Shown piece after piece: positions 1-64,000 of a DNA stretch of 64,000 nucleotides. The notes beneath the pieces were generated by a model. The model did not search any database. It was given only the letters and a program-made list of their open reading frames with translations, and was not told where the DNA came from. Numbering within the stretch: position 1 is the first letter of the stretch; each line of letters begins with the position of its first letter. The stretch comes from Sphingobium sp. TKS (GTDB lineage Bacteria > Pseudomonadota > Alphaproteobacteria > Sphingomonadales > Sphingomonadaceae), in the NCBI RefSeq assembly GCF_001563265.1, contig NZ_CP005084.1:814001-878000 (forward strand), written 5' to 3'. The translations under genes and the position numbers were made by a program.

Positions 1-902
1 CGACGTCGGAATGGAATCTGCTCAAGTCCGCCGTGCAGTGGACGATCGACGAAGGTCATGCCGAGGAAGGGATAGATAGCGTCCGGGCATGGCTTGGCGC
101 CTATCCACAATTTGCAGCGTCCGATCTCGACCGGGTCGATCATCTGGTTCCGGCCGCGCGGGAACTCGCCTTCAACCTGCGCGATTTTGGCAGTGACGGC
201 GCCTATGGCCATTTCTTCAACGGTCCCTCGACCTTCGACATCAGCAACGATGAATTTGTGGTTCTGGAGCTTGAGCGGCTCAAAGCCATGCCGGACCTGT
301 TCAACGTCATCGTCATGGTCGTGGTGAACGCGGTCACCCAGGAACTCTATCTGTCCGCGCGCGACCGGCCGCGCTTTGTCCTGTGCGATGAAGCCGCCCA
401 GTTCATGACCCGAAGCGAAGGGCAGGACTTGTCGCGCCTCGCCGAGGCTTTCGGCCAGGGCTATCGCCGCGCGCGCAAATATCAGGGCAGTTTCGGTGTC
501 GTCCTCCAGAGCATGAACGACCTGCTGCTCTTCGGCGGCACCGGACAGGTGATCCTCGAAAACGCGGCGACACGCTTCCTGCTTCAGGGGTCTACCTATG
601 CCCAGGCGGTCGAGAACAAGATCCTCGACTATTCGGGATTTGTCCTCGATCTGCTCAAATCCGTCCGTAACGCCAAGCCCCATTATAGCGAGATCTTTAT
701 CGACTCTCCCCTGGGGCTGGGCGTGGCCCGGCTGGTGGTGGACCCCTTTTCCTACTGGATCAACACCAGCGCGCCGCAGGAGGTCGCGGCCTTTGAAGCG
801 CTGATCCGCGCTGGGCGCAGTCCACTCGAAGCCGTGTGCGAGCTGGCCGGGGTCGATCCCGCCGAAATCCTGCCTGCAATCCAAGATGGAGGGGCAGCAT
901 GA
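1..902 (+). CDS. traC: TraC, F-type conjugation ATPase (3' part)
   Basis: The reading frame is already open at base 3, so the gene starts before the window and only about the last 300 residues are present. TraC is the VirB4-like cytoplasmic ATPase that powers pilus assembly at the inner-membrane face of the F-type type IV secretion system. The visible part carries the Walker B strand ending in Asp-Glu (near base 387, FVLCDEAAQF), followed by the QSMNDLL region and the ENAATRFLLQ segment typical of TraC/VirB4 C-termini. The P-loop lies upstream and is not visible. The stop overlaps the start of the next gene. Identification is firm from motif order and from the downstream tra genes; the rest of the gene cannot be judged. 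Confidence 0.93.
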   Translation, partial: TSEWNLLKSAVQWTIDEGHAEEGIDSVRAWLGAYPQFAASDLDRVDHLVPAARELAFNLRDFGSDGAYGHFFNGPSTFDISNDEFVVLELERLKAMPDLFNVIVMVVVNAVTQELYLSARDRPRFVLCDEAAQFMTRSEGQDLSRLAEAFGQGYRRARKYQGSFGVVLQSMNDLLLFGGTGQVILENAATRFLLQGSTYAQAVENKILDYSGFVLDLLKSVRNAKPHYSEIFIDSPLGLGVARLVVDPFSYWINTSAPQEVAAFEALIRAGRSPLEAVCELAGVDPAEILPAIQDGGAA

Positions 903-1261
903 TGCGCAAGCCTTCCACCCATCCCGATCAGCTGCCCCTGGGGTTCGGCAAGGATGCCGAGATCGAGCGGATCATCGAGGCTCGGGTCGCGATCCGCGCG
1001 GAGGCTGAGGCCATCCGATGGCGCTTTCGGCTGATGGTGATCGAAACCATATTGCTGACCAGCCTGGTGATCGTGACCGGCCTGATGCTGCATCAGCCGC
1101 CCATGCTGATCGCGCGCGGCGCGGTGCTGATCGGCGTCACCTGCCTCAGCACAGGCCTGCTGCTCATCCTGCTCACCGGCTTGACGGGGAAATGCCTCTC
1201 AGCGTTGCGCAGCTGGAAAGCCCGGCGTTCCAATCTTCTCGCTGGCTGGAAGCGGCCATGA
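899..1261 (+). CDS. Small inner-membrane protein in the TrbI position
   Basis: A 120-residue protein starting at an ATG that overlaps the traC stop (ATGA). A charged N-terminal third (EIERIIEARVAIRAEAEAIRWRFRL) could form a short helix. Two hydrophobic segments follow, at about residues 47-65 (IETILLTSLVIVTGLML) and 75-95. In the F plasmid trbI lies between traC and traW. TrbI is a small inner-membrane protein linked to pilus retraction, so position and size fit a TrbI analogue, but I see no diagnostic motif and F TrbI has one membrane span. An upstream in-frame start at 836 exists but would lie inside traC; the overlap start is preferred. Confidence 0.7.
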   Translation: MMRKPSTHPDQLPLGFGKDAEIERIIEARVAIRAEAEAIRWRFRLMVIETILLTSLVIVTGLMLHQPPMLIARGAVLIGVTCLSTGLLLILLTGLTGKCLSALRSWKARRSNLLAGWKRP

Positions 1262-1524
1262 GCGGCATCTTTTCATCCCGGCCCGGACAGCCCGCCATTC
1301 GCATGATTGTCGGCACCCATCTGCTGCTAACGATCCAGGCGGGGCTGGTGCTGTGGTCGGCTACGGAATTGGACATGGGCCTGCGCTGCATTGTCTGCGC
1401 TGCCGGCCTGCTGGGGCTCGCCGCCATCATCACAGCGATCCGCGGAGGAGAGGAGGAGGAAGGCCGGGTGTGGCGGCCCTATCGGCTGCGCAATCATGCG
1501 TGGCGTGGAGGCGGGCGGTCATGA
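1258..1524 (+). CDS. Small two-span membrane protein of tra operon
   Basis: An 88-residue protein with ATGA overlaps at both ends, so it is probably translationally coupled to its neighbours. Two hydrophobic stretches, at about residues 17-35 (MIVGTHLLLTIQAGLVLW) and 43-60 (IVCAAGLLGLAAIITAI), predict a small inner-membrane hairpin with a short charged, glutamate- and arginine-rich tail. I do not recognise the family. Its place between the trbI-position gene and traW suggests a local accessory of the inner-membrane part of the mating apparatus. A longer frame from 1018 exists, but its first part is a shadow of the previous gene. Confidence 0.65.
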   Translation: MSGIFSSRPGQPAIRMIVGTHLLLTIQAGLVLWSATELDMGLRCIVCAAGLLGLAAIITAIRGGEEEEGRVWRPYRLRNHAWRGGGRS

Positions 1525-2132
1525 TCCAACGCATCCTCCTTGCAGGCATGGCGATAGGCTGTTGTGTGCTGGCTGTCCCTGCGGCCATCGCCAGCACCGC
1601 GACGATCGGCCGAACCTGGCCGATATCCGAGCCGGACGCGCTGGCAGAGATCGAAGCGCGAGCCGCGCGACAACCCGCCAATATGGCGGCTCAATTTGGT
1701 CCACGCGCGAACTGGTCGGCACTACGTGCTGCGTCGCTCGGGAACGCCCGACAGGACCGAACCCGTTTCGTCGTGCCCTTCTATACCCTGTCCGACGAAA
1801 TCCGCCTGCCTGGTGGCAAGCTGCTTTATCCCAAGGGCTTCACCTTCAATCCACTCGACTATGTCTCGCTGCCCCAGCGTCTCGTCATCGTCCATCCGCG
1901 AAACCTTGGCTGGGCACTCGATCATGCCCGGCTCACCGATTTCATCCTGCTGACGGCGGGCGACGCGCTCGAACTTTCCGAGCGAACCGGGCGGGCGCTG
2001 TTCATTCTTGAGGAGCGCGTGAAGGAGCGTCTGGGCCTGACCGTAGCGCCCGTCATCGTCTCCCAGGTCGGCAAGAAGCTCGAACTCCACGAATTTGAGG
2101 CCGTCGACCAGCGAAAAGGGGAGCGGCAATGA
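1521..2132 (+). CDS. traW: TraW, periplasmic pilus assembly protein
   Basis: A 203-residue protein, close to the 210 residues of F TraW. The N-terminus is a classical Sec signal (MIQRILLAGMAIGCCVLAVP, cleavage after AIA). The mature part contains the TraW landmarks: the SEPD and ARQPA segments, then GKLLYPKGFTFNPLDYVSLPQRLVIV and a VIVSQVGKKLELHEFEA C-terminus. TraW works with TraU and TrbC in the periplasm during F-pilus assembly. The ATG overlaps the preceding stop. The gene ends exactly where an antisense toxin-antitoxin pair begins to separate it from traU, its usual neighbour. Confidence 0.93.
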   Translation: MIQRILLAGMAIGCCVLAVPAAIASTATIGRTWPISEPDALAEIEARAARQPANMAAQFGPRANWSALRAASLGNARQDRTRFVVPFYTLSDEIRLPGGKLLYPKGFTFNPLDYVSLPQRLVIVHPRNLGWALDHARLTDFILLTAGDALELSERTGRALFILEERVKERLGLTVAPVIVSQVGKKLELHEFEAVDQRKGERQ

Positions 2133-2227
2133 TTCGTTCCAACATGCCCACCGAAGAATTGGCCGAATGCCGTCCAGTCTGCATGCAGTGTAGCGAACGG
2201 CTCAAAGCGCGTCTCACCCGCCGCAAC

Positions 2228-2767
2228 CTATGGGATGTTCAGCAATGCGTGGATCTTTGCGACAGGAAGGTGAAGGCGCAGAGGCACGTCGGGCAAGGGC
2301 TGGAAACCATAACGGATATAGAGCTGCTTGCGCTTCTCAACCTTCGCCGGATCGCCACAGTCGAGAATGTCGAGGAGCACAAGGGCGATTCCGACATCCA
2401 TCGCGGCGCGGCCGATCCTCTTGAGAGCATCGGCAAGCAAGAGACCTCCAAGGCCTTTGCCCTGGAAACGGGCATCGACCCCGATCATCGATATGAACGC
2501 AGCGGGTATCTGACCATGCCCCGGCCGGTTGCGCGTGAAAGAAGCGGGCAGGTGGGAATAATCGACGCTGTGTGCGTTCAACGTGTAAAAGCCCAAAAGC
2601 TCCCCTTCGGGAGACAGAAGGACAAACGCCCGCACATTGTCCGCTCGGGCCAGCTTGCTTGCCGTCTTGCGAAAATAATTGTCGACTTGATCAATCCCGG
2701 ACGAAAAAGCCGCCCGGTCGTGCCGCGCCGGATCAAGCGGCTCGATGACCATCCCCATATTAGTCAC
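2228..2767 (-). CDS. GNAT acetyltransferase toxin of a type II TA pair
   Basis: A 179-residue GCN5-type N-acetyltransferase. Landmarks are the N-terminal DPARHDRAAFSSGIDQVDNYF segment typical of AtaT/TacT-like toxins, the KASKLARADNVRAFVLL region, and the acetyl-CoA loop RFQGKGLGGLLLADALKR. The C-terminal YIRYGFQPLPDVPLRLHLP is also typical. Family members acetylate charged aminoacyl-tRNA and block translation; that role is inferred from the family. It follows the DUF1778 antitoxin by 11 bases on the opposite strand to the tra genes, between traW and traU. Start codons at residues 1, 4 and 6 cannot be separated by sequence alone. It may stabilise the conjugative element. Confidence 0.9.
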   Translation of the reverse strand: MTNMGMVIEPLDPARHDRAAFSSGIDQVDNYFRKTASKLARADNVRAFVLLSPEGELLGFYTLNAHSVDYSHLPASFTRNRPGHGQIPAAFISMIGVDARFQGKGLGGLLLADALKRIGRAAMDVGIALVLLDILDCGDPAKVEKRKQLYIRYGFQPLPDVPLRLHLPVAKIHALLNIP

Positions 2768-2779
2768 GAAACCTCGCTC

Positions 2780-3088
2780 TTATCGGCTTTCGATCATCTG
2801 GTCATGCCGGGCGAAGGCTTCGCGCAGAGCATCCGAGGGCGGACCCGGATTCTCGAAGGCATTGAGAATCGATTCATAATCCTTCCGGCTCAAAATCGTA
2901 CGTTCGTGCGTCTGGATCGTTTCCAGTGCCGCCTTATACGCGGCGTTCATAACGAATACGGAATCATCGACACCACACCACGCCGCAGCCTGCTGAATCG
3001 CCTGCTTGATATGCGGCTTGGTGCGAAAATTCATACGCACCGTGCTCCGCTCGTTGATTGCACCCGCTGCGTCATCAAACGCTTGCAT
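2780..3088 (-). CDS. DUF1778 antitoxin of GNAT TA pair
   Basis: A 102-residue protein with a ribbon-helix-helix N-terminus (ERSTVRMNFRTKPHIKQAIQ, about residues 12-31) and a C-terminal toxin-binding tail, as in DUF1778 antitoxins that pair with GNAT toxins. Such antitoxins neutralise the toxin and repress their own promoter. I chose the ATG at 3088 because a GAGG Shine-Dalgarno sequence lies 9 bases upstream and the candidate promoter sits just before it. The reading frame extends to a GTG at 3142, which would overlap that promoter. The toxin follows immediately. Confidence 0.87.
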   Translation of the reverse strand: MQAFDDAAGAINERSTVRMNFRTKPHIKQAIQQAAAWCGVDDSVFVMNAAYKAALETIQTHERTILSRKDYESILNAFENPGPPSDALREAFARHDQMIESR

Positions 3089-3120
3089 CGCCAAAGCCTC
3101 ATCATCACTGTTCCGTATAT

Positions 3121-3149
3121 CATGTACGCCTTGGGGGCGCACATTTCAA
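3121..3149 (-). promoter_or_regulatory. Candidate sigma-70 promoter for the TA pair
   Basis: On the minus strand TTGAAA (3149-3144) is followed after 17 bases by TACATG (3126-3121), a weak -10 box, about 30 bases before the chosen antitoxin start. Spacing is optimal but the -10 match is only partial, so this is a suggestion. The 36 bp between this promoter region and traU hold nothing else visible. Confidence 0.35.
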
Positions 3150-3178
3150 GATCGATCGATTTCATATCGCCTCGTCCG

Positions 3179-4177
3179 ATGAAGCTGATGCTGTGCCTTG
3201 GCATGGGGGGTCTGGCAATGCTGGTATCGACGCCGGCCCATGCCTCCAAATGCGAGGCGGGAACGATCTTCAATCCCGTCACCAAGGTGCGCTGGACCTG
3301 CATCTTCCCCATCACCATCGGCGGCGTCCGGGTCGGCAGCTTCGACAGCCTGTCCAAGGAACTGGACGCCCAGTCCGCCTCCAAGCCGCTATGCGCCTGC
3401 CGCAAGGGCGTCACCTTCTGGTTCGGGGTCAAGGTGAGCTTCTGGTCGCCCAACCGCATGATCGACGTCGTGACCGAACCCGGCTGCATGATGGCGCTGG
3501 GCGCCGACCTCATGCCGACCGGCGGCAAGCTCCAGGGGAGCCAGAGCAGCATCGCCGACGGCACCAACACGCGCAAGATGTTCGCGCAGATGCACTATTA
3601 TATTTCCCCGGTCTGGAAGATGCTGGACATGTTCACGGACCTTCCCTGCATCGAGGATGACGGCTTCGACGTCGCCATGATCACCGAGGTGCTGCCGACC
3701 TGGCAGTCGGGAACTTTGGGCGCGATCATCCAGCCCGAAGGCATATTGTTCGGCAATCCGGCCGCCGGGCTTGCCTGCATGGCCGATAGCGCGGCGGCCG
3801 CCGCCGGCAAGGTCATCGATCCGCTCTTCTGGTGCATGGGCAGCTGGGGCGCGACCTATCCGATCGCGGGCGACATCCATTTCGATGACTCGGTCGAGGC
3901 CTGGGCAGGGATCGCGGCACGCGGGACCTTCATGATGGGGCGGCTTGGCGCGCTGACCATTTCTTCCGCCGATGGCTGCTCGTTCAAGCCCCAGCCGATC
4001 TGGACCAAGAGCCGCTACAAGCTCCAGATCATGGAACCGGTCAAGGGCGGCAAATGCGTCAATATCGGTCGCCCCGGCGCGCTCTGGTCCTCGGGCAAAC
4101 ACGCGCCCGGCAAGGACAACGCCCAGTTCATGGCTTTTGAAAAGGTGATCTGCTGCGCGGGGGTGTCGACCCCATGA
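3179..4177 (+). CDS. traU: TraU, conjugative DNA transfer protein
   Basis: A 332-residue protein, almost exactly the length of F TraU (330). A signal peptide (MKLMLCLGMGGLAMLV, cleavage after AHA) leads a cysteine-rich periplasmic body with the family hallmarks GTIFNPVTKVRWTCIFPITIGGV, PLCACRKG, a FWSPNRMIDVV-like block, and a C-terminal block ending in CVNIGRPG...ICCAG. TraU is needed for DNA transfer more than for pilus formation and is stabilised by disulfide exchange, consistent with the thioredoxin-like genes downstream. The same frame is open back to 2129 across the antisense TA genes, but conservation begins only at this ATG, so that extension is not believed. Confidence 0.94.
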   Translation: MKLMLCLGMGGLAMLVSTPAHASKCEAGTIFNPVTKVRWTCIFPITIGGVRVGSFDSLSKELDAQSASKPLCACRKGVTFWFGVKVSFWSPNRMIDVVTEPGCMMALGADLMPTGGKLQGSQSSIADGTNTRKMFAQMHYYISPVWKMLDMFTDLPCIEDDGFDVAMITEVLPTWQSGTLGAIIQPEGILFGNPAAGLACMADSAAAAAGKVIDPLFWCMGSWGATYPIAGDIHFDDSVEAWAGIAARGTFMMGRLGALTISSADGCSFKPQPIWTKSRYKLQIMEPVKGGKCVNIGRPGALWSSGKHAPGKDNAQFMAFEKVICCAGVSTP

Positions 4178-4499
4178 GCCGGTCCCTTCCCCTCTCCCTC
4201 GCACCGACGCGGGCTTTTGCCTGCTCTGCCCGCCACAGCCATGGTGGCTGCCCCGCGCGGGGCGAGGACGGAGCGATGCCGCGGTCCCCCTGCGGCATCG
4301 CTCCACCTATGGTCAGCACGGCCGCCGAACCCCTGTCGGCGGTAGGCAAAACCCCTCTCCGGCCCGCCGTCGTGGTGGCCGTGCTGACCACCATAGGAGG
4401 CCAGGCCGCCTTTCGCGTACTGGGTGATGTCGGGGCGCCGGGCGTACTGCGCTGTTTCCGACTACGCCGCATGTCGCGCGCCGCCCCGGAAGCCGCGTC
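4178..4499 (+). repeat. Hairpin-rich gap inside the tra operon
   Basis: This 322 bp gap is the largest in an otherwise almost gapless operon. It holds a 13 bp perfect stem with a 9-base loop (arms 4270-4282 and 4292-4304) and a 14 bp GC palindrome (4250-4263). It also holds a longer imperfect inverted repeat (arms 4306-4326 and 4374-4397) with one mismatch and one 3-base indel. A 109-codon frame spans it with ATGA overlaps at both ends, but its proline-, alanine- and arginine-rich composition and the stacked inverted repeats argue for non-coding structure. In F plasmids trbC occupies this slot; here trbC lies further down. It could be a REP-like insertion or a transcription attenuator. Confidence 0.6.
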
Positions 4500-6431
4500 A
4501 TGAAACGTGGCGCACTCATCCTCTCAGCCGGCATCGCCATCTGCCTGCCTGTTCTCACCCAAGCGCAGACGATGGAAGAGCGCGCACGCAGCGCCGCCGC
4601 AGCGGCGCGAACGAAAAGCGGCGACAGCGATGCCCTGCAAAGCAATTATCTCACGCCCGGTCTTGCCGGCCAGCCGGTCAGCACCATCGACAACAGCAAG
4701 AGCTTCACACCCAATATTGCCTGCCAGAAGACCGCGACGCTGCTGGAACTGCTCGCCCAGCCCGCCTCGACCGGGGATATCGGCACGCTCCGCATCTCGC
4801 GCGACAAGGATTTGGACGGGTCCTTCGACGAGACGCTAAATGTGCCCGTGCCGATATCGGGCATCTGCGCCAATGGCATCATCTCCTGTGCGCCGGGCAG
4901 CTGGAACCAGTGCCGCCGGTTCCAGTGGGAGGTCGGCAGCAGCGGCAATCTCAAGCTTGGCGAGGTCGATCTCACGGCCCTTGCCGGCTGCTATTGCGTC
5001 AACAACAGCTGCGGCACCAATCTCGCTTGGGGCAATATGGCCTCGATCCTCAAGGATTTGGGCGGCGGCGTTGTCGGGGCGCTCACCACCGCCGATCCCC
5101 GTATCGGCGTGGCCCAGGCTTCCATCGATGGTCCACTGATCCGCTATACTGGAGCGCAGACCACGGCCTGCACGGCTCAGCCCCAGGTGTCGGCGACCAG
5201 CTATCGGAGCAACCCCACCGCGATCCAGGGCGACGCCTATTCCGTCTCGCAGGCAAGCAGCATCTTCCAGACCCTGGCCGGTTCCGCGGCCGGCAATGGT
5301 AAAGCGCAGCAGACCCGCGGCTGCTCGATCGAGCGCGACATCACGGTCAAGGCATGGGGCTTCGACGATATCCTCGCGGTGCGTGGTTCGATCGCCGCGG
5401 TCACCAGCTGCGGAACCGGCTGCCGTCGCTATGAGATTCGCGGCCCCGGCACATGTGGCAGCGTGCCCCCGATCTACAGCGCGACCTTCGATCCCCTGGC
5501 TCCGGCGCGGATAACATCTGCGCGCATCGTCGAAATGGGTGCGGACGATTGGGTGCAGGCACGGGTCAACGGCCAGATTGTCGGCTATGCGGGGAAACGG
5601 CCCTGGCTGGGCGAGGCCTTGCCCTCGGGCGATTGCCGCATCAGCGACGATCCCTGGTACAACAGGTCCGCCATCGACATCACCTCTGAGCTGCGCAGCG
5701 GCGCGACGGTGGTCGGCGCGCGGGTGCGGGGCGGCGGCGGTGGAAACTGGGGTTATGTGACCGTCGAGGTGCAGGTCGACACCGGTTGTGAGGTCAGCGA
5801 GCGGCTGGTCGATCTCTGTTCAGGCTATGCGGCCGATCCCGCCTGCCATCTTGTGAGTGAGACGGTCGATGGTGTCGCGACCTTCAGGAACGGCGTCAAC
5901 ACTGGCATCAAGCCTCTACCATCGACCCGGCTGTTCGGCACGGGGGCGTGCAATCTGCAATATACGCGCGACTTCTTCGAACGCGCACGCCAATATGAAT
6001 GCGTCATCGACGAGGCGGGCGCCAGTACACCAGACCTCGGCCGCGGCGCCTATATCATCGACCACTCGACCGAGACGCTGCTGGCCGACCGGACCACCGA
6101 TGCCAGCGGCAACGTTTCGACCTCAACCCGTCCCTTCTCCATGCCCGAACGGGGTTCCGTTACCGCCTGCGAGCCCATCTGCAAGACCCGAGCGCCCAAG
6201 GCCAATAGCGATGTGGCGATAGACGGTGTCGTCGGCGTCTGGCAAAATGACCCGGCCGGCTGGGACATATTTTACCACAGCTGCTCAGCGGACAATGTCT
6301 GCCCACTTGGGCAGGGGGAAGAGCTGGTTTCGGCCTGCGGCTGTCTCGACGATTTTCCCGAAGCCGTCGTCATGATGCAGACCGTGCGCCTGGCCGGCGC
6401 TGACCTCGCCTGCACGGCGGAGACACGCTGA
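4500..6431 (+). CDS. TraN-like mating-pair protein, N-terminal portion as separate gene
   Basis: A 643-residue exported protein with a signal peptide (MKRGALILSAGIAICLPVLT, cleavage after AQA) and many cysteines spread through the sequence (for example CANGIISCAPGSW, CYCVNNSCG, CGTGCRRYEI, SACGCLDDF), as expected of a disulfide-rich outer-membrane adhesin. It lies directly before a gene carrying the conserved TraN C-terminus, with a 1-base overlap (TGATG). I infer that the two together do the job of F TraN, the outer-membrane mating-pair stabilisation protein. I do not recognise a named domain here. It might instead be an accessory protein that only co-occurs with TraN. Confidence 0.75.
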   Translation: MKRGALILSAGIAICLPVLTQAQTMEERARSAAAAARTKSGDSDALQSNYLTPGLAGQPVSTIDNSKSFTPNIACQKTATLLELLAQPASTGDIGTLRISRDKDLDGSFDETLNVPVPISGICANGIISCAPGSWNQCRRFQWEVGSSGNLKLGEVDLTALAGCYCVNNSCGTNLAWGNMASILKDLGGGVVGALTTADPRIGVAQASIDGPLIRYTGAQTTACTAQPQVSATSYRSNPTAIQGDAYSVSQASSIFQTLAGSAAGNGKAQQTRGCSIERDITVKAWGFDDILAVRGSIAAVTSCGTGCRRYEIRGPGTCGSVPPIYSATFDPLAPARITSARIVEMGADDWVQARVNGQIVGYAGKRPWLGEALPSGDCRISDDPWYNRSAIDITSELRSGATVVGARVRGGGGGNWGYVTVEVQVDTGCEVSERLVDLCSGYAADPACHLVSETVDGVATFRNGVNTGIKPLPSTRLFGTGACNLQYTRDFFERARQYECVIDEAGASTPDLGRGAYIIDHSTETLLADRTTDASGNVSTSTRPFSMPERGSVTACEPICKTRAPKANSDVAIDGVVGVWQNDPAGWDIFYHSCSADNVCPLGQGEELVSACGCLDDFPEAVVMMQTVRLAGADLACTAETR

Positions 6432-7525
6432 TGCGGTGGCGCCTTTCCTTGTTGGCCACCTTGCTGCTGGCGTCCAGCCTTGCGCTCACGATGACGCCGG
6501 CCCAGGCGCAGCCACTCTGCGCCGCCGACCTCGATGGCAGCGGCGATGCCGAGACCCTAGGGGAAACCGCCCAATGTTCCGAGATGACCGACGGCAGCTA
6601 TCTCTGTCCGATCCAGCAGGCCGCCTGTGTCGCCGATGCGGTCGGCGCCTATAGCTGTCCGCTGGGCAGCCAATATCCGTGCGCAACACCCATTGGCGGA
6701 GGAACGCCCAGTTGCTCGCCCCATGCCTGCACATCGGTGATCGGCGGCGGCATCGAGGAGGACGATCCGGTCGTCGACGATCCCGGCGCCCCCAATGACG
6801 GTCCCGTCGATGCCGATGGCAACTGCCTCGGGGCGATCGAGATCTTTGCCGGGCGCGCTGTTCGTTGCCGTCCGGCGGGCCTCAAGACCACATTCTCCAA
6901 CTGCTGCAAGGATCGCGGCGAGATCGTGAAGGACGGGATGGGCTCATCCATTTCCTCGATCGGCACCAAGATCGCCATCGCCAAGGGCGTCTGGACCGGC
7001 ATGAAAGCCGCCTACACCGCGTTCAAGGCGGGGGCGACTGCCTCCCAAGCGGCGAGCGCCGGTGCCAATGCGATCATCGTCGGCATCGATCCGACGTCGA
7101 TCGCGATCAGCCTCGCCATCAACTTCATGATGGATTTTCTCCTTTCGGGCTGTGACCAACAGGACATGGAAGTGGGCATGCTCCGTGGTTCGGGCATGTG
7201 CCATGAGGTCGGCACCTACTGCGCGTCGACTATTCTTGGTGTCTGCGTGCAGAAGGCCAAGGGCCATTGCTGCTTCAACACCAAACTCGGCCGGATCATC
7301 CAGGAACAGGGCCGACCCCAGCTTGCCAGCTTCAACGCCGTGGGGTGGGGCACGGCGAAGAAGCCCTATTGCCGCGGGTTCACCGCTGAAGAGTTCCAGG
7401 CGCTGGATTTCAGCAAAATGGATCTCTCCGAATATTATTCCGACATCGAGGCGCGGGTCCAGTCGGACATCCAAATCGATATGAAGGACAGGATCGATGC
7501 CTATATGGAGACGGTCAATCCCTAG
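6431..7525 (+). CDS. traN: TraN, mating-pair stabilisation protein (C-terminal type)
   Basis: A 364-residue exported protein; the signal peptide ends at about residue 26 (PAQAQ). The C-terminal 150 residues carry the TraN signature: CHEVGTYCASTILGVCVQKAKGHCCFN, then a KLGRIIQEQGRPQL block and a CRGFTAEEFQALDFSKMDLSEY block. The N-terminal half is cysteine-rich with an acidic linker (about residues 106-125), and the middle has an alanine-rich hydrophobic stretch. F TraN is 602 residues, so this protein alone is short and the preceding gene probably supplies the rest. TraN contacts recipient outer-membrane proteins during mating. Confidence 0.88.
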   Translation: MRWRLSLLATLLLASSLALTMTPAQAQPLCAADLDGSGDAETLGETAQCSEMTDGSYLCPIQQAACVADAVGAYSCPLGSQYPCATPIGGGTPSCSPHACTSVIGGGIEEDDPVVDDPGAPNDGPVDADGNCLGAIEIFAGRAVRCRPAGLKTTFSNCCKDRGEIVKDGMGSSISSIGTKIAIAKGVWTGMKAAYTAFKAGATASQAASAGANAIIVGIDPTSIAISLAINFMMDFLLSGCDQQDMEVGMLRGSGMCHEVGTYCASTILGVCVQKAKGHCCFNTKLGRIIQEQGRPQLASFNAVGWGTAKKPYCRGFTAEEFQALDFSKMDLSEYYSDIEARVQSDIQIDMKDRIDAYMETVNP

Positions 7526-8369
7526 CCGCGCGCTTCTTGCAGCGGCGATACTGGTCGCCTCACCCTGCCAGGCGCAGAGTGAGGGGGACGCGGGCAATGC
7601 CCGGCAACGCGCGCAGACGCAGGGCGACAACGCCTTGCAGCGCCTCAAGGGTGCGGTTGCGGACCAGAAGGATCGCGCTGATGCGGGCGGGCCGGATCGG
7701 CTTCCCGATCTTCCAGAGGCGACACGGCGCCGCGCGTTCGAGGGCCTGCGCAACCGCAAGCCGGACCCCGGCATGGATGCCCGCGCGCGATCGGCGCTGA
7801 CCTCGGGGCAGGACAGCCTCGCAGCCCAGCAGGAGGCCATGGCGAAGCGCCTCGGCCAGGCCCTGGGGCTGGACGCGCCGGACATCACGGGCCTGGCGGG
7901 CGTCCCGCCGCCCTCGGCGCCTCATGGCTGGGTGCCGCTGCTCTTTGCCTCATCCTCCATGCCCATCCCGGTTTTGCGGACCTATGCGGCGCAGTTGGAG
8001 AAAGCCGGCGGCGTCATGGCCTTTCGCGGCGTGCCGGGCGGGATGACGAAGATCGGTCCGATGGCCAGGCTTTCAGCGCAAGTGCTGCGGATCGATCCGG
8101 GCTGCGACGGCCCAGGCTGCGCGATGCGCAATGTCCAGCTGATCGTTGATCCGCTGATCTTCCGCCAGCACGGGGTCGCGCGTGTACCGGCGCTTGGCCT
8201 GGTACCGGGCGATTCGACCCAGCCCTATTGTGAGCGGGACGATGATAGCCCGGCAAGCCGCCACATCGTCTATGGCGACGCTGCCCTGTCCGGTCTGCTC
8301 GAAGAATATGCCCGTCTCGGCGGCACGAAGGAGGTGGCCGATGCTCAGGCTCGCCTGGACCGCCGCTAG
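7497..8369 (+). CDS. trbC: TrbC, type-F pilin assembly protein
   Basis: A 290-residue periplasmic protein. The ATG lies 29 bases inside the end of traN, and the resulting N-terminus is a good signal peptide (RALLAAAILVASPCQAQ). Residues 30-130 are a charged, probably coiled region absent from the shorter F TrbC (212 residues). The C-terminal domain has the TrbC core: LLFASSSMPIPVLRTYAAQLEKAGG, FRGVPGGM and QLIVDPLIFRQHGV. TrbC interacts with TraW and is needed for F-pilus assembly. Its place after traN rather than between traU and traN differs from the F plasmid. Confidence 0.9.
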   Translation: MPIWRRSIPSRALLAAAILVASPCQAQSEGDAGNARQRAQTQGDNALQRLKGAVADQKDRADAGGPDRLPDLPEATRRRAFEGLRNRKPDPGMDARARSALTSGQDSLAAQQEAMAKRLGQALGLDAPDITGLAGVPPPSAPHGWVPLLFASSSMPIPVLRTYAAQLEKAGGVMAFRGVPGGMTKIGPMARLSAQVLRIDPGCDGPGCAMRNVQLIVDPLIFRQHGVARVPALGLVPGDSTQPYCERDDDSPASRHIVYGDAALSGLLEEYARLGGTKEVADAQARLDRR

Positions 8370-8937
8370 GGCGGCATGGCCCGAAATCAGGGCCACCCCG
8401 CGCAAAGCAGCCATGGCATTGGGAGCGGGCGGTCCCGACACGGCGCCACAACCGCGCCGTTTCTGGTACGCCTGCGCGATCATCCTGCCCATCAGCGCCG
8501 CCGCCTGTTGGACCTTGCCGCAGTTCACCTTGGTCATGTCGCCCTCGATCGACGCCTGGTTGGTCCACAAGGCGCCGGGCACCATCCGGCGCGGTGACCT
8601 TGTGTCGTTCAAGCTGCGGCATCCCCTTGCCGGCCCTGCCCCGGTCGATGTCACCAAATATGTGCTCTGCATGCCGGGAGACAGGATCGAGATGATTGAG
8701 AAACCCTCGATGACGCCGGGCGCGAGGGATGGCTGGTATCGGTGCAATGGTAAGCTCATCGGGATCAGCAAGCCCGTCGGGCGGAAGGGGCAGCGCCTCC
8801 TGCATTGGCGGCCCACCGAGCCGCATATCCCTGCTGGCATGGTCTATGTCGGCTCATCTTATGTGGGTGGATTTGACAGCCGCTATTTTGGTCCCGTGCC
8901 CCTGCATCGCCTCACGCGGATGGAGAAGCTGCTATGA
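8341..8937 (+). CDS. S26-family signal peptidase of the transfer system
   Basis: A 198-residue inner-membrane serine peptidase related to the TraF maturation protease of RP4 and to signal peptidase I. One membrane span lies at about residues 41-58 (FWYACAIILPISAAACW). A SPSIDAWL segment follows, whose first Ser is the likely nucleophile, then RRGDLVSFKL and VTKYVLCMPGDRIE, whose Lys is the general base. The Ser-Lys dyad and the GD motif are intact. It probably matures the pilin or other exported transfer proteins. I chose the ATG at 8341, overlapping trbC by 29 bases, because upstream sequence in this frame is a shadow of trbC. Confidence 0.87.
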   Translation: MLRLAWTAARAAWPEIRATPRKAAMALGAGGPDTAPQPRRFWYACAIILPISAAACWTLPQFTLVMSPSIDAWLVHKAPGTIRRGDLVSFKLRHPLAGPAPVDVTKYVLCMPGDRIEMIEKPSMTPGARDGWYRCNGKLIGISKPVGRKGQRLLHWRPTEPHIPAGMVYVGSSYVGGFDSRYFGPVPLHRLTRMEKLL

Positions 8938-9806
8938 CCTGGCGCCTCCCTGCCGCCCTTGGGGCAATTTTGCTGATCTCGTCGCCGACTGCTGCGCAGA
9001 CGGGTTCGCCGACATCGGAGCCAAAGCAAGGCTATTGGTGGTACATAGCGCCAAAACCGAAACCCCGAGACGAAGCCGTTGATCCGGACAGGCTGGTGAA
9101 GCCGGTGATCCCGCCCATGACCGAGCTTGCGGCATGGACGCCGCCCAAGATCCGCAAGCTGATCGAGCAACAGCGCGATTATGCCGCCACCGTGTTGACG
9201 GTCGATGCGGTCGCCGATTTCTGGCGGTTGCAGGATTTTGCGCGGCGCAAGGCGCGGGCCTTTGCCGGCGTGACGCAGCTGGCGATGCTCCAGCATCCCG
9301 AACTGAATTCCAGGTCGGCCAATCCGATGGTGGGCGACGCACGCGACCAGCTGCTGGGCCAAAAGGATGCTGTGCGCCGCGCCTATCTGCGCGCCCATGC
9401 CGGCGAATTCGCGCTCGTCATGTTCTCGCGGACGAGTTGCGGCTATTGCCGCGTGCAGTGGCCGATCGTTCAGCGCTTCCAGGACGAGATGGGCTGGCAG
9501 GTGTCCCAAATCGATCTCGAACGCCGGCCCGAGGTTGCGCAGCGCTTTGGTGTCGATGTGACGCCGACGACGATGGTGATCCGGCGGAACAGTCCGCAAC
9601 GCATGGTGATCGCGACCGGGGTTGAGGCCTATCCCAACCTCACCCAGACCGCCTACCAGGCCGTCCGCCTGCTGTCCGGCGACATCCGGCCCGAGCAGTT
9701 CCTGACCGGGGCGGGTGAGGAAGACGGCTTCTTTGATGCGCTCGCCAATGGTCCTGTTGCCGCAGCCGATCCATCGGCGGACGGGCCTCAGGATGCCAAC
9801 CCATGA
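8934..9806 (+). CDS. traF: TraF, thioredoxin-fold pilus assembly protein
   Basis: A 290-residue periplasmic protein (F TraF is 247). The signal peptide ends near AAAQT. The type-F TraF pattern is clear: GYWWYIAPKPKP near the N-terminus, PPMTELAAWTPPKIRKLIEQQRDYA, then a thioredoxin-like domain with an intact CGYC active site (FSRTSCGYCRVQWP, about residue 168) and the cis-proline region VDVTPTTMVI. It is expected to help disulfide folding of TraU, TraN and TraH. Overlaps with both neighbours are 4 bases (ATGA). Confidence 0.93.
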   Translation: MTWRLPAALGAILLISSPTAAQTGSPTSEPKQGYWWYIAPKPKPRDEAVDPDRLVKPVIPPMTELAAWTPPKIRKLIEQQRDYAATVLTVDAVADFWRLQDFARRKARAFAGVTQLAMLQHPELNSRSANPMVGDARDQLLGQKDAVRRAYLRAHAGEFALVMFSRTSCGYCRVQWPIVQRFQDEMGWQVSQIDLERRPEVAQRFGVDVTPTTMVIRRNSPQRMVIATGVEAYPNLTQTAYQAVRLLSGDIRPEQFLTGAGEEDGFFDALANGPVAAADPSADGPQDANP

Positions 9807-10390
9807 GATTCTGGATGATCCTTCCATTCCTGGCGCCTTCGCTTGCCATGTCGAGTGCAGTGGCCCGGCCGATCACGCGCGCCGACGCCATGCGCGCCGC
9901 GATCCATCCCGTCGCGACGAACACGGACATGCAAAAATGGTTGTCCCGCGTGCCCGTAACCAAGGACTTTCCGCCAGATTTCGCCGCGACATTGGGAGGT
10001 GAGGCCTCGCTCTTCATCATCGAGATGACGACGGCGCCCGAATGTCTGCCCTGCGCGGACCTCTGGGCAAAGTTGGCGCAATATTCCCGGCATTATCATT
10101 GGCAGGTCCGCACCATCGGCGGCGACGAGGCCTTGCTACGTTCCGGCAGGCTCGGCCTCCCCTGGGTCGGGCATCCGGTAGCATGGATCCGTCCCGTCGC
10201 CGATGCTGATCGCATCATCCCGATCGCGATCGGCACCGACCACGGCGTCAACCTGGCGCGCAATGCCTATCTCGCGGCCAAGATGCTAACGGGCGTGCGT
10301 CCGGCGGTCGGGCTTCGCGCGATGGCCAAGTTCACCGGCATCGTTGGAGCAGTTGATCGCGTTGGCGCGACAGTGAGGCCTTCCAGATGA
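9803..10390 (+). CDS. Second thioredoxin-fold protein (TrbB-like role)
   Basis: A 195-residue exported protein with a signal peptide (FWMILPFLAPSLAMSSAVA) and a CxxC motif, CLPC at about residues 76-79, in the context TTAPECLPCADLW. The rest (YHWQVRTIGGDE, GLPWVGHPVAWIRP) is consistent with a thioredoxin fold. F plasmids encode a periplasmic disulfide isomerase, TrbB, near traF and traH, and this protein fits that role by position and motif; the assignment is inference. It is coupled to traF by an ATGA overlap. A 190 bp gap with a large palindrome follows. Confidence 0.75.
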   Translation: MRFWMILPFLAPSLAMSSAVARPITRADAMRAAIHPVATNTDMQKWLSRVPVTKDFPPDFAATLGGEASLFIIEMTTAPECLPCADLWAKLAQYSRHYHWQVRTIGGDEALLRSGRLGLPWVGHPVAWIRPVADADRIIPIAIGTDHGVNLARNAYLAAKMLTGVRPAVGLRAMAKFTGIVGAVDRVGATVRPSR

Positions 10391-10456
10391 TCGGCAGCAC
10401 GCACGCATCAAACTCCAGACATTCCCAGGCGGAAGCAACCCGACCGCCTGTCCATC

Positions 10457-10497
10457 AACCTCGCAATTTCGGATCATTGATCCAAATTTGCGAGGTT
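10457..10497. promoter_or_regulatory. 41 bp near-perfect palindrome before traH
   Basis: Two 20-base arms (10457-10476 and 10478-10497) match as inverted repeats with two mismatches around a single central base at 10477. The outer arm reads AACCTCGCAA and the inner part ends GGATCA. It lies in the 190 bp gap upstream of traH. With almost no loop it is better suited as a protein-binding site (dimeric regulator or tyrosine recombinase core) than as a terminator, though a cruciform or RNA hairpin cannot be excluded. Confidence 0.7.
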
Positions 10498-10580
10498 ATT
10501 TCCCACATCCGACCATCCTTGAAAATGCCGCGCATGGCGGGCCGGCATCTTCGCCTTCTCATTCCAAGAGGAAGCCCGCC

Positions 10581-12002
10581 ATGCCTTCGCTCCGTCCTCG
10601 CTGTGCGCTGATCGCGCTCGGCCTGCTCGCCACCTGCGGCACGACCGCGCCTGCATACGCCCAAGGCTGGGCGGAAAGCTGGTTCGACAATGTGACCTAT
10701 ACCTCGCCCGGCTCCTTCGAGGACCAGACGCGCGGCTATGTGACCGCAGGCGGCATGTCCGGGCGCGTCGACGTCCATGACGATTATCTGATGTCGCTCA
10801 CCCTCCCCAAGGTGAAGGCCGGCTGTGGCGGCATCGACATGTTTCTGGGGGGCATGTCGTTCCTCGATCCGGACTATCTGGTCCAGAAGCTGGAAAGCAT
10901 TCTCCAGGCCGCGCCGGCGGTCGCGTTCCAATATCTGCTCGAAACCCTCGACGAGAAAATGGGGAATATCATCTCGAAGATGGAGGCAGCGACCAATTAC
11001 CTGAACTCCATCCAGGTCAATGACTGCCGTCTTTCCAATCGCATGGTACAGATCGCCAAGGGCGACGACAATATGTCGGGCATCATCGAGGAGATGACCG
11101 GCTACAAGTCAGTGAAGGAAGGTTTCGCGAAAAGCTACCAGCAGAGCCGCGAGAAGATACAGGCGAACCAGAATAATCCGACCGAGGATCTGAAGGACGC
11201 GCTCGCCAACTGCCCGGCAGAGGTGACCGACATCTTCCGCACCGGCTCCCTTCTCTCCCATGCCGCGACGCGCGTCGGCGCCGGCGACTGGGCCTCGGTG
11301 ATGCGGGCGCGCGTGGGCGACGTCTATATGCGCTGGGACGCGACCGACAAGGTGCCAATCTTTTCCGCCATTCCAGCCTGCCCGCATCAGGACAGCGACA
11401 GCCCGCAGGATTTTCTCGCCGGCAAGGTCCAGAGCCGTTCGCTCAACATACCGCCGTCTGCCGCGGACTGCGCCCCGGACGGCGGCAAAGGGGCACTGGA
11501 ACTTGCCCGGACACGGATGCAGTCGATCGCCACCAAGATCCGCACGCGCGCCGCGTTGACGGCCGAAGAGCGCCAATTTGTCGCCAATGTCCGCACGCTG
11601 CCGGTCTATCGCATGCTGGAATGGGGGGTGCGTGAGGGCGTGCCCGATTCCGTGATCGCCGACACCGATGAACTGGTGGCACTCACGCTTGCCTATCAGA
11701 TGCTCAATGATCTCACCCGGTCGATCGACTTTGCCGTTTCCAATGCCGAACGGGGCGCGAGCGCCGCCGGCGCGGCCGATGCCGGCAACGCCAATATCTG
11801 CCAGACCCGCATCCTATCCAAGGGCATCGAGCAGCTGAGGGATTTGCGCGAGGAGGTGCTGCGCCAGCGCGCGCAGATGCGGCAAAGCTACATGGCCGCG
11901 CTCAATCAGGCGAACCTCTCGGCCAATTATGCCGGGCTGCTGCGCACACGCGACCGCGATGCGCGCGACACCGCCGGCACCGCTTCGAACAACAATCGAT
12001 GA
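10581..12002 (+). CDS. traH: TraH, F-pilus assembly protein
   Basis: A 473-residue protein (F TraH is 458). I chose the ATG at 10581 because it follows an AAGAGGAAG Shine-Dalgarno and gives a clean signal peptide (cleavage after AYA). The frame is open upstream to 10488 without conservation. The family signature is plain: WFDNVTYTSPGSFEDQTRGYVTAGGMSGRV, GCGGIDMFLGGMSFL and LVQKLESILQAAPAVAFQYLL near the N-terminus, and a long C-terminal helical region (LSKGIEQLRDLREEVLRQRAQ) likely to form coiled coil. TraH acts at the outer membrane in pilus assembly and mating-pair formation with TraF and TraG. Confidence 0.94.
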   Translation: MPSLRPRCALIALGLLATCGTTAPAYAQGWAESWFDNVTYTSPGSFEDQTRGYVTAGGMSGRVDVHDDYLMSLTLPKVKAGCGGIDMFLGGMSFLDPDYLVQKLESILQAAPAVAFQYLLETLDEKMGNIISKMEAATNYLNSIQVNDCRLSNRMVQIAKGDDNMSGIIEEMTGYKSVKEGFAKSYQQSREKIQANQNNPTEDLKDALANCPAEVTDIFRTGSLLSHAATRVGAGDWASVMRARVGDVYMRWDATDKVPIFSAIPACPHQDSDSPQDFLAGKVQSRSLNIPPSAADCAPDGGKGALELARTRMQSIATKIRTRAALTAEERQFVANVRTLPVYRMLEWGVREGVPDSVIADTDELVALTLAYQMLNDLTRSIDFAVSNAERGASAAGAADAGNANICQTRILSKGIEQLRDLREEVLRQRAQMRQSYMAALNQANLSANYAGLLRTRDRDARDTAGTASNNNR

Positions 12003-12022
12003 ACCCTTTGGAGGCACCGCCC

Positions 12023-15000
12023 ATGCGCCGCCTGTTTCGCTCGGCCCTTGCCCTGCCGCTCGCTTTGGCGGCAACGCCCGCGCTGGCTCTGGAGTCCAGT
12101 TTCCATACATATGACGGCTTTGCCGAAACGGTGGATGCGTTCCGTCTGGTCTCGATGATCTTCGGCGATCCACGCTACGAAACGCTGGTGCTGATCTGCG
12201 CGGTCGTGGGGATCGCGCTCGGCGTCCTGATCGCCTCGTTCCGCGGCCAGGGCATGGGGCTGGTTGCGTTCGGGTTCCAGATGCTGATCGGCATCGGGCT
12301 GTTTGTCGGCCTGGTCGCGACCACCGGCACCGTCCATGTCTATGACCGGGTCCGCAATGCCTATCAGCCGGTCGGCGATGTCCCCAATCTCATCGTGCTG
12401 GTGGCGGGCGTCACCAACCTCATGGAGCGGGCGCTCGCCGAGACGATCGACGACAACACCACCGACCCCAATGCGAAGCTGGAGTTTGGCGCGGGCGGTC
12501 ATGCCTTCGACCTCTTTTTGAACGCCGTCTCCCCGCGCGGGCCCATGACCGACACCTTCCTCGACGCGACCATCAAGGATTATGTCCGGCAATGCTATCC
12601 GGTCGCTCGCGTCTCGCCGGCCTATGGCGTGGACGACGATCAGCTTTTCCGGGGCACGACGGACCTCCCCGCCTCCTTTGCCGCCATGGCCGGGCCGGCC
12701 ACCTTCAGCACCGTCTTCACCTCGGCCGACAAGGGCGGCACGACCATGAGCTGCCAGGAAGCCTGGGACCATATCCAGTCTCGGCTCGGCGACCCGACTC
12801 TGTTCGACAACTATGCCCGTCAGGTCTGCCAGAGCAGCGGCTATGATGTTGCCGATGCCAACCAGCTGGCGCGGTGCCGCACGCGCCTTGGGCAGCTTGG
12901 CGATGGGATGATGGGAACGCCCCTTACCCTCCAGGCCTTCTTCTCCGATGTGCTGCTGGGCAGCAGCGTCGGCGATGTGCTGTTCGAGGATAGCCCGGCG
13001 ACAGCGGCTCGGGTGATGGCGAACCGGGCGGTGGTGTCAAGCGGGCTGTCCACCATGTCGGTCGCCAATCAGTGGATGCCCACGATCCGCGCCACCGTGT
13101 TCGGGATCATGTTGTTCATGATGCCGATCGCGCTGCTGTTCATCTTGACGCCGATCAATCTGCGTGTCGCGAGCTTCGCGCTCGGCCTGTTCGTGTTCGT
13201 GGCGCTCTGGGGCGTCATCGATGCGGGCATCTATCAGCTGACCCTGGGCCGGGCGATGGCGGTCCTGGCCGAGATGCGATCCAATCATGTCGCCACGAAT
13301 GCTTGGATGCTGGCGCCGTCGGCAGCGCTGAAGGCCCTTGCGATCTTTGGGTCGTTCCGCACGGCCGCTGCGGGCCTAGCGGGGGCGTTCGTGTTCACCG
13401 TGTTCCGCTTCTCCGGCAATGTGTTCTCGTCTTTCACCGGCGGCGCGCTTCAGGCGCAGGGCCAGGGTACGGCGGCAGCGACGCCCCTGATGACGCGGGA
13501 AGGGTTTGCCTCGGCGCTCGAAGCCCAGGCATCGGCCTCCGGCACGATGGCGCGCAGAGGCATGGCGTCGAACTTTGGAGATTTTGGGGAGCGCACGACG
13601 TTCAGCAGCAATCGGGCTTTCGGCGCGGCCGGAACCGTCTTGGGCGAGCATGGTGGCGGCCTCGCGGGCGGCAGCGCCTTCGCGCTGGGTGGCATCGACG
13701 CCGCGCGAGAGCTGGGCGGCATCTCCCCTGCTCTTGCCGGGCGCGATCTCAGCAATCCGGCAACCGCTCAAGCGGTCTGGGCGAATGCGACGACGGGCGC
13801 CATCCAAAATTTTGCCGAGAAGGATACGTTGCGGGCACTCGGCACGACCTATTTTGGCGAGGGGCAATCGGGCGAGCGGGCTTTTGCGGCATTCGCTCAG
13901 AATATGGTGCAATGGAAGGCGTTCGGTGACCAGCGCGCCTATGACATGATGCTATCTGGTACGCAGCGGCATTTTGAGCGCAGCGGCTATGACGCCAGGG
14001 ACGCGGCACTCAAGGCCTCGACGCTTATTGGACAGGCTTCGGCCGATCCGACCTTCGCCAAGATCACCGCCAACGCCTTCGATCAGGAGCAGATGTTGCG
14101 CAACGATCTCACCGGTGCCCAGGTGCAGGTCGGCGCCATGGAGGGCCGCCGGGATTATGCGGGCGACCATGTGGCGGCGACCGAGCGGGGCAATGTCGCT
14201 ACGGAGCAGGCTTGGCGCACAGGCAATAATGCCGGTCACCGCAGCGCCTCCTCGATGCTCGGTCTTTCGCTTGATGAAACCGGCCGCCGCATCGGATTCA
14301 TCAATGCCCTTTCCGGCGAAGCGCGATCCACGGCCATTACGCAGCTCTCCCGCGCAACGGGACGGAATGAAGCTCAGGTCATGCACGCGCTTGAAAGCTA
14401 TAATGCTGCGACACAGGTCGGGACCGCCGATGGTGCGACGGCCGAAGCGGCGCGGGAGGGTACCAGCGTCTATGGCCGCACTCGGGACGCCGCCGGCTAT
14501 GATTTTGCCGAGCGGTCGGGCAAGCTCGACGCGCAGCGCGAGGTCGGTCTGGATGGGACGCGATCGGCCGCCAGGATCGGCGAACAGCGCCGGGAAGCTG
14601 AGAATTTCGGATTTGCCGAAGGCGCTGCGGCCGCCGGCGCAACGGTGCGGGAAGCGGCGCGCCTCGACAGCTTTATCCAGGCCTTGAGCCGCACGGCGGG
14701 CAATCAGGTCGATATGAATGAAGGCGGTACTGAGGGTGTTGCCGATCGGTCTCGCAATGAGCGGCTGACCCGGATCGTCGATAATGAGCGCCTGACACGC
14801 ATGCAGGCCTTGCTCCGTGAGAATGGCATAGGCCTCTCGAGACGCCAGATCGCGATGGATCAGAATGGCGATCTCAACCTCAATTTGACGCCTGACGCAG
14901 CGGCGCAGATGTGGAGATCCGGGCTGATCAATGAAAGCCAGCTGGGTGCCATCGCCAATGGCGGGCGGGCGCGGTTCAGCTTTGCCCATAATGATCTGCT

Positions 15001-15733
15001 GGTGTCGAGCAGCACCGGGTTCAGCCGGTCGGCACGGTCTGACACCAGCACGCGGTTCGAGGCGGGCAAGCAGGCGGGGCCGGATACGGTCGAGCATTTC
15101 CTGGGCGGTGGCTCAGAGGGTCATGCCATGATGGCCAATTGGCTCAAGGGCGGGTTCGAGATGGACCGGCAGGGAAACTGGCGCCTCAAACCGCAGGTGG
15201 CAGATACGCTCCAAAGGGACGTCCAGGCGATCATGGTGCAGACCGGGTGGACGCGGTCTTTGTCTCGAAGTGCTAGCCATCAGGTCAGTAGCCGCTCATC
15301 CGTCGGGGCTACTATTGGTGGATCTGTAGAAAGCAGTGGATCAAAGCCCGGCAGCCACCGCCACACAAGCGGGAATTTCAGCGGCCAAGCTGGGCTGGAG
15401 ACGTCGGATACTGGAACGGGCGCTACCGACGCTGCGGCGAGTATCGATATTGTCAATTATGATGTTCGCAATGCTATTTCTGCGGCAGAGCGCGCCACTT
15501 CAAGGTCGGCCAACCCCTCAAGAGACTTTGCGGATGAACTGAGCCATCGCCTGCTGGGACCAGATGGACTCCGCAATCGCTATCTCAATCACGCCGCCGC
15601 CGGTCGAGGGACCCTGGACTTAACCGCCCCGCTGACTTCGATGGAGCAATCCAGAATTTTGGACAGTGGTCGCTTTAGCGGCGATCGTACATCAGGTCTT
15701 GGAGACGGCTCTCCGTCGACAGAAGAGAATTAA
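12023..15733 (+). CDS. traG: TraG, mating-pair stabilisation and entry-exclusion-type protein
   Basis: A 1236-residue inner-membrane protein, larger than F TraG (938). The ATG at 12023 follows GGAGG at the right spacing; a start 24 bases earlier overlaps the traH stop. Hydrophobic segments lie at about residues 8-25 (signal-like), 50-70, 78-98, 345-365, 370-395 and 425-450, matching the TraG N-terminal topology of periplasmic loop, paired spans and cytoplasmic turn. From about residue 480 the protein is a long alanine-, glycine-, arginine- and serine-rich, mostly hydrophilic domain, as in the TraG C-terminus that acts in mating stabilisation. It closes the operon. Confidence 0.92.
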   Translation: MRRLFRSALALPLALAATPALALESSFHTYDGFAETVDAFRLVSMIFGDPRYETLVLICAVVGIALGVLIASFRGQGMGLVAFGFQMLIGIGLFVGLVATTGTVHVYDRVRNAYQPVGDVPNLIVLVAGVTNLMERALAETIDDNTTDPNAKLEFGAGGHAFDLFLNAVSPRGPMTDTFLDATIKDYVRQCYPVARVSPAYGVDDDQLFRGTTDLPASFAAMAGPATFSTVFTSADKGGTTMSCQEAWDHIQSRLGDPTLFDNYARQVCQSSGYDVADANQLARCRTRLGQLGDGMMGTPLTLQAFFSDVLLGSSVGDVLFEDSPATAARVMANRAVVSSGLSTMSVANQWMPTIRATVFGIMLFMMPIALLFILTPINLRVASFALGLFVFVALWGVIDAGIYQLTLGRAMAVLAEMRSNHVATNAWMLAPSAALKALAIFGSFRTAAAGLAGAFVFTVFRFSGNVFSSFTGGALQAQGQGTAAATPLMTREGFASALEAQASASGTMARRGMASNFGDFGERTTFSSNRAFGAAGTVLGEHGGGLAGGSAFALGGIDAARELGGISPALAGRDLSNPATAQAVWANATTGAIQNFAEKDTLRALGTTYFGEGQSGERAFAAFAQNMVQWKAFGDQRAYDMMLSGTQRHFERSGYDARDAALKASTLIGQASADPTFAKITANAFDQEQMLRNDLTGAQVQVGAMEGRRDYAGDHVAATERGNVATEQAWRTGNNAGHRSASSMLGLSLDETGRRIGFINALSGEARSTAITQLSRATGRNEAQVMHALESYNAATQVGTADGATAEAAREGTSVYGRTRDAAGYDFAERSGKLDAQREVGLDGTRSAARIGEQRREAENFGFAEGAAAAGATVREAARLDSFIQALSRTAGNQVDMNEGGTEGVADRSRNERLTRIVDNERLTRMQALLRENGIGLSRRQIAMDQNGDLNLNLTPDAAAQMWRSGLINESQLGAIANGGRARFSFAHNDLLVSSSTGFSRSARSDTSTRFEAGKQAGPDTVEHFLGGGSEGHAMMANWLKGGFEMDRQGNWRLKPQVADTLQRDVQAIMVQTGWTRSLSRSASHQVSSRSSVGATIGGSVESSGSKPGSHRHTSGNFSGQAGLETSDTGTGATDAAASIDIVNYDVRNAISAAERATSRSANPSRDFADELSHRLLGPDGLRNRYLNHAAAGRGTLDLTAPLTSMEQSRILDSGRFSGDRTSGLGDGSPSTEEN

Positions 15734-16170
15734 TGCTTTCCTCTCACATGCCTGTCCAGCCACGCTTGACTGGTCGGATTGCCAGGATGTCCATAGTATC
15801 GCGAATTTGCGGGGTCCGTTGGATCCATTCTCTTAAAAGTGGCGAAATGATGATGGGAATCATCATGCCGACTCCAGGCGAAACCATCACCTTTCTCCGC
15901 CTTGAATTGAAAGCCGAACCATGCCCGGAAAAAACCGAAACCCAATACCGGTATGATCACAAACGGATGAAGCAAGGCACCGAGTGGGACTATGATGTGG
16001 GTCGGAAATACGGAAGCCGGCACCGACAGAAATACCGACCAGAACATAATCGCTGATCCCCACCAAAGTTTGGCATACCAAGGGCGCCACAACCAATCCC
16101 CAGCGCGCGGCGGGAACCTCACGGAATCAGAATTTCGCGCGTCTGAATCTGGGATGCTTTGCTCTGCCAT
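15730..16170 (-). CDS. Small membrane protein convergent with traG
   Basis: A 146-residue protein whose stop overlaps the traG stop on the other strand. Two hydrophobic segments are visible at about residues 35-55 (LWWGSAIMFWSVFLSV) and 60-82 (IIVPLGALLHPFVIIPVLGFGFF), with tryptophan- and histidine-rich soluble ends (DDSHHHFATFKRMDPTDP, ending in HVRGKH). I do not recognise the family. Placement at the end of a transfer operon suggests an entry-exclusion or accessory cargo gene, but nothing in the sequence proves that. Confidence 0.6.
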   Translation of the reverse strand: MAEQSIPDSDARNSDSVRFPPRAGDWLWRPWYAKLWWGSAIMFWSVFLSVPASVFPTHIIVPLGALLHPFVIIPVLGFGFFRAWFGFQFKAEKGDGFAWSRHDDSHHHFATFKRMDPTDPANSRYYGHPGNPTSQAWLDRHVRGKH

Positions 16171-16560
16171 AGGACCTCGCTTCGCGGCTACGATAGCATG
16201 TCAACCCCTTCGAAACACATACAATCGTATCCAAATTGACGCCAAGCCACTCCCCTCCCCCTTTTTTTGGTTTCATCCCGGCACGGAGCCCCGTTTGCCA
16301 CGGCCGACGAGATGTCACGCGATAAATCAGTATTCTCCGTCGCGCCATTTTTGGTCAGTCTCAACCAGAAACAGATGCTGAAATGCAGACACGAATCCCA
16401 TAGGTATTTGCGCAAAGTTGCAATCCCGCGGGGCCACTTTCTGGCCGGGCATGGGACTTGTACGAACCCGCTGCCGCGGGATGGGTGCCTGGATTGAGGT
16501 CGTCCTGACCAACTGAGATTTTGCTTCGGTTGAGCGTTGCCGGGCATGGGCAGAGCATCG
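16171..16560. other. Intergenic stretch before the IS91-family genes
   Basis: About 390 bp with no convincing gene; the short frames here have no start signals or recognisable content. It contains the upstream region of the small membrane gene and probably the left part of the IS91-family element, whose exact end I cannot place because such elements lack terminal inverted repeats. Confidence 0.4.
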
Positions 16561-16584
16561 CGACTCCTTTCAGCAAAGGAGTCG
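16561..16584 (+). promoter_or_regulatory. Hairpin hiding the integrase ribosome-binding site
   Basis: A perfect 10 bp stem (CGACTCCTTT at 16561-16570, AAAGGAGTCG at 16575-16584) with the 4-base loop CAGC. The right arm contains the AAAGGAG Shine-Dalgarno, 7 bases before the integrase ATG at 16589. In mRNA the hairpin would sequester that site and limit translation, a known way for insertion sequences to avoid activation by read-through transcripts; the function here is inferred. Confidence 0.7.
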
Positions 16585-16588
16585 AACC

Positions 16589-17497
16589 ATGATTGATCCC
16601 GTTTTGGAAATGCCCGCCAGTTCGCTGCGTCAGCGCATGATCGATGACATGAACATGCGCGAATTTACGCGCGAAACCCAGCGCAACTATATCCGCGATG
16701 TCGCGCGGTTTGCCGCCTATCTTGGGCGTCCTCCCGATACAGCGACGGCAGAGGATCTGCGCCAGTTCCAGATCGACCAGCGAGAGATCGGGGTCGGCGC
16801 GCCCACGATGAACAGTATCGTCGCGGCGCTGCGCTTCTTTTTCACGCATACCATCGACCGGCCCGACCTTGCCCGCAGGCTTTACAAGGTCAAGCATCCC
16901 CGCTCCTTGCCCGTCGTGCTCAGTCCCGAAGAGGTCGCCCGGCTGCTCCAAGCAACAACGAGCCTCAAGCATCAGGCGGCTATGTCAGTTGCCTATGGGG
17001 CGGGCCTGCGTGCCGCTGAGGTGACGATGCTCAAAGTCCGCGACATCGATAGTGAGCGCATGTTGATCAGGGTCGAGCGGGGGAAAGGCGGCCGGTATCG
17101 CAACGCGATCTTGCCGGCCGATCTGCTCGCCTTGTTGCGTGAGTGGTGGAAGGTCGGGCGGCAACAGGGGGTCATGCATGCCGACGGCTGGCTATTCCCC
17201 GGCCAACATTATCTCAAGCCGATGAGTCCCCGGCATCTGCACCGCGTTGTCGTCGAAGCCGCACGGGCGGCCGGCATTGGCAAGCGGGTCGGGCCGCACA
17301 CGTTGCGGCACTGTTTTGCCACCCATCTGCTGGAAGAAGGGGTTGATGTCCGCGTCATTCAGGCGCTGTTGGGCCACGCGAACCTGAGTACGACCGCCTT
17401 CTACACCAAAGTTGCGACCCGAACCGCGCGCGCCGTCGTCAGCCCGTTCGATCGACTGGCCATATGCGGCCCCAAACAGGCGGTGCCCGACGGCTGA
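16589..17497 (+). CDS. Tyrosine recombinase of IS91-family element
   Basis: A 302-residue XerC/D-like integrase. The N-terminal SAM-like DNA-binding domain (about 15-100, RETQRNYIRDVARFAAYLGR) is followed by the catalytic domain with Arg in YGAGLRAAEVTMLK (near 136), Lys in GKGGRYRN, the box-II HTLRHCFATHLLEEG (His, Arg), and TAFYTKVATR with the likely nucleophile Tyr. All catalytic residues appear intact. IS91 elements often carry such a gene upstream of the transposase, though its role in transposition is not settled. The start has a strong but hairpin-sequestered Shine-Dalgarno. Confidence 0.88.
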   Translation: MIDPVLEMPASSLRQRMIDDMNMREFTRETQRNYIRDVARFAAYLGRPPDTATAEDLRQFQIDQREIGVGAPTMNSIVAALRFFFTHTIDRPDLARRLYKVKHPRSLPVVLSPEEVARLLQATTSLKHQAAMSVAYGAGLRAAEVTMLKVRDIDSERMLIRVERGKGGRYRNAILPADLLALLREWWKVGRQQGVMHADGWLFPGQHYLKPMSPRHLHRVVVEAARAAGIGKRVGPHTLRHCFATHLLEEGVDVRVIQALLGHANLSTTAFYTKVATRTARAVVSPFDRLAICGPKQAVPDG

Positions 17498-17501
17498 GCC
17501 G

Positions 17502-18698
17502 TTGCGCTCGTTACTCGAGGTTGCCGACATCTTCCGCACTGCTGGTCCCGCCTATCGGGACACCCATGCCGGGCATCTGAGCTACATCCAGCTCAAGGTC
17601 ATGACGGCGATCGAGAACTGTCGCACCGCTGCCCTGGGCGGTCACGTCGAAGCCTGCGAAGACTGTGGGCACTGGCGGATCGCCTATAATAGCTGTGGCA
17701 ATCGGCACTGCCCGAAATGCCAGGGCGCCGCCGCGCGTACCTGGCTGGCAGAGCGCAAGGCGGACCTGTTGCCGGTCGGCTACTTCCATGTGGTCTTCAC
17801 GCTGCCGGTGGAGATCGCCGATATCGCGTTCCAGAACAAGGCGGTCGTCTATGACCTGCTGTTCCGCACGGCCTCGGAGACGATGCTGACGATCGCGGCC
17901 GATCCGCAGCATCTCGGCGCCCGCATCGGCATCACGGCTGTACTTCACACATGGGGATCGGCCATGACACACCATCCGCATGTTCACATGATCGTGCCGG
18001 GCGGTGGTATTGCGCTGGACGGGACGCGATGGATCTCCTCGCGCCCCGCCTTTCTCCTGCCGGTGCGGGTTCTGGGCGCACTGTTCCGCCGTCTCTTCCT
18101 CACCCGGCTGACCCAGTTGCACCGCACCGGCAAGCTCGCGTTCTTCGGATCCATGGCCGGCCTCGCCGATAAGCGAGCCTTCCTGCGTCATCTGGCACCG
18201 GTCAGAAAGAAGCGCTGGGTGGTCTATGCCAAGCCGCCCTTCTCCGGTCCCGAGGCCGTACTGGCCTACCTCTCGCGCTACACCCATCGGGTTGCCATCT
18301 CGAACCGACGCTTGGTCGCGTTCGACCGTCAGGAAGTCACGTTCCGTTATAAGGATTATCGGCGCGCCGGCGACGAACGGCAGAGCATCATGACGATCAG
18401 CGCCGACGAATTTATCCGCCGCTTTCTGCTTCACGTCCTGCCACGCGGCTTCCACCGCATTCGCCACTATGGCCTGCTCGCCAGTTCCTCGCGCAAAACC
18501 AGTCTCGCGCGTGCCCGCGAACTGCTCGACGTCGTCCCGCCGGCACCCGACGAGGGCGTACCGGACAGACCTATCGATCTGCGTCCACTCTGTCCCTGCT
18601 GCGGTGGGCGTATGATCATCATCGAGGTCTTCGAGCGCTGGCGACAGCCCCGGCCGCCGCCGTTCCCTGCACTACCGACCCGGGAGGTCGCGCCATGA
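17502..18698 (+). CDS. IS91-family rolling-circle transposase
   Basis: About 398 residues. It begins with a zinc-binding N-terminus (CEDCGHWRIAYNSCGNRHCPKCQG, two CxxC pairs) followed by LAERKADLLPVGYFHVVFTLP. The HUH motif HHPHVHMIVPGGG marks the metal-binding core of the Y1/Y2 transposase, and YLSRYTHRVAISN carries the candidate catalytic tyrosine. A C-terminal CPCCGGRM adds another zinc site. No ATG exists at a sensible place. I prefer the TTG at 17502 (reading RSLLEVADIF), just after the integrase stop; the frame is open back to a TTG at 17412. The protein appears complete. Confidence 0.88.
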   Translation: MRSLLEVADIFRTAGPAYRDTHAGHLSYIQLKVMTAIENCRTAALGGHVEACEDCGHWRIAYNSCGNRHCPKCQGAAARTWLAERKADLLPVGYFHVVFTLPVEIADIAFQNKAVVYDLLFRTASETMLTIAADPQHLGARIGITAVLHTWGSAMTHHPHVHMIVPGGGIALDGTRWISSRPAFLLPVRVLGALFRRLFLTRLTQLHRTGKLAFFGSMAGLADKRAFLRHLAPVRKKRWVVYAKPPFSGPEAVLAYLSRYTHRVAISNRRLVAFDRQEVTFRYKDYRRAGDERQSIMTISADEFIRRFLLHVLPRGFHRIRHYGLLASSSRKTSLARARELLDVVPPAPDEGVPDRPIDLRPLCPCCGGRMIIIEVFERWRQPRPPPFPALPTREVAP

Positions 18699-19161
18699 CC
18701 CGGCATGGCATGGCAACAACAATGCTCGTGGGCACCGTGCCCCGGGTCAGAGGCGCCCTTGTGCCGCTTCCCAATCCCGTGCCGTTGTCGATGCTGTTCG
18801 CAGGTGAATCTCGCCGAAACAGGTATCGAAGCTGGCAGCAATATCGCCCGTCTGCATTGAACACCGCCGGCTTCATAACCGACCAATGGCTCCTCAGAGT
18901 CGTCCGAAAAGCGAAATCCTCATAGACCGTCGCCAAGCCCCCGCGGGTCGTACATGTCAGGCTTTCGTACGCCTGCCGGCGCCCGAAACCCATCGACTTT
19001 GCGCTCGGTCCGCTCTCGAGAGCGGAACTGGAAAAGCGGACGCTAAGGCCACTCCTGAGACCCCCGGTTAGAAGCTGTAAAGGCGTATTGCGGCGGCAAC
19101 ACGGACCTTCCCGGGAAATCCCCTGCTTGGATGGTTGTCATCATCGACCTATATAAAGGCG
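18699..19161. other. Intergenic region with 18 bp perfect palindrome
   Basis: About 460 bp without a convincing gene; the short frames here are unconvincing. The left part probably belongs to the 3' end of the IS91-family element. An 18 bp perfect palindrome, TCCGCTCTCGAGAGCGGA, lies at 19009-19026 upstream of the sigma-like gene and could be an operator for the defence operon. The operon promoter should lie between it and about 19,300, but I cannot identify convincing boxes. Confidence 0.5.
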
Positions 19162-20079
19162 ATGGTGGGGGCACCAAGTCTGAAGACAACCGGGCACTCC
19201 ATCGACGCGAGATTTCGAGGGCGCTACAGCTGTCAAGGTGATGGCAGGCGTGAGCAGGGGGTGAGATTGGGGACTGGAGACGTAAGACCGCTTACTAAAT
19301 GCCGATCCAATGGCGCGCCATACAAGCGCCGCGTTGACGTCGAGGAAGATCTGAAGAGGCTCGTCGCGTTGCCGCGCGAGGAGATTGTTGCCGCCCTCAA
19401 GATTCGCGACAGGTCGTCACCGCATTATCTGAAGTCGGAATGCATCGTCTATCTGATACGGCAGACGCGTGCGAATAATGACGAGCGATATTTCGACGAA
19501 CTTTTCAGGGAGCTGATGCGCCGCATCGATGCCGCCTTACCTCGCGTCGCGGGCGAACGGGCCGATGGGCCGGAGAACGTCCATGCCGCAGCTGCGCGAG
19601 ATCACATCGCTGGCAAATTCATCGCTAAGTTGGTTGAGGACCGATCCACCCCCGGATCTTGGCTAGATTATTATGAGGTCATGTTTGCCGACGCCATCGC
19701 TGGGCTCCGCACGACATATATGTACCGGGCTAGGAGAGAGTCCGCCCGCAGCGAGCCGATCGAGGCTGACGATGAAACGAATGAGCCATCACTCGCCGTC
19801 GAACGCGCCGTTGGGAGTTTCGACCTCAAAAAGGAACTGCTTTCCGAAGATCCAATTTACCGGTCGCGCCTCGTTGCAGCGATAAGGAACCTACCAGACA
19901 AGCACCGCAGAGTCATCGAGCTGACCATGATGGAAATGCCAATCGATTCGTCCGACGATAGCGTTATGACAATCCGAAAGACGATCGGCGTCAAATCCGA
20001 GAAGACCGTTCGGAACCGGCGCGACGAGGCATACCAATTGTTACGGCAGGCTCTGTCGATTGGAGACGACAATGACTGA
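19162..20079 (+). CDS. Sigma-70-region-4-like protein of defence island
   Basis: Up to 305 residues from the first in-frame ATG; conserved-looking sequence starts only near VDVEEDLKRLVALPREEIVAAL (about base 19,340), so the true start may be a GTG or TTG near 19,261-19,340. The C-terminus resembles sigma-70 region 4: LPDKHRRVIELTMMEMPI followed by a TIRKTIGVKSEKTVRNRRDEAYQLLRQAL helix-turn-helix. The middle (YLKSECIVYLIRQ, DYYEVMFADAIAGLRTTYMYR) has the helical look of region 2. It may control transcription of the operon or have been recruited for another use. It overlaps the next gene by 8 bases. Confidence 0.65.
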   Translation: MVGAPSLKTTGHSIDARFRGRYSCQGDGRREQGVRLGTGDVRPLTKCRSNGAPYKRRVDVEEDLKRLVALPREEIVAALKIRDRSSPHYLKSECIVYLIRQTRANNDERYFDELFRELMRRIDAALPRVAGERADGPENVHAAAARDHIAGKFIAKLVEDRSTPGSWLDYYEVMFADAIAGLRTTYMYRARRESARSEPIEADDETNEPSLAVERAVGSFDLKKELLSEDPIYRSRLVAAIRNLPDKHRRVIELTMMEMPIDSSDDSVMTIRKTIGVKSEKTVRNRRDEAYQLLRQALSIGDDND

Positions 20080-20659
20080 CAGCAATGACCCCGCCGAGGA
20101 CATCCTCCTCGCGTTCGCGGTCGAGCCACAGCGGGACAGCGCGACATTGGAGCGCTATCTTAAGGCATATCCGTACCTCGCCGACCAGCTGATCGACCTG
20201 TCTCTCGACCTGCGACTTCAGCATGCGACGGAGGAGATCACAGCGCCGACCGACGAAGCATGGGTCGAAACCTCCCTTGCGGCCTTTCGGGCGGCTTCCA
20301 GCGCCCGAGCGTCCGAGCCTGTCGTCGATCCCTTCGCAAACACCAAGCCCGCCGAACTCGTGGCTCTACGCCAGTCGCTCGGTGTGCCCAGTGGTGTCAT
20401 CAAGGGCTTCAGCTCCAGACTCGTGGACATCATGAGCGTGCCCACATCGTTCATCGACGCCCTTGCTCAGGGACTGCGGACCACGACAGACGAACTGCGT
20501 CGTTTCATGGCCGGACCTCCCCGCCTCGCGCTCGGGGTTAGCTACAAGGCCGATAAGGCCCCGACCGCCGAGCAGGAGAAGATCTCGTTCGAGGATCTGC
20601 TCAAGCAGAACAAAGTTCCGGAAGAGCAGCTTCAGCGACTGCTGGCATCTCGGGATTGA
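20072..20659 (+). CDS. Unknown 195-residue protein coupled to sigma-like gene
   Basis: Starts at an ATG preceded by GGAGA and overlapping the sigma-like stop by 8 bases. The N-terminal half (ILLAFAVEPQRDSATLERYLKAYPYLADQLIDLSLDLRL) looks helical and resembles the sort of region that contacts a sigma factor. The second half (LRQSLGVPSGVIKGFSSRLVDIMSVPTSFIDALAQGL) reads like a degenerate helix-turn-helix of the Xre type. The gene ends 3 bases before the metallopeptidase-helicase gene. Antitoxin-like or anti-sigma-like proteins often precede ImmA/IrrE-type peptidases, so a regulator cleaved or controlled by the neighbour is plausible. I do not recognise the family. Confidence 0.6.
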   Translation: MTDSNDPAEDILLAFAVEPQRDSATLERYLKAYPYLADQLIDLSLDLRLQHATEEITAPTDEAWVETSLAAFRAASSARASEPVVDPFANTKPAELVALRQSLGVPSGVIKGFSSRLVDIMSVPTSFIDALAQGLRTTTDELRRFMAGPPRLALGVSYKADKAPTAEQEKISFEDLLKQNKVPEEQLQRLLASRD

Positions 20660-20662
20660 CCC

Positions 20663-23600
20663 ATGGATGCTGTCGAACTCGCGCGGCAGCGCGCCGCGGC
20701 GCTTCATGAGAAGGTAGTCTCGAAGGGCTCTGATCCGTGGGATCCGGGGGCGATAGTCAGAGCCGTCGCATCCGATCTAGGACTCGACATCGAAGCGGTC
20801 GAGCAGGGTAGCCTCGTGCTTGATGGTGGCAGGGCGCAATTCGACCCGATCTACAGGGCCATCCGGCACGAGGATGCAGGATCGACTTTCTACAAGGCTT
20901 TCCTCGTGGGCCACGAACTCGGCCACGCCACGCTTGGTGATGACCGCGTCGAGCACGTGGCGCACGACGTCGATCCGATGCGATCGTCTGAGGCGGCTCC
21001 GGTCGGTGAGGATCGCGTCGTGGACTACAGCCGACGGCAGCGGCGTGAGATCCAGATGGACCTCTTCGGTCGCGAACTCCTATTGCCGCGCGGATGGGTG
21101 CGGTCGCTCCATCTGGAAGGGATGACGGCTTCGCAGATCGCCGAAAGGATTCGCGCTCCATATGACGTCGTGGCACTTCAGCTTCTCGACGCCCTGCTCC
21201 TCCCGCAGATTGAGCCTGAATCAGAGGAAGGTGAGGCCAAGCCGCCCAAGCCCCTCAACGACGAGCAGCGCGAGGCTGCGGCCCACCGTGGCATACCCTA
21301 TCTTCTGGAAGCCGGTCCGGGGACGGGCAAGACCCAAACGCTGGTCGGACGCGTGGCCGGTCTCGTCGACGAAGGCATTGATCCGCGAAAGATCCTCGTC
21401 CTGACATTCTCGAACAAGGCTGCTGGTGAACTGACCGAGCGCATTGCCGGTCTCCGCTCAGAGGCGGCACCGGCAATGTGGATCGGCACATTCCACGCGT
21501 TCGGTCTCGACCTTGTTCGCCGATATCACAGTCGGCTGCATTTCCCCAAGGAACCCAGGATGATGGATCGCAGCGAGGCGATCACCATCATGGAGCGAGA
21601 ATATCTCGCTCTCGATCTCGTGCACCATCGGGAATTCATGAATCCCGACCGCCCGCTCAAGGACATGTTCACGGCGATTTCGCGCGCCAAGGACGAGGTG
21701 GCCGATGCCGATCGCTACGCCGCCCTCGCAAAAGATATGCTGGACAGGGCGACCGATCCGGCCGCACGCAAAGCGGCAGAGAGTTGTGCCGAAGTGGCGC
21801 TCGTTTACCGGAGATATGAAGAGCTGAAGCGGGGCGAGTGCGCGGTCGACTTCGGCGATCTGGTGGCCTTGCCCGTGAAACTCCTCGACACCGCGCCCGA
21901 CGTCGTTTCCATCCTGCGCGGCACCTACAGCCACATCCTCGTCGACGAGTATCAGGACGTGAACCGCAGCAGCGTGCGGCTCCTCCAGCATCTGACGGAT
22001 GGTGGCCAGAACCTCTGGGCCGTCGGCGATGCACGGCAGGCCATTTACCGGTTCCGTGGCGCCTCCTCGTTCAACATGTCGCGTTTCAGAAGCGAGGACT
22101 TCCCCGACGGAACCGGCGGTCGTCTCCGCCTCAACTATCGGTCGACACCTGAGATCGTCGAGGCCTTCTCTCGTTTCGGCGCCACCATGCAGGCCGGCAC
22201 CAGCGATGCAAAGCTCGACGCCCATCGACCGTCCAGCGGAATATCGCCCGAGCATGTGACCTTCGGTGACAATGACGACGAGGCCGCGGCGCTCGCCGAC
22301 GAAATTCTGCGCTGCTCCCAGAACGTGGCCTTCCGGGATCAGGCCGTGCTCTGCTCCGGAAACGATCGGCTCAACCGCATGGGACGTGAACTGGAGCGTC
22401 GCGGTATACCGGTCCTCTATCTAGGAAACCTCTTCGAGCGGCCCGAGGTGAAGGACCTGCTGTCCGTCCTGTCACTGCTCGTTGACCGGCGCGCAATGGG
22501 CCTCGTCCGCAACCCCTCGCTGCCGGATCTGGCAGCAGGCATCAGCCTGAAGGGTGCCGCGGCAATGATTGGCCATCTTCGGCTGGCCGAAGCTGACCCA
22601 CTCACGTGGACCGGTGTCTCACCGTCGATCCCGATGCTCGATGCGGCCGATATGGCGGCGGTGAACAAGGCTGGGGCCATGGTCGCCGGCTTCGATAGTG
22701 GCTCAAAGCCCTGGACTGTGCTTGCGCATGTCCTTCTGGATCGGACGCGCGCCGCAGCATCTCTAGCTTCAACAGACGATGTCGCCAGCCGATCGATGGG
22801 CATCGCAATCTGGCAGCTCATGGGCTTTCTGCAGGCTGAGCGCCCAGGACCGGGGCTGCCTGTTCAGCGCACTCTCGATGGTATCAGGCGACTAATCCAG
22901 CTCGCCGATGAGCGGGACCTTCGCCAGCTGCCGCAGGCGGCACAGGGCATCGACGCGGTCCGGCTCATGACCATCCATGGGAGCAAGGGGCTCGAATTTC
23001 CCGTCGTTCACGTGATGGGGCTGAACAAGAACGGCATGCCGAACTCGTGGCGAAAGCCTGCCTGCCCGGTGCCTGATGGCATGATCGAGGGCGGCAAGGG
23101 CGGCACGATGGAGATAGGTGCCGCAGATCATGCTCTCGAGCAGGAATGCTTGTTCTATGTGGCCACCTCCCGCGCACGGGACCGACTCCTGCTCTATTCG
23201 GCCAGGCAGACGGCAGCAAAGGCGCGACGTGATCCATCGGCCTTCATCGGCAAGCTGGGCATCAGCGCCATGCGGGAGGCGAAGGACAACGCCAACCAGT
23301 GTCCTGATCCAGACGATCTGCCGCTGCCGATCACCCTGGGTTCTGCTATCAGGATCACGACCGCCCAACTGAACCTCTACGAGCGCTGCCCCCGTCGCTT
23401 CCTCTACACCCATGTCCTTGGGGTGGGCGGACGCCGTACACCCACTACCATGACGAGGATGCACGACCTGGTGCGTGACGTCGTGACGGAGATCGCCTCC
23501 ACGCAGCCTTCCTCGACCTCGCTCGACGATATGGAGAGGCTACTGGAGCAGCGCTGGTCCGAAGGGCCGCTGGCCGGTGAGGAGTATCGGAAGCACCGCG

Positions 23601-24067
23601 ACGTGGCTGCGACGCTTCTGCAGCGGTTCGTGAGGATGAGGGCGGGCACGACCCGGATGAGTGCCGTGGGCCTCAAGGCGATTATTGGAACGAACACGAT
23701 CACGGCAGAGGCGGACGATGTCGTGGCCATGGCTGGCGGACGACATGCCGTCCGCATGGTCAGAACAGGACACAGCTCGTCGTCGACCGGGAAGAGTCTC
23801 GCGGATGCCGCCTTCCAGATCGCAGCATCTTTCTCTCTGCCGGGATGCAGTGCCGAGATCATTCACCTCGGGGATGACGAGTTATCAACGCCGGTCGCCT
23901 TCAATCCGAAACAGCTTGGGACAAGGGGTGAGAAGCTGGTCGAGATTTTCACGGCCATGGGCAAAGGGAGCTTCGCACCCGATCGGTCGGATCGCACCTG
24001 CCCGTTCTGCCCTGCCTTCTTCACCTGCGGTCCGGTGGTTGACGGCAGCCTGGAAAAAAATCTCTGA
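20663..24067 (+). CDS. ImmA/IrrE metallopeptidase - UvrD helicase - PD-(D/E)XK-like fusion
   Basis: A 1134-residue three-part protein. Residues 1-180: ImmA/IrrE-type zinc peptidase with HELGH at 84-88 and the downstream QMDLFGRELLLP helix providing the third ligand. Residues 195-860: superfamily 1 UvrD/Rep helicase with LNDEQREAA, Walker A AGPGTGKT (217-224), VDEYQDVN, GDARQAIYRFRGA, LNYRSTPEIV, MTIHGSKGLEFPVVHV and FYVATSRARDRLLLY. The C-terminal part resembles AddB/Cas4-type iron-sulfur nucleases: LYERCPRRFLY gives one cysteine and CPFCPAFFTC the other three. The catalytic lysine context (usually YKTG) reads MVRTGH, so nuclease activity is uncertain. Position before the ubiquitin-like operon suggests a defence effector or sensor. 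Confidence 0.88.
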   Translation: MDAVELARQRAAALHEKVVSKGSDPWDPGAIVRAVASDLGLDIEAVEQGSLVLDGGRAQFDPIYRAIRHEDAGSTFYKAFLVGHELGHATLGDDRVEHVAHDVDPMRSSEAAPVGEDRVVDYSRRQRREIQMDLFGRELLLPRGWVRSLHLEGMTASQIAERIRAPYDVVALQLLDALLLPQIEPESEEGEAKPPKPLNDEQREAAAHRGIPYLLEAGPGTGKTQTLVGRVAGLVDEGIDPRKILVLTFSNKAAGELTERIAGLRSEAAPAMWIGTFHAFGLDLVRRYHSRLHFPKEPRMMDRSEAITIMEREYLALDLVHHREFMNPDRPLKDMFTAISRAKDEVADADRYAALAKDMLDRATDPAARKAAESCAEVALVYRRYEELKRGECAVDFGDLVALPVKLLDTAPDVVSILRGTYSHILVDEYQDVNRSSVRLLQHLTDGGQNLWAVGDARQAIYRFRGASSFNMSRFRSEDFPDGTGGRLRLNYRSTPEIVEAFSRFGATMQAGTSDAKLDAHRPSSGISPEHVTFGDNDDEAAALADEILRCSQNVAFRDQAVLCSGNDRLNRMGRELERRGIPVLYLGNLFERPEVKDLLSVLSLLVDRRAMGLVRNPSLPDLAAGISLKGAAAMIGHLRLAEADPLTWTGVSPSIPMLDAADMAAVNKAGAMVAGFDSGSKPWTVLAHVLLDRTRAAASLASTDDVASRSMGIAIWQLMGFLQAERPGPGLPVQRTLDGIRRLIQLADERDLRQLPQAAQGIDAVRLMTIHGSKGLEFPVVHVMGLNKNGMPNSWRKPACPVPDGMIEGGKGGTMEIGAADHALEQECLFYVATSRARDRLLLYSARQTAAKARRDPSAFIGKLGISAMREAKDNANQCPDPDDLPLPITLGSAIRITTAQLNLYERCPRRFLYTHVLGVGGRRTPTTMTRMHDLVRDVVTEIASTQPSSTSLDDMERLLEQRWSEGPLAGEEYRKHRDVAATLLQRFVRMRAGTTRMSAVGLKAIIGTNTITAEADDVVAMAGGRHAVRMVRTGHSSSSTGKSLADAAFQIAASFSLPGCSAEIIHLGDDELSTPVAFNPKQLGTRGEKLVEIFTAMGKGSFAPDRSDRTCPFCPAFFTCGPVVDGSLEKNL

Positions 24068-24154
24068 CGAAAATTACCGGTCGGCTGTTGCTGGCGAGAT
24101 TGACCCTGTGAGACCGACGCAATCATGCCTAGGTCCGCAGGAATACAATAAAAC

Positions 24155-24898
24155 ATGCCCCTTATCGAAACCCCCGACATCGACGATGTCGCCCTCGCCG
24201 TGCAGGAGGACCGCCCCTTGCGCCCCGGACGCTACCGTGTGTCGTTCTCCCTCGACAGCGTCGACTTCAGCTCGCTCATTCTGGACGATCCCGTTCCGCT
24301 CGGTCGCCAGATTCTTAAGAAGGCTGGCATCAAGGACATCGACGGCCATTCCCTCTTCCTCATCACTCCCGAGGGCGACTTCGAGGATGTCCGGGCGGAC
24401 GAGGACGTCGATCTGCGTGACCGTGGCGCTTACCGCTTCATCGCGTTCAGCACCGACCCCCTCTACCGCATCAAGCTCAATGAAGCCCGCATCGTATGGG
24501 GCCGCTCGTCGATCCCCGAAGCGGTGCTGCGTGCGCTCGTCGACATCGGTGACGACGAAGCCGTGTTCCTGGAGGTCCGCGGTGGGAAGGACAAGCTGAT
24601 CGAACCGGGCACCGAGGCGGATCTCACTGGAGACGGCGTCGAGAAGTTCATCACGGCGCCCAACAAGGTCACCTATACCTTCTTCGTCAACGGCAAGGCC
24701 TATGAGACCGACAAGAAAAAGCTGACCGGTGCCCAGATCAAGGCGATGGTTCCGGACTGGGATCCGCAGCATGACCTCTCGCTGGAGGGTGAAGGCGACG
24801 ATCCGGATCGCATCATCCCTGATGACGAGTCCGTGAGCCTCGTCCCGAAGCACGGTGTCCGCCGCTTCTCGTCGGTCCCGAAGGCGAACTTCGGCTGA
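24155..24898 (+). CDS. Multi-ubiquitin-fold protein (bacterial Ubl)
   Basis: A 247-residue protein with three consecutive beta-grasp, ubiquitin-like repeats, at about residues 25-98 (RYRVSFSL ... YRFIAF), 100-168 (YRIKLNEARIVWG ... VEKFITA) and 170-236 (VTYTFFVNGKAYET ... DDESVSLV). This is the multiubiquitin arrangement known from bacterial E1/E2/JAB operons. It ends in a single C-terminal glycine (KANFG), the residue an E1 would adenylate without prior trimming. An AGGAAT ribosome-binding site precedes the ATG, and the stop overlaps the E2-like gene by 1 base. Conjugation substrate and targets are unknown. Confidence 0.88.
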   Translation: MPLIETPDIDDVALAVQEDRPLRPGRYRVSFSLDSVDFSSLILDDPVPLGRQILKKAGIKDIDGHSLFLITPEGDFEDVRADEDVDLRDRGAYRFIAFSTDPLYRIKLNEARIVWGRSSIPEAVLRALVDIGDDEAVFLEVRGGKDKLIEPGTEADLTGDGVEKFITAPNKVTYTFFVNGKAYETDKKKLTGAQIKAMVPDWDPQHDLSLEGEGDDPDRIIPDDESVSLVPKHGVRRFSSVPKANFG

Positions 24899-25281
24899 TG
24901 TCGGGCATTCTTGCAATGCAGCTGGAGCAGCTGCGGGAGCGCTTCGGCGATGTTCAGACCCGGCAGTTGCCGAGCGGCACCACGCTCGTCACCGTGCCGG
25001 GGGTTCGTCTGCCGGAGGGGTGGTCGAAGGCTTCGACCACCATCCGCTTCATCGTTCCCCCGGGCTATCCGTTCGCGCAGCTCGACTGCTTCTGGTCGGA
25101 CCCTGAGTTGCGCCTCGCTCACGGGGGGCCGCCGCAGAACTCGGCACCCACTCCGATCCCCGAGACCGTCGAGCCGGCTCTGTGGTTTTCATGGCATCTC
25201 ACGGGTCCCTGGAATCCCAACCGCGATACCCTTTCGACGTGGATGAACGTGGTGATCGATCGCATGAGGCAGGTGCAATGA
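24898..25281 (+). CDS. E2/UBC-like protein, prokaryotic family E type
   Basis: A 127-residue protein that fits the prokaryotic E2 family E: strand-rich core with TTIRFIVPPGYPFAQLDCFWSDPELRL and the C-terminal signature ALWFSWHLTGPWNPNRDTLSTWMNVV. The only cysteine is Cys64, within the YPF-DCFW strand, not after an HPN-like motif where classical E2 enzymes carry their catalytic cysteine. It may therefore act non-canonically or as a scaffold for the Ubl. It overlaps the Ubl gene by 1 base and the JAB-E1 gene by 4, so the three products are probably made together. Confidence 0.82.
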   Translation: MSGILAMQLEQLRERFGDVQTRQLPSGTTLVTVPGVRLPEGWSKASTTIRFIVPPGYPFAQLDCFWSDPELRLAHGGPPQNSAPTPIPETVEPALWFSWHLTGPWNPNRDTLSTWMNVVIDRMRQVQ

Positions 25282-26624
25282 GCCGCGTCCGCTTCCCTGC
25301 ACCTCTCTATTCTGACCTGGCGTCGACGCTGCTCGACGCCAGCGGTCTGGAGAGCTGCGCCATCGGCTATGCCCATTACGATGCGCATAGCGACACATGG
25401 ATCGTCGCCGATGCCAGCCCGGTGCCGGTGGATGCGTATGAGAATCGCACCTGCGTATCTGCGGTCCTCAAACCGTCCTTCCTCATCGAGGTGGCGCACC
25501 GCAGTCGGGTCACCGGTATGTCCGTCATCGGTATCCATACCCATCCCGACAGTCCGGGGCATCCTCGTTTTTCGCCGGTCGATGATGCGGGTGAAACCGA
25601 ACTGGGTTCATATCTTGGCCGGCGGGCGGCTCCGATGCCGCATGTCGCCTTGGTGATCGGACCGCATGGCTGCCGCGCTCGTCGTCTTGGGAGTGATGAA
25701 GAGGTGGAAGTGTGGGAGGTCGGGAAAGTCCTCAAGTTCCTTTCGCCCATGCAAGGTGTGACCGACCAGGAACGCGATGATCGGCAGGTGCGGGCATTCG
25801 GGGCGCCAGGGCAGAGGTTGCTGCGTCGCCTCCGCTTCGGCGTGATCGGTGCTGGTGGAACAGGGTCTCTGGCGTGCCAACAGCTTGCCCATCTCGGCGC
25901 GTCGTGGATAACAGTGATCGACCCCGACCTGATCGAGGCGACCAATCTCAACCGACTTGTCGGTTCCATCCCCTCGGATGTCGGGCAGCCGAAGGTCGAG
26001 GTTGCGGCCAGGATGATCCGAGCTATCAGTCCCGAAGCAACGGTGTTTCCGCACCAGGCGGACATCGTTGATGAGGAGGTAGCGAAGCTCATCGCGACAT
26101 TCGACTTCGTGCTTCTGTGCACCGATTCCCACGCGAGCCGGGCGGTCGTCAACCAAGCTGCCTACCAATATCTCGTGCCCGTGATCGACATGGGGGTCAG
26201 CATCACCGTCGCGAATGAGGCCGTTAGCCACATCACTGGGCGGGTGCAGATGCTCGCCACGGGGCTTCCCTGCCTGACTTGCTCGGGTGCCCTAGATGGC
26301 GAGGCGATCCGGCGGGAGATGCTGACCCCGGAGCAGCGGGCAGCGGATCCCTATGTCCATGGTGAGCGCGAACCCCAGCCTGCCGTCCTGTCGATCAATT
26401 CGACTGTGAGCTCGCTTGCGACGACCATGTTGCTCGGGGCCGTCACGCCAGTTCCGGTCAAGCCGCGCTATCAAATATACGATGGTATTCGCGGACGAGT
26501 GAAGGAAATGGCCGTCCCGGTGCAATCCGACTGCGTGGTGTGCTCTTCCATGGGCGCCTTGGCCAAGGGCTCCACGTGGAGCCTGCCTGTCCGGCCCGCC
26601 AACTGCCATAGGAGCGAAAAATGA
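25278..26624 (+). CDS. JAB isopeptidase - E1 activating enzyme fusion
   Basis: A 448-residue two-domain protein starting at the ATGA overlap. Residues 1-155: JAB/MPN metallopeptidase with the complete JAMM set, Glu25 in GLESCAIGY and H87-x-H89-x9-S99-x2-D102. Residues 180-440: ThiF/E1 adenylating domain with GAGGTG (191-196), Asp215, the ATNLNR arm, Lys239 and LLCTDSHASR. CxxC pairs at 332/335 and 419/422 can bind zinc. The E1 part should activate the Ubl C-terminus and the JAB part should remove or process it. This fusion is a hallmark of bacterial ubiquitin-like operons such as those described as antecedents of eukaryotic ubiquitin signalling. Confidence 0.92.
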   Translation: MSRVRFPAPLYSDLASTLLDASGLESCAIGYAHYDAHSDTWIVADASPVPVDAYENRTCVSAVLKPSFLIEVAHRSRVTGMSVIGIHTHPDSPGHPRFSPVDDAGETELGSYLGRRAAPMPHVALVIGPHGCRARRLGSDEEVEVWEVGKVLKFLSPMQGVTDQERDDRQVRAFGAPGQRLLRRLRFGVIGAGGTGSLACQQLAHLGASWITVIDPDLIEATNLNRLVGSIPSDVGQPKVEVAARMIRAISPEATVFPHQADIVDEEVAKLIATFDFVLLCTDSHASRAVVNQAAYQYLVPVIDMGVSITVANEAVSHITGRVQMLATGLPCLTCSGALDGEAIRREMLTPEQRAADPYVHGEREPQPAVLSINSTVSSLATTMLLGAVTPVPVKPRYQIYDGIRGRVKEMAVPVQSDCVVCSSMGALAKGSTWSLPVRPANCHRSEK

Positions 26625-27145
26625 CCGAACCCGCACGTATGGTCCGTATGCTTGAACCTGCGGAATACCGTGATCAGGCTGAGACATCACTGACCGCTCC
26701 CGGCGACGCCTCGATGGTCGTGCGTGTCCGGCCAAGATCAATCATCATGGCCTGTCCGGACGGGTGCGGCGAAACGCTGGTGATCAACCTGGATAGTCGT
26801 GCTGACAAGGCCTGGCGCTTTGACATGCGTGGAGAAGGACTCACTCTCTTCCCCTCGGTCTGGCGCGAAGGCGGATGCGAGAGCCATTTCATCGTGTGGC
26901 GCGGCCACATCCTGTGGTGCGATCGCTTCGAGAAGGGGAATCGCGAACCCATCTACAACCCTGGAATCGAGCATGCCGTTCTGAATGCAATGGATGACGT
27001 TCAGCCGCGCAGCGCCCTGGAACTCGCCGATGCAATTGACGAGCTTGTTTGGGACGTAAATCGCGTGGCTAGCCGTCTCGTCGGGCGCGGACTGGCCCGG
27101 TCAAGAAAGATCAACGGGGGCTGGATGTTTGTGCGCGAGCCATGA
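26621..27145 (+). CDS. DUF6527-type zinc protein of the Ubl operon
   Basis: A 174-residue protein coupled to the JAB-E1 gene by an ATGA overlap. Residues 40-110 carry the DUF6527 pattern: IMACPDGCGETLVINL, then GLTLFPSVWREGGCESHFIVWRGHILWC, giving four cysteines that could form a zinc ribbon. The C-terminal 50 residues (SALELADAIDELVWDVNRVASRLVGRGLARS) look like a winged helix. DUF6527 genes recurrently sit last in multi-ubiquitin/E2/JAB-E1 operons, so a role as adaptor or target-recognition component is reasonable. The function is not established by anything visible here. Confidence 0.78.
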   Translation: MTEPARMVRMLEPAEYRDQAETSLTAPGDASMVVRVRPRSIIMACPDGCGETLVINLDSRADKAWRFDMRGEGLTLFPSVWREGGCESHFIVWRGHILWCDRFEKGNREPIYNPGIEHAVLNAMDDVQPRSALELADAIDELVWDVNRVASRLVGRGLARSRKINGGWMFVREP

Positions 27146-27322
27146 TTATATAAACTGGGCGGTAGAACTCGACCAAAATAGAAGGCGCGGGCGAGGCTAT
27201 TTTGCCCGCGCAGTTCGCCAGAGGAGGCGATCCTTTGGAACAAGCGATTCGCCAATTGATAGCGCGCGAACTCCAGCCCATTCGACACACCGCGCGACTG
27301 CAGGGGGCGGTCGTCCTACCTG

Positions 27323-29008
27323 ATGGATATTGCGGCTACGATGACTCCCGATGGCTTCATAACCTTACTGGCGCTTGTGCTCGCCACACTCGGCTTCCTA
27401 CCACGAGTCCGCCAACTTCATTTGCGCGTGACGATGTGGCGCATTCTGGCTGTATCGTTACCTGCGCTCGTGCTGGTACTCTATTTTGAGTTTTACCCTG
27501 TCACACAGCTTCGATGCCCGGCAGCTTTCAGCGACGGTTTTTGTGCCGCGCTGATAATGAGCGATAAGAACCCCTTTGCGCCCCGTGACGCCGCTTTCGC
27601 GGTATCAGCGATATGGACGATATTCATTGGGATAATGTTCCAGATTAACGCGATCGCGCCAGGGTCACTTCCGGTTTTTAAGATTACAATCGACCGCTTG
27701 TTACGTGGGCGCGAGTATGCAACCCTAGTCGATCTTGTTGACCCGCAACTCGATCTCATTGGCCGCACGGAACAACGCCAGCTTTTGCGCCAGCGCCACT
27801 ATGACTGGTGGGCGCGACTTCGCGCGCCGAACCGGGGTCTGTTGATCGCGGGCCTGCCTTTTGGCGAGCGGACAGCACCGCCGTTGCGGTGGTGGCATCC
27901 TGTAGTGGCATGGACTCGTGAGAAAGCGGGATGGCTTGGGTGGATACTGCCTCATGGGCGAAACATCGAAGACGCAGCTAACCGGATCAGTAAAAAGCTG
28001 CTGACGGATCCGGGATTGCGCCGCTATCTTGTGCAGCACCGCCCTGCCTTTGGCGCGCGGCTGATGGTACTGCCGGGCTTTGTCGCCAGCAATTTCACGA
28101 AGCTCTTCATCACCGAATTAGCGGCGGATTCTGAAAGTACCTTATACCTTGAAATCGAGCAGTCTGGCGGTGCCGACCATTTCAACGGCCGTCGTTTCGG
28201 CGAAGATAGCCCGCTTCTAGCTGTCCTTCTAAACGACGCATCCGTGGTGGATACGATTGAGGCTTATACGCCGATCGCCGAGCATTTTCTTGCGCGGCTC
28301 AATCCGGATAATGACATCGCTTATGTCCGCTCGCTCAGTCTCAGGCCGGACCGACAATGGACTGATATCGGTTGCCATCGCGACCCGGGCATTGCAACGA
28401 TCACCTTCTTCGACTTGATGGTGACCAATGCTGCGCGGCAGGACGTGCAATCGCATGTTTGGCTGATGTACGCGGACCACTTCGTCAAAGCCTTGTTGAA
28501 GGTCCATGACGAGAGCGGTTCTGACGTAGATCGCACCGCTGAATGGCCGACCCGCAGCTCGGAGCTTTTGTATCGGATGGTGGCAGCGCTGACCGATTGG
28601 ATTGAGCTTGTATGTCGACTGCCCCAAGGCAACTACCATCGCGACACCGAAGGGCACACCCTAGACCGCAGCGAGAACCGGATTCCCCGTGCCGCGATCA
28701 TTACTCTTGGTGACGTCATCGAGCAAATCCTGCGTGCCGCCAATGTGGGAGACGAGTTCAAGGTCTATATCTTTGATGTGGCTGTGCGCTGCGTTCGCCG
28801 TCTACCGAAGGTCGGTGAGGACAAAGTTTTCCGGGATCTGCTAGTGCGAGTGCTGACCGGCGAAGCGTTGCTAAGCCGACGGGCGGAGTATGTCACTGCG
28901 GCTTGGGAATTCTACTGCGATATCGATCATGTCGTGCGGTTAGACACGCCTGATCTCGACGCTGCGCTCCAAGCGGCCCTGCCTTTTTCCCCGCCACCTC
29001 CGCCCTAG
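27323..29008 (+). CDS. Unknown membrane-anchored protein after Ubl operon
   Basis: A 561-residue protein with three hydrophobic segments in its first 115 residues (about 11-28, 38-55 and 90-108) and a large soluble part with no motif I recognise. Conserved-looking patches are EYATLVDLVDPQLDLIGRTEQRQLLRQRHYDWWARL, GLLIAGLPFGER and the tryptophan-rich stretch near residue 190. It ends in a proline run. The ATG has no clear Shine-Dalgarno. A TTG-started frame with GAGGAGG before it (27,235) enters the gene in another frame but looks like a leader at most. Location between Ubl genes and another orphan suggests a membrane defence effector, as inference only. Confidence 0.7.
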   Translation: MDIAATMTPDGFITLLALVLATLGFLPRVRQLHLRVTMWRILAVSLPALVLVLYFEFYPVTQLRCPAAFSDGFCAALIMSDKNPFAPRDAAFAVSAIWTIFIGIMFQINAIAPGSLPVFKITIDRLLRGREYATLVDLVDPQLDLIGRTEQRQLLRQRHYDWWARLRAPNRGLLIAGLPFGERTAPPLRWWHPVVAWTREKAGWLGWILPHGRNIEDAANRISKKLLTDPGLRRYLVQHRPAFGARLMVLPGFVASNFTKLFITELAADSESTLYLEIEQSGGADHFNGRRFGEDSPLLAVLLNDASVVDTIEAYTPIAEHFLARLNPDNDIAYVRSLSLRPDRQWTDIGCHRDPGIATITFFDLMVTNAARQDVQSHVWLMYADHFVKALLKVHDESGSDVDRTAEWPTRSSELLYRMVAALTDWIELVCRLPQGNYHRDTEGHTLDRSENRIPRAAIITLGDVIEQILRAANVGDEFKVYIFDVAVRCVRRLPKVGEDKVFRDLLVRVLTGEALLSRRAEYVTAAWEFYCDIDHVVRLDTPDLDAALQAALPFSPPPPP

Positions 29009-29318
29009 AGACGGGTATTGCCGCCTAACGCGGCGGCCACGCCAAGGTAGCCAAAAGGGTTGGGATGGCTGGAGCGCGCAAAAAAGGATTGTGCGGCGTT
29101 ATGCCATGTGAGTTTGGGTGGTCCAAGACGTCGACATCCGTGCCGCATCCGGGAGGCCGCCCAGACACGAGCCGAAGGTTCAGTCCTCAGCTTTGGACTC
29201 ATCGCCCGGTTCATCGCCATCCAGTTCAGCGATGCGTGCCTTTACTGCTTCGCTGAGATATGCGGCGTCGATCGTACGGAGATATCCCAGTCTCACGCGT
29301 ATTGGCTAAGAGGTTTTC
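29009..29318. other. 310 bp gap with possible 38-codon minus-strand ORF
   Basis: No ordinary gene. The one notable frame is on the minus strand from GTG at 29296 to TGA at 29180 (38 codons). It begins MRLGYLRTIDAAYLSEAVKA and ends in an acidic tail rich in Asp, Glu and Gly. It reads like a real protein fragment or antitoxin tail but lacks a Shine-Dalgarno. Longer plus-strand frames in this gap run into the next gene out of frame. Confidence 0.25.
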
Positions 29319-30413
29319 GTGCGTATATCGATCAATCAAAAGATGGTTGCGGATATCGACGCGCTGACGCGGCGCCATGCGATCGCGACGTCAACGAAGG
29401 GCGAACTCAAGCAGCTGTCCACACTTTTTGGGCCGACCTACCTGAAAGCCCTGCGCCATTTGCTTCAGAGAAGCTTCGTCCAAACGCGTGGAGCACGGTA
29501 CGATGTAACGATCCGGCTTGCGTGGATCGACAAGATCCCGCTTGCGGACATCGCCTCTGAGCCCGAACGAACTGAACTAGGCGACGCGGTGTTGTTCGCG
29601 TTTGACGAACTCGTCCTTCCCAATGGCAAAGGCCCAGGCATTACGCGCGCGCGCGCGACGCTGCTGCAGGCCAAGGTCACACAGACGCTCAACCAGATCA
29701 CCAAGCCGACCGTTCCGATTAGTCCGATGAAGGGATCCACCAAGAAGGAATTTGACCTCCTCTCCAAGTGGCCGCGCTTTGACTTGTTCAAGGCGTCCAA
29801 TTCCGATGTGGCGCTGGCCCAAGATGTTGACCTGCGAGGCAAGAAGGCAGGTACCCTACCATTTGGTTGGTACGTCGCTGCACCCCGTCTCAAATCGAGC
29901 GCCAAAAAGGCCGATACGTCGCATTGGAAATCGTGGTGGATGGCGGGACCGCCGATCCTCGGCCAGGCTTGCGACGTGACCTTTGGGGGCCTGTTGCAGG
30001 CGTTCTTCGCCGAGACGCCGTTGCCTCACGCAGGCAATCTCGAAGTCGGCGCGACCTTTTGTTGCAAGAGCTATCCTCCTGCCCCCGACCTACTCGAGGA
30101 CTGGGATCGGGTTTGTGCTGAGATCATCGCACTTGTCGAAAGCAGCAAGGCGCCACAGAGTCTCTTCGGGAATGATCCGCCCAGCCGCATGTCGGCCATG
30201 GAGTCGATCGGCTTTCCTGCGCAGTCAGGAGCTCTCTCAAACGGAATCAGTTCATCGCTTGCCTTCAGCATTGGACCGAAAGCCCACCCTGCTCAGATCC
30301 CTCGCCGGGAAAGTCGCGGCAGGCAGTTCCTGCGCCGGATACTCAACATCCTTGTCCGTCGGCGACGGATTCCGGTCGTCATAGTCCACACTAAGCTTAT
30401 CGAGGGTTTCTAA
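29319..30413 (+). CDS. Unknown protein with possible nuclease-like motif
   Basis: A 364-residue protein starting at GTG with AAGAGG 6 bases upstream. I do not recognise the family by name. One block, GDAVLFAFDELVLPNGKG followed by ARATLLQAKVTQ (about residues 87-120), has an acidic-hydrophobic strand then Q-A-K. That resembles the D...QxK layout of some restriction-like (Mrr-type) nucleases, a weak similarity. Other features are LPFGWYVAAPRLKSS, a CDVTFGGLLQAFFAE segment and a basic C-terminus (RRESRGRQFLRRILNILVRRRR). It is the last gene before the IS66 insertion and may be part of the defence island. Confidence 0.65.
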   Translation: MRISINQKMVADIDALTRRHAIATSTKGELKQLSTLFGPTYLKALRHLLQRSFVQTRGARYDVTIRLAWIDKIPLADIASEPERTELGDAVLFAFDELVLPNGKGPGITRARATLLQAKVTQTLNQITKPTVPISPMKGSTKKEFDLLSKWPRFDLFKASNSDVALAQDVDLRGKKAGTLPFGWYVAAPRLKSSAKKADTSHWKSWWMAGPPILGQACDVTFGGLLQAFFAETPLPHAGNLEVGATFCCKSYPPAPDLLEDWDRVCAEIIALVESSKAPQSLFGNDPPSRMSAMESIGFPAQSGALSNGISSSLAFSIGPKAHPAQIPRRESRGRQFLRRILNILVRRRRIPVVIVHTKLIEGF

Positions 30414-30545
30414 TCGACCTGCCCGGGGTAGACGCGGACAAGGCTGATCCACACGATCATGCATCACGAACGCCTCCTTTCGGCTAGTCTCGGGTGCTCA
30501 GAAAAGGAAAGCCGCCCGTCCGCACCTAGGAAATGAAAAATCTCG

Positions 30546-30553
30546 TCTGAGTG
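30546..30553. repeat. IS66 target-site duplication, left copy
   Basis: TCTGAGTG directly before the left IS66 end; the identical octamer follows the right end at 38178-38185. Eight bases is the standard IS66 duplication length, which fixes both ends of the element and shows it inserted as one unit. Confidence 0.93.
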
Positions 30554-30652
30554 GTATCGCTCCGGTGAGAGCCGCCTTGCGGTGATCGGCTGATATTTTG
30601 ACATGGCACCGGTGCAAGCGCCGGTGTTTGCACCGATACTAGGGACGGTGCG

Positions 30653-30982
30653 ATGAGTCAGATCACGGTAATTTCGGGGCCGGAGCGGCGGCGGGTATGG
30701 ACCGACCAGCAGAAGCGCGAACTGGTCGCGGCGGTTTCGGCGCCCGGCGCGAACGTGGCGGAGATTGCCCGCCGTGCCGATCTGCGGCCGAACCAGATCT
30801 ACAGATGGCGGCGGCAGATGGGGCAGGCAGCCCAAGGCTTTGCAGAAGTGCAGGTGCAGCCCGATCCGATGCCAGTGAGCGGATCGGCGATCATCGTGGA
30901 GTTCGAACGGGCGGTCGTGCGTATTCCCGCTGGTGCTTCGCCCGGACTGGTGTCGGCAGTGCTGCGGTCGGTCAAGCCGTGA
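30653..30982 (+). CDS. IS66 accessory protein TnpA (orf1)
   Basis: A 109-residue protein with the IS66 Orf1 pattern: a helix-turn-helix at about residues 14-54 (RRVWTDQQKRELVAAV ... VAEIARRADLRPNQIYRWRRQM) and a C-terminal FERAVVRIPAGASPGLVSAVLRSVKP. It is required together with Orf2 for transposition of IS66 elements and is a presumed DNA-binding protein. It overlaps orf2 by 4 bases (GTGA). Confidence 0.93.
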   Translation: MSQITVISGPERRRVWTDQQKRELVAAVSAPGANVAEIARRADLRPNQIYRWRRQMGQAAQGFAEVQVQPDPMPVSGSAIIVEFERAVVRIPAGASPGLVSAVLRSVKP

Positions 30983-31326
30983 TCCCAGTCCCCTCCGGCG
31001 TTCGGATATGGATTGCAACGGGGCACACGGACATGCGGCGCGGCATGCGCAGCCTGGCCCTGCAGGTGCAGCAGAGTTTCGGACGTGATCCCTTCGCCGG
31101 GGATCTCTACATTTTCAGGGGACGCCGCGGCGACCTCTGCAAGATCATCTGGCATGATGGTGTCGGCATGTCGCTTTATGCCAAGCGTCTCGAGCGCGGG
31201 AAGTACATCTGGCCTTCGGCCGTGGACGGCGTGATTGCCATCTCCCCTTCGCAGATGGCCTGCATGTTGGAGGCGATCGACTGGCGTAATCCGCAGGCCA
31301 CATGGCGCCCGACATTGGCCGGATAA
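30979..31326 (+). CDS. IS66 accessory protein TnpB (orf2)
   Basis: A 115-residue protein of the IS66 Orf2 family, recognised by GVRIWIATGHTDMRRGMRSLALQVQ, DLYIFRGRRGDLCKIIWHDGVGMSLYAKRLE and a GKYIWPS segment. It starts at GTG overlapping the orf1 stop. A longer in-frame extension upstream is a shadow of orf1. It is a non-catalytic partner in IS66 transposition with no known enzymatic activity; it should not be confused with the RNA-guided TnpB nuclease of IS200/IS605 elements. Confidence 0.93.
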   Translation: MIPVPSGVRIWIATGHTDMRRGMRSLALQVQQSFGRDPFAGDLYIFRGRRGDLCKIIWHDGVGMSLYAKRLERGKYIWPSAVDGVIAISPSQMACMLEAIDWRNPQATWRPTLAG

Positions 31327-31368
31327 AAGCCCTAGCATGACCTAAAAAGCTAGAGATTCCGGTGCTTT

Positions 31369-32410
31369 TTGGCTATGCTATTGGCCATGGGGAACGAGGC
31401 ACAAGCAGAGATCGACAGCCTTCGCGAGCGGCTTGCCGCTGCCGAGGCTGTCGCCGCTGAAGTCGCCCGCATCAAGGCCATCAACGCCGACCTGGAAGCC
31501 CGTAACGCCCTTCTCGAACTGCAGAACGAGAAGATGCGCCGCACCCTTTTTGGCCAGCGCTCCGAGCGCACGCGCCATCTGCTCGACCAAATGGAACTGA
31601 CCTTCGAGGAGTGCGAGACCGCTGCCAGCGAAGAAGAGTTCCTGGCTGCCCTGGCAGCGGCGAAGACCAATGTCGCACCGTTCGAGCGCAAGCGGCCCGC
31701 CCGCAAGGCCTTGCCCGAGCATCTGCCGCGCGAGCGCGTCGTCATCGCCGCGCCCGATGCCTGCCCCTGCTGCGGCTCGGAACGGCTGTGCAAGCTGGGC
31801 GAGGATATCACCGAGACGCTTGAGGTCGTGCCGCGACAGTGGAAGGTGGTTCAGACCGTGCGGGAGAAGTTCTCCTGCCGGGATTGTGAGAAGATCACCC
31901 AACCGCCGGCGCCGTTCCACGTCACGCCCCGCGGGCTCTTTGGCCCCAGCTTCCTGGCGATGCTGCTGTTCGAGAAGTTCGGTGCGCATCAACCGCTTAA
32001 CCGCCAGCGTGATCGCTATGCCCGGGAAGGCGTGGACCTGAGCCTTTCCACTCTGGCCGATCAGGTCGGCACCTGCGCTGCCGCGCTGATGCCGCTCTAT
32101 CTGCTGATCGAAGCCCACGTCCTTGCCGCCGAGCGATTGCATGGCGACGATACAACGGTGCCAGTGCTGGCCAAGACCAAGACCGATACGGGCCGGATCT
32201 GGACCTATGTTCGGGATGATCGACCTTTTGGCGGACCGGCACCGCCCGCAGCGATCTTCCATTATTCCCGGGACCGGCGAGGCGAGCATCCTGTGAGCCA
32301 TCTGCGCAGTTGGAGAGGCATTCTTCAGGCTGATGCCTATGCCGGCTATAATGCCCTGTTCCATGGCGACCGCCTGCCGGCGCCGCTGACCCGCGCCCTT
32401 TGCTGGAGCC
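31369..32410 (+). pseudogene. IS66 transposase TnpC, 5' part (interrupted)
   Basis: The first about 347 residues of the DDE transposase TnpC. An N-terminal coiled coil (EAQAEIDSLRERLAAAEAVAAEVARI) and the KMRRTLFGQRSERTRHLLDQM block come first. A zinc site (CPCCGSERLCKLGEDITETLEVVP ... CRDCEKI) follows, then the start of the catalytic core with HGDDTTVPVL (first Asp) and LQADAYAGYNALF (second Asp). The frame breaks after LTRALCWS-H, exactly where the RIT terminal repeat begins; the continuation is at 37563. The ATG at 31375 is as likely a start as the TTG at 31369. Confidence 0.92.
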
Positions 32411-32440
32411 ATTATCCAGAGCATGGTTTTATCTGGGGCG
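32411..32440. repeat. RIT terminal inverted repeat, left
   Basis: Thirty bases beginning ATTATCCAGAGC and ending TCTGGGGCG, identical to the reverse complement of 37503-37532. It directly follows the interrupted tnpC codon. Confidence 0.92.
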
Positions 32441-32497
32441 ACGCGATTCTGACGTCCGGGATCGGCGGGAAAGGTCAGTGTGGATCTCGTGATAAAA

Positions 32498-33514
32498 TCA
32501 TAGGGACCGCAGGTACGAAAGCAGATCCGGCTTTGGCTTCCAAGGCGTGGCCTTTGCGGGTTCGATACCGGCGTGCTTCCAAAAGTTCTGTAGCGCATCG
32601 CGCTTCATCTTCAGGTTCGTCGAGATATACCGGTTCGTGGTCGCGATGCTGGAATGACCGAGATAATCGCGGATCACGGTCACGTCGGTGCCCGACTGCA
32701 GGAGCGCGACGGCGCAGCTGTGGCGGAAAACGTGAGGAGTGATGCGGTCACGCGCCAGCCTGGGTCGATCCTGGACGACTGGCGAGGCATGCTTGGTAAG
32801 GATGTACGCGACTCCATCGCGGGTCAGCGGTTGGCCGTGGCGGTTCATGAAAACATGCTGCTGGCCCGCAGCGCCCGACAGGTTTTGCAGGCGCCGCAAC
32901 GCGTCGGCCGTCTCGCGCCATAACGGAACGAGCCGCTCCTTGCGGCCCTTCCCACGCAATCGGGCCTGGTGCGGTGGCGTCAGTTGAAGGTCCTGCCACA
33001 GCAGGCCGGTTGCTTCGCTCACTCTGGCGCCGCAATTATAGAGGAAAAGCAGCAGCGTGTAATCGCGCCAGCCACTGCGGGTCCGCCGATCGGGATGGGC
33101 GATGATGGCCCGCACGTCGGTTGCTTCGAGGTAGGTTGCGGGCTTCTGCCTCGCCCGCTTCGACGGCAGCGCCAACACCTGCGTGTAACGGAGCGCATTG
33201 TCGAGATCGTTGCGCAAGAGGTGCTTGAAGAAGCTGCGAAGCGCGGCACGGCGGCAGTTGCGCGTCGCGGTGGAGTTGGATCTTCCGCCCTCGAGATGAT
33301 CGAGGAACCCAGCGACGGTGTCGGCGTCGAGATCCTCCAGCACAAGCGCGGCGACCTCGCGGCCGCGCCGCTGGGCAACGAACTGAAACAGCAGCTTGAG
33401 CGTGTCGCGATAGGCGCGCGTCGTATGTGGGCTCGCGCCGCGCTGACGCGGCAGATAGTTGGAGAAGAACGACTCCACCAAAGCGAACAGCATCTGAGGT
33501 CCTGCCTTACTCAT
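32498..33514 (-). CDS. RIT recombinase C (third tyrosine recombinase)
   Basis: A 338-residue tyrosine recombinase. The N-terminal core-binding domain spans about 15-105 (SNYLPRQRGASPHTTRAYRDTLKLL). The catalytic domain has Arg in NCGARVSEATGLLW, Lys in GKGRKERLVPL, HVFRHSCAVALLQSG (His, Arg), LGHSSIATTNRYI and the Tyr nucleophile in TNRYIS. It begins in a 4-base overlap with the second recombinase. Appears intact. In RIT elements the three recombinases are always in this order and are thought to act together. Confidence 0.9.
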   Translation of the reverse strand: MSKAGPQMLFALVESFFSNYLPRQRGASPHTTRAYRDTLKLLFQFVAQRRGREVAALVLEDLDADTVAGFLDHLEGGRSNSTATRNCRRAALRSFFKHLLRNDLDNALRYTQVLALPSKRARQKPATYLEATDVRAIIAHPDRRTRSGWRDYTLLLFLYNCGARVSEATGLLWQDLQLTPPHQARLRGKGRKERLVPLWRETADALRRLQNLSGAAGQQHVFMNRHGQPLTRDGVAYILTKHASPVVQDRPRLARDRITPHVFRHSCAVALLQSGTDVTVIRDYLGHSSIATTNRYISTNLKMKRDALQNFWKHAGIEPAKATPWKPKPDLLSYLRSL

Positions 33515-34482
33515 CGTGGCTGCCTGGCGTGTCGCATATGTTGTTCGAAGCGCGTGCTCGCGAGTTCCAGGAGTTGCGGCGTCGCCTTCAGATAGACCTC
33601 GGTGCCAATGACGTTCTGGTGCCCGAGATAGGCCGAAAGCCAGGGGAGCTTGGCGTGAATGTCAGCACCTTCCTCCGCCCATGCTGTCAGGCGGTGAACC
33701 GCGAACGCATGCCGAAACTCATATGGGCGCGCTCCGACGCGCCCCTGCGCAGGCTTAATATCGAGGCGGCGCAGGAGCTTGCGAATAGCGTCGGACGCCG
33801 CGTGGGTATGGAGTGGCGCGCCGTTGAGGCGAACGAACAGAGCTTCGCAATCCCCTTGACCACGATCGTGAAGCACCCGGCATCGATCATCGACATAGAG
33901 GCCAAGCTCTGCGACAAGATCGTCGCGCATGGGGACGATACGCGTACGCCGCTTGCTGTTGCGTATGAGCAAGGTCCCACGGTCGAGATCGACATCATCC
34001 ATGGTCAGACGCACCGCCTCGCCGAGCCTGAGGCCGGTGCAGTAAAGCACGAGAATCAGCCTTCGCAGCATAGATGCCCATATGAAGCGGCCTTGGTGCG
34101 CTGACGCGGCGGCGAGAATGCAGCGGATCTCGTCGCGGCTGAAAATGTAAGGAAAGAACGTCGACTCCTTCACCGGCGCAAAGGCGTGCTCGGGCACATA
34201 GCTGGTGGGATCGCGACGACGGCGATGCAGGCAAAGTTGACGAATGACCCCGAACTCGTTGCCGAGCGTGACGGCCTTGCGGTCGGGCAAACGCCCACAC
34301 CAGCGGCTAATCGCTTCGGCCAGCGAAATATCGACATCGTCGCCCCACTGGTCTTCGACGAAGCGAAGGAAGCGTTCGATCTCAAACTCGCCGCGTCGAT
34401 AGGGATGGCCCATGGCGCGCTTGAACGCCAGGAAGCTCGCGGCGTCGTTCCTTAACTCTTCCAGGACGATGACGGTGGTCAT
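33511..34482 (-). CDS. RIT recombinase B (second tyrosine recombinase)
   Basis: A 323-residue tyrosine recombinase distinct from its neighbours. The N-terminal part reads SFLAFKRAMGHPYRRGEFEIERFLRFV. Catalytic blocks are YCTGLRLGEAVRLTMDDVD (Arg), SKRRTRIVPM (Lys region), YEFRHAFAVHRLTAW (His-type position and Arg) and LGHQNVIGTEVYLKAT with the Tyr nucleophile. Overlaps of 4 bases on both sides suggest one mRNA and coupled translation. Appears intact. Confidence 0.9.
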   Translation of the reverse strand: MTTVIVLEELRNDAASFLAFKRAMGHPYRRGEFEIERFLRFVEDQWGDDVDISLAEAISRWCGRLPDRKAVTLGNEFGVIRQLCLHRRRRDPTSYVPEHAFAPVKESTFFPYIFSRDEIRCILAAASAHQGRFIWASMLRRLILVLYCTGLRLGEAVRLTMDDVDLDRGTLLIRNSKRRTRIVPMRDDLVAELGLYVDDRCRVLHDRGQGDCEALFVRLNGAPLHTHAASDAIRKLLRRLDIKPAQGRVGARPYEFRHAFAVHRLTAWAEEGADIHAKLPWLSAYLGHQNVIGTEVYLKATPQLLELASTRFEQHMRHARQPR

Positions 34483-35482
34483 GTCGGCACCGGCAATGCG
34501 ATCTCGCGCAGGGACGCGGTGGCGATCCGCACATAGGCCGAGACCGACTCTGGATCCCGGTGACCAAGGAGATCCGATATCACTTGGGGCCGCGCACCCA
34601 GGTCTATCTGGCGCGCCGCGTGAGAATGTCGCAATACATGGCTGCCCAGAAATGGTGCATCGATCCCCGCGATCTTCGCATGCTTCATCACGATGTGGCG
34701 TATCGCGCTCGAAGCCGCGAATGGCTCCAGCGGCATCTTCATCTGCACGAAAAGATGGCGGGTGGGTGTATCAGCGGGCCGGCCGTGGCGTAGATACTCT
34801 GCCAGCGCCTTGGCGACGGGTGGCAACAGCGGCAGCGTGAATGCAACGCCCGTCTTTGGGCGAAGGACTGACAGTGTGCTATTATCCCAGTCGATATCCC
34901 GAAACTGCAAGCGGATGATCTCGCCGGCGCCAAAGCCATAGGTGCTCATCATCAGCAGGATCGCGTAGTCGCGAAGGCCCTGCGGACTTGATCTGTCCAC
35001 GGCCATCAGGAGCCGCTTCACATTGTCCCAGGAAAGGGCGCGTCTCGGTCGCTCGTGCCGTCGTTGCACGGGCGCGATCACGGCCTCGCTGATATCGACC
35101 GGACTCTGTCCACTCCAGTGCAGGAAACGGGAAAAGCAGCGTACCGTGCAAGCAAGATCGCTCACATGCGATCGGGAATATCGCGCGGCGCGGCCAACCA
35201 GAAATGCATCGACATCGGTTATCTGCATCGAGTGCCAGTCCTTGCCGGCCTGAATCAAGTAATCCTGAAGCTTACCGATGTGGCCCAGCTTTTTGTGAAC
35301 CGTCACCTCTGGATTACCGCGATGCTGGGTCAGATAGGCGGCATACTGCGCGAGCAACGGCGGCAGCAAAGCCTTCCCTGGACGAGGCGGTCGCCAGTCA
35401 GGTGGGGCAAGCCCCAAGCAATGATAGACACGGCTGAGCGACAGCAGGGCGCTGCTGGAAAGTCTGAGAGAAAGCGGGTCTA
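34479..35482 (-). pseudogene. RIT recombinase A, C-terminal part (split by IS630)
   Basis: The C-terminal about 334 codons of the first recombinase: core-binding domain (LLAQYAAYLTQHRGNPEVTVHKKLGHIGKLQDYL) and catalytic domain (MSTYGFGAGEIIRLQFRDIDW, LRPKTGVAFTLPL, HVLRHSHAARQIDLG, LLGHRDPESVSAYVRIA with Tyr). In place of the usual Arg in the first box it reads GFGAGEI. Removing the IS630 copy and one TA joins this frame to 36536-36771 without a shift, giving a protein of about 413 residues. An ATG at 35495 inside the IS630 end could restart translation of this part. Confidence 0.85.
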
Positions 35483-35495
35483 GAGCGGTTTCCAC

Positions 35496-36103
35496 TCATT
35501 CCGGTTCATATCCGCACGATTTGAAGTAATTGGCGCATTCGTCGGGCAGGAAGATATCGACGAGCTTTCCGATCAGGCCCCAAAGCCCGCTGACGGTTCG
35601 CTCGCCCGCTTTGCGCAGCATTGCCTTCAGCCGGGAGAACGCCTTCTCGATTGGGTTGAAGTCCGGGCTGTAGGGTGGAAGGAAGCGCAGGGTTGCACCT
35701 GCGGCCTCGATGAGCACTTGGACCGACGCACGCTTGTGGCTCGACAGGTTGTCCAAGATGACGATGTCGCCCGGTCGCAGTTCCGGCACGAGCACTTGAG
35801 CTACGTAGGCTTCAAACCAGTCGCCGTTGATCGGGCCGTCGAGCACCATCGGCGCAATCATGCCGGTCATGCGCAGGCCGGCCACCAGCGTGGTCGTCTT
35901 GCGATGGCCGTGCGGGAAGCCCATCCGCAGACGCTTGCCTTTGGCGCAGCGGCCATGGCTGCGGGTCATGTTGGTCGCCGTCCAGGTCTCGTCGATGAAG
36001 ACCAGGCGTTCTGGTTCCAGATCGAGCTGACCGTCGAACCAGTGGCGACGCTGCTTCAGAACGTCGGGACGGTCTTGCTCGATCGCGTGCCCGGTCTTTT
36101 TTT
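35496..36103 (-). CDS. IS630 transposase, orfB frame (DDE core)
   Basis: About 200 codons that continue orfA after a frameshift at the A7 run (36103-36097 on the minus strand). The frame reads [14 protein letters not shown] (first Asp), [12 protein letters not shown] (second Asp) and [19 protein letters not shown] (Glu), so the DDE triad is complete. It ends CGYEPE just inside the inverted repeat. There is no strong independent start (an ATG at 35969 would omit the first Asp), which supports synthesis as an OrfAB fusion by frameshifting. Confidence 0.87.
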
Positions 36104-36442
36104 CCGCGTGATGCCGTGGCGCACGAAAAAGCGATGCAGCGTGCCGATCCCGACCGGGGCGCCACGATCGATCAACCGAGCCTGAACTTCGACAAGGGTC
36201 ATGTCGCCCTGTTCGGCAAGCAGTTCACGGATGAAGCCGCCATGCGCCTCGATCCTGCCCGAATGCCGGTCTCCGCCACGTGGCTTGGCAACAGCCTCAC
36301 CATGTTCCAGCGCGCGTTGCCGCCAGCGGATCGCGCTCGATGCGCTGACACCAAACCGGTCAGCCGCAGCCCGACAACTCAAACCCCCATCAATCGCAGC
36401 AATGACCCTGTCCCGCAGGTCCTGTGAAAGCGTTCGTGCCAT
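36056..36442 (-). CDS. IS630 transposase, orfA frame (DNA-binding)
   Basis: A 128-residue reading frame with a helix-turn-helix N-terminus: [38 protein letters not shown] (about residues 5-42), then [22 protein letters not shown] and [16 protein letters not shown]. The last conserved residues lie at the A7 run (36097-36103); the frame beyond is a non-conserved tail. A frameshift there fuses it to the DDE domain in orfB. Such A-run frameshifting is common in IS630 relatives and is inferred here from the sequence alone. Confidence 0.87.
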
Positions 36443-36535
36443 CCATGCTGGCCTCCTGCCACCAGCAGACAGCGTGAATCACATCAGCGCAGCAAAGGGA
36501 ACCCCTGCTGATTCAGTTCGTGTGGAAACCGCTCT

Positions 36536-36771
36536 AGCCCCCGTCGCTCCGCATACCAGTCTTTGAAGCGGCCAACGCGTTCAAGGGTCAACTCTTCTCG
36601 CTCGACCAGGCCGTGCAAGGCGCAATAGGTACGAAACTGCTGGATGCGGATCAGATAAACAATCGTTGTTCCTGCCCCAAGGCGCCGCTCGGCGCTCCAG
36701 ATGCGGCGGATATCGTCGGGGGTGGGCGCGGCAGGGTCGGCTGCGGCGATATGATCGACATGTACGGGCAT
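36536..36771 (-). pseudogene. RIT recombinase A, N-terminal part
   Basis: The first about 78 codons of the first RIT recombinase, from ATG at 36771 (DDIRRIWSAERRLGAGTTIVYLIRIQQFRTYCALHG ... FKDWYAERRG). The frame then runs into IS630. The end joins in frame with the C-terminal part across the duplicated TA. The gene is broken by insertion only; no other lesion is visible. Confidence 0.85.
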
Positions 36772-37520
36772 GGCTTTACCTCGATCGGCAAAGCGTAGCT
36801 GACGCTGAAAACGTGATCACGCCCCGCATCGTGTTGGCAAGAGCCATCGGCATCGCCGACACTGCCTATCCTCTGGATGGGTCGGAGTCCCAAGGGGGCC
36901 GGAATACAGTGCAACAGCTCCGGGGAAAGGGCTAGGCGGAGCGTCGCAAGGGCCGGAACGTCGCTCACCGGCAAGCCCGGCCTCGCCAGCCGGGGCGCCA
37001 TCAATTTGACGGCGGCAACGGATCTGCGCACCGCGACAACGCGGCGGCGAAGCCAGCGCACCGCGCCTGGAAGGGAAATATCCGGGCCGCGCGCTGCGTC
37101 TGCGGCGGCTTCCATGCTTCGTTCCGACGCGGCTATCCCAACGATGCGATCGATCGCGGCAAGCGAACCGGGCAGGCGAGCGGCGAGAAAATCCGGGAGC
37201 AGGCTGAATGTTATGTGCCCCTGTGGGCAGTAGCAGCGAGCGATCCGTACACCCGGACTGGTCAGGCGCGCATAGCTACCGTGCCGCCGAAATGCACAGC
37301 CGCCGCTCGGATGGAGCGGGCAGCGCAACAGTCGCGCGCGCCGCCACTCCTGCGTGGCGACATAGTCCTCGATCGTCGACCTGGTACGCAATGGTATCTG
37401 CAACGTCGCCCCCCGCGCGGCGGCCCCCGACTGCGAGGTCGCTGCTTTTATCTGGAGCCCAGTGCGCCGAAATCTCCGGCAAGCCCGGATTATATCCCAA
37501 AACGCCCCAGATAAAACCAT
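36651..37520 (-). CDS. RIT-associated protein with zinc-ribbon-like N-terminus
   Basis: An open frame of up to 289 codons upstream of recombinase A and overlapping its start. Its first ATG lies in the terminal repeat, so the real start is probably further in, near TRSTIEDYVATQEW. The informative part is LRCPLHPSGGCAFRRHGSYARL followed by ARCYCPQGHITFSLLPDFLAARLPGSL, a Cys/His-rich ribbon. A helical region (AAIDRIVGIAASERSMEAAADAA) and a basic patch (WLRRRVVAVRRSV) follow. It resembles transposase-type DNA-binding zinc beads. The last third may be non-coding shadow of the recombinase leader. Function unknown. Confidence 0.5.
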   Translation of the reverse strand: MVLSGAFWDIIRACRRFRRTGLQIKAATSQSGAAARGATLQIPLRTRSTIEDYVATQEWRRARLLRCPLHPSGGCAFRRHGSYARLTSPGVRIARCYCPQGHITFSLLPDFLAARLPGSLAAIDRIVGIAASERSMEAAADAARGPDISLPGAVRWLRRRVVAVRRSVAAVKLMAPRLARPGLPVSDVPALATLRLALSPELLHCIPAPLGLRPIQRIGSVGDADGSCQHDAGRDHVFSVSYALPIEVKPCPYMSIISPQPTLPRPPPTISAASGAPSGALGQEQRLFI

Positions 37521-37532
37521 GCTCTGGATAAT
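37503..37532. repeat. RIT terminal inverted repeat, right
   Basis: Exact 30-base reverse complement of the left repeat at 32411-32440. Confidence 0.92.
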
Positions 37533-37536
37533 GACT

Positions 37537-37558
37537 CTTATGTCGAGATCGACATAAG
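37537..37558. repeat. Subterminal palindrome at the RIT right end
   Basis: A perfect 10 bp inverted repeat, CTTATGTCGA and TCGACATAAG, with a 2-base centre (GA), placed between the right terminal repeat and the resumed tnpC reading frame. It occurs only at this end and is a likely recombinase-binding or crossover site; that function is inferred. Confidence 0.75.
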
Positions 37559-37562
37559 TCCC

Positions 37563-38152
37563 ACGCGCGCCGTTATTTCTTCGAGCTGGCCGATATCGCC
37601 GCGCAGCTCAAAAAGCGCCGCAAAAAGGCCGTCATCTCGCCGCTGGCCGTAGAAGCGGTCCGCCGTATCGACGCGATCTTTGACATAGAACGCGCCATCA
37701 ACGGCAGATCGGCCCAAGAGCGTCTAGCCCTTCGCCAGGAACTCAGCGCACCGCTGGTCGCCGATCTGGAAAAATGGATGCGCGACAACCGGTCCAAGCT
37801 ATCGAAGAACAGCGATGTGGCCGAGGCCATGGATTACGTGCTTAAGGCTTGGCCCGCCTTCGCAGCCTTCCTCGACGATGGCCGCATCTGCCTGACGAAC
37901 AACGCGGCGGAACGGGCGCTCAGAGGCATAGCCCTGGGCAGAAAATCATGGCTCTTCGCTGGTTCAGATCGCGGCGGCCAGCGCACCGCCTTTATGCTGA
38001 GCCTCATTGGCACGGCGAAGCTCAACGACATCGATCCGCAGGCATGGCTTGCCGATGTGCTCAGCCGCATCGCCGACATCCCCCAGAACCGTCTACACGA
38101 ACTGCTGCCATGGAATTGGCGCGCAGCCGAAGATCAACGCGAAGCCGCCTGA
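37563..38152 (+). pseudogene. IS66 transposase TnpC, 3' part
   Basis: Continuation of the interrupted transposase. Joined to the 5' part it reads LCWS-HARRYFFELADIAAQLKKRRKK, then the C-terminal IS66 domain with ICLTNNAAERALRGIALGRKSWLFAGSDRGGQRTA (catalytic Glu region) and LPWNWRAAEDQREAA. The reading frame is open throughout, so only the RIT insertion breaks the gene. Confidence 0.92.
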
Positions 38153-38177
38153 TCCGCGGCCTTCACCGAATGCATAC

Positions 38178-38185
38178 TCTGAGTG
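38178..38185. repeat. IS66 target-site duplication, right copy
   Basis: TCTGAGTG immediately after the right IS66 end, identical to 30546-30553. Confidence 0.93.
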
Positions 38186-38200
38186 TCCGATAAGGGTCGA

Positions 38201-39004
38201 CTAAAACCCAATCTCGCCCAGGCAGGCGGATGCCTGCCTGACATAGCTGCCGCCGAACAAGCGCGCATGCACGAGGAGCGGCCATAAGCGATATATGGGC
38301 TGCCGCTCACGCCATCCCTCTTCGAGACCACAGGCTTCGTAGAATGCGACGGGCGGATTGTCGAACAGGCTGAGCATCGCCAGATCGACTTCCCGGTGGC
38401 CGTAATAGGCTGCCGGATCGATCAAGCCGGATATGCTGACGTCATTGACTAGGATATTGCCACCCCACAGATCGCCATGAAGCAGGGCGGCCGGGGGATG
38501 ATCGGGCAGGAAGTCGCCCAACCGCCGGACCAGTTGCTCAAGGCGATCACCCAGATGGCGATCAACATGGGGAAGATGACACCGTAACCGGTTGTCGCTC
38601 CAGAATTCGACCCAACTGCTTTTCCGACCGTTCGGAATGGCCACGTTGCTGAAGGCATAATCAGAGTCCCAACCATAGCCGCCGGCGGTTGGCAGATGCA
38701 GATGATCGAGAATGTCCGCAAGGTTTGCCCATGCACGGGCAAGCCGCCCCGCGGCCGGCAGGTCCTCCAGGATCAGCAATTCGGCTTCCATCGCGAGGAT
38801 CGTCGGCGTCGGCAAGCCCCTTCCGCGCAGCGCCTCAAGCATCGTGGCTTCGACGGCCACCAACGAACCGGTCTTCGCGATCGCGGTTCCACCACCGATC
38901 AAACCAAGCCGGCTGACCGACGAAAGGCTACCGCCGGAGATTTGCGTCACGCTTTCGACACGAGCCCCCAGCAAATGGCCCGCGCGCACAAATATCGACC
39001 TCAC
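38201..39004 (-). CDS. Fructosamine/ketosamine-3-kinase family protein
   Basis: A 267-residue kinase-fold protein. Landmarks are the N-terminal ISGGSLSSVSRLGL loop, ILEDLPAAGR (hinge), PAALLHGDLWGGNILV (catalytic loop with Asp and Asn), GLIDPAAYYGHREVDLAMLSLF (metal-binding Asp) and a C-terminal YRLWPLLVHARLFGGSYVRQ. Family members phosphorylate ketosamines on glycated proteins or small molecules so that the adduct breaks down. The start is a GTG with AAGGGG upstream. The gene is complete, with its stop 23 bases from the IS66 right end. It is not obviously connected to its mobile neighbours. Confidence 0.88.
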   Translation of the reverse strand: MRSIFVRAGHLLGARVESVTQISGGSLSSVSRLGLIGGGTAIAKTGSLVAVEATMLEALRGRGLPTPTILAMEAELLILEDLPAAGRLARAWANLADILDHLHLPTAGGYGWDSDYAFSNVAIPNGRKSSWVEFWSDNRLRCHLPHVDRHLGDRLEQLVRRLGDFLPDHPPAALLHGDLWGGNILVNDVSISGLIDPAAYYGHREVDLAMLSLFDNPPVAFYEACGLEEGWRERQPIYRLWPLLVHARLFGGSYVRQASACLGEIGF

Positions 39005-39184
39005 ACAGCGACCCCTTATTATCTCCGGTCAGTGATAGGCGCTTTGCGCTGTCAGGCATAGCGACGACGGACGGCTCAAACCGTGCCAAGGCGCCTCTCC
39101 CATGCGCCGATATGCGCTTGATCGCCCATTGTAAAAGCGGCACAATATGGGCGCGGGCAGACCGGGACAGGAGCTTGGTTTGCA

Positions 39185-39382
39185 ATGGACGATATGAGTG
39201 AGCAATTTCTTCGCCTCAGGGCGGTGATCCAGAAAACCGGGAAGCCCAAGGCTTCCATCTATCGCGACATCCATCTGGGCACGTTTCCCGCGCCCGAAAA
39301 AATAGGCGCCAGGGCGGTGGCCTGGCGCCTGTCGCGGATCATGCGTTGGATGCGATCTCCCGCCAATTACCAGGACGACTGA
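39185..39382 (+). CDS. AlpA-type excisionase/regulator
   Basis: A 65-residue helix-turn-helix protein of the AlpA family (FLRLRAVIQKTGKPKASIYRDIHLGTFPAPEKIGARAVAWRLSRIMRWM). AlpA-type proteins act as excisionases or activators of the integrase gene in P4-like elements. It converges on the integrase gene and overlaps its 3' end by 16 bases. A decayed copy of the same gene lies beside the second integrase. Confidence 0.88.
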   Translation: MDDMSEQFLRLRAVIQKTGKPKASIYRDIHLGTFPAPEKIGARAVAWRLSRIMRWMRSPANYQDD

Positions 39383-40653
39383 AACCAGCCCAGCGCTTCG
39401 ACCGGCTTCTTCTTCGGGGTCTTGTCCTCAATGACGATCGCCTTCGAAGCGCGCTCGGCGTCATCGAGATAATCCGCCCACCATTTCATCATCTTCCGGC
39501 GGGGATCGAGATAGAGCGCGGCGTTGTAAACGCTCCGCACCCCTTGCGGCACATGGGCAAGCTGCATCTCGATCCAGTCGGCGTTGAAGCGACCGGACTC
39601 ATTCAAGATCGTGCTGGCGACCGAACGGAAGCCATGCACGGTCGCCTTGTCCCCGACACCCAGGCGCCGCAGGAGAACCAGCATCCGGCTCGAACTGATC
39701 GTGTCATCATTGTTGCCAATGACCGGGAAAAGATATTGCCCGAACCGCTCATTGCCGAATTTGCCGTAGACATTGAGCTCCTTGAGTTCACGCAGCAACT
39801 CGACGGCCTGCGGCGGCAGCGGTACCAGATGCTCCAGTTGCATCTTCATCCGCGCCGCGGGAATGCGCCACAACGGCTTGGGTCCGCCCAAGCCTTCGAA
39901 CTCGCTCCATTGGGCGTGGCGGGTTTCCTGCGTGCGCACCATGGTGAGGATCGTCCATCGCAGGGCAAGATGGCTGAGGCGTGAGCCGGTGTCCGCGTTC
40001 AGCGCGGCATAGAAGCGTGGCAATTCCGAGATGGGAACCTTGGAGCGATGCTTGACCCGCGCCCGCTTGCGCATCACTGAGCCGAGATCGGTACAGGGAT
40101 CGGACATGACGCGACCGCTGGGGATGCCATAACGGAAAATCTCGCTGCAATAGCCCCGCACCCGGTGCGCCATTTCGAGCGCGCCGCGATCCTGGATCTG
40201 CTGCAAGGCTTCGAGCATCATTTGCGGGATGATCGCGCGGACCTTCTTCTTGCCGATGACGGGGAAGATATCTGCCTCAAGCCGCCGCTCGATGACGCCG
40301 GCATAACGGGCAGACCAGCCTTCCCGTTTCACAGCCAACCATTCCTCGGCCAGCTGCTGGAAGGTCGTGTTCTCGGCCTTGATCTCATATTTCTGGAGCA
40401 GGCGGATATGGGCCGGGTCTTTCCCCTCGGCGAGGAGCGCCTTCATCTCCTCACGCCATACGCGCGCGCGGTCAATGCTGACCTCGGGATAGGTGCCGCC
40501 CTTGAGCGTCTTCTGCTTATAGTCAAAGCGATAGGAGAGGCGCCACTGGGCCTTGCCGTTGGGCAGGACGCAGATGTGGAGGCCGCCGCCGTCGGCTTTC
40601 TTGACGGGGCGTTCGGAGGGTAGAATCGATTGAATGAGACTGTTGGTCAGCAC
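39367..40653 (-). CDS. P4-type tyrosine integrase, copy 1
   Basis: A 428-residue integrase with the DUF4102-like arm domain at the N-terminus (KKADGGGLHICVLPNGKAQWRLSYRFDYKQKTLKGG). A core-binding domain (FQQLAEEWLAVKREGWSARYAGVIERRL) and a catalytic domain follow, with Arg in MVRTQETRHAQW, HGFRSVASTILNESG (His, Arg) and the Tyr nucleophile in RSVYNAALYL. The Arg-box context is unusual but shared with copy 2. All catalytic positions look intact. It presumably integrated the element that ends near 40,850 or 42,670. Confidence 0.92.
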   Translation of the reverse strand: MLTNSLIQSILPSERPVKKADGGGLHICVLPNGKAQWRLSYRFDYKQKTLKGGTYPEVSIDRARVWREEMKALLAEGKDPAHIRLLQKYEIKAENTTFQQLAEEWLAVKREGWSARYAGVIERRLEADIFPVIGKKKVRAIIPQMMLEALQQIQDRGALEMAHRVRGYCSEIFRYGIPSGRVMSDPCTDLGSVMRKRARVKHRSKVPISELPRFYAALNADTGSRLSHLALRWTILTMVRTQETRHAQWSEFEGLGGPKPLWRIPAARMKMQLEHLVPLPPQAVELLRELKELNVYGKFGNERFGQYLFPVIGNNDDTISSSRMLVLLRRLGVGDKATVHGFRSVASTILNESGRFNADWIEMQLAHVPQGVRSVYNAALYLDPRRKMMKWWADYLDDAERASKAIVIEDKTPKKKPVEALGWFQSSW

Positions 40654-41039
40654 CGGTCAGGACTCCTGAAAACGGTGCGTGGGATTTGAAATCCTGTTCC
40701 AAAGACCAACAAAAAGACCAACAAATCCCATGCAAACCACCTGAGCGGTCATGATCCTATAGGAGACCATGTTACATGGGATAAAAGCCTAAAAACAGGC
40801 CTTTTTTTGACGTCCATTTGCGACCTTGTTGGTCTTTTTGGACCTAGATTTGGTTGCGGGAGCAGGCTGCTTAACTGCAATAAGAGTGCGGAGAAACCTC
40901 AGCGTTACTCAATTACAAATAGAGCCAAACAAATTCAAAATGATTTCGATCCACAATACATCGCACCTATTTTAATTAACAATATTATCAAAAGATAATT
41001 TCGTGAATAAACGAAGCAAATAAACGGCGCTTACGATAC
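40654..41039. other. Region between integrase modules
   Basis: No gene. It holds repeats of ACCAACAAA on the integrase-1 upstream side (about 40,705-40,730) and the direct repeat assigned as attachment site A. A clearly AT-rich stretch follows (about 40,900-41,100), unlike the surrounding GC-rich DNA and consistent with separate ancestry of the next module. Confidence 0.5.
40826..40849. repeat. Putative attachment-site repeat A
   Basis: TTGTTGGTCTTTTTGGACCTAGAT here and TTGTTGGTCGTTCTGGTCCTAAAT at 42651-42674 match at 20 of 24 positions in the same orientation. Each lies 170-200 bp before an integrase start. The pair brackets integrase 2 as direct repeats, as expected for tandem integrations sharing one target. 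Confidence 0.6.
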
Positions 41040-41206
41040 AAGGCAATGATCGAAAAGATAGGCAATCCCAAAGCTTCGATCTGTCTCGACATAAATTTTA
41101 ACGAGTTTCCGCCCCCAGTGGGGGTCGGCGCCAGAGCGATACCTGGCGCCTCTCCACATATTTTGATCAATGCAGGTTCTAGCGGCCTACCAGGACGATT
41201 GAAACC
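41040..41206 (+). pseudogene. Decayed alpA beside integrase 2
   Basis: Frame one reads AMIEKIGNPKASICLDINFNEFPPP and VGARAIPGA, clearly related to the intact AlpA at 39,185 (AVIQKTGKPKASIYRDIHLGTFPAP, IGARAVAWR). The start region is lost and later codons are scrambled by indels before the same end (YQDD-like bases TACCAGGACGATTGA). It keeps the same position relative to its integrase as the intact copy. Confidence 0.7.
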
Positions 41207-42479
41207 AGTCGAGTGAGCCTACAGCGCTTTTTTTCTGCTTAGGCGTCGCCATGCTTTCTATGGAAATCGCAGCGGAGGCGCGTTCCGCACTTTCCAAATA
41301 ATTCGCCCACCAGATTAACATTTCGCGACGCTGCTTGAGATAAAGGGCTGAATTGTAAACGGCGCGAACTCCTGATGGTGCATGGGCGAGTTGAAGTTCT
41401 ATCCAGTCTGGCAGAAATATCCCGGCTTCGTTCAGAACCGTACTTGCTACCGAGCGAAATCCGTGGACCGTCGAGCCGGGCGAGATATTAATTCGCTTCA
41501 TGACTACCATCATACGGTTACAGCTAATTATATCGTCTTCGTTGCCCACGACAGGGAACAGATATCGTCCAAATCGCTCATTCCCGTGTCTTCCGTAGAC
41601 ATTGAGTTCCCTGATTTCACGGAGCAACGCGATAGCTTGAGGGGGAAGTGGAACGAGATGTTCTTGCCGCATTTTCATGCGTTCTGGCGGGATCCTCCAT
41701 ATCGGCTCGGTACCTCCGAGCCCCTCAAACTCGTGCCATTGCGCAAATCGCGTTTCCTGTGTCCGAACCATCGTTAGGATGGTCCAACGGAGCGCTAGAT
41801 GGCTTAGGCGGGATCCTGTGTCTGCGTTGAGCGCTACATAAAACCGCGGAAGCTCGTTAAGGGGAATTTTTCCCCTGTGTTTCACCACCCGCTTACGCAG
41901 CGCGAGTGCCAGATCACGACATGGATCGGTTATCACCCTCCCATCGGGGATACCGTACTTAAAAATGTCACTACAATAACTCCGGAGTCGTCGCGCAACT
42001 TCGCTTGCGTCGCGTTCTTCAACACGTTTTAAGATCTCAAGAACCATTCGAGGCAAGATTGCACGCGCAGGAATTCTTCCAAGATATGGAAAGATATCTC
42101 GCTTTAACCTTCCTTCGACGCGCAGCGAGTGACGCGGCGACCATTCTTTACGCTTAATTTCGAGCCATTCTTGAGCCAACTCGAAAAAAGTGATGCGAGC
42201 AGCCTCATCCTCATATTTCTGATTGCGCTTGAGCTCGGCAGGGTCTTTGCCCTCGCTGATAAAATTTTTCAAATGATCGCGCCAAGCACGGGCCTGTTGA
42301 ATGCTGACTGCAGGATAGGATCCACCTGCAGCCGTCTTCTGCTTATGATCAAATCGATATGCCAGCCGCCATTGAATTTGGCCGTCAGGTGCTACACAGA
42401 CATGGAGGCCTCCACCGTCCGATTTTTTTATCGGCCTTGTGGTTGGAAGAAGCGATTGGATGACATCATCGGTCAGCAC
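41187..42479 (-). CDS. P4-type tyrosine integrase, copy 2
   Basis: A 430-residue integrase clearly homologous over its full length to copy 1: same start context (MLTDDVIQSLLP versus MLTNSLIQSILP), same catalytic blocks (MVRTQETRFAQW, HGFRSVASTVLNEAG, RAVYNSALYL) and identical last residues DWFQSSW versus GWFQSSW. Codon use and intergenic DNA are more AT-rich than copy 1, so this is not a recent duplication but a related element integrated at the same kind of site. Appears functional by motif. Confidence 0.92.
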   Translation of the reverse strand: MLTDDVIQSLLPTTRPIKKSDGGGLHVCVAPDGQIQWRLAYRFDHKQKTAAGGSYPAVSIQQARAWRDHLKNFISEGKDPAELKRNQKYEDEAARITFFELAQEWLEIKRKEWSPRHSLRVEGRLKRDIFPYLGRIPARAILPRMVLEILKRVEERDASEVARRLRSYCSDIFKYGIPDGRVITDPCRDLALALRKRVVKHRGKIPLNELPRFYVALNADTGSRLSHLALRWTILTMVRTQETRFAQWHEFEGLGGTEPIWRIPPERMKMRQEHLVPLPPQAIALLREIRELNVYGRHGNERFGRYLFPVVGNEDDIISCNRMMVVMKRINISPGSTVHGFRSVASTVLNEAGIFLPDWIELQLAHAPSGVRAVYNSALYLKQRREMLIWWANYLESAERASAAISIESMATPKQKKSAVGSLDWFQSSW

Positions 42480-42650
42480 CGAACAGAACTCCTGTATCGA
42501 TGCGCGAAACTCAAAATCCCTTGAGCGATACCAACATTTTTACCAACAAAACGCATGAATTCCAAAATCCGTTTAGAATCCCACGGATAAGGATGATACT
42601 TCAATTAACATACTGATAAAAGGCAATTTATTTTAATTCACTTGAGACTT

Positions 42651-42674
42651 TGTTGGTCGTTCTGGTCCTAAATA
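42651..42674. repeat. Putative attachment-site repeat B inside TonB receptor gene
   Basis: Partner of the repeat at 40,826. It spans the premature stop of the TonB receptor (42,668), so it marks the right junction between accessory DNA and the receptor gene. Confidence 0.6.
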
Positions 42675-43927
42675 TCGCTCCATTGCCGGAACTCGAAATT
42701 GGCGAGATTGGGCCAGCTTGTGGGACTGTTCGCCCCGAGCGAGGGACGGACCGACAATTTCGAATATTGATGACTATAGTTGCGGCCGAAAGAGGAACTG
42801 ACATCATAGTCCCAGCCCCAGAGCGCGCCCCGCAAACCGCCCACGAACTGAAAATCATTCTCGTCGATATTGTTGAGCGGATAATAGCCGTCCGGGAAAA
42901 GTGCCGTGAAATTGGCGGTGCTGTTGGGACGGCGGAAATTATTGCCGATTTGGGCGTCGCGCTCGCCATAGGTGCCAAAGCTGTAGAGGGTGGCATTCTC
43001 CGTCACCGGCAGTTCGGCATTATAGGACAGGTTGAACGCCTTGATCTGCGGGTCGCCATTATGCGCGCCGTCGCGGCTCCACTGGGCATTGCGCGCATTG
43101 GCCTGGGCGACATTGGCCAGCACCTGATCACGGGTCAGACCGCTGGTCGCCACCACCTGATCGACCGTGCGGTTGGCGGGCAGGCCATAGATGTTGGTAT
43201 CGCTCGCAGGCAGATTCCACCAGGCGCCGCCGCGCCTGCGGATGTCGCCGCTCAGGGTCAGGAAACCGCCGTCACCGATCTTCGTGCCGTAACGGATCGT
43301 GCCCTTCCAGCTATCCGGCTTGCCATTGGCGTTATAGAGCGTGCCATAGGTGAAATCGCCGCTCAGCCCTTCCTTCTCGGCCAATTGGATGTTGATGACC
43401 CCGGCTATGGCGTCGGTGCCATATTGAGCGGCGGCGCTGTCCTTCAGCACCTCGATCCGGTTGATTGCGCTGGTGGGGATGAGGTCGATGTCGACCGGGT
43501 TCGCGCCAGAGGTATCGGCGGTCGAATTGTTGAGGAAAGCGCCATTGTGCCGGCGCTTGCCGTTGACCAGCACCAGCGTATAGGCGGGCGCAAGGCCGCG
43601 ATTGGTGACCGGACGCCCGATCGAGAACACGCCTGCATGGGTCGCGCCGAAATTGAGTGAGGGCAGCAGCTTGGACAGGGCTTCACCGAACTCGGCCGAG
43701 CCGGTGGCCTGCAATTTCTCCGCGCTCACGACGTCGATCGGCGCAGGGCTTTCCGCCACGGTGCGCGGCGCGCCGCGCACGCCGGTTACGATGATGGCGC
43801 TTGCGTCAGCGGCGGCTTCGGCTGCGGCACCGTCGGGCGTCGCAACAGTCTGCGCGAACAAGGGCGCGGACGTCAGAAGCGCTCCTGCAAGTGCGGTCGA
43901 GCACAGATAAAGGCGATCAAGGTTCAT
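42668..43927 (-). pseudogene. TonB-dependent receptor, 3' half lost by integration
   Basis: The first 419 residues of an outer-membrane TonB-dependent receptor that should be about 800 long. A signal peptide (cleavage after PLFAQ), a TonB-box-like ASAIIVTGVRG, the plug domain (ESPAPIDVVSAEKLQATGSAEFGEALSKLLPS ... IDLIPTSAINRIEVLKDSAAAQYGTDAIAGVINI) and the first barrel strands are intact. The frame then ends at RQWSDI where repeat B begins. Lying after ssuA and sharing its promoter motif, it probably imported organosulfur compounds before disruption. The missing half should lie at the other end of the integrated element, outside this window. Confidence 0.88.
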
Positions 43928-43995
43928 GGATTTATCCCCCGGTTTCCGGGGACCGTCTATTTTCTATTAAATAGATTGAGAAATGACTTCGCTAT

Positions 43996-44007
43996 CCGAA
44001 CTATGAG
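43996..44007. promoter_or_regulatory. Shared sulfur-regulon motif (receptor promoter)
   Basis: CCGAACTATGAG, 69 bp before the receptor start codon. Related 12-mers in the same orientation lie before ssuC (49688) and before the small ORF at 54087. The nearly constant distance suggests an activator site. Confidence 0.6.
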
Positions 44008-44051
44008 TAAATTTGAATTTTAGATCTGCTTGCCGGTGGCGAAGTTCAGCT

Positions 44052-45014
44052 TCACCCGCTTTTGCCGAAACTGCGGTCGAAGGCATCCGCGACAGGCCGC
44101 TTGCCTTCAGTCAGACCGGCTTTCTGGAAGCGGTGGGTGATGTCCTGCTCATGCGCGATGATCTTCCCGTCAATGGGCTGGGCCACGCGGTTGTTGCGAT
44201 CGAAACTGGCGCGGGCGATGTCGATCGGCAAGCCGGTTTCCTTCGCCAATACCTGCGCGAATTCGTCAGGATGCGCGCGCGCCCATTCGACGGCCCTCGC
44301 CTCCCGCTGGAGAAAATCAGCGAGCAAAGCGCGCTTGGGGCCGATGGAATCGCTGTGCGCGATGTCGATATAGATGGGCAGGCCATAATCCTTCGCATCG
44401 ACCACGGCTCGCGCGCCTTCCTTGATCGCCACATTGGTATAGGGCGTCCAGGTGGACCAGGCGTCGATCGCGCCGCTGTCGAAGGCGGCCTTGGCATCGC
44501 CGGGCGGCAGGAAGGTGACGCGCACCCTGTCCGCCGGGATATGCGCCCGCTCCAGCGCCTGAAGCAGCAGATGATGGCCAATCGACCCCCGCGTGGTGGC
44601 GACGGATTTGCCGATCAGATCCTGCACCGACCGCGCAGGCGAGCCGTTCTTCACCACTATGGCCAGCGCTTCCCCGGCTTGGGCAAATGGCGCCTGCACC
44701 CCTATGGCCTTGACCGGGCTGCCGCTCTGATAGGCGAAGATGAAGGGCGCGTCGGCGGCCAGGCCGAGATCCGCGGCGCCACCGCCAACCGCCTCCAGCA
44801 AGGGCTGAGCCGCCGGAAATTCCGACCATTCGACCTCATAAGGCGCATCCTTGAGCACGCCCGAGGCGATCATCATGGATTTGACCTGCCCCTTCTGATT
44901 GGCGACGCGCAGTACCTTGTCGTCATCACCGCTGCTGAATTTCGCGGCGGCAAGGCCGAAGCCTGCCGCCGCCGCCAGTGCCACCGCGATGATCGCGCCC
45001 CTGTTTTTCGCCAT
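44052..45014 (-). CDS. ssuA: Aliphatic sulfonate ABC transporter, binding protein
   Basis: A 320-residue periplasmic binding protein of the SsuA/NitT family. The ATG at 45014 gives a signal-anchor-like N-terminus (AIIAVALAAAAGFGLAAAKF); the frame extends further upstream over ssuD without merit. Domain features are LRVANQKGQVKSMMIASGVLKDAPYEVEWSEFPAAQPLLEAVGGGAADLGLAADAPFIFAYQSG and RSVQDLIGKSVATTRGSIGHHLLLQAL. It delivers sulfonates or sulfate esters to SsuBC. The start lies just 1 base from the ssuD stop, so it is in the same operon. Confidence 0.88.
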   Translation of the reverse strand: MAKNRGAIIAVALAAAAGFGLAAAKFSSGDDDKVLRVANQKGQVKSMMIASGVLKDAPYEVEWSEFPAAQPLLEAVGGGAADLGLAADAPFIFAYQSGSPVKAIGVQAPFAQAGEALAIVVKNGSPARSVQDLIGKSVATTRGSIGHHLLLQALERAHIPADRVRVTFLPPGDAKAAFDSGAIDAWSTWTPYTNVAIKEGARAVVDAKDYGLPIYIDIAHSDSIGPKRALLADFLQREARAVEWARAHPDEFAQVLAKETGLPIDIARASFDRNNRVAQPIDGKIIAHEQDITHRFQKAGLTEGKRPVADAFDRSFGKSG

Positions 45015-45015
45015 A

Positions 45016-46104
45016 TCAGCCCGCCAGCGCCAGACCGGCCTTGGTCCGCTCGGAAACCTTGCGCCGCACGATGGGGAGAAGTTCCCGGCCATAGAGGATG
45101 GAGTCGCCCAGCGGATCGAAGCCGCGGATCAGGAAATGGTCGATACCGATGTCATAATAATCGAGCATCGCATCGGCCACCTGCTCAGGCGTACCGACCA
45201 GGCCGGTGCTGTTACCCGCAGCCCCGGTCAGCGCCGCGACGCCGGTCCAGAGCCGCTTGTCCTGCCGGTTGACGCTGGCGGTTTCAAGCAGGCGGAGCGA
45301 CCCGGCATTGGCCGGACGATGGCCAGCAAGCGGCAGTCCGGCGGCGATGCGATTTTCGCGCACCTGCTCCTCGATCTCCGCCGCGCGCTTCCATGCCGCT
45401 TCCTCCGTGTCCGCGATCACCGGGCGCAGCGAGAGGGAGAAGCCCGGATCGCGGCCATAGCGCACCGCCGAGCGGCGCACCTGCCGCACGGTATCCTGCA
45501 CCGCCTCCAGCGTTTCGCCCCACAGGGCGTAGACATCGGCATGACGCCCCGCGACATCGATCGCCTCGGGCGACGAACCGCCGAAAAAGACCGGCAGATT
45601 GTCGGGCTTGATGGCGCTGAAGGCCTGCTTCACGTCATAAAATTTGCCCTGATGATCGAAGGGCTGGGCCGCCGTCCATTCCTGGCGCAGGATCGACAGA
45701 TATTCATCGGTGCGGGCGTAACGTTCCGCCTTCACGCTCTTCGTGTCGCCATCCCGCGCCATTTCCTCGTCAGCGCCGCCGGTGATGATGTGGACGGCAA
45801 CGCGGCCGCCGGACAACTGGTCCAGCGTCGCCAATTGCCGGGCCGCGACCGTCGGCTGGGTGAAACCGGGGCGGTGCGCGACCAGAAATCCCAAGGTCGA
45901 CGTAATCGCCGCCGCATGAGCCGCGACGATCTGGCTTTCGGGGGTGTTGGAGCCGAAAGGGATCAGCACGCGGTCGAAGCCGCCCTCTTCCTGCGCCTTG
46001 GCCGCCGCCTCGACATAATCCTTGTCGAGCGTGCGGCTGCGCACCGCCGACTGGGTTTCCGAGCCGTTGTTGAAGCCGATATAGCCGATAAACTTGACGC
46101 TCAT
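45016..46104 (-). CDS. ssuD: SsuD-type alkanesulfonate monooxygenase
   Basis: A 362-residue FMNH2-dependent luciferase-fold monooxygenase. Family features are FNNGSE near the N-terminus, VAHRPGFTQPTVAARQLATLDQLSGGRVAVHIITGG, the DEYLSILRQEWT helix, FYDVKQAFSAIKP, FFGGSSPEAIDVAGRHADVYALWGE and the C-terminal LVGTPEQVADAMLDYYDIGIDHFLIRGFDPL. SsuD releases sulfite from alkanesulfonates using reduced FMN from a reductase that is not encoded in this window. Close relatives act on other sulfur compounds, so the exact substrate is open. Confidence 0.9.
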   Translation of the reverse strand: MSVKFIGYIGFNNGSETQSAVRSRTLDKDYVEAAAKAQEEGGFDRVLIPFGSNTPESQIVAAHAAAITSTLGFLVAHRPGFTQPTVAARQLATLDQLSGGRVAVHIITGGADEEMARDGDTKSVKAERYARTDEYLSILRQEWTAAQPFDHQGKFYDVKQAFSAIKPDNLPVFFGGSSPEAIDVAGRHADVYALWGETLEAVQDTVRQVRRSAVRYGRDPGFSLSLRPVIADTEEAAWKRAAEIEEQVRENRIAAGLPLAGHRPANAGSLRLLETASVNRQDKRLWTGVAALTGAAGNSTGLVGTPEQVADAMLDYYDIGIDHFLIRGFDPLGDSILYGRELLPIVRRKVSERTKAGLALAG

Positions 46105-46119
46105 ACTCGCCTCTCAAAA

Positions 46120-47382
46120 TCAGATTACGAAAAAGCCGTGGGTGCCGTCGCGCTCCAATTGGGCGACGAGGCCATATTCCCAGTCGAGATAGGCCTGCAT
46201 GGCGGCGGCCTTGTTGTCCGTGCCTTCATAGGGGCGCTTGTAGCGGCCCTCCGGCCCGCGTGGGCTGGGCGCGCCATCGGACCCCTTTTCCAGCGTCACT
46301 GCGGACCAGTCGACCTCAAGCACGAAGACCTCCCACCCCAATTGCGCGAGCCAGGAGGCGGTCATGTCCGCCCGCGGGCCAAGATCGTCGGTGACGACGA
46401 TGCGGGCCCCACGCACCGGCGCATTATGGTCGGTCTCCTGCACGAGCTGGCCGCCCTGCGCGTTGCGAAATCCGGGCAGATGACCGCTTTCATATTCACG
46501 CGGCTGGCGGACGTCGTAGAGATAGAGGGTGCGGGCACTATCCGCCTTCAACTCTTCCAGCTCATCCCAGCCGATACGCTTCACCCCGGCGCGATAAGCG
46601 ACTTCCCGAGCATGGGCGCGGGCATCTTCAGCCGAACGATTGTCGACCTCCGGCGCGACGCGGGTCTGGCCGGTTTCAAGCTCCTGCCCCGCCAGCGTCC
46701 AGCCGATCGTGCCGTTGCGCAGGGCGAAGATCGGGTTGGGCAAACCCGCATTGACCAGCGACTGCGTGCCGATGATCGACCGGGTCCGGCCCGCGCAATT
46801 GACGATGATCGTCGTGTCGGGATCGGGCGCGATAGACCGGGCGCGCAGCACCAGTTCGGCGCCGGGCACGCTGGTGCCGGTCGGGATGCTCATCGTGTGA
46901 TATTCTTCGTAGCGGCGAGCGTCGAGGATCGCGATATCGGCCTTTTCCCGGATCAGCGCCTGCACCTCTTCGGCCGCCAGTGAAGGCGTATGGCGGCGAT
47001 GCTCGACCAGTTCGCCAAAGGCCTTGGAATAGCTGTTCACATCTTCGAACAGCTCATAACCCGCCTCGCGCCAGCCATTGAGACCGCCTTCCAGTTCGCG
47101 GACGTCGGTATAGCCCAGACCCTCGAAACGGACGGCCGCCTTGCGCGCCAGTCCTTCGCCATCGTCATAGACGACGATCGGCGTATCGAGCCGGGGAATG
47201 CGCCAGCGCGCTTCCTCATCGATCCGGCGCAGCGGAATCTGGGCCGCAAAGAGCGGATGGCCCTGCGCGAATTCATGCTCCTCACGCACGTCAATCAGGG
47301 CAATCTCGCTGCCGACCAGCAGGGCGCGGCGAATGTACTGCGGCGTGGCAGTTTGAATACGGTCCAGCGTGTCGGTGGTCAT
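46120..47382 (-). CDS. Multi-domain rhodanese-like sulfurtransferase
   Basis: A 420-residue protein with three or four rhodanese-like modules: one near 15-115 (LIDVREEHEFAQGHPLFAAQIPL ... LEGGLNGWREAGYE), one at 130-240 with INCAGRTRS-type loop (VNCAGRTRSIIGTQ, Cys near 200), and one at 275-365 (LYLYDVRQPREYESGHLPGFRNAQGGQLVQ). Only the second module has an obvious active-site cysteine. It probably transfers sulfane sulfur or handles thiosulfate or persulfide released during organosulfur use. It overlaps the cupin gene by 4 bases and precedes ssuD by 15. Confidence 0.85.
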   Translation of the reverse strand: MTTDTLDRIQTATPQYIRRALLVGSEIALIDVREEHEFAQGHPLFAAQIPLRRIDEEARWRIPRLDTPIVVYDDGEGLARKAAVRFEGLGYTDVRELEGGLNGWREAGYELFEDVNSYSKAFGELVEHRRHTPSLAAEEVQALIREKADIAILDARRYEEYHTMSIPTGTSVPGAELVLRARSIAPDPDTTIIVNCAGRTRSIIGTQSLVNAGLPNPIFALRNGTIGWTLAGQELETGQTRVAPEVDNRSAEDARAHAREVAYRAGVKRIGWDELEELKADSARTLYLYDVRQPREYESGHLPGFRNAQGGQLVQETDHNAPVRGARIVVTDDLGPRADMTASWLAQLGWEVFVLEVDWSAVTLEKGSDGAPSPRGPEGRYKRPYEGTDNKAAAMQAYLDWEYGLVAQLERDGTHGFFVI

Positions 47383-48005
47383 GCGTTTCTCGATCTGTCC
47401 CAGAGGTTGGGGATCACGCCGTTGGCGTAACCCGATATGAAGGTCTTGGGCGTGCCGTCGGGCGCATAGGTCGCCCGCTCGACCGCGCCGATATTGGCGC
47501 CATAGACATGGATGCTGATCGACGGCCGGTCAGCAAGGCCGTTGGTCACGCGATGAATGTCACCGATGCGGGGGGATACGGCGTCGACTTCGCCCTCGCG
47601 CAGATATTGCTCGCCATGCGGGATCAATCGGCCGTCGGGCGACTGGCGGAACCGCTCGACCTTCTCCACGCCGCGCAGCACGCCGACCAGACCCCAGACG
47701 GTGTGATCGTGGATCGGCGTCGACTGGCCCGGTCCCCAGACGAAGCTGACGACGCTGAACCGTTCCCGGCTGTCGCAATGGAGCAAATATTGCTGGTAGC
47801 GATCGGGATGCGGGCGGGTGAACTCCTCAGGCAACCAGTCGTCCTTCGCGATCAGGCGGCTCAGCAGGGCGCGACCGCTTTCCAATATCGCCCCTTCGTC
47901 ACGCGTCGCCGCCAGCAGATTGGCAAAGGCGGTGACGAAGCCGCGCAAGCGGCCAATGTCCGTGCGGCTATCGACAGGCCGCTCTATGGCCGAGACGGCG
48001 TTCAT
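47379..48005 (-). CDS. Cysteine dioxygenase-like cupin
   Basis: A 208-residue type I cysteine dioxygenase-like protein. Cupin motif 1 reads STPIHDHTVWGLVGVLRGVEKVERF (metal His99 and His101), and GDIHRVTN provides the third histidine. A SISIHVYG strand closes the barrel. Such enzymes oxidise cysteine or related thiols to sulfinates with iron. Four-base overlaps with ssuB upstream and the rhodanese gene downstream place it firmly in the operon. The substrate could be cysteine, 3-mercaptopropionate or a related thiol. Confidence 0.87.
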   Translation of the reverse strand: MNAVSAIERPVDSRTDIGRLRGFVTAFANLLAATRDEGAILESGRALLSRLIAKDDWLPEEFTRPHPDRYQQYLLHCDSRERFSVVSFVWGPGQSTPIHDHTVWGLVGVLRGVEKVERFRQSPDGRLIPHGEQYLREGEVDAVSPRIGDIHRVTNGLADRPSISIHVYGANIGAVERATYAPDGTPKTFISGYANGVIPNLWDRSRNA

Positions 48006-48796
48006 TCGGCCGCCTCAGCGATGGGCGCGAAGGGAACGACACCGTCGCCATGATCCTCGCCACCCAGATAGGAAAGCAGCTTTTCGCGCAGGCGACCGGA
48101 AATGCCGGATCGTTCGCCGCGGGGAGCCGTGATCCGCTCCTGCGCGACGATGCGTCCCTTGTCGAGCACCAACACCCGGTCGGCCAGTGCGATCGCTTCC
48201 TCCACATCATGGGTCACGATCAGCACGGCTGGCCGATGTGCGCGCCACAGCGACAGGACAAGGTCGTGCATCCGGTAGCGGGTCAGCGCGTCCAACGCGG
48301 CGAAAGGTTCGTCGAGCAGCAACAGCGTGGGTTCGCGCACCAAAGCGCGGGCGAGCGCGACGCGCTGCGCCTCCCCGCCCGACAGCGTCAGCGGCCAGGC
48401 GTCGAGCCGATGGCCAAGGCCGACTTCCTTGAGCGCCGCCTCGCTTCGGTCGCGCACCCGGTCGCCTTTCAGGCCAAGGGCCACATTCTTCCACACCGGC
48501 TTCCAGGGGAGCAAACGGGCGTCCTGGAACACTACGGCGCGGGAATCAGGGACTTCCACATCCTGGCCCCGCACCTCGTCCAGCCCCGCGAGCGTCCGCA
48601 GCAACGTCGTCTTGCCTGAACCGGAGCGACCCAGCAGGGCAATGAACTCGCCCGGCGCGATGTCGAGGTCGAGGCCATCGATGATCGTGTTGGGGCCGAA
48701 GCGGCGAGTGAAATCGCGCAGCCTCACCACGGGTTCTGGATGCGGAAGGTGATCGGCGGCGCTTTGCAGAGCGGTAAATCCGAGACGGGCGTCCAT
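48002..48796 (-). CDS. ssuB: Sulfonate ABC transporter, ATPase
   Basis: A 264-residue ABC ATPase. Walker A GRSGSGKTT is at about 56-64, with VFQDARLLPW (Q-loop), LSGGEAQRVALARAL (signature), LLLDEPFAALDAL (Walker B and D-loop) and IVTHDVEEAIALADRV (H-loop). The set matches SsuB/TauB-type importers of sulfonates. It overlaps the cupin gene by 4 bases and follows ssuC by 2. Confidence 0.92.
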   Translation of the reverse strand: MDARLGFTALQSAADHLPHPEPVVRLRDFTRRFGPNTIIDGLDLDIAPGEFIALLGRSGSGKTTLLRTLAGLDEVRGQDVEVPDSRAVVFQDARLLPWKPVWKNVALGLKGDRVRDRSEAALKEVGLGHRLDAWPLTLSGGEAQRVALARALVREPTLLLLDEPFAALDALTRYRMHDLVLSLWRAHRPAVLIVTHDVEEAIALADRVLVLDKGRIVAQERITAPRGERSGISGRLREKLLSYLGGEDHGDGVVPFAPIAEAAE

Positions 48797-48798
48797 GC

Positions 48799-49617
48799 TT
48801 ATTGCTCCACTATGCTGGGGCGCCAGATCAGGGCGCGGGCTTCGATGCTGCGGACCAGCCAGTCGGCGCCAAGGCCGAGAATGGCGTAGACCATGAGGCA
48901 GACGACGATGATGTCGGTCCGCATGAAATCGCGGGCATTGTTGATGAGATAGCCGAGCCCCGCCGAGGCGTTGATCTGCTCCGCCACGACCAGAACCAGG
49001 ATGGAAACGGACAAGGCATAGCGCAGCCCCACCAGCAGCGAGGGCAGCGCGGACGGCAGCACCACATGCCAGATCTGCTCCCAGCGGCTGAGGCCAAAGC
49101 TCTTCGCCGCATCCAGCAGGCGCAGATCGACGCTTCGAATGCCGCTATAGAGATTGAGGTAGACGGGGAAGATGGTCCCGAAAGCGATCAGCGCCACTTT
49201 GGGCGTCTCGCCAATGCCGAACCAGACAATGAAAAGCGGCGTCAGCGCGAGCGCGGGAATGGTCCGCTTGATCTGCATCAGCGGGTCGACCGCAAGCTCC
49301 CCGGTGCGGGACAGACCGGCGACGAGGCCAAGGCCAAGGCCAAGGCCCACCCCTATCAACAGGCCGACTGCGACTCGGGCGAAGGACACCAGCAGGTTCG
49401 AAGGCAATTCGCCCGAGAGCAGCATTTCGATCAGCGTGCCGATCACGGCGGAGGGCGCGGCCAGGGTGCGTTCGGGGATCAGACCGCTGCGCGACCCCAA
49501 TTCCCAGAGCAGCAGCAGAATGACGGGCGAAAGCCAGCGTCCGCCGAAGCGCGCCAGAGAAAATCTCCGGACGTCGGAATATCCGGGACCGCCCCTGTTC
49601 ACTGTCACAACCGTCAT
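48799..49617 (-). CDS. ssuC: Sulfonate ABC transporter, permease
   Basis: A 272-residue inner-membrane permease. The ATG at 49617 is preceded by AGAGGGCGAG at good spacing, so I prefer it to the ATG 36 bases further upstream. At least five hydrophobic spans are visible (for example PVILLLLWELG, LLVSFARVAVGLLIGVGLGLGLGLVAG, TPLFIVWFGIGETPKVALIAFGTIFPVYLNLYSG). The EAA-type coupling loop DAAKSFGLSRWEQIWHVVLPSALPSLLVGLRYAL contacts SsuB. It is the first gene of the ssuCB-cupin-rhodanese-ssuD-ssuA operon. Confidence 0.9.
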   Translation of the reverse strand: MTVVTVNRGGPGYSDVRRFSLARFGGRWLSPVILLLLWELGSRSGLIPERTLAAPSAVIGTLIEMLLSGELPSNLLVSFARVAVGLLIGVGLGLGLGLVAGLSRTGELAVDPLMQIKRTIPALALTPLFIVWFGIGETPKVALIAFGTIFPVYLNLYSGIRSVDLRLLDAAKSFGLSRWEQIWHVVLPSALPSLLVGLRYALSVSILVLVVAEQINASAGLGYLINNARDFMRTDIIVVCLMVYAILGLGADWLVRSIEARALIWRPSIVEQ

Positions 49618-49903
49618 CAACTCGCCCTCTTGTGGTGAGGGAAAGCCCAACATGAATTCTCTACCAATTCAATTAAGTTTTATTTGGCCGACCTATGAGG
49701 GATGTTAATATGGAGCGATTGACCGCAAATCGGGCGTCATTGGCCGCAGGAAATGGCGGGTTTGCGTGCTTCGACCGTTTGAGCCAAGATTTTCCTGGCC
49801 ATATTAAATCTCTACTATTTTGATTGATATATAAGCCTTCGCGATAAGACAGCATCTCCGTTCCCGGCTTCGGATCGGCGGCTTCCCTTTCGATGAGGTT
49901 TTC
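49618..49903. promoter_or_regulatory. Divergent ssuC/lysR promoter region
   Basis: This 286 bp AT-rich intergenic region separates the ssu operon from the LysR gene, the usual arrangement for a LysR-type regulator acting on its neighbour. The shared motif CCGACCTATGAG is at 49688-49699, 71 bp before the ssuC start. TCTCTAC occurs at about 49,660 and 49,809 and again, inverted, near 54,131 before the second sulfur cluster; this may be a second shared element. Confidence 0.55.
49688..49699. promoter_or_regulatory. Shared sulfur-regulon motif (ssuC promoter)
   Basis: CCGACCTATGAG, matching 11 of 12 bases of the receptor-promoter copy at 43996 and lying at nearly the same distance from the start codon. 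Confidence 0.6.
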
Positions 49904-50740
49904 ATGCCGGTCAATCTGCCCACCAATTTGCTTCGCAGCTTCGTTGCCATCGTCGACACCGGATCGATGCTGAACGCGTCGGAGCAGGTGTTCGTGACTC
50001 AATCCGCGCTCAGCCTCCAGATCAAGCGGCTGGAGGAACTGGTGCAGCAGACGCTGTTTCTTCGGGAAGGGCGGCGGCTGAACCTGACCTCCGCCGGGGA
50101 AGTGCTGCTCGATTATGCACGGCGCGTGCTGCTGCTGCATGATGAAGCCGTCGCGGCGGTCAGCGCCGGCCGTTTCGCAGGGCCGGCGCGCATCGGCATG
50201 GTCCAGGATTTTGCCGACAGCCTGCTCAGCGGGCTGCTGTCGCGCTTTTCCGAACTGCACCCCGACGCGCAGATCTATGCGCGGGTCGCCGGCACCGCCG
50301 AGTTGCAGACTTTGCTGGACCGCCGCGAACTGGACATTTTGCTGGGTTTCGCCGCGCCCAACGATCCGCATGCGGTGACGATCGCCCCGATGAGCTGGTA
50401 TGGCGAGGCCGCGTTGGTCGAGCGCGAGGTGATTCCGCTGGCCGTGCTGGAGGAGCCCTGCCGGTTCCGCGAAGCCGCGATCCGGGCGCTGGAGGATAGC
50501 GGGCGGCAATGGCGGATCGCGGTGGAAACGCCCAATCTGGCGACACTAAAGGCGGCGGTTGGTGCGGGGCTGGGCGTCACCTGCCGCACCCATTTGTTCC
50601 TTGGCGACAGCGAAGCGCTGGAACATGAAAAGCTGCCGCAGTTGCCCCGCGTCGCCGCCATCCTGCGCGCAGGCGAAAAGCTGGACAAGGCGGCGCATCG
50701 TCTTGCCGAACTGGCGCGGGAGACGGTTCAGACGCTCTGA
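49904..50740 (+). CDS. LysR-family regulator beside ssu operon
   Basis: A 278-residue LysR-type regulator. The N-terminal winged helix-turn-helix (LLRSFVAIVDTGSMLNASEQVFVTQSALSLQIKRLEEL, about 8-45) is followed by the linker helix and a periplasmic-binding-like effector domain (GPARIGMVQDFADSLLSGLLSRFSELHPDAQIYARVAGTAELQTLLDRRELDILLGF). It is transcribed away from ssuC and is the best candidate to bind the repeated 12 bp motif. It could respond to a sulfur metabolite, as CysB-like regulators do, but the ligand cannot be read from sequence. Confidence 0.92.
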   Translation: MPVNLPTNLLRSFVAIVDTGSMLNASEQVFVTQSALSLQIKRLEELVQQTLFLREGRRLNLTSAGEVLLDYARRVLLLHDEAVAAVSAGRFAGPARIGMVQDFADSLLSGLLSRFSELHPDAQIYARVAGTAELQTLLDRRELDILLGFAAPNDPHAVTIAPMSWYGEAALVEREVIPLAVLEEPCRFREAAIRALEDSGRQWRIAVETPNLATLKAAVGAGLGVTCRTHLFLGDSEALEHEKLPQLPRVAAILRAGEKLDKAAHRLAELARETVQTL

Positions 50741-50765
50741 CTCGATTGCCGCCGGGTTCATTCTC

Positions 50766-50800
50766 ATCCGTCATGCTGAACTTGTTTCAGCATGACGGAT
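50766..50800. terminator. Perfect 15 bp hairpin between convergent genes
   Basis: Arms 50766-50780 and 50786-50800 pair perfectly around a 5-base loop (CTTGT); the core is GTCATGCTGAA. It sits between the convergent lysR and 2-hydroxyacid dehydrogenase genes, so it can serve as a two-way terminator. The sequence is of a type repeated in many sphingomonad genomes, so it may also be a REP-like element. Confidence 0.65.
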
Positions 50801-50843
50801 TTCCTGGCGGCTATCATTCACGATAATCGAACGTCAGCCGATC

Positions 50844-51788
50844 CTAATAACCCCGTGCCGGATCCACGATGTCGCTGGGCTTTTCGCCCCGGACGAAGCG
50901 GGACAGATCGTCATTGACCTTATCCAGCAACCGATGGCGGATCAGGGCGTAATTGCTGGAAATATGCGGTGTCAGCCGGACACGCGGATGGCTGTAGAGC
51001 GCATGACCTTCGGGCAGCGGCTCCGGATCGGTGACGTCCAGAGTGGCAAAGCCCAGCCGGTTCCGATCCAGCGCATCGACCAGCGCTTCCTGATCGATCA
51101 CGGACCCTCGCGCTACGTTGATGAGATGGGCGCCCGGCTTGATCCGCGCGAACAGGGCTTGGTTGAAGAGATGGCGGGTTTCCGGCGTTCCGGGCACGGC
51201 GATGACGATATGGTCCGCCTCCGCCACCAGCGTTTCGAGATCGCGGACATGCTGCACGCCGCTGATGCCCGATTGCGCCCCGCTTCGCCGCAAGCCGACG
51301 ACCTGAGCGCCCAGCGCCAGACCGCGTCGCGCCACCGCCGCGCCGATCGCGCCCAAGCCGACTATGCCGATGGTCGTTCCAGACACGCGGCCCAGCGGAC
51401 GCTGGGCCCACTGCTCCCGCGAACGCACAGTCACCGCCTCCAGATTCTTGGCATGCGCATAGATGGCGGCGATCACATAATCAGCGATCTCTTCCGAAGC
51501 GACCCCGCGACCGCAGGTGACGAGCGGCGCATCCAGCAGCCAGCCGGGATAGAAATCCACTCCTGCCGAGGCGCTATAGACCCATTTGAGCCGCCCCGGC
51601 CATATTTTGGGCCGCTCCTGCGCCGATTGCCGCCAGGCCAAGGAGGGCCGCACCAGCAATATGTCTGCCTCGTCCGCGGCGGTCCACGGCTCGTCCTCCG
51701 CCACGTCGATCAGGGTCGGGGCGGACGGGTGCAGGCCAAGGCTACGATTGAAATCGGGCTCTAGCTGGCTGGCGATGATCAAGGACAT
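50844..51788 (-). CDS. D-2-hydroxyacid dehydrogenase family protein
   Basis: A 314-residue NAD(P)-dependent dehydrogenase. The nucleotide site is GIVGLGAIGAAVARRGLALG. Catalytic residues are Arg in HLINVARGSVIDQEALVDAL, Glu in DVTDPEPLPEGHALY and His in VRLTPHISSN. The family interconverts 2-hydroxy and 2-oxo acids. It lies 1 base after the SfnB-like gene and is last in the second sulfur cluster, so its substrate may arise from breakdown of an organosulfur compound. No specific substrate can be assigned. Confidence 0.87.
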   Translation of the reverse strand: MSLIIASQLEPDFNRSLGLHPSAPTLIDVAEDEPWTAADEADILLVRPSLAWRQSAQERPKIWPGRLKWVYSASAGVDFYPGWLLDAPLVTCGRGVASEEIADYVIAAIYAHAKNLEAVTVRSREQWAQRPLGRVSGTTIGIVGLGAIGAAVARRGLALGAQVVGLRRSGAQSGISGVQHVRDLETLVAEADHIVIAVPGTPETRHLFNQALFARIKPGAHLINVARGSVIDQEALVDALDRNRLGFATLDVTDPEPLPEGHALYSHPRVRLTPHISSNYALIRHRLLDKVNDDLSRFVRGEKPSDIVDPARGY

Positions 51789-51789
51789 G

Positions 51790-52968
51790 TCAGTTCCCCA
51801 GCGCGGCGCGTCCCGCCGCGATCAATATGGTATCGGTCTGCGGCGAGTGGATGCGGCTGCACAGCACGTCGCGATAATGGCGCTCCAGCGGATTCTTGCG
51901 GCTGATGCCCGGATTGCCGGTCAGTTCGAGGCCGATTTCCACCGCGCGAATCGCATTGGCCGTCGCGACATATTTGATGTTGTTCACCTCCACCGCGCCG
52001 GGCGGATCACCTGCGTCATGGCGCGCAGCGGCGTCGCGGATCAGCGTGCGGTTGACCTGCAACAGCGCCTCCATCTCCCCGAATTTCTCCTGCACCCGCG
52101 GCAGCGTCGCCAGCGAAGCGCCGAGGTTGCTGGGCACCCGATCGTTGAGATAGGCGCGCAGCCAGTCACGCGCAGCCCGCGCCACGCCATCATAGATGGT
52201 CGAAATCGACAGCGCGTTCCAGATCGCGATGCTGGGGTCACTCACTCCCGCCGCCCATTGCTCGGGCAAGCGGATGTCGACCGCATGATCGAAAGGAACC
52301 GGCGTATCCGTGAAATGCACCGCATGGCTGACGGTCGCGCGCATGCCCAGATGGTCCCAGGCCGCTTCTATGGCGATGCCCGGACTGTCGGAACGGACCA
52401 GGAAATTGCCGACGCGGGGGCTTTCCTCATCCGTCTTCGCCCATACGGAAAACCAGTCGAGGCCCGTCGATCCGGTGGAGTAGATTTTCGTGCCGCTGAT
52501 CGCCCAGCCATCGGCCGTGCGCCGCGCCACGGTCGCGGGCAGGTCGCCGCGCACCGGCGTCCCCAGCTCCGGCTCGACGCGCAGCCCGCCGATCAATCCG
52601 CGCCCCTGCACCGCCTGCCGCGCCAGTTGCTCGTAAATCCCCTGCGGCCAGTCCTGCGCCCGGGCAGGAGTCGCATGATAATGGTAAGTCATGAACAGGA
52701 TCAGCGCTGTTGACGGCTCCCCCTTGGCCACCGCGCCAAGCACGCGCAACGCTTCGGAGAGGGCCGCGCCGCGCCCACCATATTCGACCGGGACAGTCAG
52801 CCCGATCAGCCCTTCCCGCCCCAGCAGATCGAAATTGGCGCGGGGAAATTCCGCGCTCCGGTCATAGGCTGCCGCCGTTTCCGCCAGTTGCCGGGTGATC
52901 CGGTCCAGCAGTTCGGAGCCGATCGGCGCGAGAGACGGAGTTTCGGGAACAAGTGCCTGGCTGGCCAT
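51790..52968 (-). CDS. SfnB-like acyl-CoA dehydrogenase-fold flavoprotein
   Basis: A 392-residue acyl-CoA dehydrogenase-fold protein. I chose the ATG at 52968, preceded by AGAGG and only 5 bases after the binding-protein stop. Features are LLGREGLIGLTVPVEYGGRGAALSEALRVLGAVAKGEPSTALILFMTYHYHA, WAISGTKIYSTGSTGLDWFSVWAKTDEE and a C-terminal NAIRAVEIGLELTGNPGISRKNPLERHYRDVLCSRIHSPQTDTILIAAGRAAL. Relatives in sulfur clusters (SfnB, DszC-like monooxygenases) oxidise organosulfur compounds with reduced flavin instead of acting on acyl-CoA. That role is likely from the neighbours. Confidence 0.83.
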   Translation of the reverse strand: MASQALVPETPSLAPIGSELLDRITRQLAETAAAYDRSAEFPRANFDLLGREGLIGLTVPVEYGGRGAALSEALRVLGAVAKGEPSTALILFMTYHYHATPARAQDWPQGIYEQLARQAVQGRGLIGGLRVEPELGTPVRGDLPATVARRTADGWAISGTKIYSTGSTGLDWFSVWAKTDEESPRVGNFLVRSDSPGIAIEAAWDHLGMRATVSHAVHFTDTPVPFDHAVDIRLPEQWAAGVSDPSIAIWNALSISTIYDGVARAARDWLRAYLNDRVPSNLGASLATLPRVQEKFGEMEALLQVNRTLIRDAAARHDAGDPPGAVEVNNIKYVATANAIRAVEIGLELTGNPGISRKNPLERHYRDVLCSRIHSPQTDTILIAAGRAALGN

Positions 52969-52973
52969 GATTT

Positions 52974-53963
52974 TCAGCCTCTTTTCGGTATGGAATCGTT
53001 GAACTGCTTGTCCCAAAGGGGCCGCACGTCGACCGCCTTCGGCAACAGCTTCTGGGCGAAGAAAAGGTCCGCCACCTGCTGTTGGGAGGCGATGGCCGCA
53101 TCGGTCACGGGGCGCAGTTCATAACTGGCGCTCTTGCGCCGGAACTGGTCCACCACATAATCGGGCGGCACGCCGATGTCCTGGGCGATGATGCCTGCCC
53201 ACTCATCCTGGTGCGCTGCCGCCCAGCCAAAGGCCTGCTGCACCAGCGCCAGATATTCGCGGATGATCTGCGACATTTCCGGATCGGCCAGCGCATCGAC
53301 ATGGGCTGCCACCAGATAATTGCCCGACAATATGCCATAGGCCGTGCGCAATATCCGGGCGCCTTCGGTCGCGATCGCCCGCTGGATCGGAAAACCGTAG
53401 ATCGCCCAACCGTCCAGCGATCCCTGGGAAAAGGCCGCCGCGCCATCGGAGACGCCCATGGCGACGGGCGTGATGTCGTCCCATCCCAGGCCCACTTCTT
53501 CGAGCATCCGGATCAGGAAATATTGGGAGGTCGTGGCGCGCACATAGCCCACCCGCTTGCCTTTGAGATCGGCAATGGAGCGCGCTTTGGAGCCCTTGGG
53601 CACCAGCACCACCTGGTTATTGACGTCGGCATGGGTGACGGCGATCTGCCGGAAGCTCTGGATCGTCGACGCGGCGGCGAAAATGGGCGGAATCTCGCTC
53701 ATCCCGCCATAATCGAGCGAACCACCGTTGAGCGCCTCCACCACCAGATGGCCGGACTGGAATTCGCTGTAGCGCAGATCGAAACCCTTGGGCGCGATTC
53801 CGGCCGCCTTGAACAGCAGCCGCGTATCGCCTTCCCCCTTGCCGGTGATCGAGACGCGCAGACGGGGCCGGGAATCGCGACCGGCGCCGCACCCCGACAG
53901 CAACAGCCCGGATGCAGCCCCAGCCGCCAGAAAACCGCGCCGCGACCAGCCTTCAGCGACCAC
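52974..53963 (-). CDS. Sulfur-compound ABC binding lipoprotein
   Basis: A 329-residue binding protein of the SsuA/NitT type. It starts at GTG and carries SRRGFLAAGAASGLLLSGC, a twin-arginine-like signal with a lipobox (LLSGC), so it is probably lipidated and inner-membrane anchored. The body has ALNGGSLDYGGMSEIPPIFAAAS, KGSKARSIADLKGKRVGYVRATTSQYFLIRMLEEVGL and GWAIYGFPIQRAIATEGARIL. No permease or ATPase follows, so it may feed the SsuBC transporter nearby. It overlaps the preceding 44-codon ORF by 11 bases. Confidence 0.87.
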   Translation of the reverse strand: MVAEGWSRRGFLAAGAASGLLLSGCGAGRDSRPRLRVSITGKGEGDTRLLFKAAGIAPKGFDLRYSEFQSGHLVVEALNGGSLDYGGMSEIPPIFAAASTIQSFRQIAVTHADVNNQVVLVPKGSKARSIADLKGKRVGYVRATTSQYFLIRMLEEVGLGWDDITPVAMGVSDGAAAFSQGSLDGWAIYGFPIQRAIATEGARILRTAYGILSGNYLVAAHVDALADPEMSQIIREYLALVQQAFGWAAAHQDEWAGIIAQDIGVPPDYVVDQFRRKSASYELRPVTDAAIASQQQVADLFFAQKLLPKAVDVRPLWDKQFNDSIPKRG

Positions 53964-54087
53964 CGAGGCTTTCCTGCTTCGGCGCAGCCCGATCGAACAG
54001 GATCACGTCAGGATCGCGCAGAAATTCGCGACGAGCGGCATCGCGCAAGCGACTCCAGGAGTCGATCAGGAAACGCAACGGGTTCAT
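53953..54087 (-). CDS. 44-residue small protein heading second sulfur cluster
   Basis: An ORF from ATG 54087 to TGA 53953, preceded by GGAAGGA at good spacing and overlapping the binding-protein start by 11 bases. The peptide begins MNPLRFLIDSWSRLRDAARR and continues EFLRDPDVILFDR, an amphipathic, basic helix followed by an acidic stretch. It has no signal peptide or membrane span. The good ribosome-binding site, coupling and upstream conserved motif support translation. Function is unknown. It could be a leader peptide or a small partner of the transport or flavin enzymes. Confidence 0.7.
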   Translation of the reverse strand: MNPLRFLIDSWSRLRDAARREFLRDPDVILFDRAAPKQESLGGR

Positions 54088-54159
54088 ATTTGTCCTTCCG
54101 ACAGCAATTGCTTATTTATCTATTTCATCGGTAGAGATAAGTCTCACAAGCAATGCTGT

Positions 54160-54171
54160 CGGAACTATAAG
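54160..54171. promoter_or_regulatory. Shared sulfur-regulon motif (second cluster promoter)
   Basis: CGGAACTATAAG, 73 bp before the small-ORF start codon, matching the receptor-promoter copy at 10 of 12 positions in the same orientation. Confidence 0.55.
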
Positions 54172-54297
54172 AATTCTTTGATTCAATGCCGTTCCGGCTT
54201 CAGACGGTGGTTTGAATCACGGCGCAGCCGCAACCAGACCATCCCGGGTCGGATCATATCCGCGAAGCGTCGCCGGAATAACGACTGGCGCGCCCGG

Positions 54298-54936
54298 CTA
54301 GGGGTGCGTCTGCAATTTGCACCTCATGCCGTTGGCCGCGCAAATTGCGTTAAGCGCACTATCGAAAATGGCAGCGGCGCCGGACGTCGGACCGATAAGC
54401 TTGCGATGTTCCAAGCTCACCACTCCATGCGCCGCTGCCCACAATGCGTAGGTCACATGCTGGGCATCAAGCCTGCGGTCGGCTGGCAAATCGTCGCGCA
54501 CGGCATCCCTTAGCGTTTCGAAACTGCGCCAGGCCTGCTTGCGACAGGCGGCGGGCGCTTCCCACGCCCGGCCCAGATCACCGAACATCACATTGTAGAG
54601 CGCCGGTTCGTCAAGAGCGAAAGACCGATAGGCTCCCAACATCAGGGCCAGCCGCCGGGCGCTGTCGGCTTCCCCGGCATGTGCTTGAAACGCAAGGACC
54701 AGCTCAGCAAAGCTGTGCAGGTAAAGAGCTTCGAGCAAACCGTCCTTGCCGCCGAAATGGGTATAAATCATCTTCGTCGAAGCGCCGACGGTTTCGGCCA
54801 CGCGCCGGACCGTCAGCGCGCCCGGCCCCTCTTCGCTCAACAAGGCCGCGGCAGCCGACAGGAGGGTCGGACGAGTCTCCGCCTCCAATGCCGACCGGGC
54901 GGCCCGGATATTGCCTATGATGGGAGATGCGGTCAT
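54298..54936 (-). CDS. TetR-family repressor
   Basis: A 212-residue regulator starting at the ATG that overlaps the nitronate monooxygenase stop (ATGA). The frame extends upstream but only as a shadow. The N-terminal helix-turn-helix is LLSAAAALLSEEGPGALTVRRVAETVGASTKMIYTHFGGKDGLLEALYLHSF, followed by a helical ligand domain (LALMLGAYRSFALDEPALYNVMFGDLGRAW) of the TetR_C type. It is the second gene of a two-gene operon and probably represses it through the inverted repeat at 55,965. Confidence 0.9.
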   Translation of the reverse strand: MTASPIIGNIRAARSALEAETRPTLLSAAAALLSEEGPGALTVRRVAETVGASTKMIYTHFGGKDGLLEALYLHSFAELVLAFQAHAGEADSARRLALMLGAYRSFALDEPALYNVMFGDLGRAWEAPAACRKQAWRSFETLRDAVRDDLPADRRLDAQHVTYALWAAAHGVVSLEHRKLIGPTSGAAAIFDSALNAICAANGMRCKLQTHP

Positions 54937-55940
54937 GCGGCGACAGTTTGATGATCCGCAGCGCCTTCGGCAAGGAAATTGGATAGCCGCCGCCGGATAA
55001 TGCTTTCGGCATCGGCCATGATCCGGTCGATCAGATCCTTGACCGTTGGAATGTCCCGGATCAGGCCGACGACCATCCCACAGCTCCATGCGCCCGCGTC
55101 CATATCGCCATCGACCATGACCTTCGGATAGACGCCCGCAACCTGATCGTGGATGTCGTCGATCGTGAGGGCGCTGCCCTTTTCCCGCTCAATCTCCTGC
55201 AAACGGGTGACATTCTCGTTCTTCAATACGCGTTCGGTGTTTTTGAGAGACCGCATGATCAGCCGCGTATCGAGCTCGGTCGCATCGAGCAGAGCCTGCT
55301 TCACATTGGCATGGACCGGCGCTTCCTGGGTCGCAATGAACCGGGTTCCCATATTGACGCCGTCGGCGCCCAGTGCGAGGGCCGCGACAAGGCTGCGCGC
55401 GTCTCCTATGCCGCCGGACGCCAGAAACGGTATGCGCAATTCGTCCGCCGCGCGCGGCAGCAGGATCATGTTCGGAATATCGTCCTCTCCGGGATGGCCG
55501 CCGCATTCAAAGCCGTCGACGCTCACCGCATCGCAGCCGATCGCTTCCGCCTTTAACGCATGGCGCACCGAGGTGCATTTGTGGATGACCGTGATCCCCG
55601 CCGCCTTGAGCGCGGGCATATAGGCCTCCGGGCTCCGGCCTGCCGTCTCCACGATGGTAACGCCGCCCTCGGCGATGGCCTGGATATATTCAGGATAGGG
55701 CGGCTTCGCGAACGCCGGGAGAAAGGTCAGATTCACGCCGATCGGCTTGTCGGTCATTTCGCGGCAGCGGGCGATCTCGCGCGCGAGCGCTTCGGGGGTG
55801 CGTTGCGTCAGCCCTGTGATCACGCCCAGTCCCCCGGCGTTGGAAACGGCGGAGGCCAGTTCGGCCAGGCCCACGAAATGCATACCGCCCTGAACGATCG
55901 GATGCTGTATTCCGAGCAAATTGGTAATCCGGGTGCGCAT
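54933..55940 (-). CDS. Nitronate monooxygenase family FMN protein
   Basis: A 335-residue TIM-barrel flavoprotein. Features are ILGIQHPIVQGGMHFVGLAELASAVSNAGGLGVITGLT (here LLGIQHPIVQGGM), KPIGVNLTFLP, KCTSVRHALKAEAIGCDAVSVDGFECGGHPGEDD with the active-site His, FLASGGIGDARSLVAALALGADGVNMGTRF and ATQEAPVHANVKQALL. The family oxidises alkyl nitronates or related carbanions; many members have unknown physiological substrates. It is the first gene of an operon with tetR, so an inducible detoxification or degradative role is likely. Confidence 0.88.
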   Translation of the reverse strand: MRTRITNLLGIQHPIVQGGMHFVGLAELASAVSNAGGLGVITGLTQRTPEALAREIARCREMTDKPIGVNLTFLPAFAKPPYPEYIQAIAEGGVTIVETAGRSPEAYMPALKAAGITVIHKCTSVRHALKAEAIGCDAVSVDGFECGGHPGEDDIPNMILLPRAADELRIPFLASGGIGDARSLVAALALGADGVNMGTRFIATQEAPVHANVKQALLDATELDTRLIMRSLKNTERVLKNENVTRLQEIEREKGSALTIDDIHDQVAGVYPKVMVDGDMDAGAWSCGMVVGLIRDIPTVKDLIDRIMADAESIIRRRLSNFLAEGAADHQTVAA

Positions 55941-56275
55941 AATGAAATCTCCTAAACCATGCTGGAAACGTTGTTACCATAAAAAACAACGTTTCTCAAC
56001 TCCGTCGCGCGGGATTTTTTCCGGCCCCGCAGGAAGCTTGCGAAAGCGCTGTTCCGGCAGTCGAGACCGTGGGATATGATGCAGACATCGAACCGCGGCC
56101 GCTGAGCATTTTTTGGCGCAAAGCCGCGAACGGCGGCCGGCTTTATCGTTGCCATGCGCGATTTTCCTTGAACTGCCATCTCACGCAGGGCATCCGATAA
56201 TGCCACGGAAATCCTTGGTTTCCGGCAGGAATATTGGCGCTGTCTGGGCGAATTCAGATTGGAAATGCTTGATCC
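55941..56275. other. Divergent intergenic region with TetR operator
   Basis: This 335 bp gap separates the nitronate monooxygenase operon from the FAD protein gene. It contains the operator-like repeat near its left side and a long tract with no gene; a minus-strand frame across it overlaps the FAD gene antisense and is not credible. A promoter for the FAD gene should lie in the right half. Confidence 0.5.
55965..55995. promoter_or_regulatory. Probable TetR operator
   Basis: GAAACGTTGTT (55965-55975) and AACAACGTTTC (55985-55995) form a perfect 11 bp inverted repeat with a 9-base AT-rich spacer, beginning 25 bases upstream of the nitronate monooxygenase start. Size and position fit autoregulation by the TetR protein of the same operon. 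Confidence 0.75.
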
Positions 56276-57634
56276 ATGCTGAAGGTCGATCATGCCGCCA
56301 TCATCGGGGGCGGGTTCAGCGGCACGCTGCTGGCCATCAACCTGCTTCGGCATGGCACGCTGCGGGTGACGATGCTGGAGCGCCAGGGCGACCGCCTGGG
56401 CCGGGGTCTGGCCTATGGCGCCGCGCAGGCCGGCCATATCCTCAACGTGCGCGCCGCCAATATGAGCGCGCTGCCCGACAGCCCGGATCATTTCACCGAC
56501 TGGCTGAAACAGGAAGGGCTGGGGCAGGAAGGCAGCTTTGCCACGCGGCGCGACTATGGCGCCTATCTCTGCGCGATGCTGGACAAGGTGCGGGGACAGG
56601 CCAGCGACAGGCTGACCATCGTGACGGATGAAGCGGTCGATCTGAGTCTGCGCGACGACGGCGTCCATATCGACCTGCGGTCAGGCGGTGGGGTGGATGC
56701 CGACATCGTCGCACTGGCGCCCGGCAATCTACCGCCCCATGACCTGCCCGCCTTTGCCGGCCTGTCCGGCCATAGCGCATCCTATGTCGACGATCCCTGG
56801 GCCGCATCCATTGCCGAAGGATTGGGACCGAGCGATCGGGTTCTGCTGCTCGGCAGCGGGCTGACCGCCGTAGACTGCGCGCTCAGCCTGGACAGCGCCG
56901 GCTTTCGGGGACGGATCGTCGCACTTTCCCGCCGTGGATTGGCCCCGCAAAGCCATGCTCCGGCAGCGCACTACACAGCCCGCAGCGACCGTCCGAGGGG
57001 CGCCGCCTCAACGCTGGTTCGCACGCTGCGCAGCCGCAGCGCGGAGATCGGCTGGCGCAACGCCGTCGATGAACTTCGCCGCTTCACCCAGGATATGTGG
57101 CGCGCCGCCAGCGCGGAAGAACGCAGTCGCTTCCTGCGCCATTTGCGTCCCTATTGGGATGTGCACCGCCACCGCCTCGCCCCGCAGGTCGCCGCAAGAC
57201 TTGCGGCGATGCAGGCGGAAGGGCGGCTGGAAATCCATGCCGCCAAGGTGGTGGAGGCCGTTCCCCACGGCCGCACGCTTCACGTCCATCTGCGCAGGCG
57301 CGGACAGGACGAGAGGGAGACCCTGCCCTTCGCCCGGGTCGTCAATTGCACAGGCCCGCTGGGCGACCTGCGGCGCACCGACGATCCGCTGCTGCGTCAG
57401 TTGGCGATTCGCGGCGACATCCGGCCCGATCCGCTGGCGATCGGCATCGATGTCGACCGGCAATGCCACGCCATCGCCCGCAACGGATCGGCCCAACAGC
57501 GGCTGTTCGTGGTCGGACCGATGACGCGTGGCGCGCATTGGGAAATCGTCGCCGTTCCCGACATCCGCCGTCAGGTCTGGGAACTGGCGCGGGAAATCAC
57601 CGGCGCTCATTGGGTCGAGGCCGAAGGATTGTGA
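56276..57634 (+). CDS. FAD/NAD(P)-binding oxidoreductase
   Basis: A 452-residue flavoprotein. The N-terminal FAD site is AAIIGGGFSGTLLAINLLRHG with LNVRAANMSALPDSPDHFTDWL. The second nucleotide site is VLLLGSGLTAVDCALSLDSAGFRGRIVALSRRG, and RVVNCTGPLGDLRR follows. The C-terminus has FVVGPMTRGAHWEIVAVPDIRRQVWELAREI. This is the NAD_binding_9 (YdhS/HcaO-like) group, often flavoproteins of unknown substrate. It stands alone on the + strand next to the nitronate monooxygenase operon. Confidence 0.85.
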   Translation: MLKVDHAAIIGGGFSGTLLAINLLRHGTLRVTMLERQGDRLGRGLAYGAAQAGHILNVRAANMSALPDSPDHFTDWLKQEGLGQEGSFATRRDYGAYLCAMLDKVRGQASDRLTIVTDEAVDLSLRDDGVHIDLRSGGGVDADIVALAPGNLPPHDLPAFAGLSGHSASYVDDPWAASIAEGLGPSDRVLLLGSGLTAVDCALSLDSAGFRGRIVALSRRGLAPQSHAPAAHYTARSDRPRGAASTLVRTLRSRSAEIGWRNAVDELRRFTQDMWRAASAEERSRFLRHLRPYWDVHRHRLAPQVAARLAAMQAEGRLEIHAAKVVEAVPHGRTLHVHLRRRGQDERETLPFARVVNCTGPLGDLRRTDDPLLRQLAIRGDIRPDPLAIGIDVDRQCHAIARNGSAQQRLFVVGPMTRGAHWEIVAVPDIRRQVWELAREITGAHWVEAEGL

Positions 57635-57708
57635 AAGGGCATGACCTGTTTACGCCTGCCCGCGCAAGATGAGGTGCGGATTTGACCGGCATCTTCTAAA
57701 GCGATTCC

Positions 57709-58098
57709 ATGACGACATCCCCCGACCTTGCCATTCGCCTGCGCCGCGCCGATTTCAACCGCGCTCTGGCCGAGGCGGACCTGAATGCCATCGGGCCGCT
57801 GCTTGCCCTCCATGCCGTTCTCGTCACCGGGACGGACAGCGCCGTCATCTCCGGCCGCAAGGCGCAGCTTCAGGCGTGGAAACGGGAATTCAGCGCGGCG
57901 GAGCGAACCCTCTATATCCGCACGCCCGACAGCATCGTCGCCTCGACGGTCGAGCCCATCGCGCTGGAACATGGCCGCTGGCAGGGCGTGGCCGCCGGGG
58001 CGGGTCGCCTTGTCGCATCGGGCAGCTATAGCGCCAAATGGCGGCAGGCCGGTGCGGATTGGGTCATCGAAGCGGAAATCTACCTGACCCTCGCCTGA
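57709..58098 (+). CDS. NTF2-fold protein (DUF4440-like)
   Basis: A 129-residue protein with the NTF2/SnoaL-like fold pattern: an N-terminal helix (LRRADFNRALAEADLNAIGPLLALHAVLVTGTDSAVISGRKAQLQAW), then alternating strands (RTLYIRTPDSIVASTVEPIALEHGRW and ASGSYSAKWRQAGADWVIEAEIYLTLA). No catalytic residues can be assigned. It lies 74 bp after the FAD protein gene and may be part of its transcript. Confidence 0.8.
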   Translation: MTTSPDLAIRLRRADFNRALAEADLNAIGPLLALHAVLVTGTDSAVISGRKAQLQAWKREFSAAERTLYIRTPDSIVASTVEPIALEHGRWQGVAAGAGRLVASGSYSAKWRQAGADWVIEAEIYLTLA

Positions 58099-58194
58099 TT
58101 GGCGCAACGGCCGGAAACGCTTGAACAGCCGCTCGCCAGCGCCCAATTAGAGGATATGCTTCATCCGTCGAGACCCTGAAAGCTGCGAGAAATC

Positions 58195-60231
58195 ATGACG
58201 ACTGCCAATCCCCTCCTGGCCGATAGTGACCTGCCCGATTTCGCGGCCATACAGGCGGCCCATGTCGTTCCCGCCATGGAAGACGCCATCGCCGCGCATC
58301 GCGCTGCCGTCGAAAGGATCACCGCCAGCGGGAAGGATGATTTCGATGCGGTGGTCATGGCGGCCGAACGCGCCGATTTCCTGCTGTCACGGGTGTGGTC
58401 GCCGGTGGGGCATCTCGCATCGGTGGCCGACACGCCCGAATTGCGGGAGGCGCATGCCGCCGCCCAGGCGCTGATGACCGCCTATCTGATGGAGGCTGGC
58501 CAGAACCGTGCCCATCATGACACCGTGGCGCGCCTTGCCGCGCGTCCCGATTTCGCCAGCCTGCCGCCTGCCGCGCAGCGCGCGGTCGACCTTGCCCTGC
58601 GCGGCTTCCGCCTTGCCGGTGTCGCGCTGGAGGGTGAGGCGCGGCAGCGTTTCCTCGACATCGGCGTGGCGCTGAGCGACCTCAGCACCAAATTCGGCAA
58701 TGCGGTGCTGGACGCGACCGAAGCCTGGAGCGAACATGTCACCGACGAAGCGGCCCTGGCGGGCGTTCCGGAGAGCGACAAGGCGATCCTGGCCGCCTAT
58801 GCGCAGGAAAAGGGGCTGACCGGCTGGCTGATCACCTTGCGCCAACCGAGCGTCCTGGCGATCCTGCTTCATGCGAAGGACCGGGCCTTGCGCGAACGCG
58901 TCTATCGCGCCCACAACACCCGCGCCTCCGATCAGGCCGACGACAAGAGCCACGACAATAGCGAAAGGATCGACGCGATCATGGCCCTGCGCCATGAAGC
59001 GGCGCAGATATTGGGCTTTGCCGATTCCGCCGCCCATTCGCTGGAAACGAAAATGGCCGCCGATGCCGACGAAGCGCTGGCATTTCTGGCCGACCTCGCT
59101 GGCCGGGCACGGCCTGTCGGGGAGCGCGAACTGGGCGAAGCCCGCGCCTTCGCCGCCAAGCATCTGGGGCTGGACGATGTGCGGCCCTGGGATCTTTCCT
59201 ATGTGGCGGAGGCAATGCGCCGCACGCTGCACGGCGTCGATCAGGAGGCGCTCAAGGCCTATTTCCCCCTGCCCCGCGTCCTGGCAGGCACCCGGGCGCT
59301 GATCGAGCGGCTGTTCAACGTCCGCCTCGTCACGCGGAAGGGGGTGTCGACATGGCACCCGGACGTGCTGTTCTACGACGTGCTCGATGGGGACGGCGCC
59401 GTGGTGGCGGGCGTCTATCTCGACCTGTTCGCGCGCGCGGGCAAGCGGGGCGGGGCATGGATGGACGTGTGCCGTTCCCGCTTCCGCGATGCCGACCGCC
59501 TGCATCTGCCCATCGCCTATCTCACCACCAATTTCGCGCCGCCCACGGGCGACCGCCCCTCATTGGTGACGCATAATGACGTGGTGACGCTGTTCCACGA
59601 ATTCGGCCATGTGCTGCATCACCTGCTGACCGAGGTGGATCTGCCCTCGATCGGCGGCATCAGCGGGGTGGAATGGGATGCGGTGGAATTGCCCAGCCAG
59701 TTCATGGAGAATTTCGCCTGGGACCGGGACACGCTGATCGGCCTGTCCGGCCATGTCGACAGCGGCGAACCGCTGCCGCAGGCGATGTTCGACCGCCTGC
59801 TCGCCGCACGCCAGTTCCAGGCGGGCCTTGCCATATTGCGCCAGATCGAGTTTGCGACCTTCGACCTGCTGCTCCACCGCGACTATGATCCGGCCAAGGG
59901 CGCGCAGGTCAACGCCATGTTGGATCAGGTCCGCAAGGCCGTCGCCGTCGTTCATCCGCCGGAATGGAACCGCTTCGCCCATGCGTTCAGCCATATTTTC
60001 GCGGGCGGCTATGCGGCGGGCTATTATTCCTATCTTTGGGCGGAACTGCTGTCGGCCGACGCCTTCGAGATTTTCGCCCATGGCGCCATTCCAGGCGGCG
60101 GCGCGACCGCTTTCCGGCGCGAGATTCTCGCCGCGGGGGCCAGCCGTCCCGCCGCCGAGAATTTCCGGGCCTTTGCCGGACGCGCGCCGGAGGTCGACGC
60201 CTTGTTGCGGATGAGGGGTCTGGCCGCCTAG
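58195..60231 (+). CDS. M3-family metallopeptidase (oligopeptidase/Dcp type)
   Basis: A 678-residue zinc oligopeptidase, the normal length for Dcp/oligopeptidase A. The active site is FHEFGHVLHHLL (HEFGH, residues 468-472), and the downstream SIGGISGVEWDAVELPSQFMENF supplies the third ligand Glu. N-terminal DLPDFAAIQAAHVVPAMEDAIAAHRAAVERI and C-terminal HAFSHIFAGGYAAGYYSYLWAELLSADAFEIF are also typical. It degrades short peptides, probably in the cytoplasm or periplasm; no signal peptide is visible, favouring the cytoplasm. Confidence 0.93.
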   Translation: MTTANPLLADSDLPDFAAIQAAHVVPAMEDAIAAHRAAVERITASGKDDFDAVVMAAERADFLLSRVWSPVGHLASVADTPELREAHAAAQALMTAYLMEAGQNRAHHDTVARLAARPDFASLPPAAQRAVDLALRGFRLAGVALEGEARQRFLDIGVALSDLSTKFGNAVLDATEAWSEHVTDEAALAGVPESDKAILAAYAQEKGLTGWLITLRQPSVLAILLHAKDRALRERVYRAHNTRASDQADDKSHDNSERIDAIMALRHEAAQILGFADSAAHSLETKMAADADEALAFLADLAGRARPVGERELGEARAFAAKHLGLDDVRPWDLSYVAEAMRRTLHGVDQEALKAYFPLPRVLAGTRALIERLFNVRLVTRKGVSTWHPDVLFYDVLDGDGAVVAGVYLDLFARAGKRGGAWMDVCRSRFRDADRLHLPIAYLTTNFAPPTGDRPSLVTHNDVVTLFHEFGHVLHHLLTEVDLPSIGGISGVEWDAVELPSQFMENFAWDRDTLIGLSGHVDSGEPLPQAMFDRLLAARQFQAGLAILRQIEFATFDLLLHRDYDPAKGAQVNAMLDQVRKAVAVVHPPEWNRFAHAFSHIFAGGYAAGYYSYLWAELLSADAFEIFAHGAIPGGGATAFRREILAAGASRPAAENFRAFAGRAPEVDALLRMRGLAA

Positions 60232-60253
60232 ACTTTGTCCCGATAATAGTGCG

Positions 60254-60328
60254 CCTGCGAGGGCAGGAACCCGGTTCAGACATTATATGGATGAGGCGAG
60301 GGCGGGACTGGGTTCCTGCCTTCGCAGG
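60254..60328. repeat. REP-like inverted repeat
   Basis: Arms 60254-60275 and 60307-60328 (22 bases each, starting CCTGCGA) are inverted copies with two mismatches around a 31-base spacer, in the gap between the convergent M3 peptidase and acyl-CoA synthetase genes. The arm type is common between sphingomonad genes. It may also act as a terminator. Confidence 0.65.
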
Positions 60329-60434
60329 AACATGGTTCAACTTAACTCGATAGCCGAACCATATCCTGAAACGGATCAAAAGTGGGCACGCGGCCTCCCG
60401 TCGTCGGTCGGCACACGCTGATGGAAGAGCCCGA

Positions 60435-61982
60435 TCAGCCTATCTGTCGCGCCTGTCCCTCCCAGAACCCGGCGCGCAGATCGCGTTTCAGGATCTTACC
60501 GCTCGCGTTGCGGGGCAGCGCGGTCACGAAACTGTAGCGGCGCGGCAGCTTGAACCCGCCCAAATGGGCGCGGCAATAGCTATCCAGTTCGGCTTCGTTC
60601 AACTCACATCCCACCTCGGGCACGATGACCGCCATCACCGTTTCGCCCCATTTATCGTCGGGCACACCGATCACCGAGACTTCCGCGACCTGGGGATGCT
60701 GGTGCAGCACCGCTTCCACCTCGGCGGGATAGACATTCTCCCCACCGCTGACGATCATGTCCTTGATACGGTCGCGGATGAACAGATAGCCTTCCTCGTC
60801 GAGTGATCCCGCATCGCCGCTATGTAGCCAACCGTCGCGCAATGCCGCCTCGGTGGCTTCCCGCAACCCCCAGTAACCCAGGAAGACCTGCGGTCCCCGG
60901 ATCAGGATTTCGCCAATCTCGCCAGGCGGGCAGTCCGCGCCATGGCCGTCGACGATACGCAGCTCCGTGCCCGGCAGCGCGCGCCCGGCCGACGAGAGAA
61001 GGTCGGGACGGTCGACGAGCGCGCGCGCATGGTCGTCTTCGCTCAGGAAAGTGCCGGCGCAGCTCAATTCGGTCATGCCGAAGCCCTGGAGAAAATCGCA
61101 TCCGAATATCTTCATCGCCTTGACGAGGACGTGTTCGGCAATCGGGGACGCGCCGTAGAGGATCTGACGCAGATGGGGGAATCGCAGATCCTCGATACCC
61201 GGCTCCTTCAGGAGCATCTGGATGATCGTCGGGACGATGAAGGTCCAGGCGATTTCCTCGTCGACCAGCGTTTTCAGCAAAACGGCCGGATCGACGCTCT
61301 TGAGGATGACCAGGCTTTCGCCGCCGGAAACGGCACGAAGCGCAAATCCCACGCCCGCGACGTGGAAGAAGGGCAGCAGATGAAGCGAGCGCTGCCCCGG
61401 AAAACAATTCCCTATCGCGAAAGAGATCAGGCTGATGTCTGAAAGGACCGAGCGATGGCTGATCATCGCGCCTTTTGGCTTGCCGGTCGTGCCGCTCGTG
61501 TACAGTTGCAGGACGGGCGCCTCGTCCGATAGCGAGGTCCGCGGAATATCGCGCGAGGCGGCAGCGAGCAGTTCATCCAGGGCGAGCCAGCCCGGTCGCG
61601 TGGATTGGGAGCAGATCGCGATCGGCGGCTTGCCGCCGGCATTGTCCAGAGCTTCGCCAAAGGCGGGATCGGCGATGACAACCCGCGCCTGCGCGTCGTC
61701 GATCATTCCCATCCATTCGCGCGGCGCCAACCGGCAATTGAGCGGCACGCAAACGATTCCGGTTCTGGCGGCCGCATAGATGAGCAGCAATGCATCGATC
61801 GCATTGTTCATGATGGTGGCGACGCGCTCGCCAGGCTTGAGGCCAAGGCCGAGCAGCATCGACGCCATGCGAAGCGACCTTTCCCTGCCCTGGCCGTAGG
61901 TCAGCGCCGTCCCATCGGATTTGGAAAGCACATAGCCGGCACGGCTGCGGGCATGAAAATCAAACGGCTCGTGAAGGAGCAT
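60435..61982 (-). CDS. AMP-dependent acyl-CoA synthetase
   Basis: A 515-residue adenylate-forming enzyme. The P-loop-like motif is LYTSGTTGKPKGAMISH (161-176). YGASPIAEHVLVKAMKIFG, GFGMTELS and WLHSGDAGSLDEEGYLFIRDRIKDMIVSGGENVYPAEVEAVL follow, and the C-terminal NASGKILKRDLR contains the catalytic Lys. It activates a carboxylic acid to an acyl-AMP and then an acyl-CoA. Motif spacing fits the long- or medium-chain/aryl acid group but gives no specific substrate. The start is supported by AGGAAG upstream. Confidence 0.9.
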   Translation of the reverse strand: MLLHEPFDFHARSRAGYVLSKSDGTALTYGQGRERSLRMASMLLGLGLKPGERVATIMNNAIDALLLIYAAARTGIVCVPLNCRLAPREWMGMIDDAQARVVIADPAFGEALDNAGGKPPIAICSQSTRPGWLALDELLAAASRDIPRTSLSDEAPVLQLYTSGTTGKPKGAMISHRSVLSDISLISFAIGNCFPGQRSLHLLPFFHVAGVGFALRAVSGGESLVILKSVDPAVLLKTLVDEEIAWTFIVPTIIQMLLKEPGIEDLRFPHLRQILYGASPIAEHVLVKAMKIFGCDFLQGFGMTELSCAGTFLSEDDHARALVDRPDLLSSAGRALPGTELRIVDGHGADCPPGEIGEILIRGPQVFLGYWGLREATEAALRDGWLHSGDAGSLDEEGYLFIRDRIKDMIVSGGENVYPAEVEAVLHQHPQVAEVSVIGVPDDKWGETVMAVIVPEVGCELNEAELDSYCRAHLGGFKLPRRYSFVTALPRNASGKILKRDLRAGFWEGQARQIG

Positions 61983-62277
61983 GATATCGCTTCCTGTTCA
62001 TGGCGCCACGGGGCGCCCACTGCGAAATTATCCAAATTGCGCGCCAAGGCCGCGGCAGGGATCGACCGAGCGAGAGTTACCGATGCGTCAGGCCGGCGCG
62101 AACATGGTCCTGTCGGACAATGCGTCACCCCCGCGGATCGAACCAATAGCAAGGCCCGATTGCCGCAATCTCTCCTGGGCATGACCCGACAGCGGACCAC
62201 GCAGCCGTCTTGCACAGGCAGCATCGTCCGTCCCAGTCCGGCATGCGGCAGGTCGGACAGTGAGGGCGTCGCTGACC
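61983..62277. other. Intergenic region upstream of the acyl-CoA synthetase
   Basis: About 295 bp with only short, unconvincing frames. It contains the promoter side of the acyl-CoA synthetase gene and the end of the NTF2-fold gene; I see no clear hairpin or repeat. Confidence 0.4.
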
Positions 62278-62733
62278 TCAGGCCGCCAGCGGCCATCCCT
62301 CGAAAAACTCGGGCGGCGCGGCGCCGATGTCCAGCGAGGGAATGCGACGTGCCATCTTGTGCAGCGAAACCCGCCAGCCTTTGGGCGTTCGCCGCAGAAT
62401 GTGGAGATATTCTCCGTTGACCATTCGGCCATCACCGAAATGGGTGATGTAGCGGCTGCGCACCCGTACATGTCCGTCCTTGTCCATGCGAACGATCGAG
62501 CCCAGGATATGATGATCGGCGACGATGCCATTATCCACGGCGTCCTGGAGCAAGGCGCGATAGACGTCGATCCCGTTCAACCCCTTTGGACCACCAACAT
62601 AGGTCCAGTCGAACTGCACGTCCTCGGTAAACACATCGTCGAACAAGTCGAACCGCTTATTGTCGTTGATGAATGCCCAAAGATGAAGCACTTCATTGAT
62701 TTTGACGATATCGTCGGCCTGCAGAATATCCAC
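62278..62733 (-). CDS. SnoaL/NTF2-fold protein, ring-hydroxylase-beta-like
   Basis: A 151-residue NTF2-fold protein. I chose the GTG at 62733 because AAGGAG lies 7 bases upstream, instead of the ATG at 62757, which would overlap that site. Features are INEVLHLWAFINDNKRFDLFDDVFTEDVQFDWTYVGG, then ILGSIVRMDKDGHVRVRSRYITHFGDGRMVNGEYLHILRRTPKGWRVS. This SnoaL_4-type pattern is seen in isomerases, dehydratases and degradative enzymes of aromatic or terpenoid pathways. It lies between an acyl-CoA synthetase and a hydroxyacid oxidase, suggesting a shared catabolic route. Confidence 0.83.
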   Translation of the reverse strand: MDILQADDIVKINEVLHLWAFINDNKRFDLFDDVFTEDVQFDWTYVGGPKGLNGIDVYRALLQDAVDNGIVADHHILGSIVRMDKDGHVRVRSRYITHFGDGRMVNGEYLHILRRTPKGWRVSLHKMARRIPSLDIGAAPPEFFEGWPLAA

Positions 62734-62808
62734 CTGGTATCTCCTTGATATGGTCATCCAATGTCATCGATATCGCGTGCATCATCGAAGAACCGGGCAG
62801 CTTTGGAT

Positions 62809-64000
62809 TCAGCCCGGATCCGCACGATCGCGGTGAAGATCGGAAAGCGCGTCATGGCTCTCCATGTCGAACAGCGAATGGTCAGCGTCGCGCAGCACCC
62901 GGCATCCCGTCAGGGTCATGGCCACACGCAGTTCGGCCTTGAGAGCCTGGAGCATGGCGGCAACGCCGCGTTCGCCGCCGGCTGCGAGCGCAAACGCCCA
63001 GGCCCGTCCGAGCAGACATCCGTCGGCGCCGGCCGCAAGCGCCTTCACGATATCCAGGCCCGACCGCAGCCCGCCATCGATCAGCACCGGCCCTCGGCCG
63101 CCGACCGCTTCCACCACCGCAGGCAATGCCGCGATGCTTGAGGCCACGCCGTCCAACTGACGCCCCCCATGGTTGGAAACGACCACGCCGTCGGCCCCGG
63201 CTTCGAAGGCCGCGACGGCATCTTCCGGGCACAGCACGCCCTTGATCAGGATGCGGCCCGGCCAGCGGGAGCGCACCCAGCTCAAATCGTCCCAATTGGT
63301 GCTGCAGTCGAAATTCTCACGGATCCAGCTCCAATAGTCGCCAAGACCCTTCTTGCCGGGAATGGCCGCGGCGAAGTTTCCGAAGCCATGCGGGCGGCCG
63401 CGCAGATATACGTCCCACAGCCACGCGGGATGCGCCATGCCCTGCCAGGTCTGCCGCGCCAGACCCCGCAGACCCGTATCGTAGAGTCCCGATCGCGCAT
63501 CGCGATAGCGGATGCCCGGCAGCGGCATATCGACCGTGAATACCAACGTCTGCGCGCCCGCCGCCAAAACGCGATCGATCAGATCCCCCATATAGGCGCG
63601 GTCCCGGATCATGTAGAGCTGGAACCAGGGCGTAGTGCCGCTATCGCGCCGAACCTCCTCATAATCGCAGACCGAGACGGCAGACAGGCAGAACGGCACG
63701 CCTTCCGCCGCCGCCGCGCGCGCCGCCTGGACCTCTCCCCGCCGCGCATACATGCCCGCAAAGCCGACCGGACCCAGGGCGACGGGAATCGATGCGGGGG
63801 TACCAGCAATATCCGCGCACATATCCAGATCGGACATGTCGCGCATGACACGCTGCTTGAGCCGAAGCCGGGCAAGGTCCGCGTGGTTCGCCTGCAAGGT
63901 GCGCTCGTCGAAGGCGCCGCTGTCTATATATTCAAAGAGCATGTGCGGCAGCCGCCGACGGGCGGCTGCGCGCTGTTCGTCATATATTGGCAAGGCCAAT
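62809..64000 (-). CDS. FMN-dependent alpha-hydroxyacid oxidase/dehydrogenase (5' end cut)
   Basis: About 397 residues to the window edge. The frame is open at 64000 and the only start there is a TTG, so the true start is probably just outside the window. The L-lactate dehydrogenase/glycolate oxidase family is clear: RRRLPHMLFEYIDSGAFDE, PVALGPVGFAGMYARRGEVQAARAA, PWFQLYMIRDR, ILIKGVLCPEDAVAAFEAGADGVVVSNHGGRQLDG with the catalytic His and Arg, and PVLIDGGLRSGLDIVKALAAGADGCLLGRAW. It oxidises a 2-hydroxy acid such as lactate or mandelate; the substrate is not predictable here. Confidence 0.9.
   Translation of the reverse strand, partial: LALPIYDEQRAAARRRLPHMLFEYIDSGAFDERTLQANHADLARLRLKQRVMRDMSDLDMCADIAGTPASIPVALGPVGFAGMYARRGEVQAARAAAAEGVPFCLSAVSVCDYEEVRRDSGTTPWFQLYMIRDRAYMGDLIDRVLAAGAQTLVFTVDMPLPGIRYRDARSGLYDTGLRGLARQTWQGMAHPAWLWDVYLRGRPHGFGNFAAAIPGKKGLGDYWSWIRENFDCSTNWDDLSWVRSRWPGRILIKGVLCPEDAVAAFEAGADGVVVSNHGGRQLDGVASSIAALPAVVEAVGGRGPVLIDGGLRSGLDIVKALAAGADGCLLGRAWAFALAAGGERGVAAMLQALKAELRVAMTLTGCRVLRDADHSLFDMESHDALSDLHRDRADPG

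Follow-up and report, generated by a model that had tools for sequence, protein, structure and literature searches.

A pair of sigma-type promoter-like elements at trio-Ubl loci points to a probable self-contained sigma switch of a ubiquitin-like conjugation cassette

The window analysed here is a stretch of 64,000 nucleotides from Sphingobium sp. TKS (NZ_CP005084.1, positions 814,001 to 878,000), in which seven open reading frames, all on the + strand, follow each other in the order given by the preliminary description of this DNA: a trio consisting of a sigma-like gene, a small Xre-like partner gene and a peptidase-helicase gene, and then a four-gene cassette for ubiquitin-like (Ubl) conjugation. 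The features are as follows, in window coordinates:

19261..20079, +, sigma-70-family factor, sigma-2 and sigma-4 regions both present (exact start codon uncertain within 19162-19276)
19857..19885, +, copy of the sigma-type promoter-like element within the sigma coding sequence, TTACCGGT-N15-CGATAA (PWM 17.6)
20072..20659, +, Xre-like partner (gene2), with a helical domain at the N-terminus, then an Xre/Cro HTH, a flexible SYKxDxxP linker and a two-helix tail
20663..24067, +, IrrE/ImmA-type peptidase, UvrD helicase and degenerate FeS PD-(D/E)XK domain (Pfam and alignment)
24074..24102, +, Ubl-cassette sigma-type promoter-like element, TTACCGGT-N15-AGATTG, in the helicase-Ubl gap (PWM 21.1)
24103..24154, +, 5' leader hairpin, its 3' arm bearing a Shine-Dalgarno-like AGGA (fold z)
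24155..24898, +, triple ubiquitin-fold protein, C-terminus ...KANFG (Multi_ubiq x3, PF14452, 1e-35)
24898..25281, +, Prok-E2_E / RWD-like protein without a catalytic-type Cys (Pfam 6e-12)
25278..26624, +, JAB-E1 (ThiF) fusion (ThiF 2.4e-43; weak Prok-JAB 0.0025)
26621..27145, +, DUF6527, predicted treble-clef Zn protein (Pfam 9e-18)

Of the tiny gaps described earlier, the one between the sigma and the small gene is an 8-nt overlap (the partner starts at ATG 20072, before the sigma stop), and the one between helicase and Ubl genes measures 87 nt and contains a promoter-like element and the hairpin. The preliminary description did not mention the pair of sigma-type promoters by which the genes are linked. 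No Rfam match was found across 18900-27400, and profile searches detected no CD-NTase gene, the mark of a CBASS operon, among the seven genes, in agreement with that description. TraG, integrase and transposase genes lie near the locus within the window.

The downstream four genes are of a known kind, corresponding to type 6e in the available text of Iyer 2006 (PMC1779556), with which they share a multi beta-grasp protein (here with Multi_ubiq repeats), an inactive E2/RWD-like protein standing alone between Ubl and E1, a JAB domain N-terminal to E1, and a treble-clef-like Cys/His protein. The single Cys of the E2-like protein (residue 64) is apparently off the active-site position, and the family is described in that text as lacking the catalytic Cys. 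The E1 motifs are GxGxxG at 191 and DxD...NxxR at 215, while the Prok-JAB match (0.0025) falls under the family cut-off and is accompanied by a JAMM-like HxH...SxxD at residue 87; a type 6e variant with another E1 N-terminal domain also has its counterpart, that domain probably being DUF6791 here. DUF6527 carries CxxxC (CPDGC) at 45 and CxxH (CESH) at 86, so that the second treble-clef pair is C-x2-H, in contrast to the H-x2-C of PMC1779556. Nor does the available text of that paper, in which the word helicase occurs 0 times, describe an upstream sigma, Xre-like partner or IrrE-helicase.

The first gene encodes a sigma-2/sigma-4 factor. Its sequence alone has no Pfam match and weak NCBIfam sigma matches only; the family profile, as opposed to the single sequence, matches sigma factors, strongly in the sigma-4 region and mainly by fold in sigma-2, bearing out the earlier calling of this gene as sigma-like. 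The start probably lies at about 19261, the ATG at 19162 adding 33 residues outside the family-profile match. The partner has an Xre fold, the nearest entries of the fold list including DdrO, which is a substrate of IrrE; by modest fold and profile matches, an Xre/Cro-type HTH protein adjoins the peptidase gene, an arrangement like that of CapH+CapP, in which the partner would be a candidate substrate. Foldseek alone gave no match at E <= 0.001 for either model. We propose the partner as a candidate anti-sigma as well as a candidate substrate of the peptidase. In all four loci without this sigma a different gene occupies its position, and the partner N-terminal domain also differs while HTH and tail are retained: the N-terminal model gives -0.8 to 0.8 bits in these four versus at least 40 in 72 other partner ORFs, and as the model was built from its own high scorers, only the low values of the four loci kept out of it carry information. 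The replacement gene in L046 is sigma-ECF-like (TIGR02937, 1.7e-4), and that of L059 is 95% identical to it.

The IrrE-helicase protein comprises a peptidase (residues ~73-174; Peptidase_M78/IrrE, 4e-8), which we take to belong to the same metallopeptidase family as IrrE/PprI, a UvrD helicase (~198-850; UvrD, 6e-62) and an FeS PD-(D/E)XK domain (~899-1122; PDDEXK_1, 5e-9). HExxH is intact in 65/65 helicase proteins, as expected of a CapP-like metallopeptidase, Walker A and DEYQD are kept in 65/65, and the four Cys in 64/65 (one gap). In contrast, the acid position of (D/E)xK, which we presume to be located by the D-x-K-T-G pattern, is never D/E in the 65 rows (row L043 being out of frame there), and the Lys position is K in 7 and R in 40 of them. 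The peptidase and helicase of the fusion described earlier are upheld, while its nuclease domain is degenerate and predicted to be dead. Because the PD-(D/E)XK acid is missing throughout, no nuclease output is expected, and the invariant peptidase site points to proteolysis as the output.

The linkage of trio and cassette is strong. Among 86 loci examined, 70 have the small gene and the helicase, and with six cut off after the helicase set aside, a Ubl cassette of one of five kinds adjoins in 61/64 testable loci, and in 59/60 of those that have this sigma. A coordinate/truncation filter kept four loci out of the 70, three with Ubl cassettes (L024, L027, L030) and one, L082, in which the trio precedes a WGR-PARP gene; L053, sorted as type C in this count, appears in an HMM pass as type A with a phosphotransferase. 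About 20 trio loci seemed to lack Ubl in a first HMM pass, but on inspection 18 have a second, divergent cassette (two-repeat Ubl, DUF7665, JAB, ThiF-like). In a 385-genome sample of the class, 5/5 helicase genomes have the cassette and 12/17 Ubl genomes are without the trio. These counts support the single conserved locus type proposed earlier and rule out a chance neighbourhood; in the co-occurrence check that the preliminary description had called for, the trio is seldom found without Ubl, although Ubl cassettes often occur without the trio, and the refuting pattern, with both parts common by themselves and the pair unenriched, did not appear. Helicase relatives with a Ubl cassette span eight phyla by record titles, some being MAGs (L043, L062 and L081, with broken reading frames, were left out of one survey behind this spread), and two of seven trio-less plasmid Ubl operons opened have a divergent HTH + ImmA/IrrE pair.

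A new feature of trio-Ubl loci is a sigma-type promoter pair, with one element before the Ubl gene and one in or before the sigma gene. The element (consensus TTWCCGGT-N15-CGATTR) is non-palindromic and made of two boxes with 14-16 nt spacing. A PWM score of at least 15 is reached in the gap before the Ubl gene in 47/74 family loci, 41 of which have the second copy, as against a background in which 10 sites over 2.1 Mb of reverse strand reach 14 (best 16.2), and both sites are present in two loci kept out of motif training. The element is absent from 18/18 trio-less Ubl operons (scores up to 1.9 over the 300 bases 5' of the first HMM-found Ubl-operon gene, E1 in L119) and was not found in the four loci where the partner has another upstream gene. 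In the 6.2 Mb genome the 24074-24102 element is one of two pattern matches; the other, at C2:767468 within an ORF region, is probably a chance match.

The two sites also co-vary. In 27 loci, chosen by eye as representatives from the PWM scan, own pairs show 12.67/14 matches, while 10,000 re-pairings have a mean of 11.44 and a maximum of 12.04; this subset is quoted instead of a 36-locus test because nine of the 36 pairs were found by mutual match. When 18 further loci were tested, upstream and gap sites matched at 14-15/15 in nine (controls 10-13), six of these with a diverged motif, and several loci with a diverged sigma carry other matched pairs. The other nine give 9-13 matches, within control range, among them L132, whose sigma start is mis-set (separate scoring shows 14), L040, whose second site falls outside the searched stretch, and L057, whose spacers differ by one. 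The intragenic copy is retained across relatives by synonymous codon choice, with CGG in 28/33 (expected 8.0), ATT in 27/32 (8.8), xCG in 32/33 (10.7) and a preceding T in 33/35 (9.8), the alignment-based test using 54/57 rows. We infer from these patterns that the sigma reads the candidate promoters. The leader at the second site has a fold z of -4.3 (58 nt) and -5.2 (46 nt), and 50 of 52 leaders, the set scored, average -2.37, compared with -0.37 and -0.16 for two control sets; no pairs came out when RNAalifold was run on the MAFFT alignment of the leaders, so that the hairpin is judged by per-sequence z-scores.

The explanation that we favour, with moderate confidence, is a self-contained sigma switch controlling the Ubl conjugation cassette. 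The sigma would be dedicated to its own locus, where both target promoters lie, one in or before the sigma gene and one 5' of the Ubl gene. In the resting state, the partner N-terminal domain would bind the sigma and keep it inactive. The helicase/FeS part may engage abnormal DNA, in the form of single strands or ends produced when phages replicate or DNA is damaged, which would activate the IrrE-type peptidase to cut the partner, possibly in its conserved and flexible SYKxDxxP linker, with a predicted cut between about residues 146 and 170. The released sigma would then drive transcription of partner and helicase and, from the second promoter, of the Ubl cassette, whose mRNA would start with a hairpin over the ribosome-binding site, the output presumably being Ubl conjugation to targets. 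The earlier suggestion that regulated proteolysis or helicase sensing triggers Ubl conjugation is thereby kept as the best reading of the upstream trio, less its nuclease. We rate at about an even chance the bolder reading that the locus represents a further class of DNA-activated controllers of immune or stress operons, acting by release of a private sigma instead of relief of repression, in which a peptidase-helicase cuts an Xre-derived anti-sigma and the sigma fires two promoters only, one of them held in its own coding sequence by synonymous codon choice, and that this switch has been fitted to at least five Ubl cassette kinds and once to a WGR-PARP gene.

The partner could alternatively be a classical repressor of the CapH/DdrO type bound at both sites and cut by the IrrE-helicase, the element being its operator and the sigma-like protein an accessory activator. 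Its Xre/Cro HTH with DdrO in the fold list, the HTH + ImmA/IrrE pairs of two of the seven trio-less plasmid operons, which recall CapH+CapP, and the persistence of partner and helicase without this sigma in four loci all speak for this arrangement. Nevertheless, we regard it as rather unlikely, as a non-palindromic two-box site with 14-16 nt spacing does not resemble the operators of Xre dimers, and the site is missing both from the 18 trio-less operons and from the four partner-keeping loci with another upstream gene. Less probable still is a direct effector, in which the helicase protein would act on phage DNA in a Gabija- or RecB-like manner, with Ubl tuning or targeting it and sigma and partner regulating: the UvrD motor does match DRT-helicase and GajB models (PADLOC) and keeps its motifs in 65/65 proteins, but an active helicase-nuclease is weakened as a candidate by the lost nuclease motif, and the invariant peptidase site points to proteolysis.

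What the sigma switch would serve is a separate matter. A DNA-damage or stress-response island in place of an anti-phage system is a real possibility, if one we lean against, given that in the available text of PMC13373217 DNA damage induces a Bub controller, that phage protection by Bub operons is not demonstrated there, and that L082 has the WGR-PARP gene; on the other side, a patchy distribution and a plasmid or mobile setting are what defence loci usually show and would suit a defence role, and the regulatory mechanism would be the same throughout. Finally, the TraG, integrase and transposase genes nearby could suggest that trio and cassette are independent passengers of mobile elements, which is scarcely credible in view of their immediate adjacency in 61/64 loci and of a promoter element common to loci of eight phyla by title.

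Bub (bacterial ubiquitination-like) operons are reportedly a published set, said to be that of Gong 2025 and Ye 2026. Their controllers, as given in the available text of PMC13373217, are CapW, CapH+CapP and CapK+CapS, found in 219 + 59 of 544 operons, which leaves 266/544 without such a controller if the two sets do not overlap. The present locus is similar in having a Ubl operon with an upstream controller of DNA-damage type, including a CapP/CapH-style IrrE peptidase with an Xre-like candidate substrate, but differs in that those controllers are repressors or repressor inactivators in that text, in contrast to a sigma with its own candidate promoters and a peptidase fused to a helicase. The text of PMC13373217 contains none of the words helicase, ECF, IrrE and ImmA. 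Among literature titles and abstract openings, the trio of sigma, Xre-like partner and IrrE-helicase is not described.

ECF sigma/anti-sigma pairs are known to be subject to regulated proteolysis (RseA, RsiW), and the overlapping sigma and partner genes with a proposed proteolytic release recall them, although a soluble IrrE-helicase would here replace membrane site-1/site-2 proteases and the pattern has two matches genome-wide. In Deinococcus, according to the available text of PMC10904395, IrrE-type PprI is activated by ssDNA, and the Xre-type partner likens the locus to PprI-DdrO, ssDNA being proposed by homology as a possible activating signal; however, DdrO is a repressor, while the partner here comes with a sigma gene and an additional N-terminal domain, and the peptidase forms one protein with UvrD and a predicted dead nuclease. 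The controllers described in the available text of PMC13373217 act by repression and its relief. If true, a sigma encoded in the locus, whose promoters occur mostly there, would give Ubl operons a control logic of a new kind, in loci of eight phyla by record title, with regulatory DNA held inside coding sequence across distant bacteria. The promoter signature is usable for finding related loci, and the two promoters, the candidate cleavage linker and the candidate anti-sigma domain are directly testable. A UvrD-type helicase is also shared with Gabija GajB by the PADLOC models, from which the present protein differs in its N-terminal peptidase, fused degenerate nuclease and neighbourhood, there being no GajA-type gene among the seven. 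In one scan of viral contigs, 11 loci matched, the matches spanning query residues 178-873 (the UvrD core) only.

The seven genes of the window lie on a single strand, in the order sigma-like, small, IrrE-UvrD-PD-(D/E)XK, triple Multi_ubiq, Prok-E2_E, JAB-ThiF and DUF6527, joined by overlaps or short gaps; this is the order that the preliminary description had given. The last four genes correspond to operon type 6e (Iyer et al. 2006), which likewise has an E2-like protein without a catalytic Cys; one detail, how the second metal-binding pair of DUF6527 is ordered, differs. The Ubl cassette itself is already known, and no description was found of the controller (sigma factor, Xre-like partner and IrrE-helicase) in literature covered as titles and abstract openings, two key Bub papers aside. 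The setting is mobile, with TraG_N, integrase and IS91-type transposase genes upstream and a transposase gene downstream. The four Cys of the window E1 (25278-26624) fall into two pairs (332/335 and 419/422), and with none between the pairs an E1 thioester is uncertain. Pfam yields no match (E 0.01) for two ORFs 3' of the locus (27323-30413; 561 and 364 aa).

The linkage of the upstream trio to the Ubl genes extends far beyond the window. A tblastn search of 72,556 plasmid records with the helicase gave 85 whose match spans 80% or more of the query, and Ubl, E1 and DUF6527 genes are downstream in all five plasmids inspected (Mesorhizobium, Klebsiella, Acinetobacter, Leptolyngbya and Rhizobium; four via helicase matches and one via an E1 match), by annotation or our own HMMs. 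An alignment of six helicases was also scanned against the genome_contigs collection (84,980 species), the best 80 loci of a total of more than 80 being taken and annotated with HMMs built in this analysis. The small gene and helicase are present in 70 of 86 loci examined, and the sigma gene in 66 of these 70. Of the 70, 64 are testable, having either a cassette or 1500 bases or more 3' of the helicase; a Ubl cassette adjoins the small gene and helicase in 61 (59 downstream, two divergent), the exceptions being L046, L059 and L058; where this sigma is present, the proportion is 59/60. Because the helicase queries all came from loci with Ubl genes, 385 genomes of the window's class were added as a sample independent of this linkage. 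The helicase (E <= 1e-80) occurs in five, with Multi_ubiq directly downstream in three and a DUF7665 cassette in two. Of the sampled genomes, 17 (12 + 5) carry Multi_ubiq or DUF7665 (E <= 0.001), and thus 12 of these 17 Ubl genomes lack the trio. With the own genome excluded, the hand-calculated hypergeometric probability of finding all four remaining helicase genomes within the 16 remaining Ubl genomes by chance is ~2e-6. The co-occurrence that the preliminary description proposed to check is thus borne out from the side of the trio. On a Roseomonas mucosa plasmid (L007:9001-10685), IS21 elements flank a JAB-E1 fragment (85% identical) and DUF6527; the trio is absent, and the arrangement looks like a decayed copy.

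Of 44 helicase-Ubl gaps (as called), 29 measure 80-100 nt, and most gaps contain TTWCCGGT-N14-16-CGATTR. A two-box matrix built from 43 gap sites, which score high by construction, matches a second site besides the one in the gap. The second site lies inside the sigma gene, ~200 nt before its end, or, in five DUF7665-type loci (L048, L049, L057, L066 and L075) and in L051, just 5' of the sigma gene. The two sites in the window are:
19857..19885, promoter-like element inside the sigma gene
24074..24102, promoter-like element in the helicase-Ubl gap
The gap scores at least 15 in 47 of 74 family loci, 41 of which also reach this score at the second site; the background of 2.1 Mb of reverse strand holds 10 sites of at least 14 (top 16.2). 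Both sites are present in two loci outside the training set (L129, 24.9/24.9; L130, 15.2/17.1). In Ubl operons without the trio, the 300 bases that precede the first gene score <=1.9 in 18/18 cases, and the pattern occurs twice in the window's 6.2 Mb genome, one copy being in the helicase-Ubl gap.

The two sites vary together. Gap and second site share, for example, TTACCGAC..CGATTA in L005 and L020, CGATGT in L056, a 16-nt spacer in L051 and TGATTA in L048; the match is imperfect in L031-L034, L047 and L054 (spacer of 14 nt in the gap vs 15 in the sigma gene). Own pairs from 27 loci agree at 12.67 of 14 letters, whereas 10,000 re-pairings average 11.44 and peak at 12.04; as related loci are non-independent, these figures and the codon counts below should be read as strong trends rather than as calibrated probabilities. 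The pair can diverge along with a more diverged sigma (CTTCCGGTTTTT..TCGCTCC, TTCCGAT..CGACTT and TCCCATTTTTC..GCTTCA). Of 18 loci run, nine, six of them with diverged motifs, reach an upstream/gap match of 14-15/15 vs 10-13 in controls, and the remaining nine do not exceed controls. The intragenic site is more than a by-product of protein conservation: synonymous codon choice favours the motif at 5/5 tested positions (33/35, 33/33, 28/33, 32/33 and 27/32, with 9.8, 18.0, 8.0, 10.7 and 8.8 expected, respectively); the DUF7665-type group shows no clear excess (<=14 codons scorable).

Compared with shuffles, the 46 nt 3' of the -10 box show stronger folding (mean z -2.37, n=50 leaders; window -5.2), whereas two control stretches do not (z -0.37 and -0.16; Wilcoxon 2.5e-10 and 5.6e-11). 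The 3' arm of the window hairpin covers the AGGA ahead of the Ubl start, and stems of listed loci vary in sequence while keeping their pairing in per-sequence folds.

Four loci lack this sigma and keep the partner's HTH and tail. A model of the usual N-terminal domain gives their partners -0.8 to 0.8 bits in that part, as opposed to 40 bits or more for 72 other partner ORFs, the majority of which went into building it. Upstream of the partner, L046 (8855-9984) has a sigma-ECF-like gene (1.7e-4; L059 counterpart 95% identical), and L021 and L055 (4376-5576), where the Ubl operon is divergent, have an unassigned gene in sigma's place. This joint replacement is as expected if the N-terminal domain binds sigma.

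The reading with the fewest assumptions, in which cleavage, binding, signal and purpose (defence or stress) are inferred, is a chain from peptidase through anti-sigma and promoter to Ubl. DNA held by the helicase part would activate the IrrE peptidase, which would cleave the Xre-like anti-sigma, so that sigma could fire both promoters and Ubl conjugation would ensue. PprI is reported (PMC10904395), and CapP is stated (PMC13373217), to be activated by ssDNA. In 2/7 inspected plasmid Ubl operons without the trio, a divergent HTH and ImmA/IrrE pair takes its place, which makes the trio look like a rebuilt form of this peptidase-Xre logic, with a sigma factor and a helicase at its centre.

This switch serves several kinds of cassette. 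On most deep branches of the helicase tree (64 rows) it adjoins type D (two-repeat Ubl, DUF7665, JAB and divergent ThiF); the others are C (Ubl-E2 fusion, in more than one clade), B (triple Ubl and DUF6791-E1), A (the window's type) and E (Ubl, JAB and E1, at two loci distant from each other on the tree). Records of tree loci name Pseudomonadota, Nitrospirota, Acidobacteriota, Chloroflexota, Verrucomicrobiota, Planctomycetota and Myxococcota, several being MAGs, and a plasmid locus adds an eighth phylum, Cyanobacteriota. In type B (L003-L006, L017-L020 and others; e.g. L003:10482-11237) the C-terminus of the triple Ubl is ...TVQS or similar instead of Gly, which puts classical C-terminal activation in doubt; there is no separate E2, and DUF6791 is at the N-terminus of E1 in one cassette scanned. 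The divergent cassette of L057:13488-16391 and L066:7996-10954 comprises a two-repeat Ubl, DUF7665, a JAB protein and a ThiF-like protein below family cut-offs; DUF7665, with GxCLYLPC in two sequences read, is perhaps an E2-like enzyme. In L082:7916-15512, without the promoter motif, a WGR-PARP gene, possibly another output of the switch, and an HHH protein follow the trio in place of a Ubl cassette. Some rhizobial-plasmid type A operons (L001:9341-10864) have a phosphotransferase-like gene (TCAD9/APH), absent from the window, between E1 and DUF6527.
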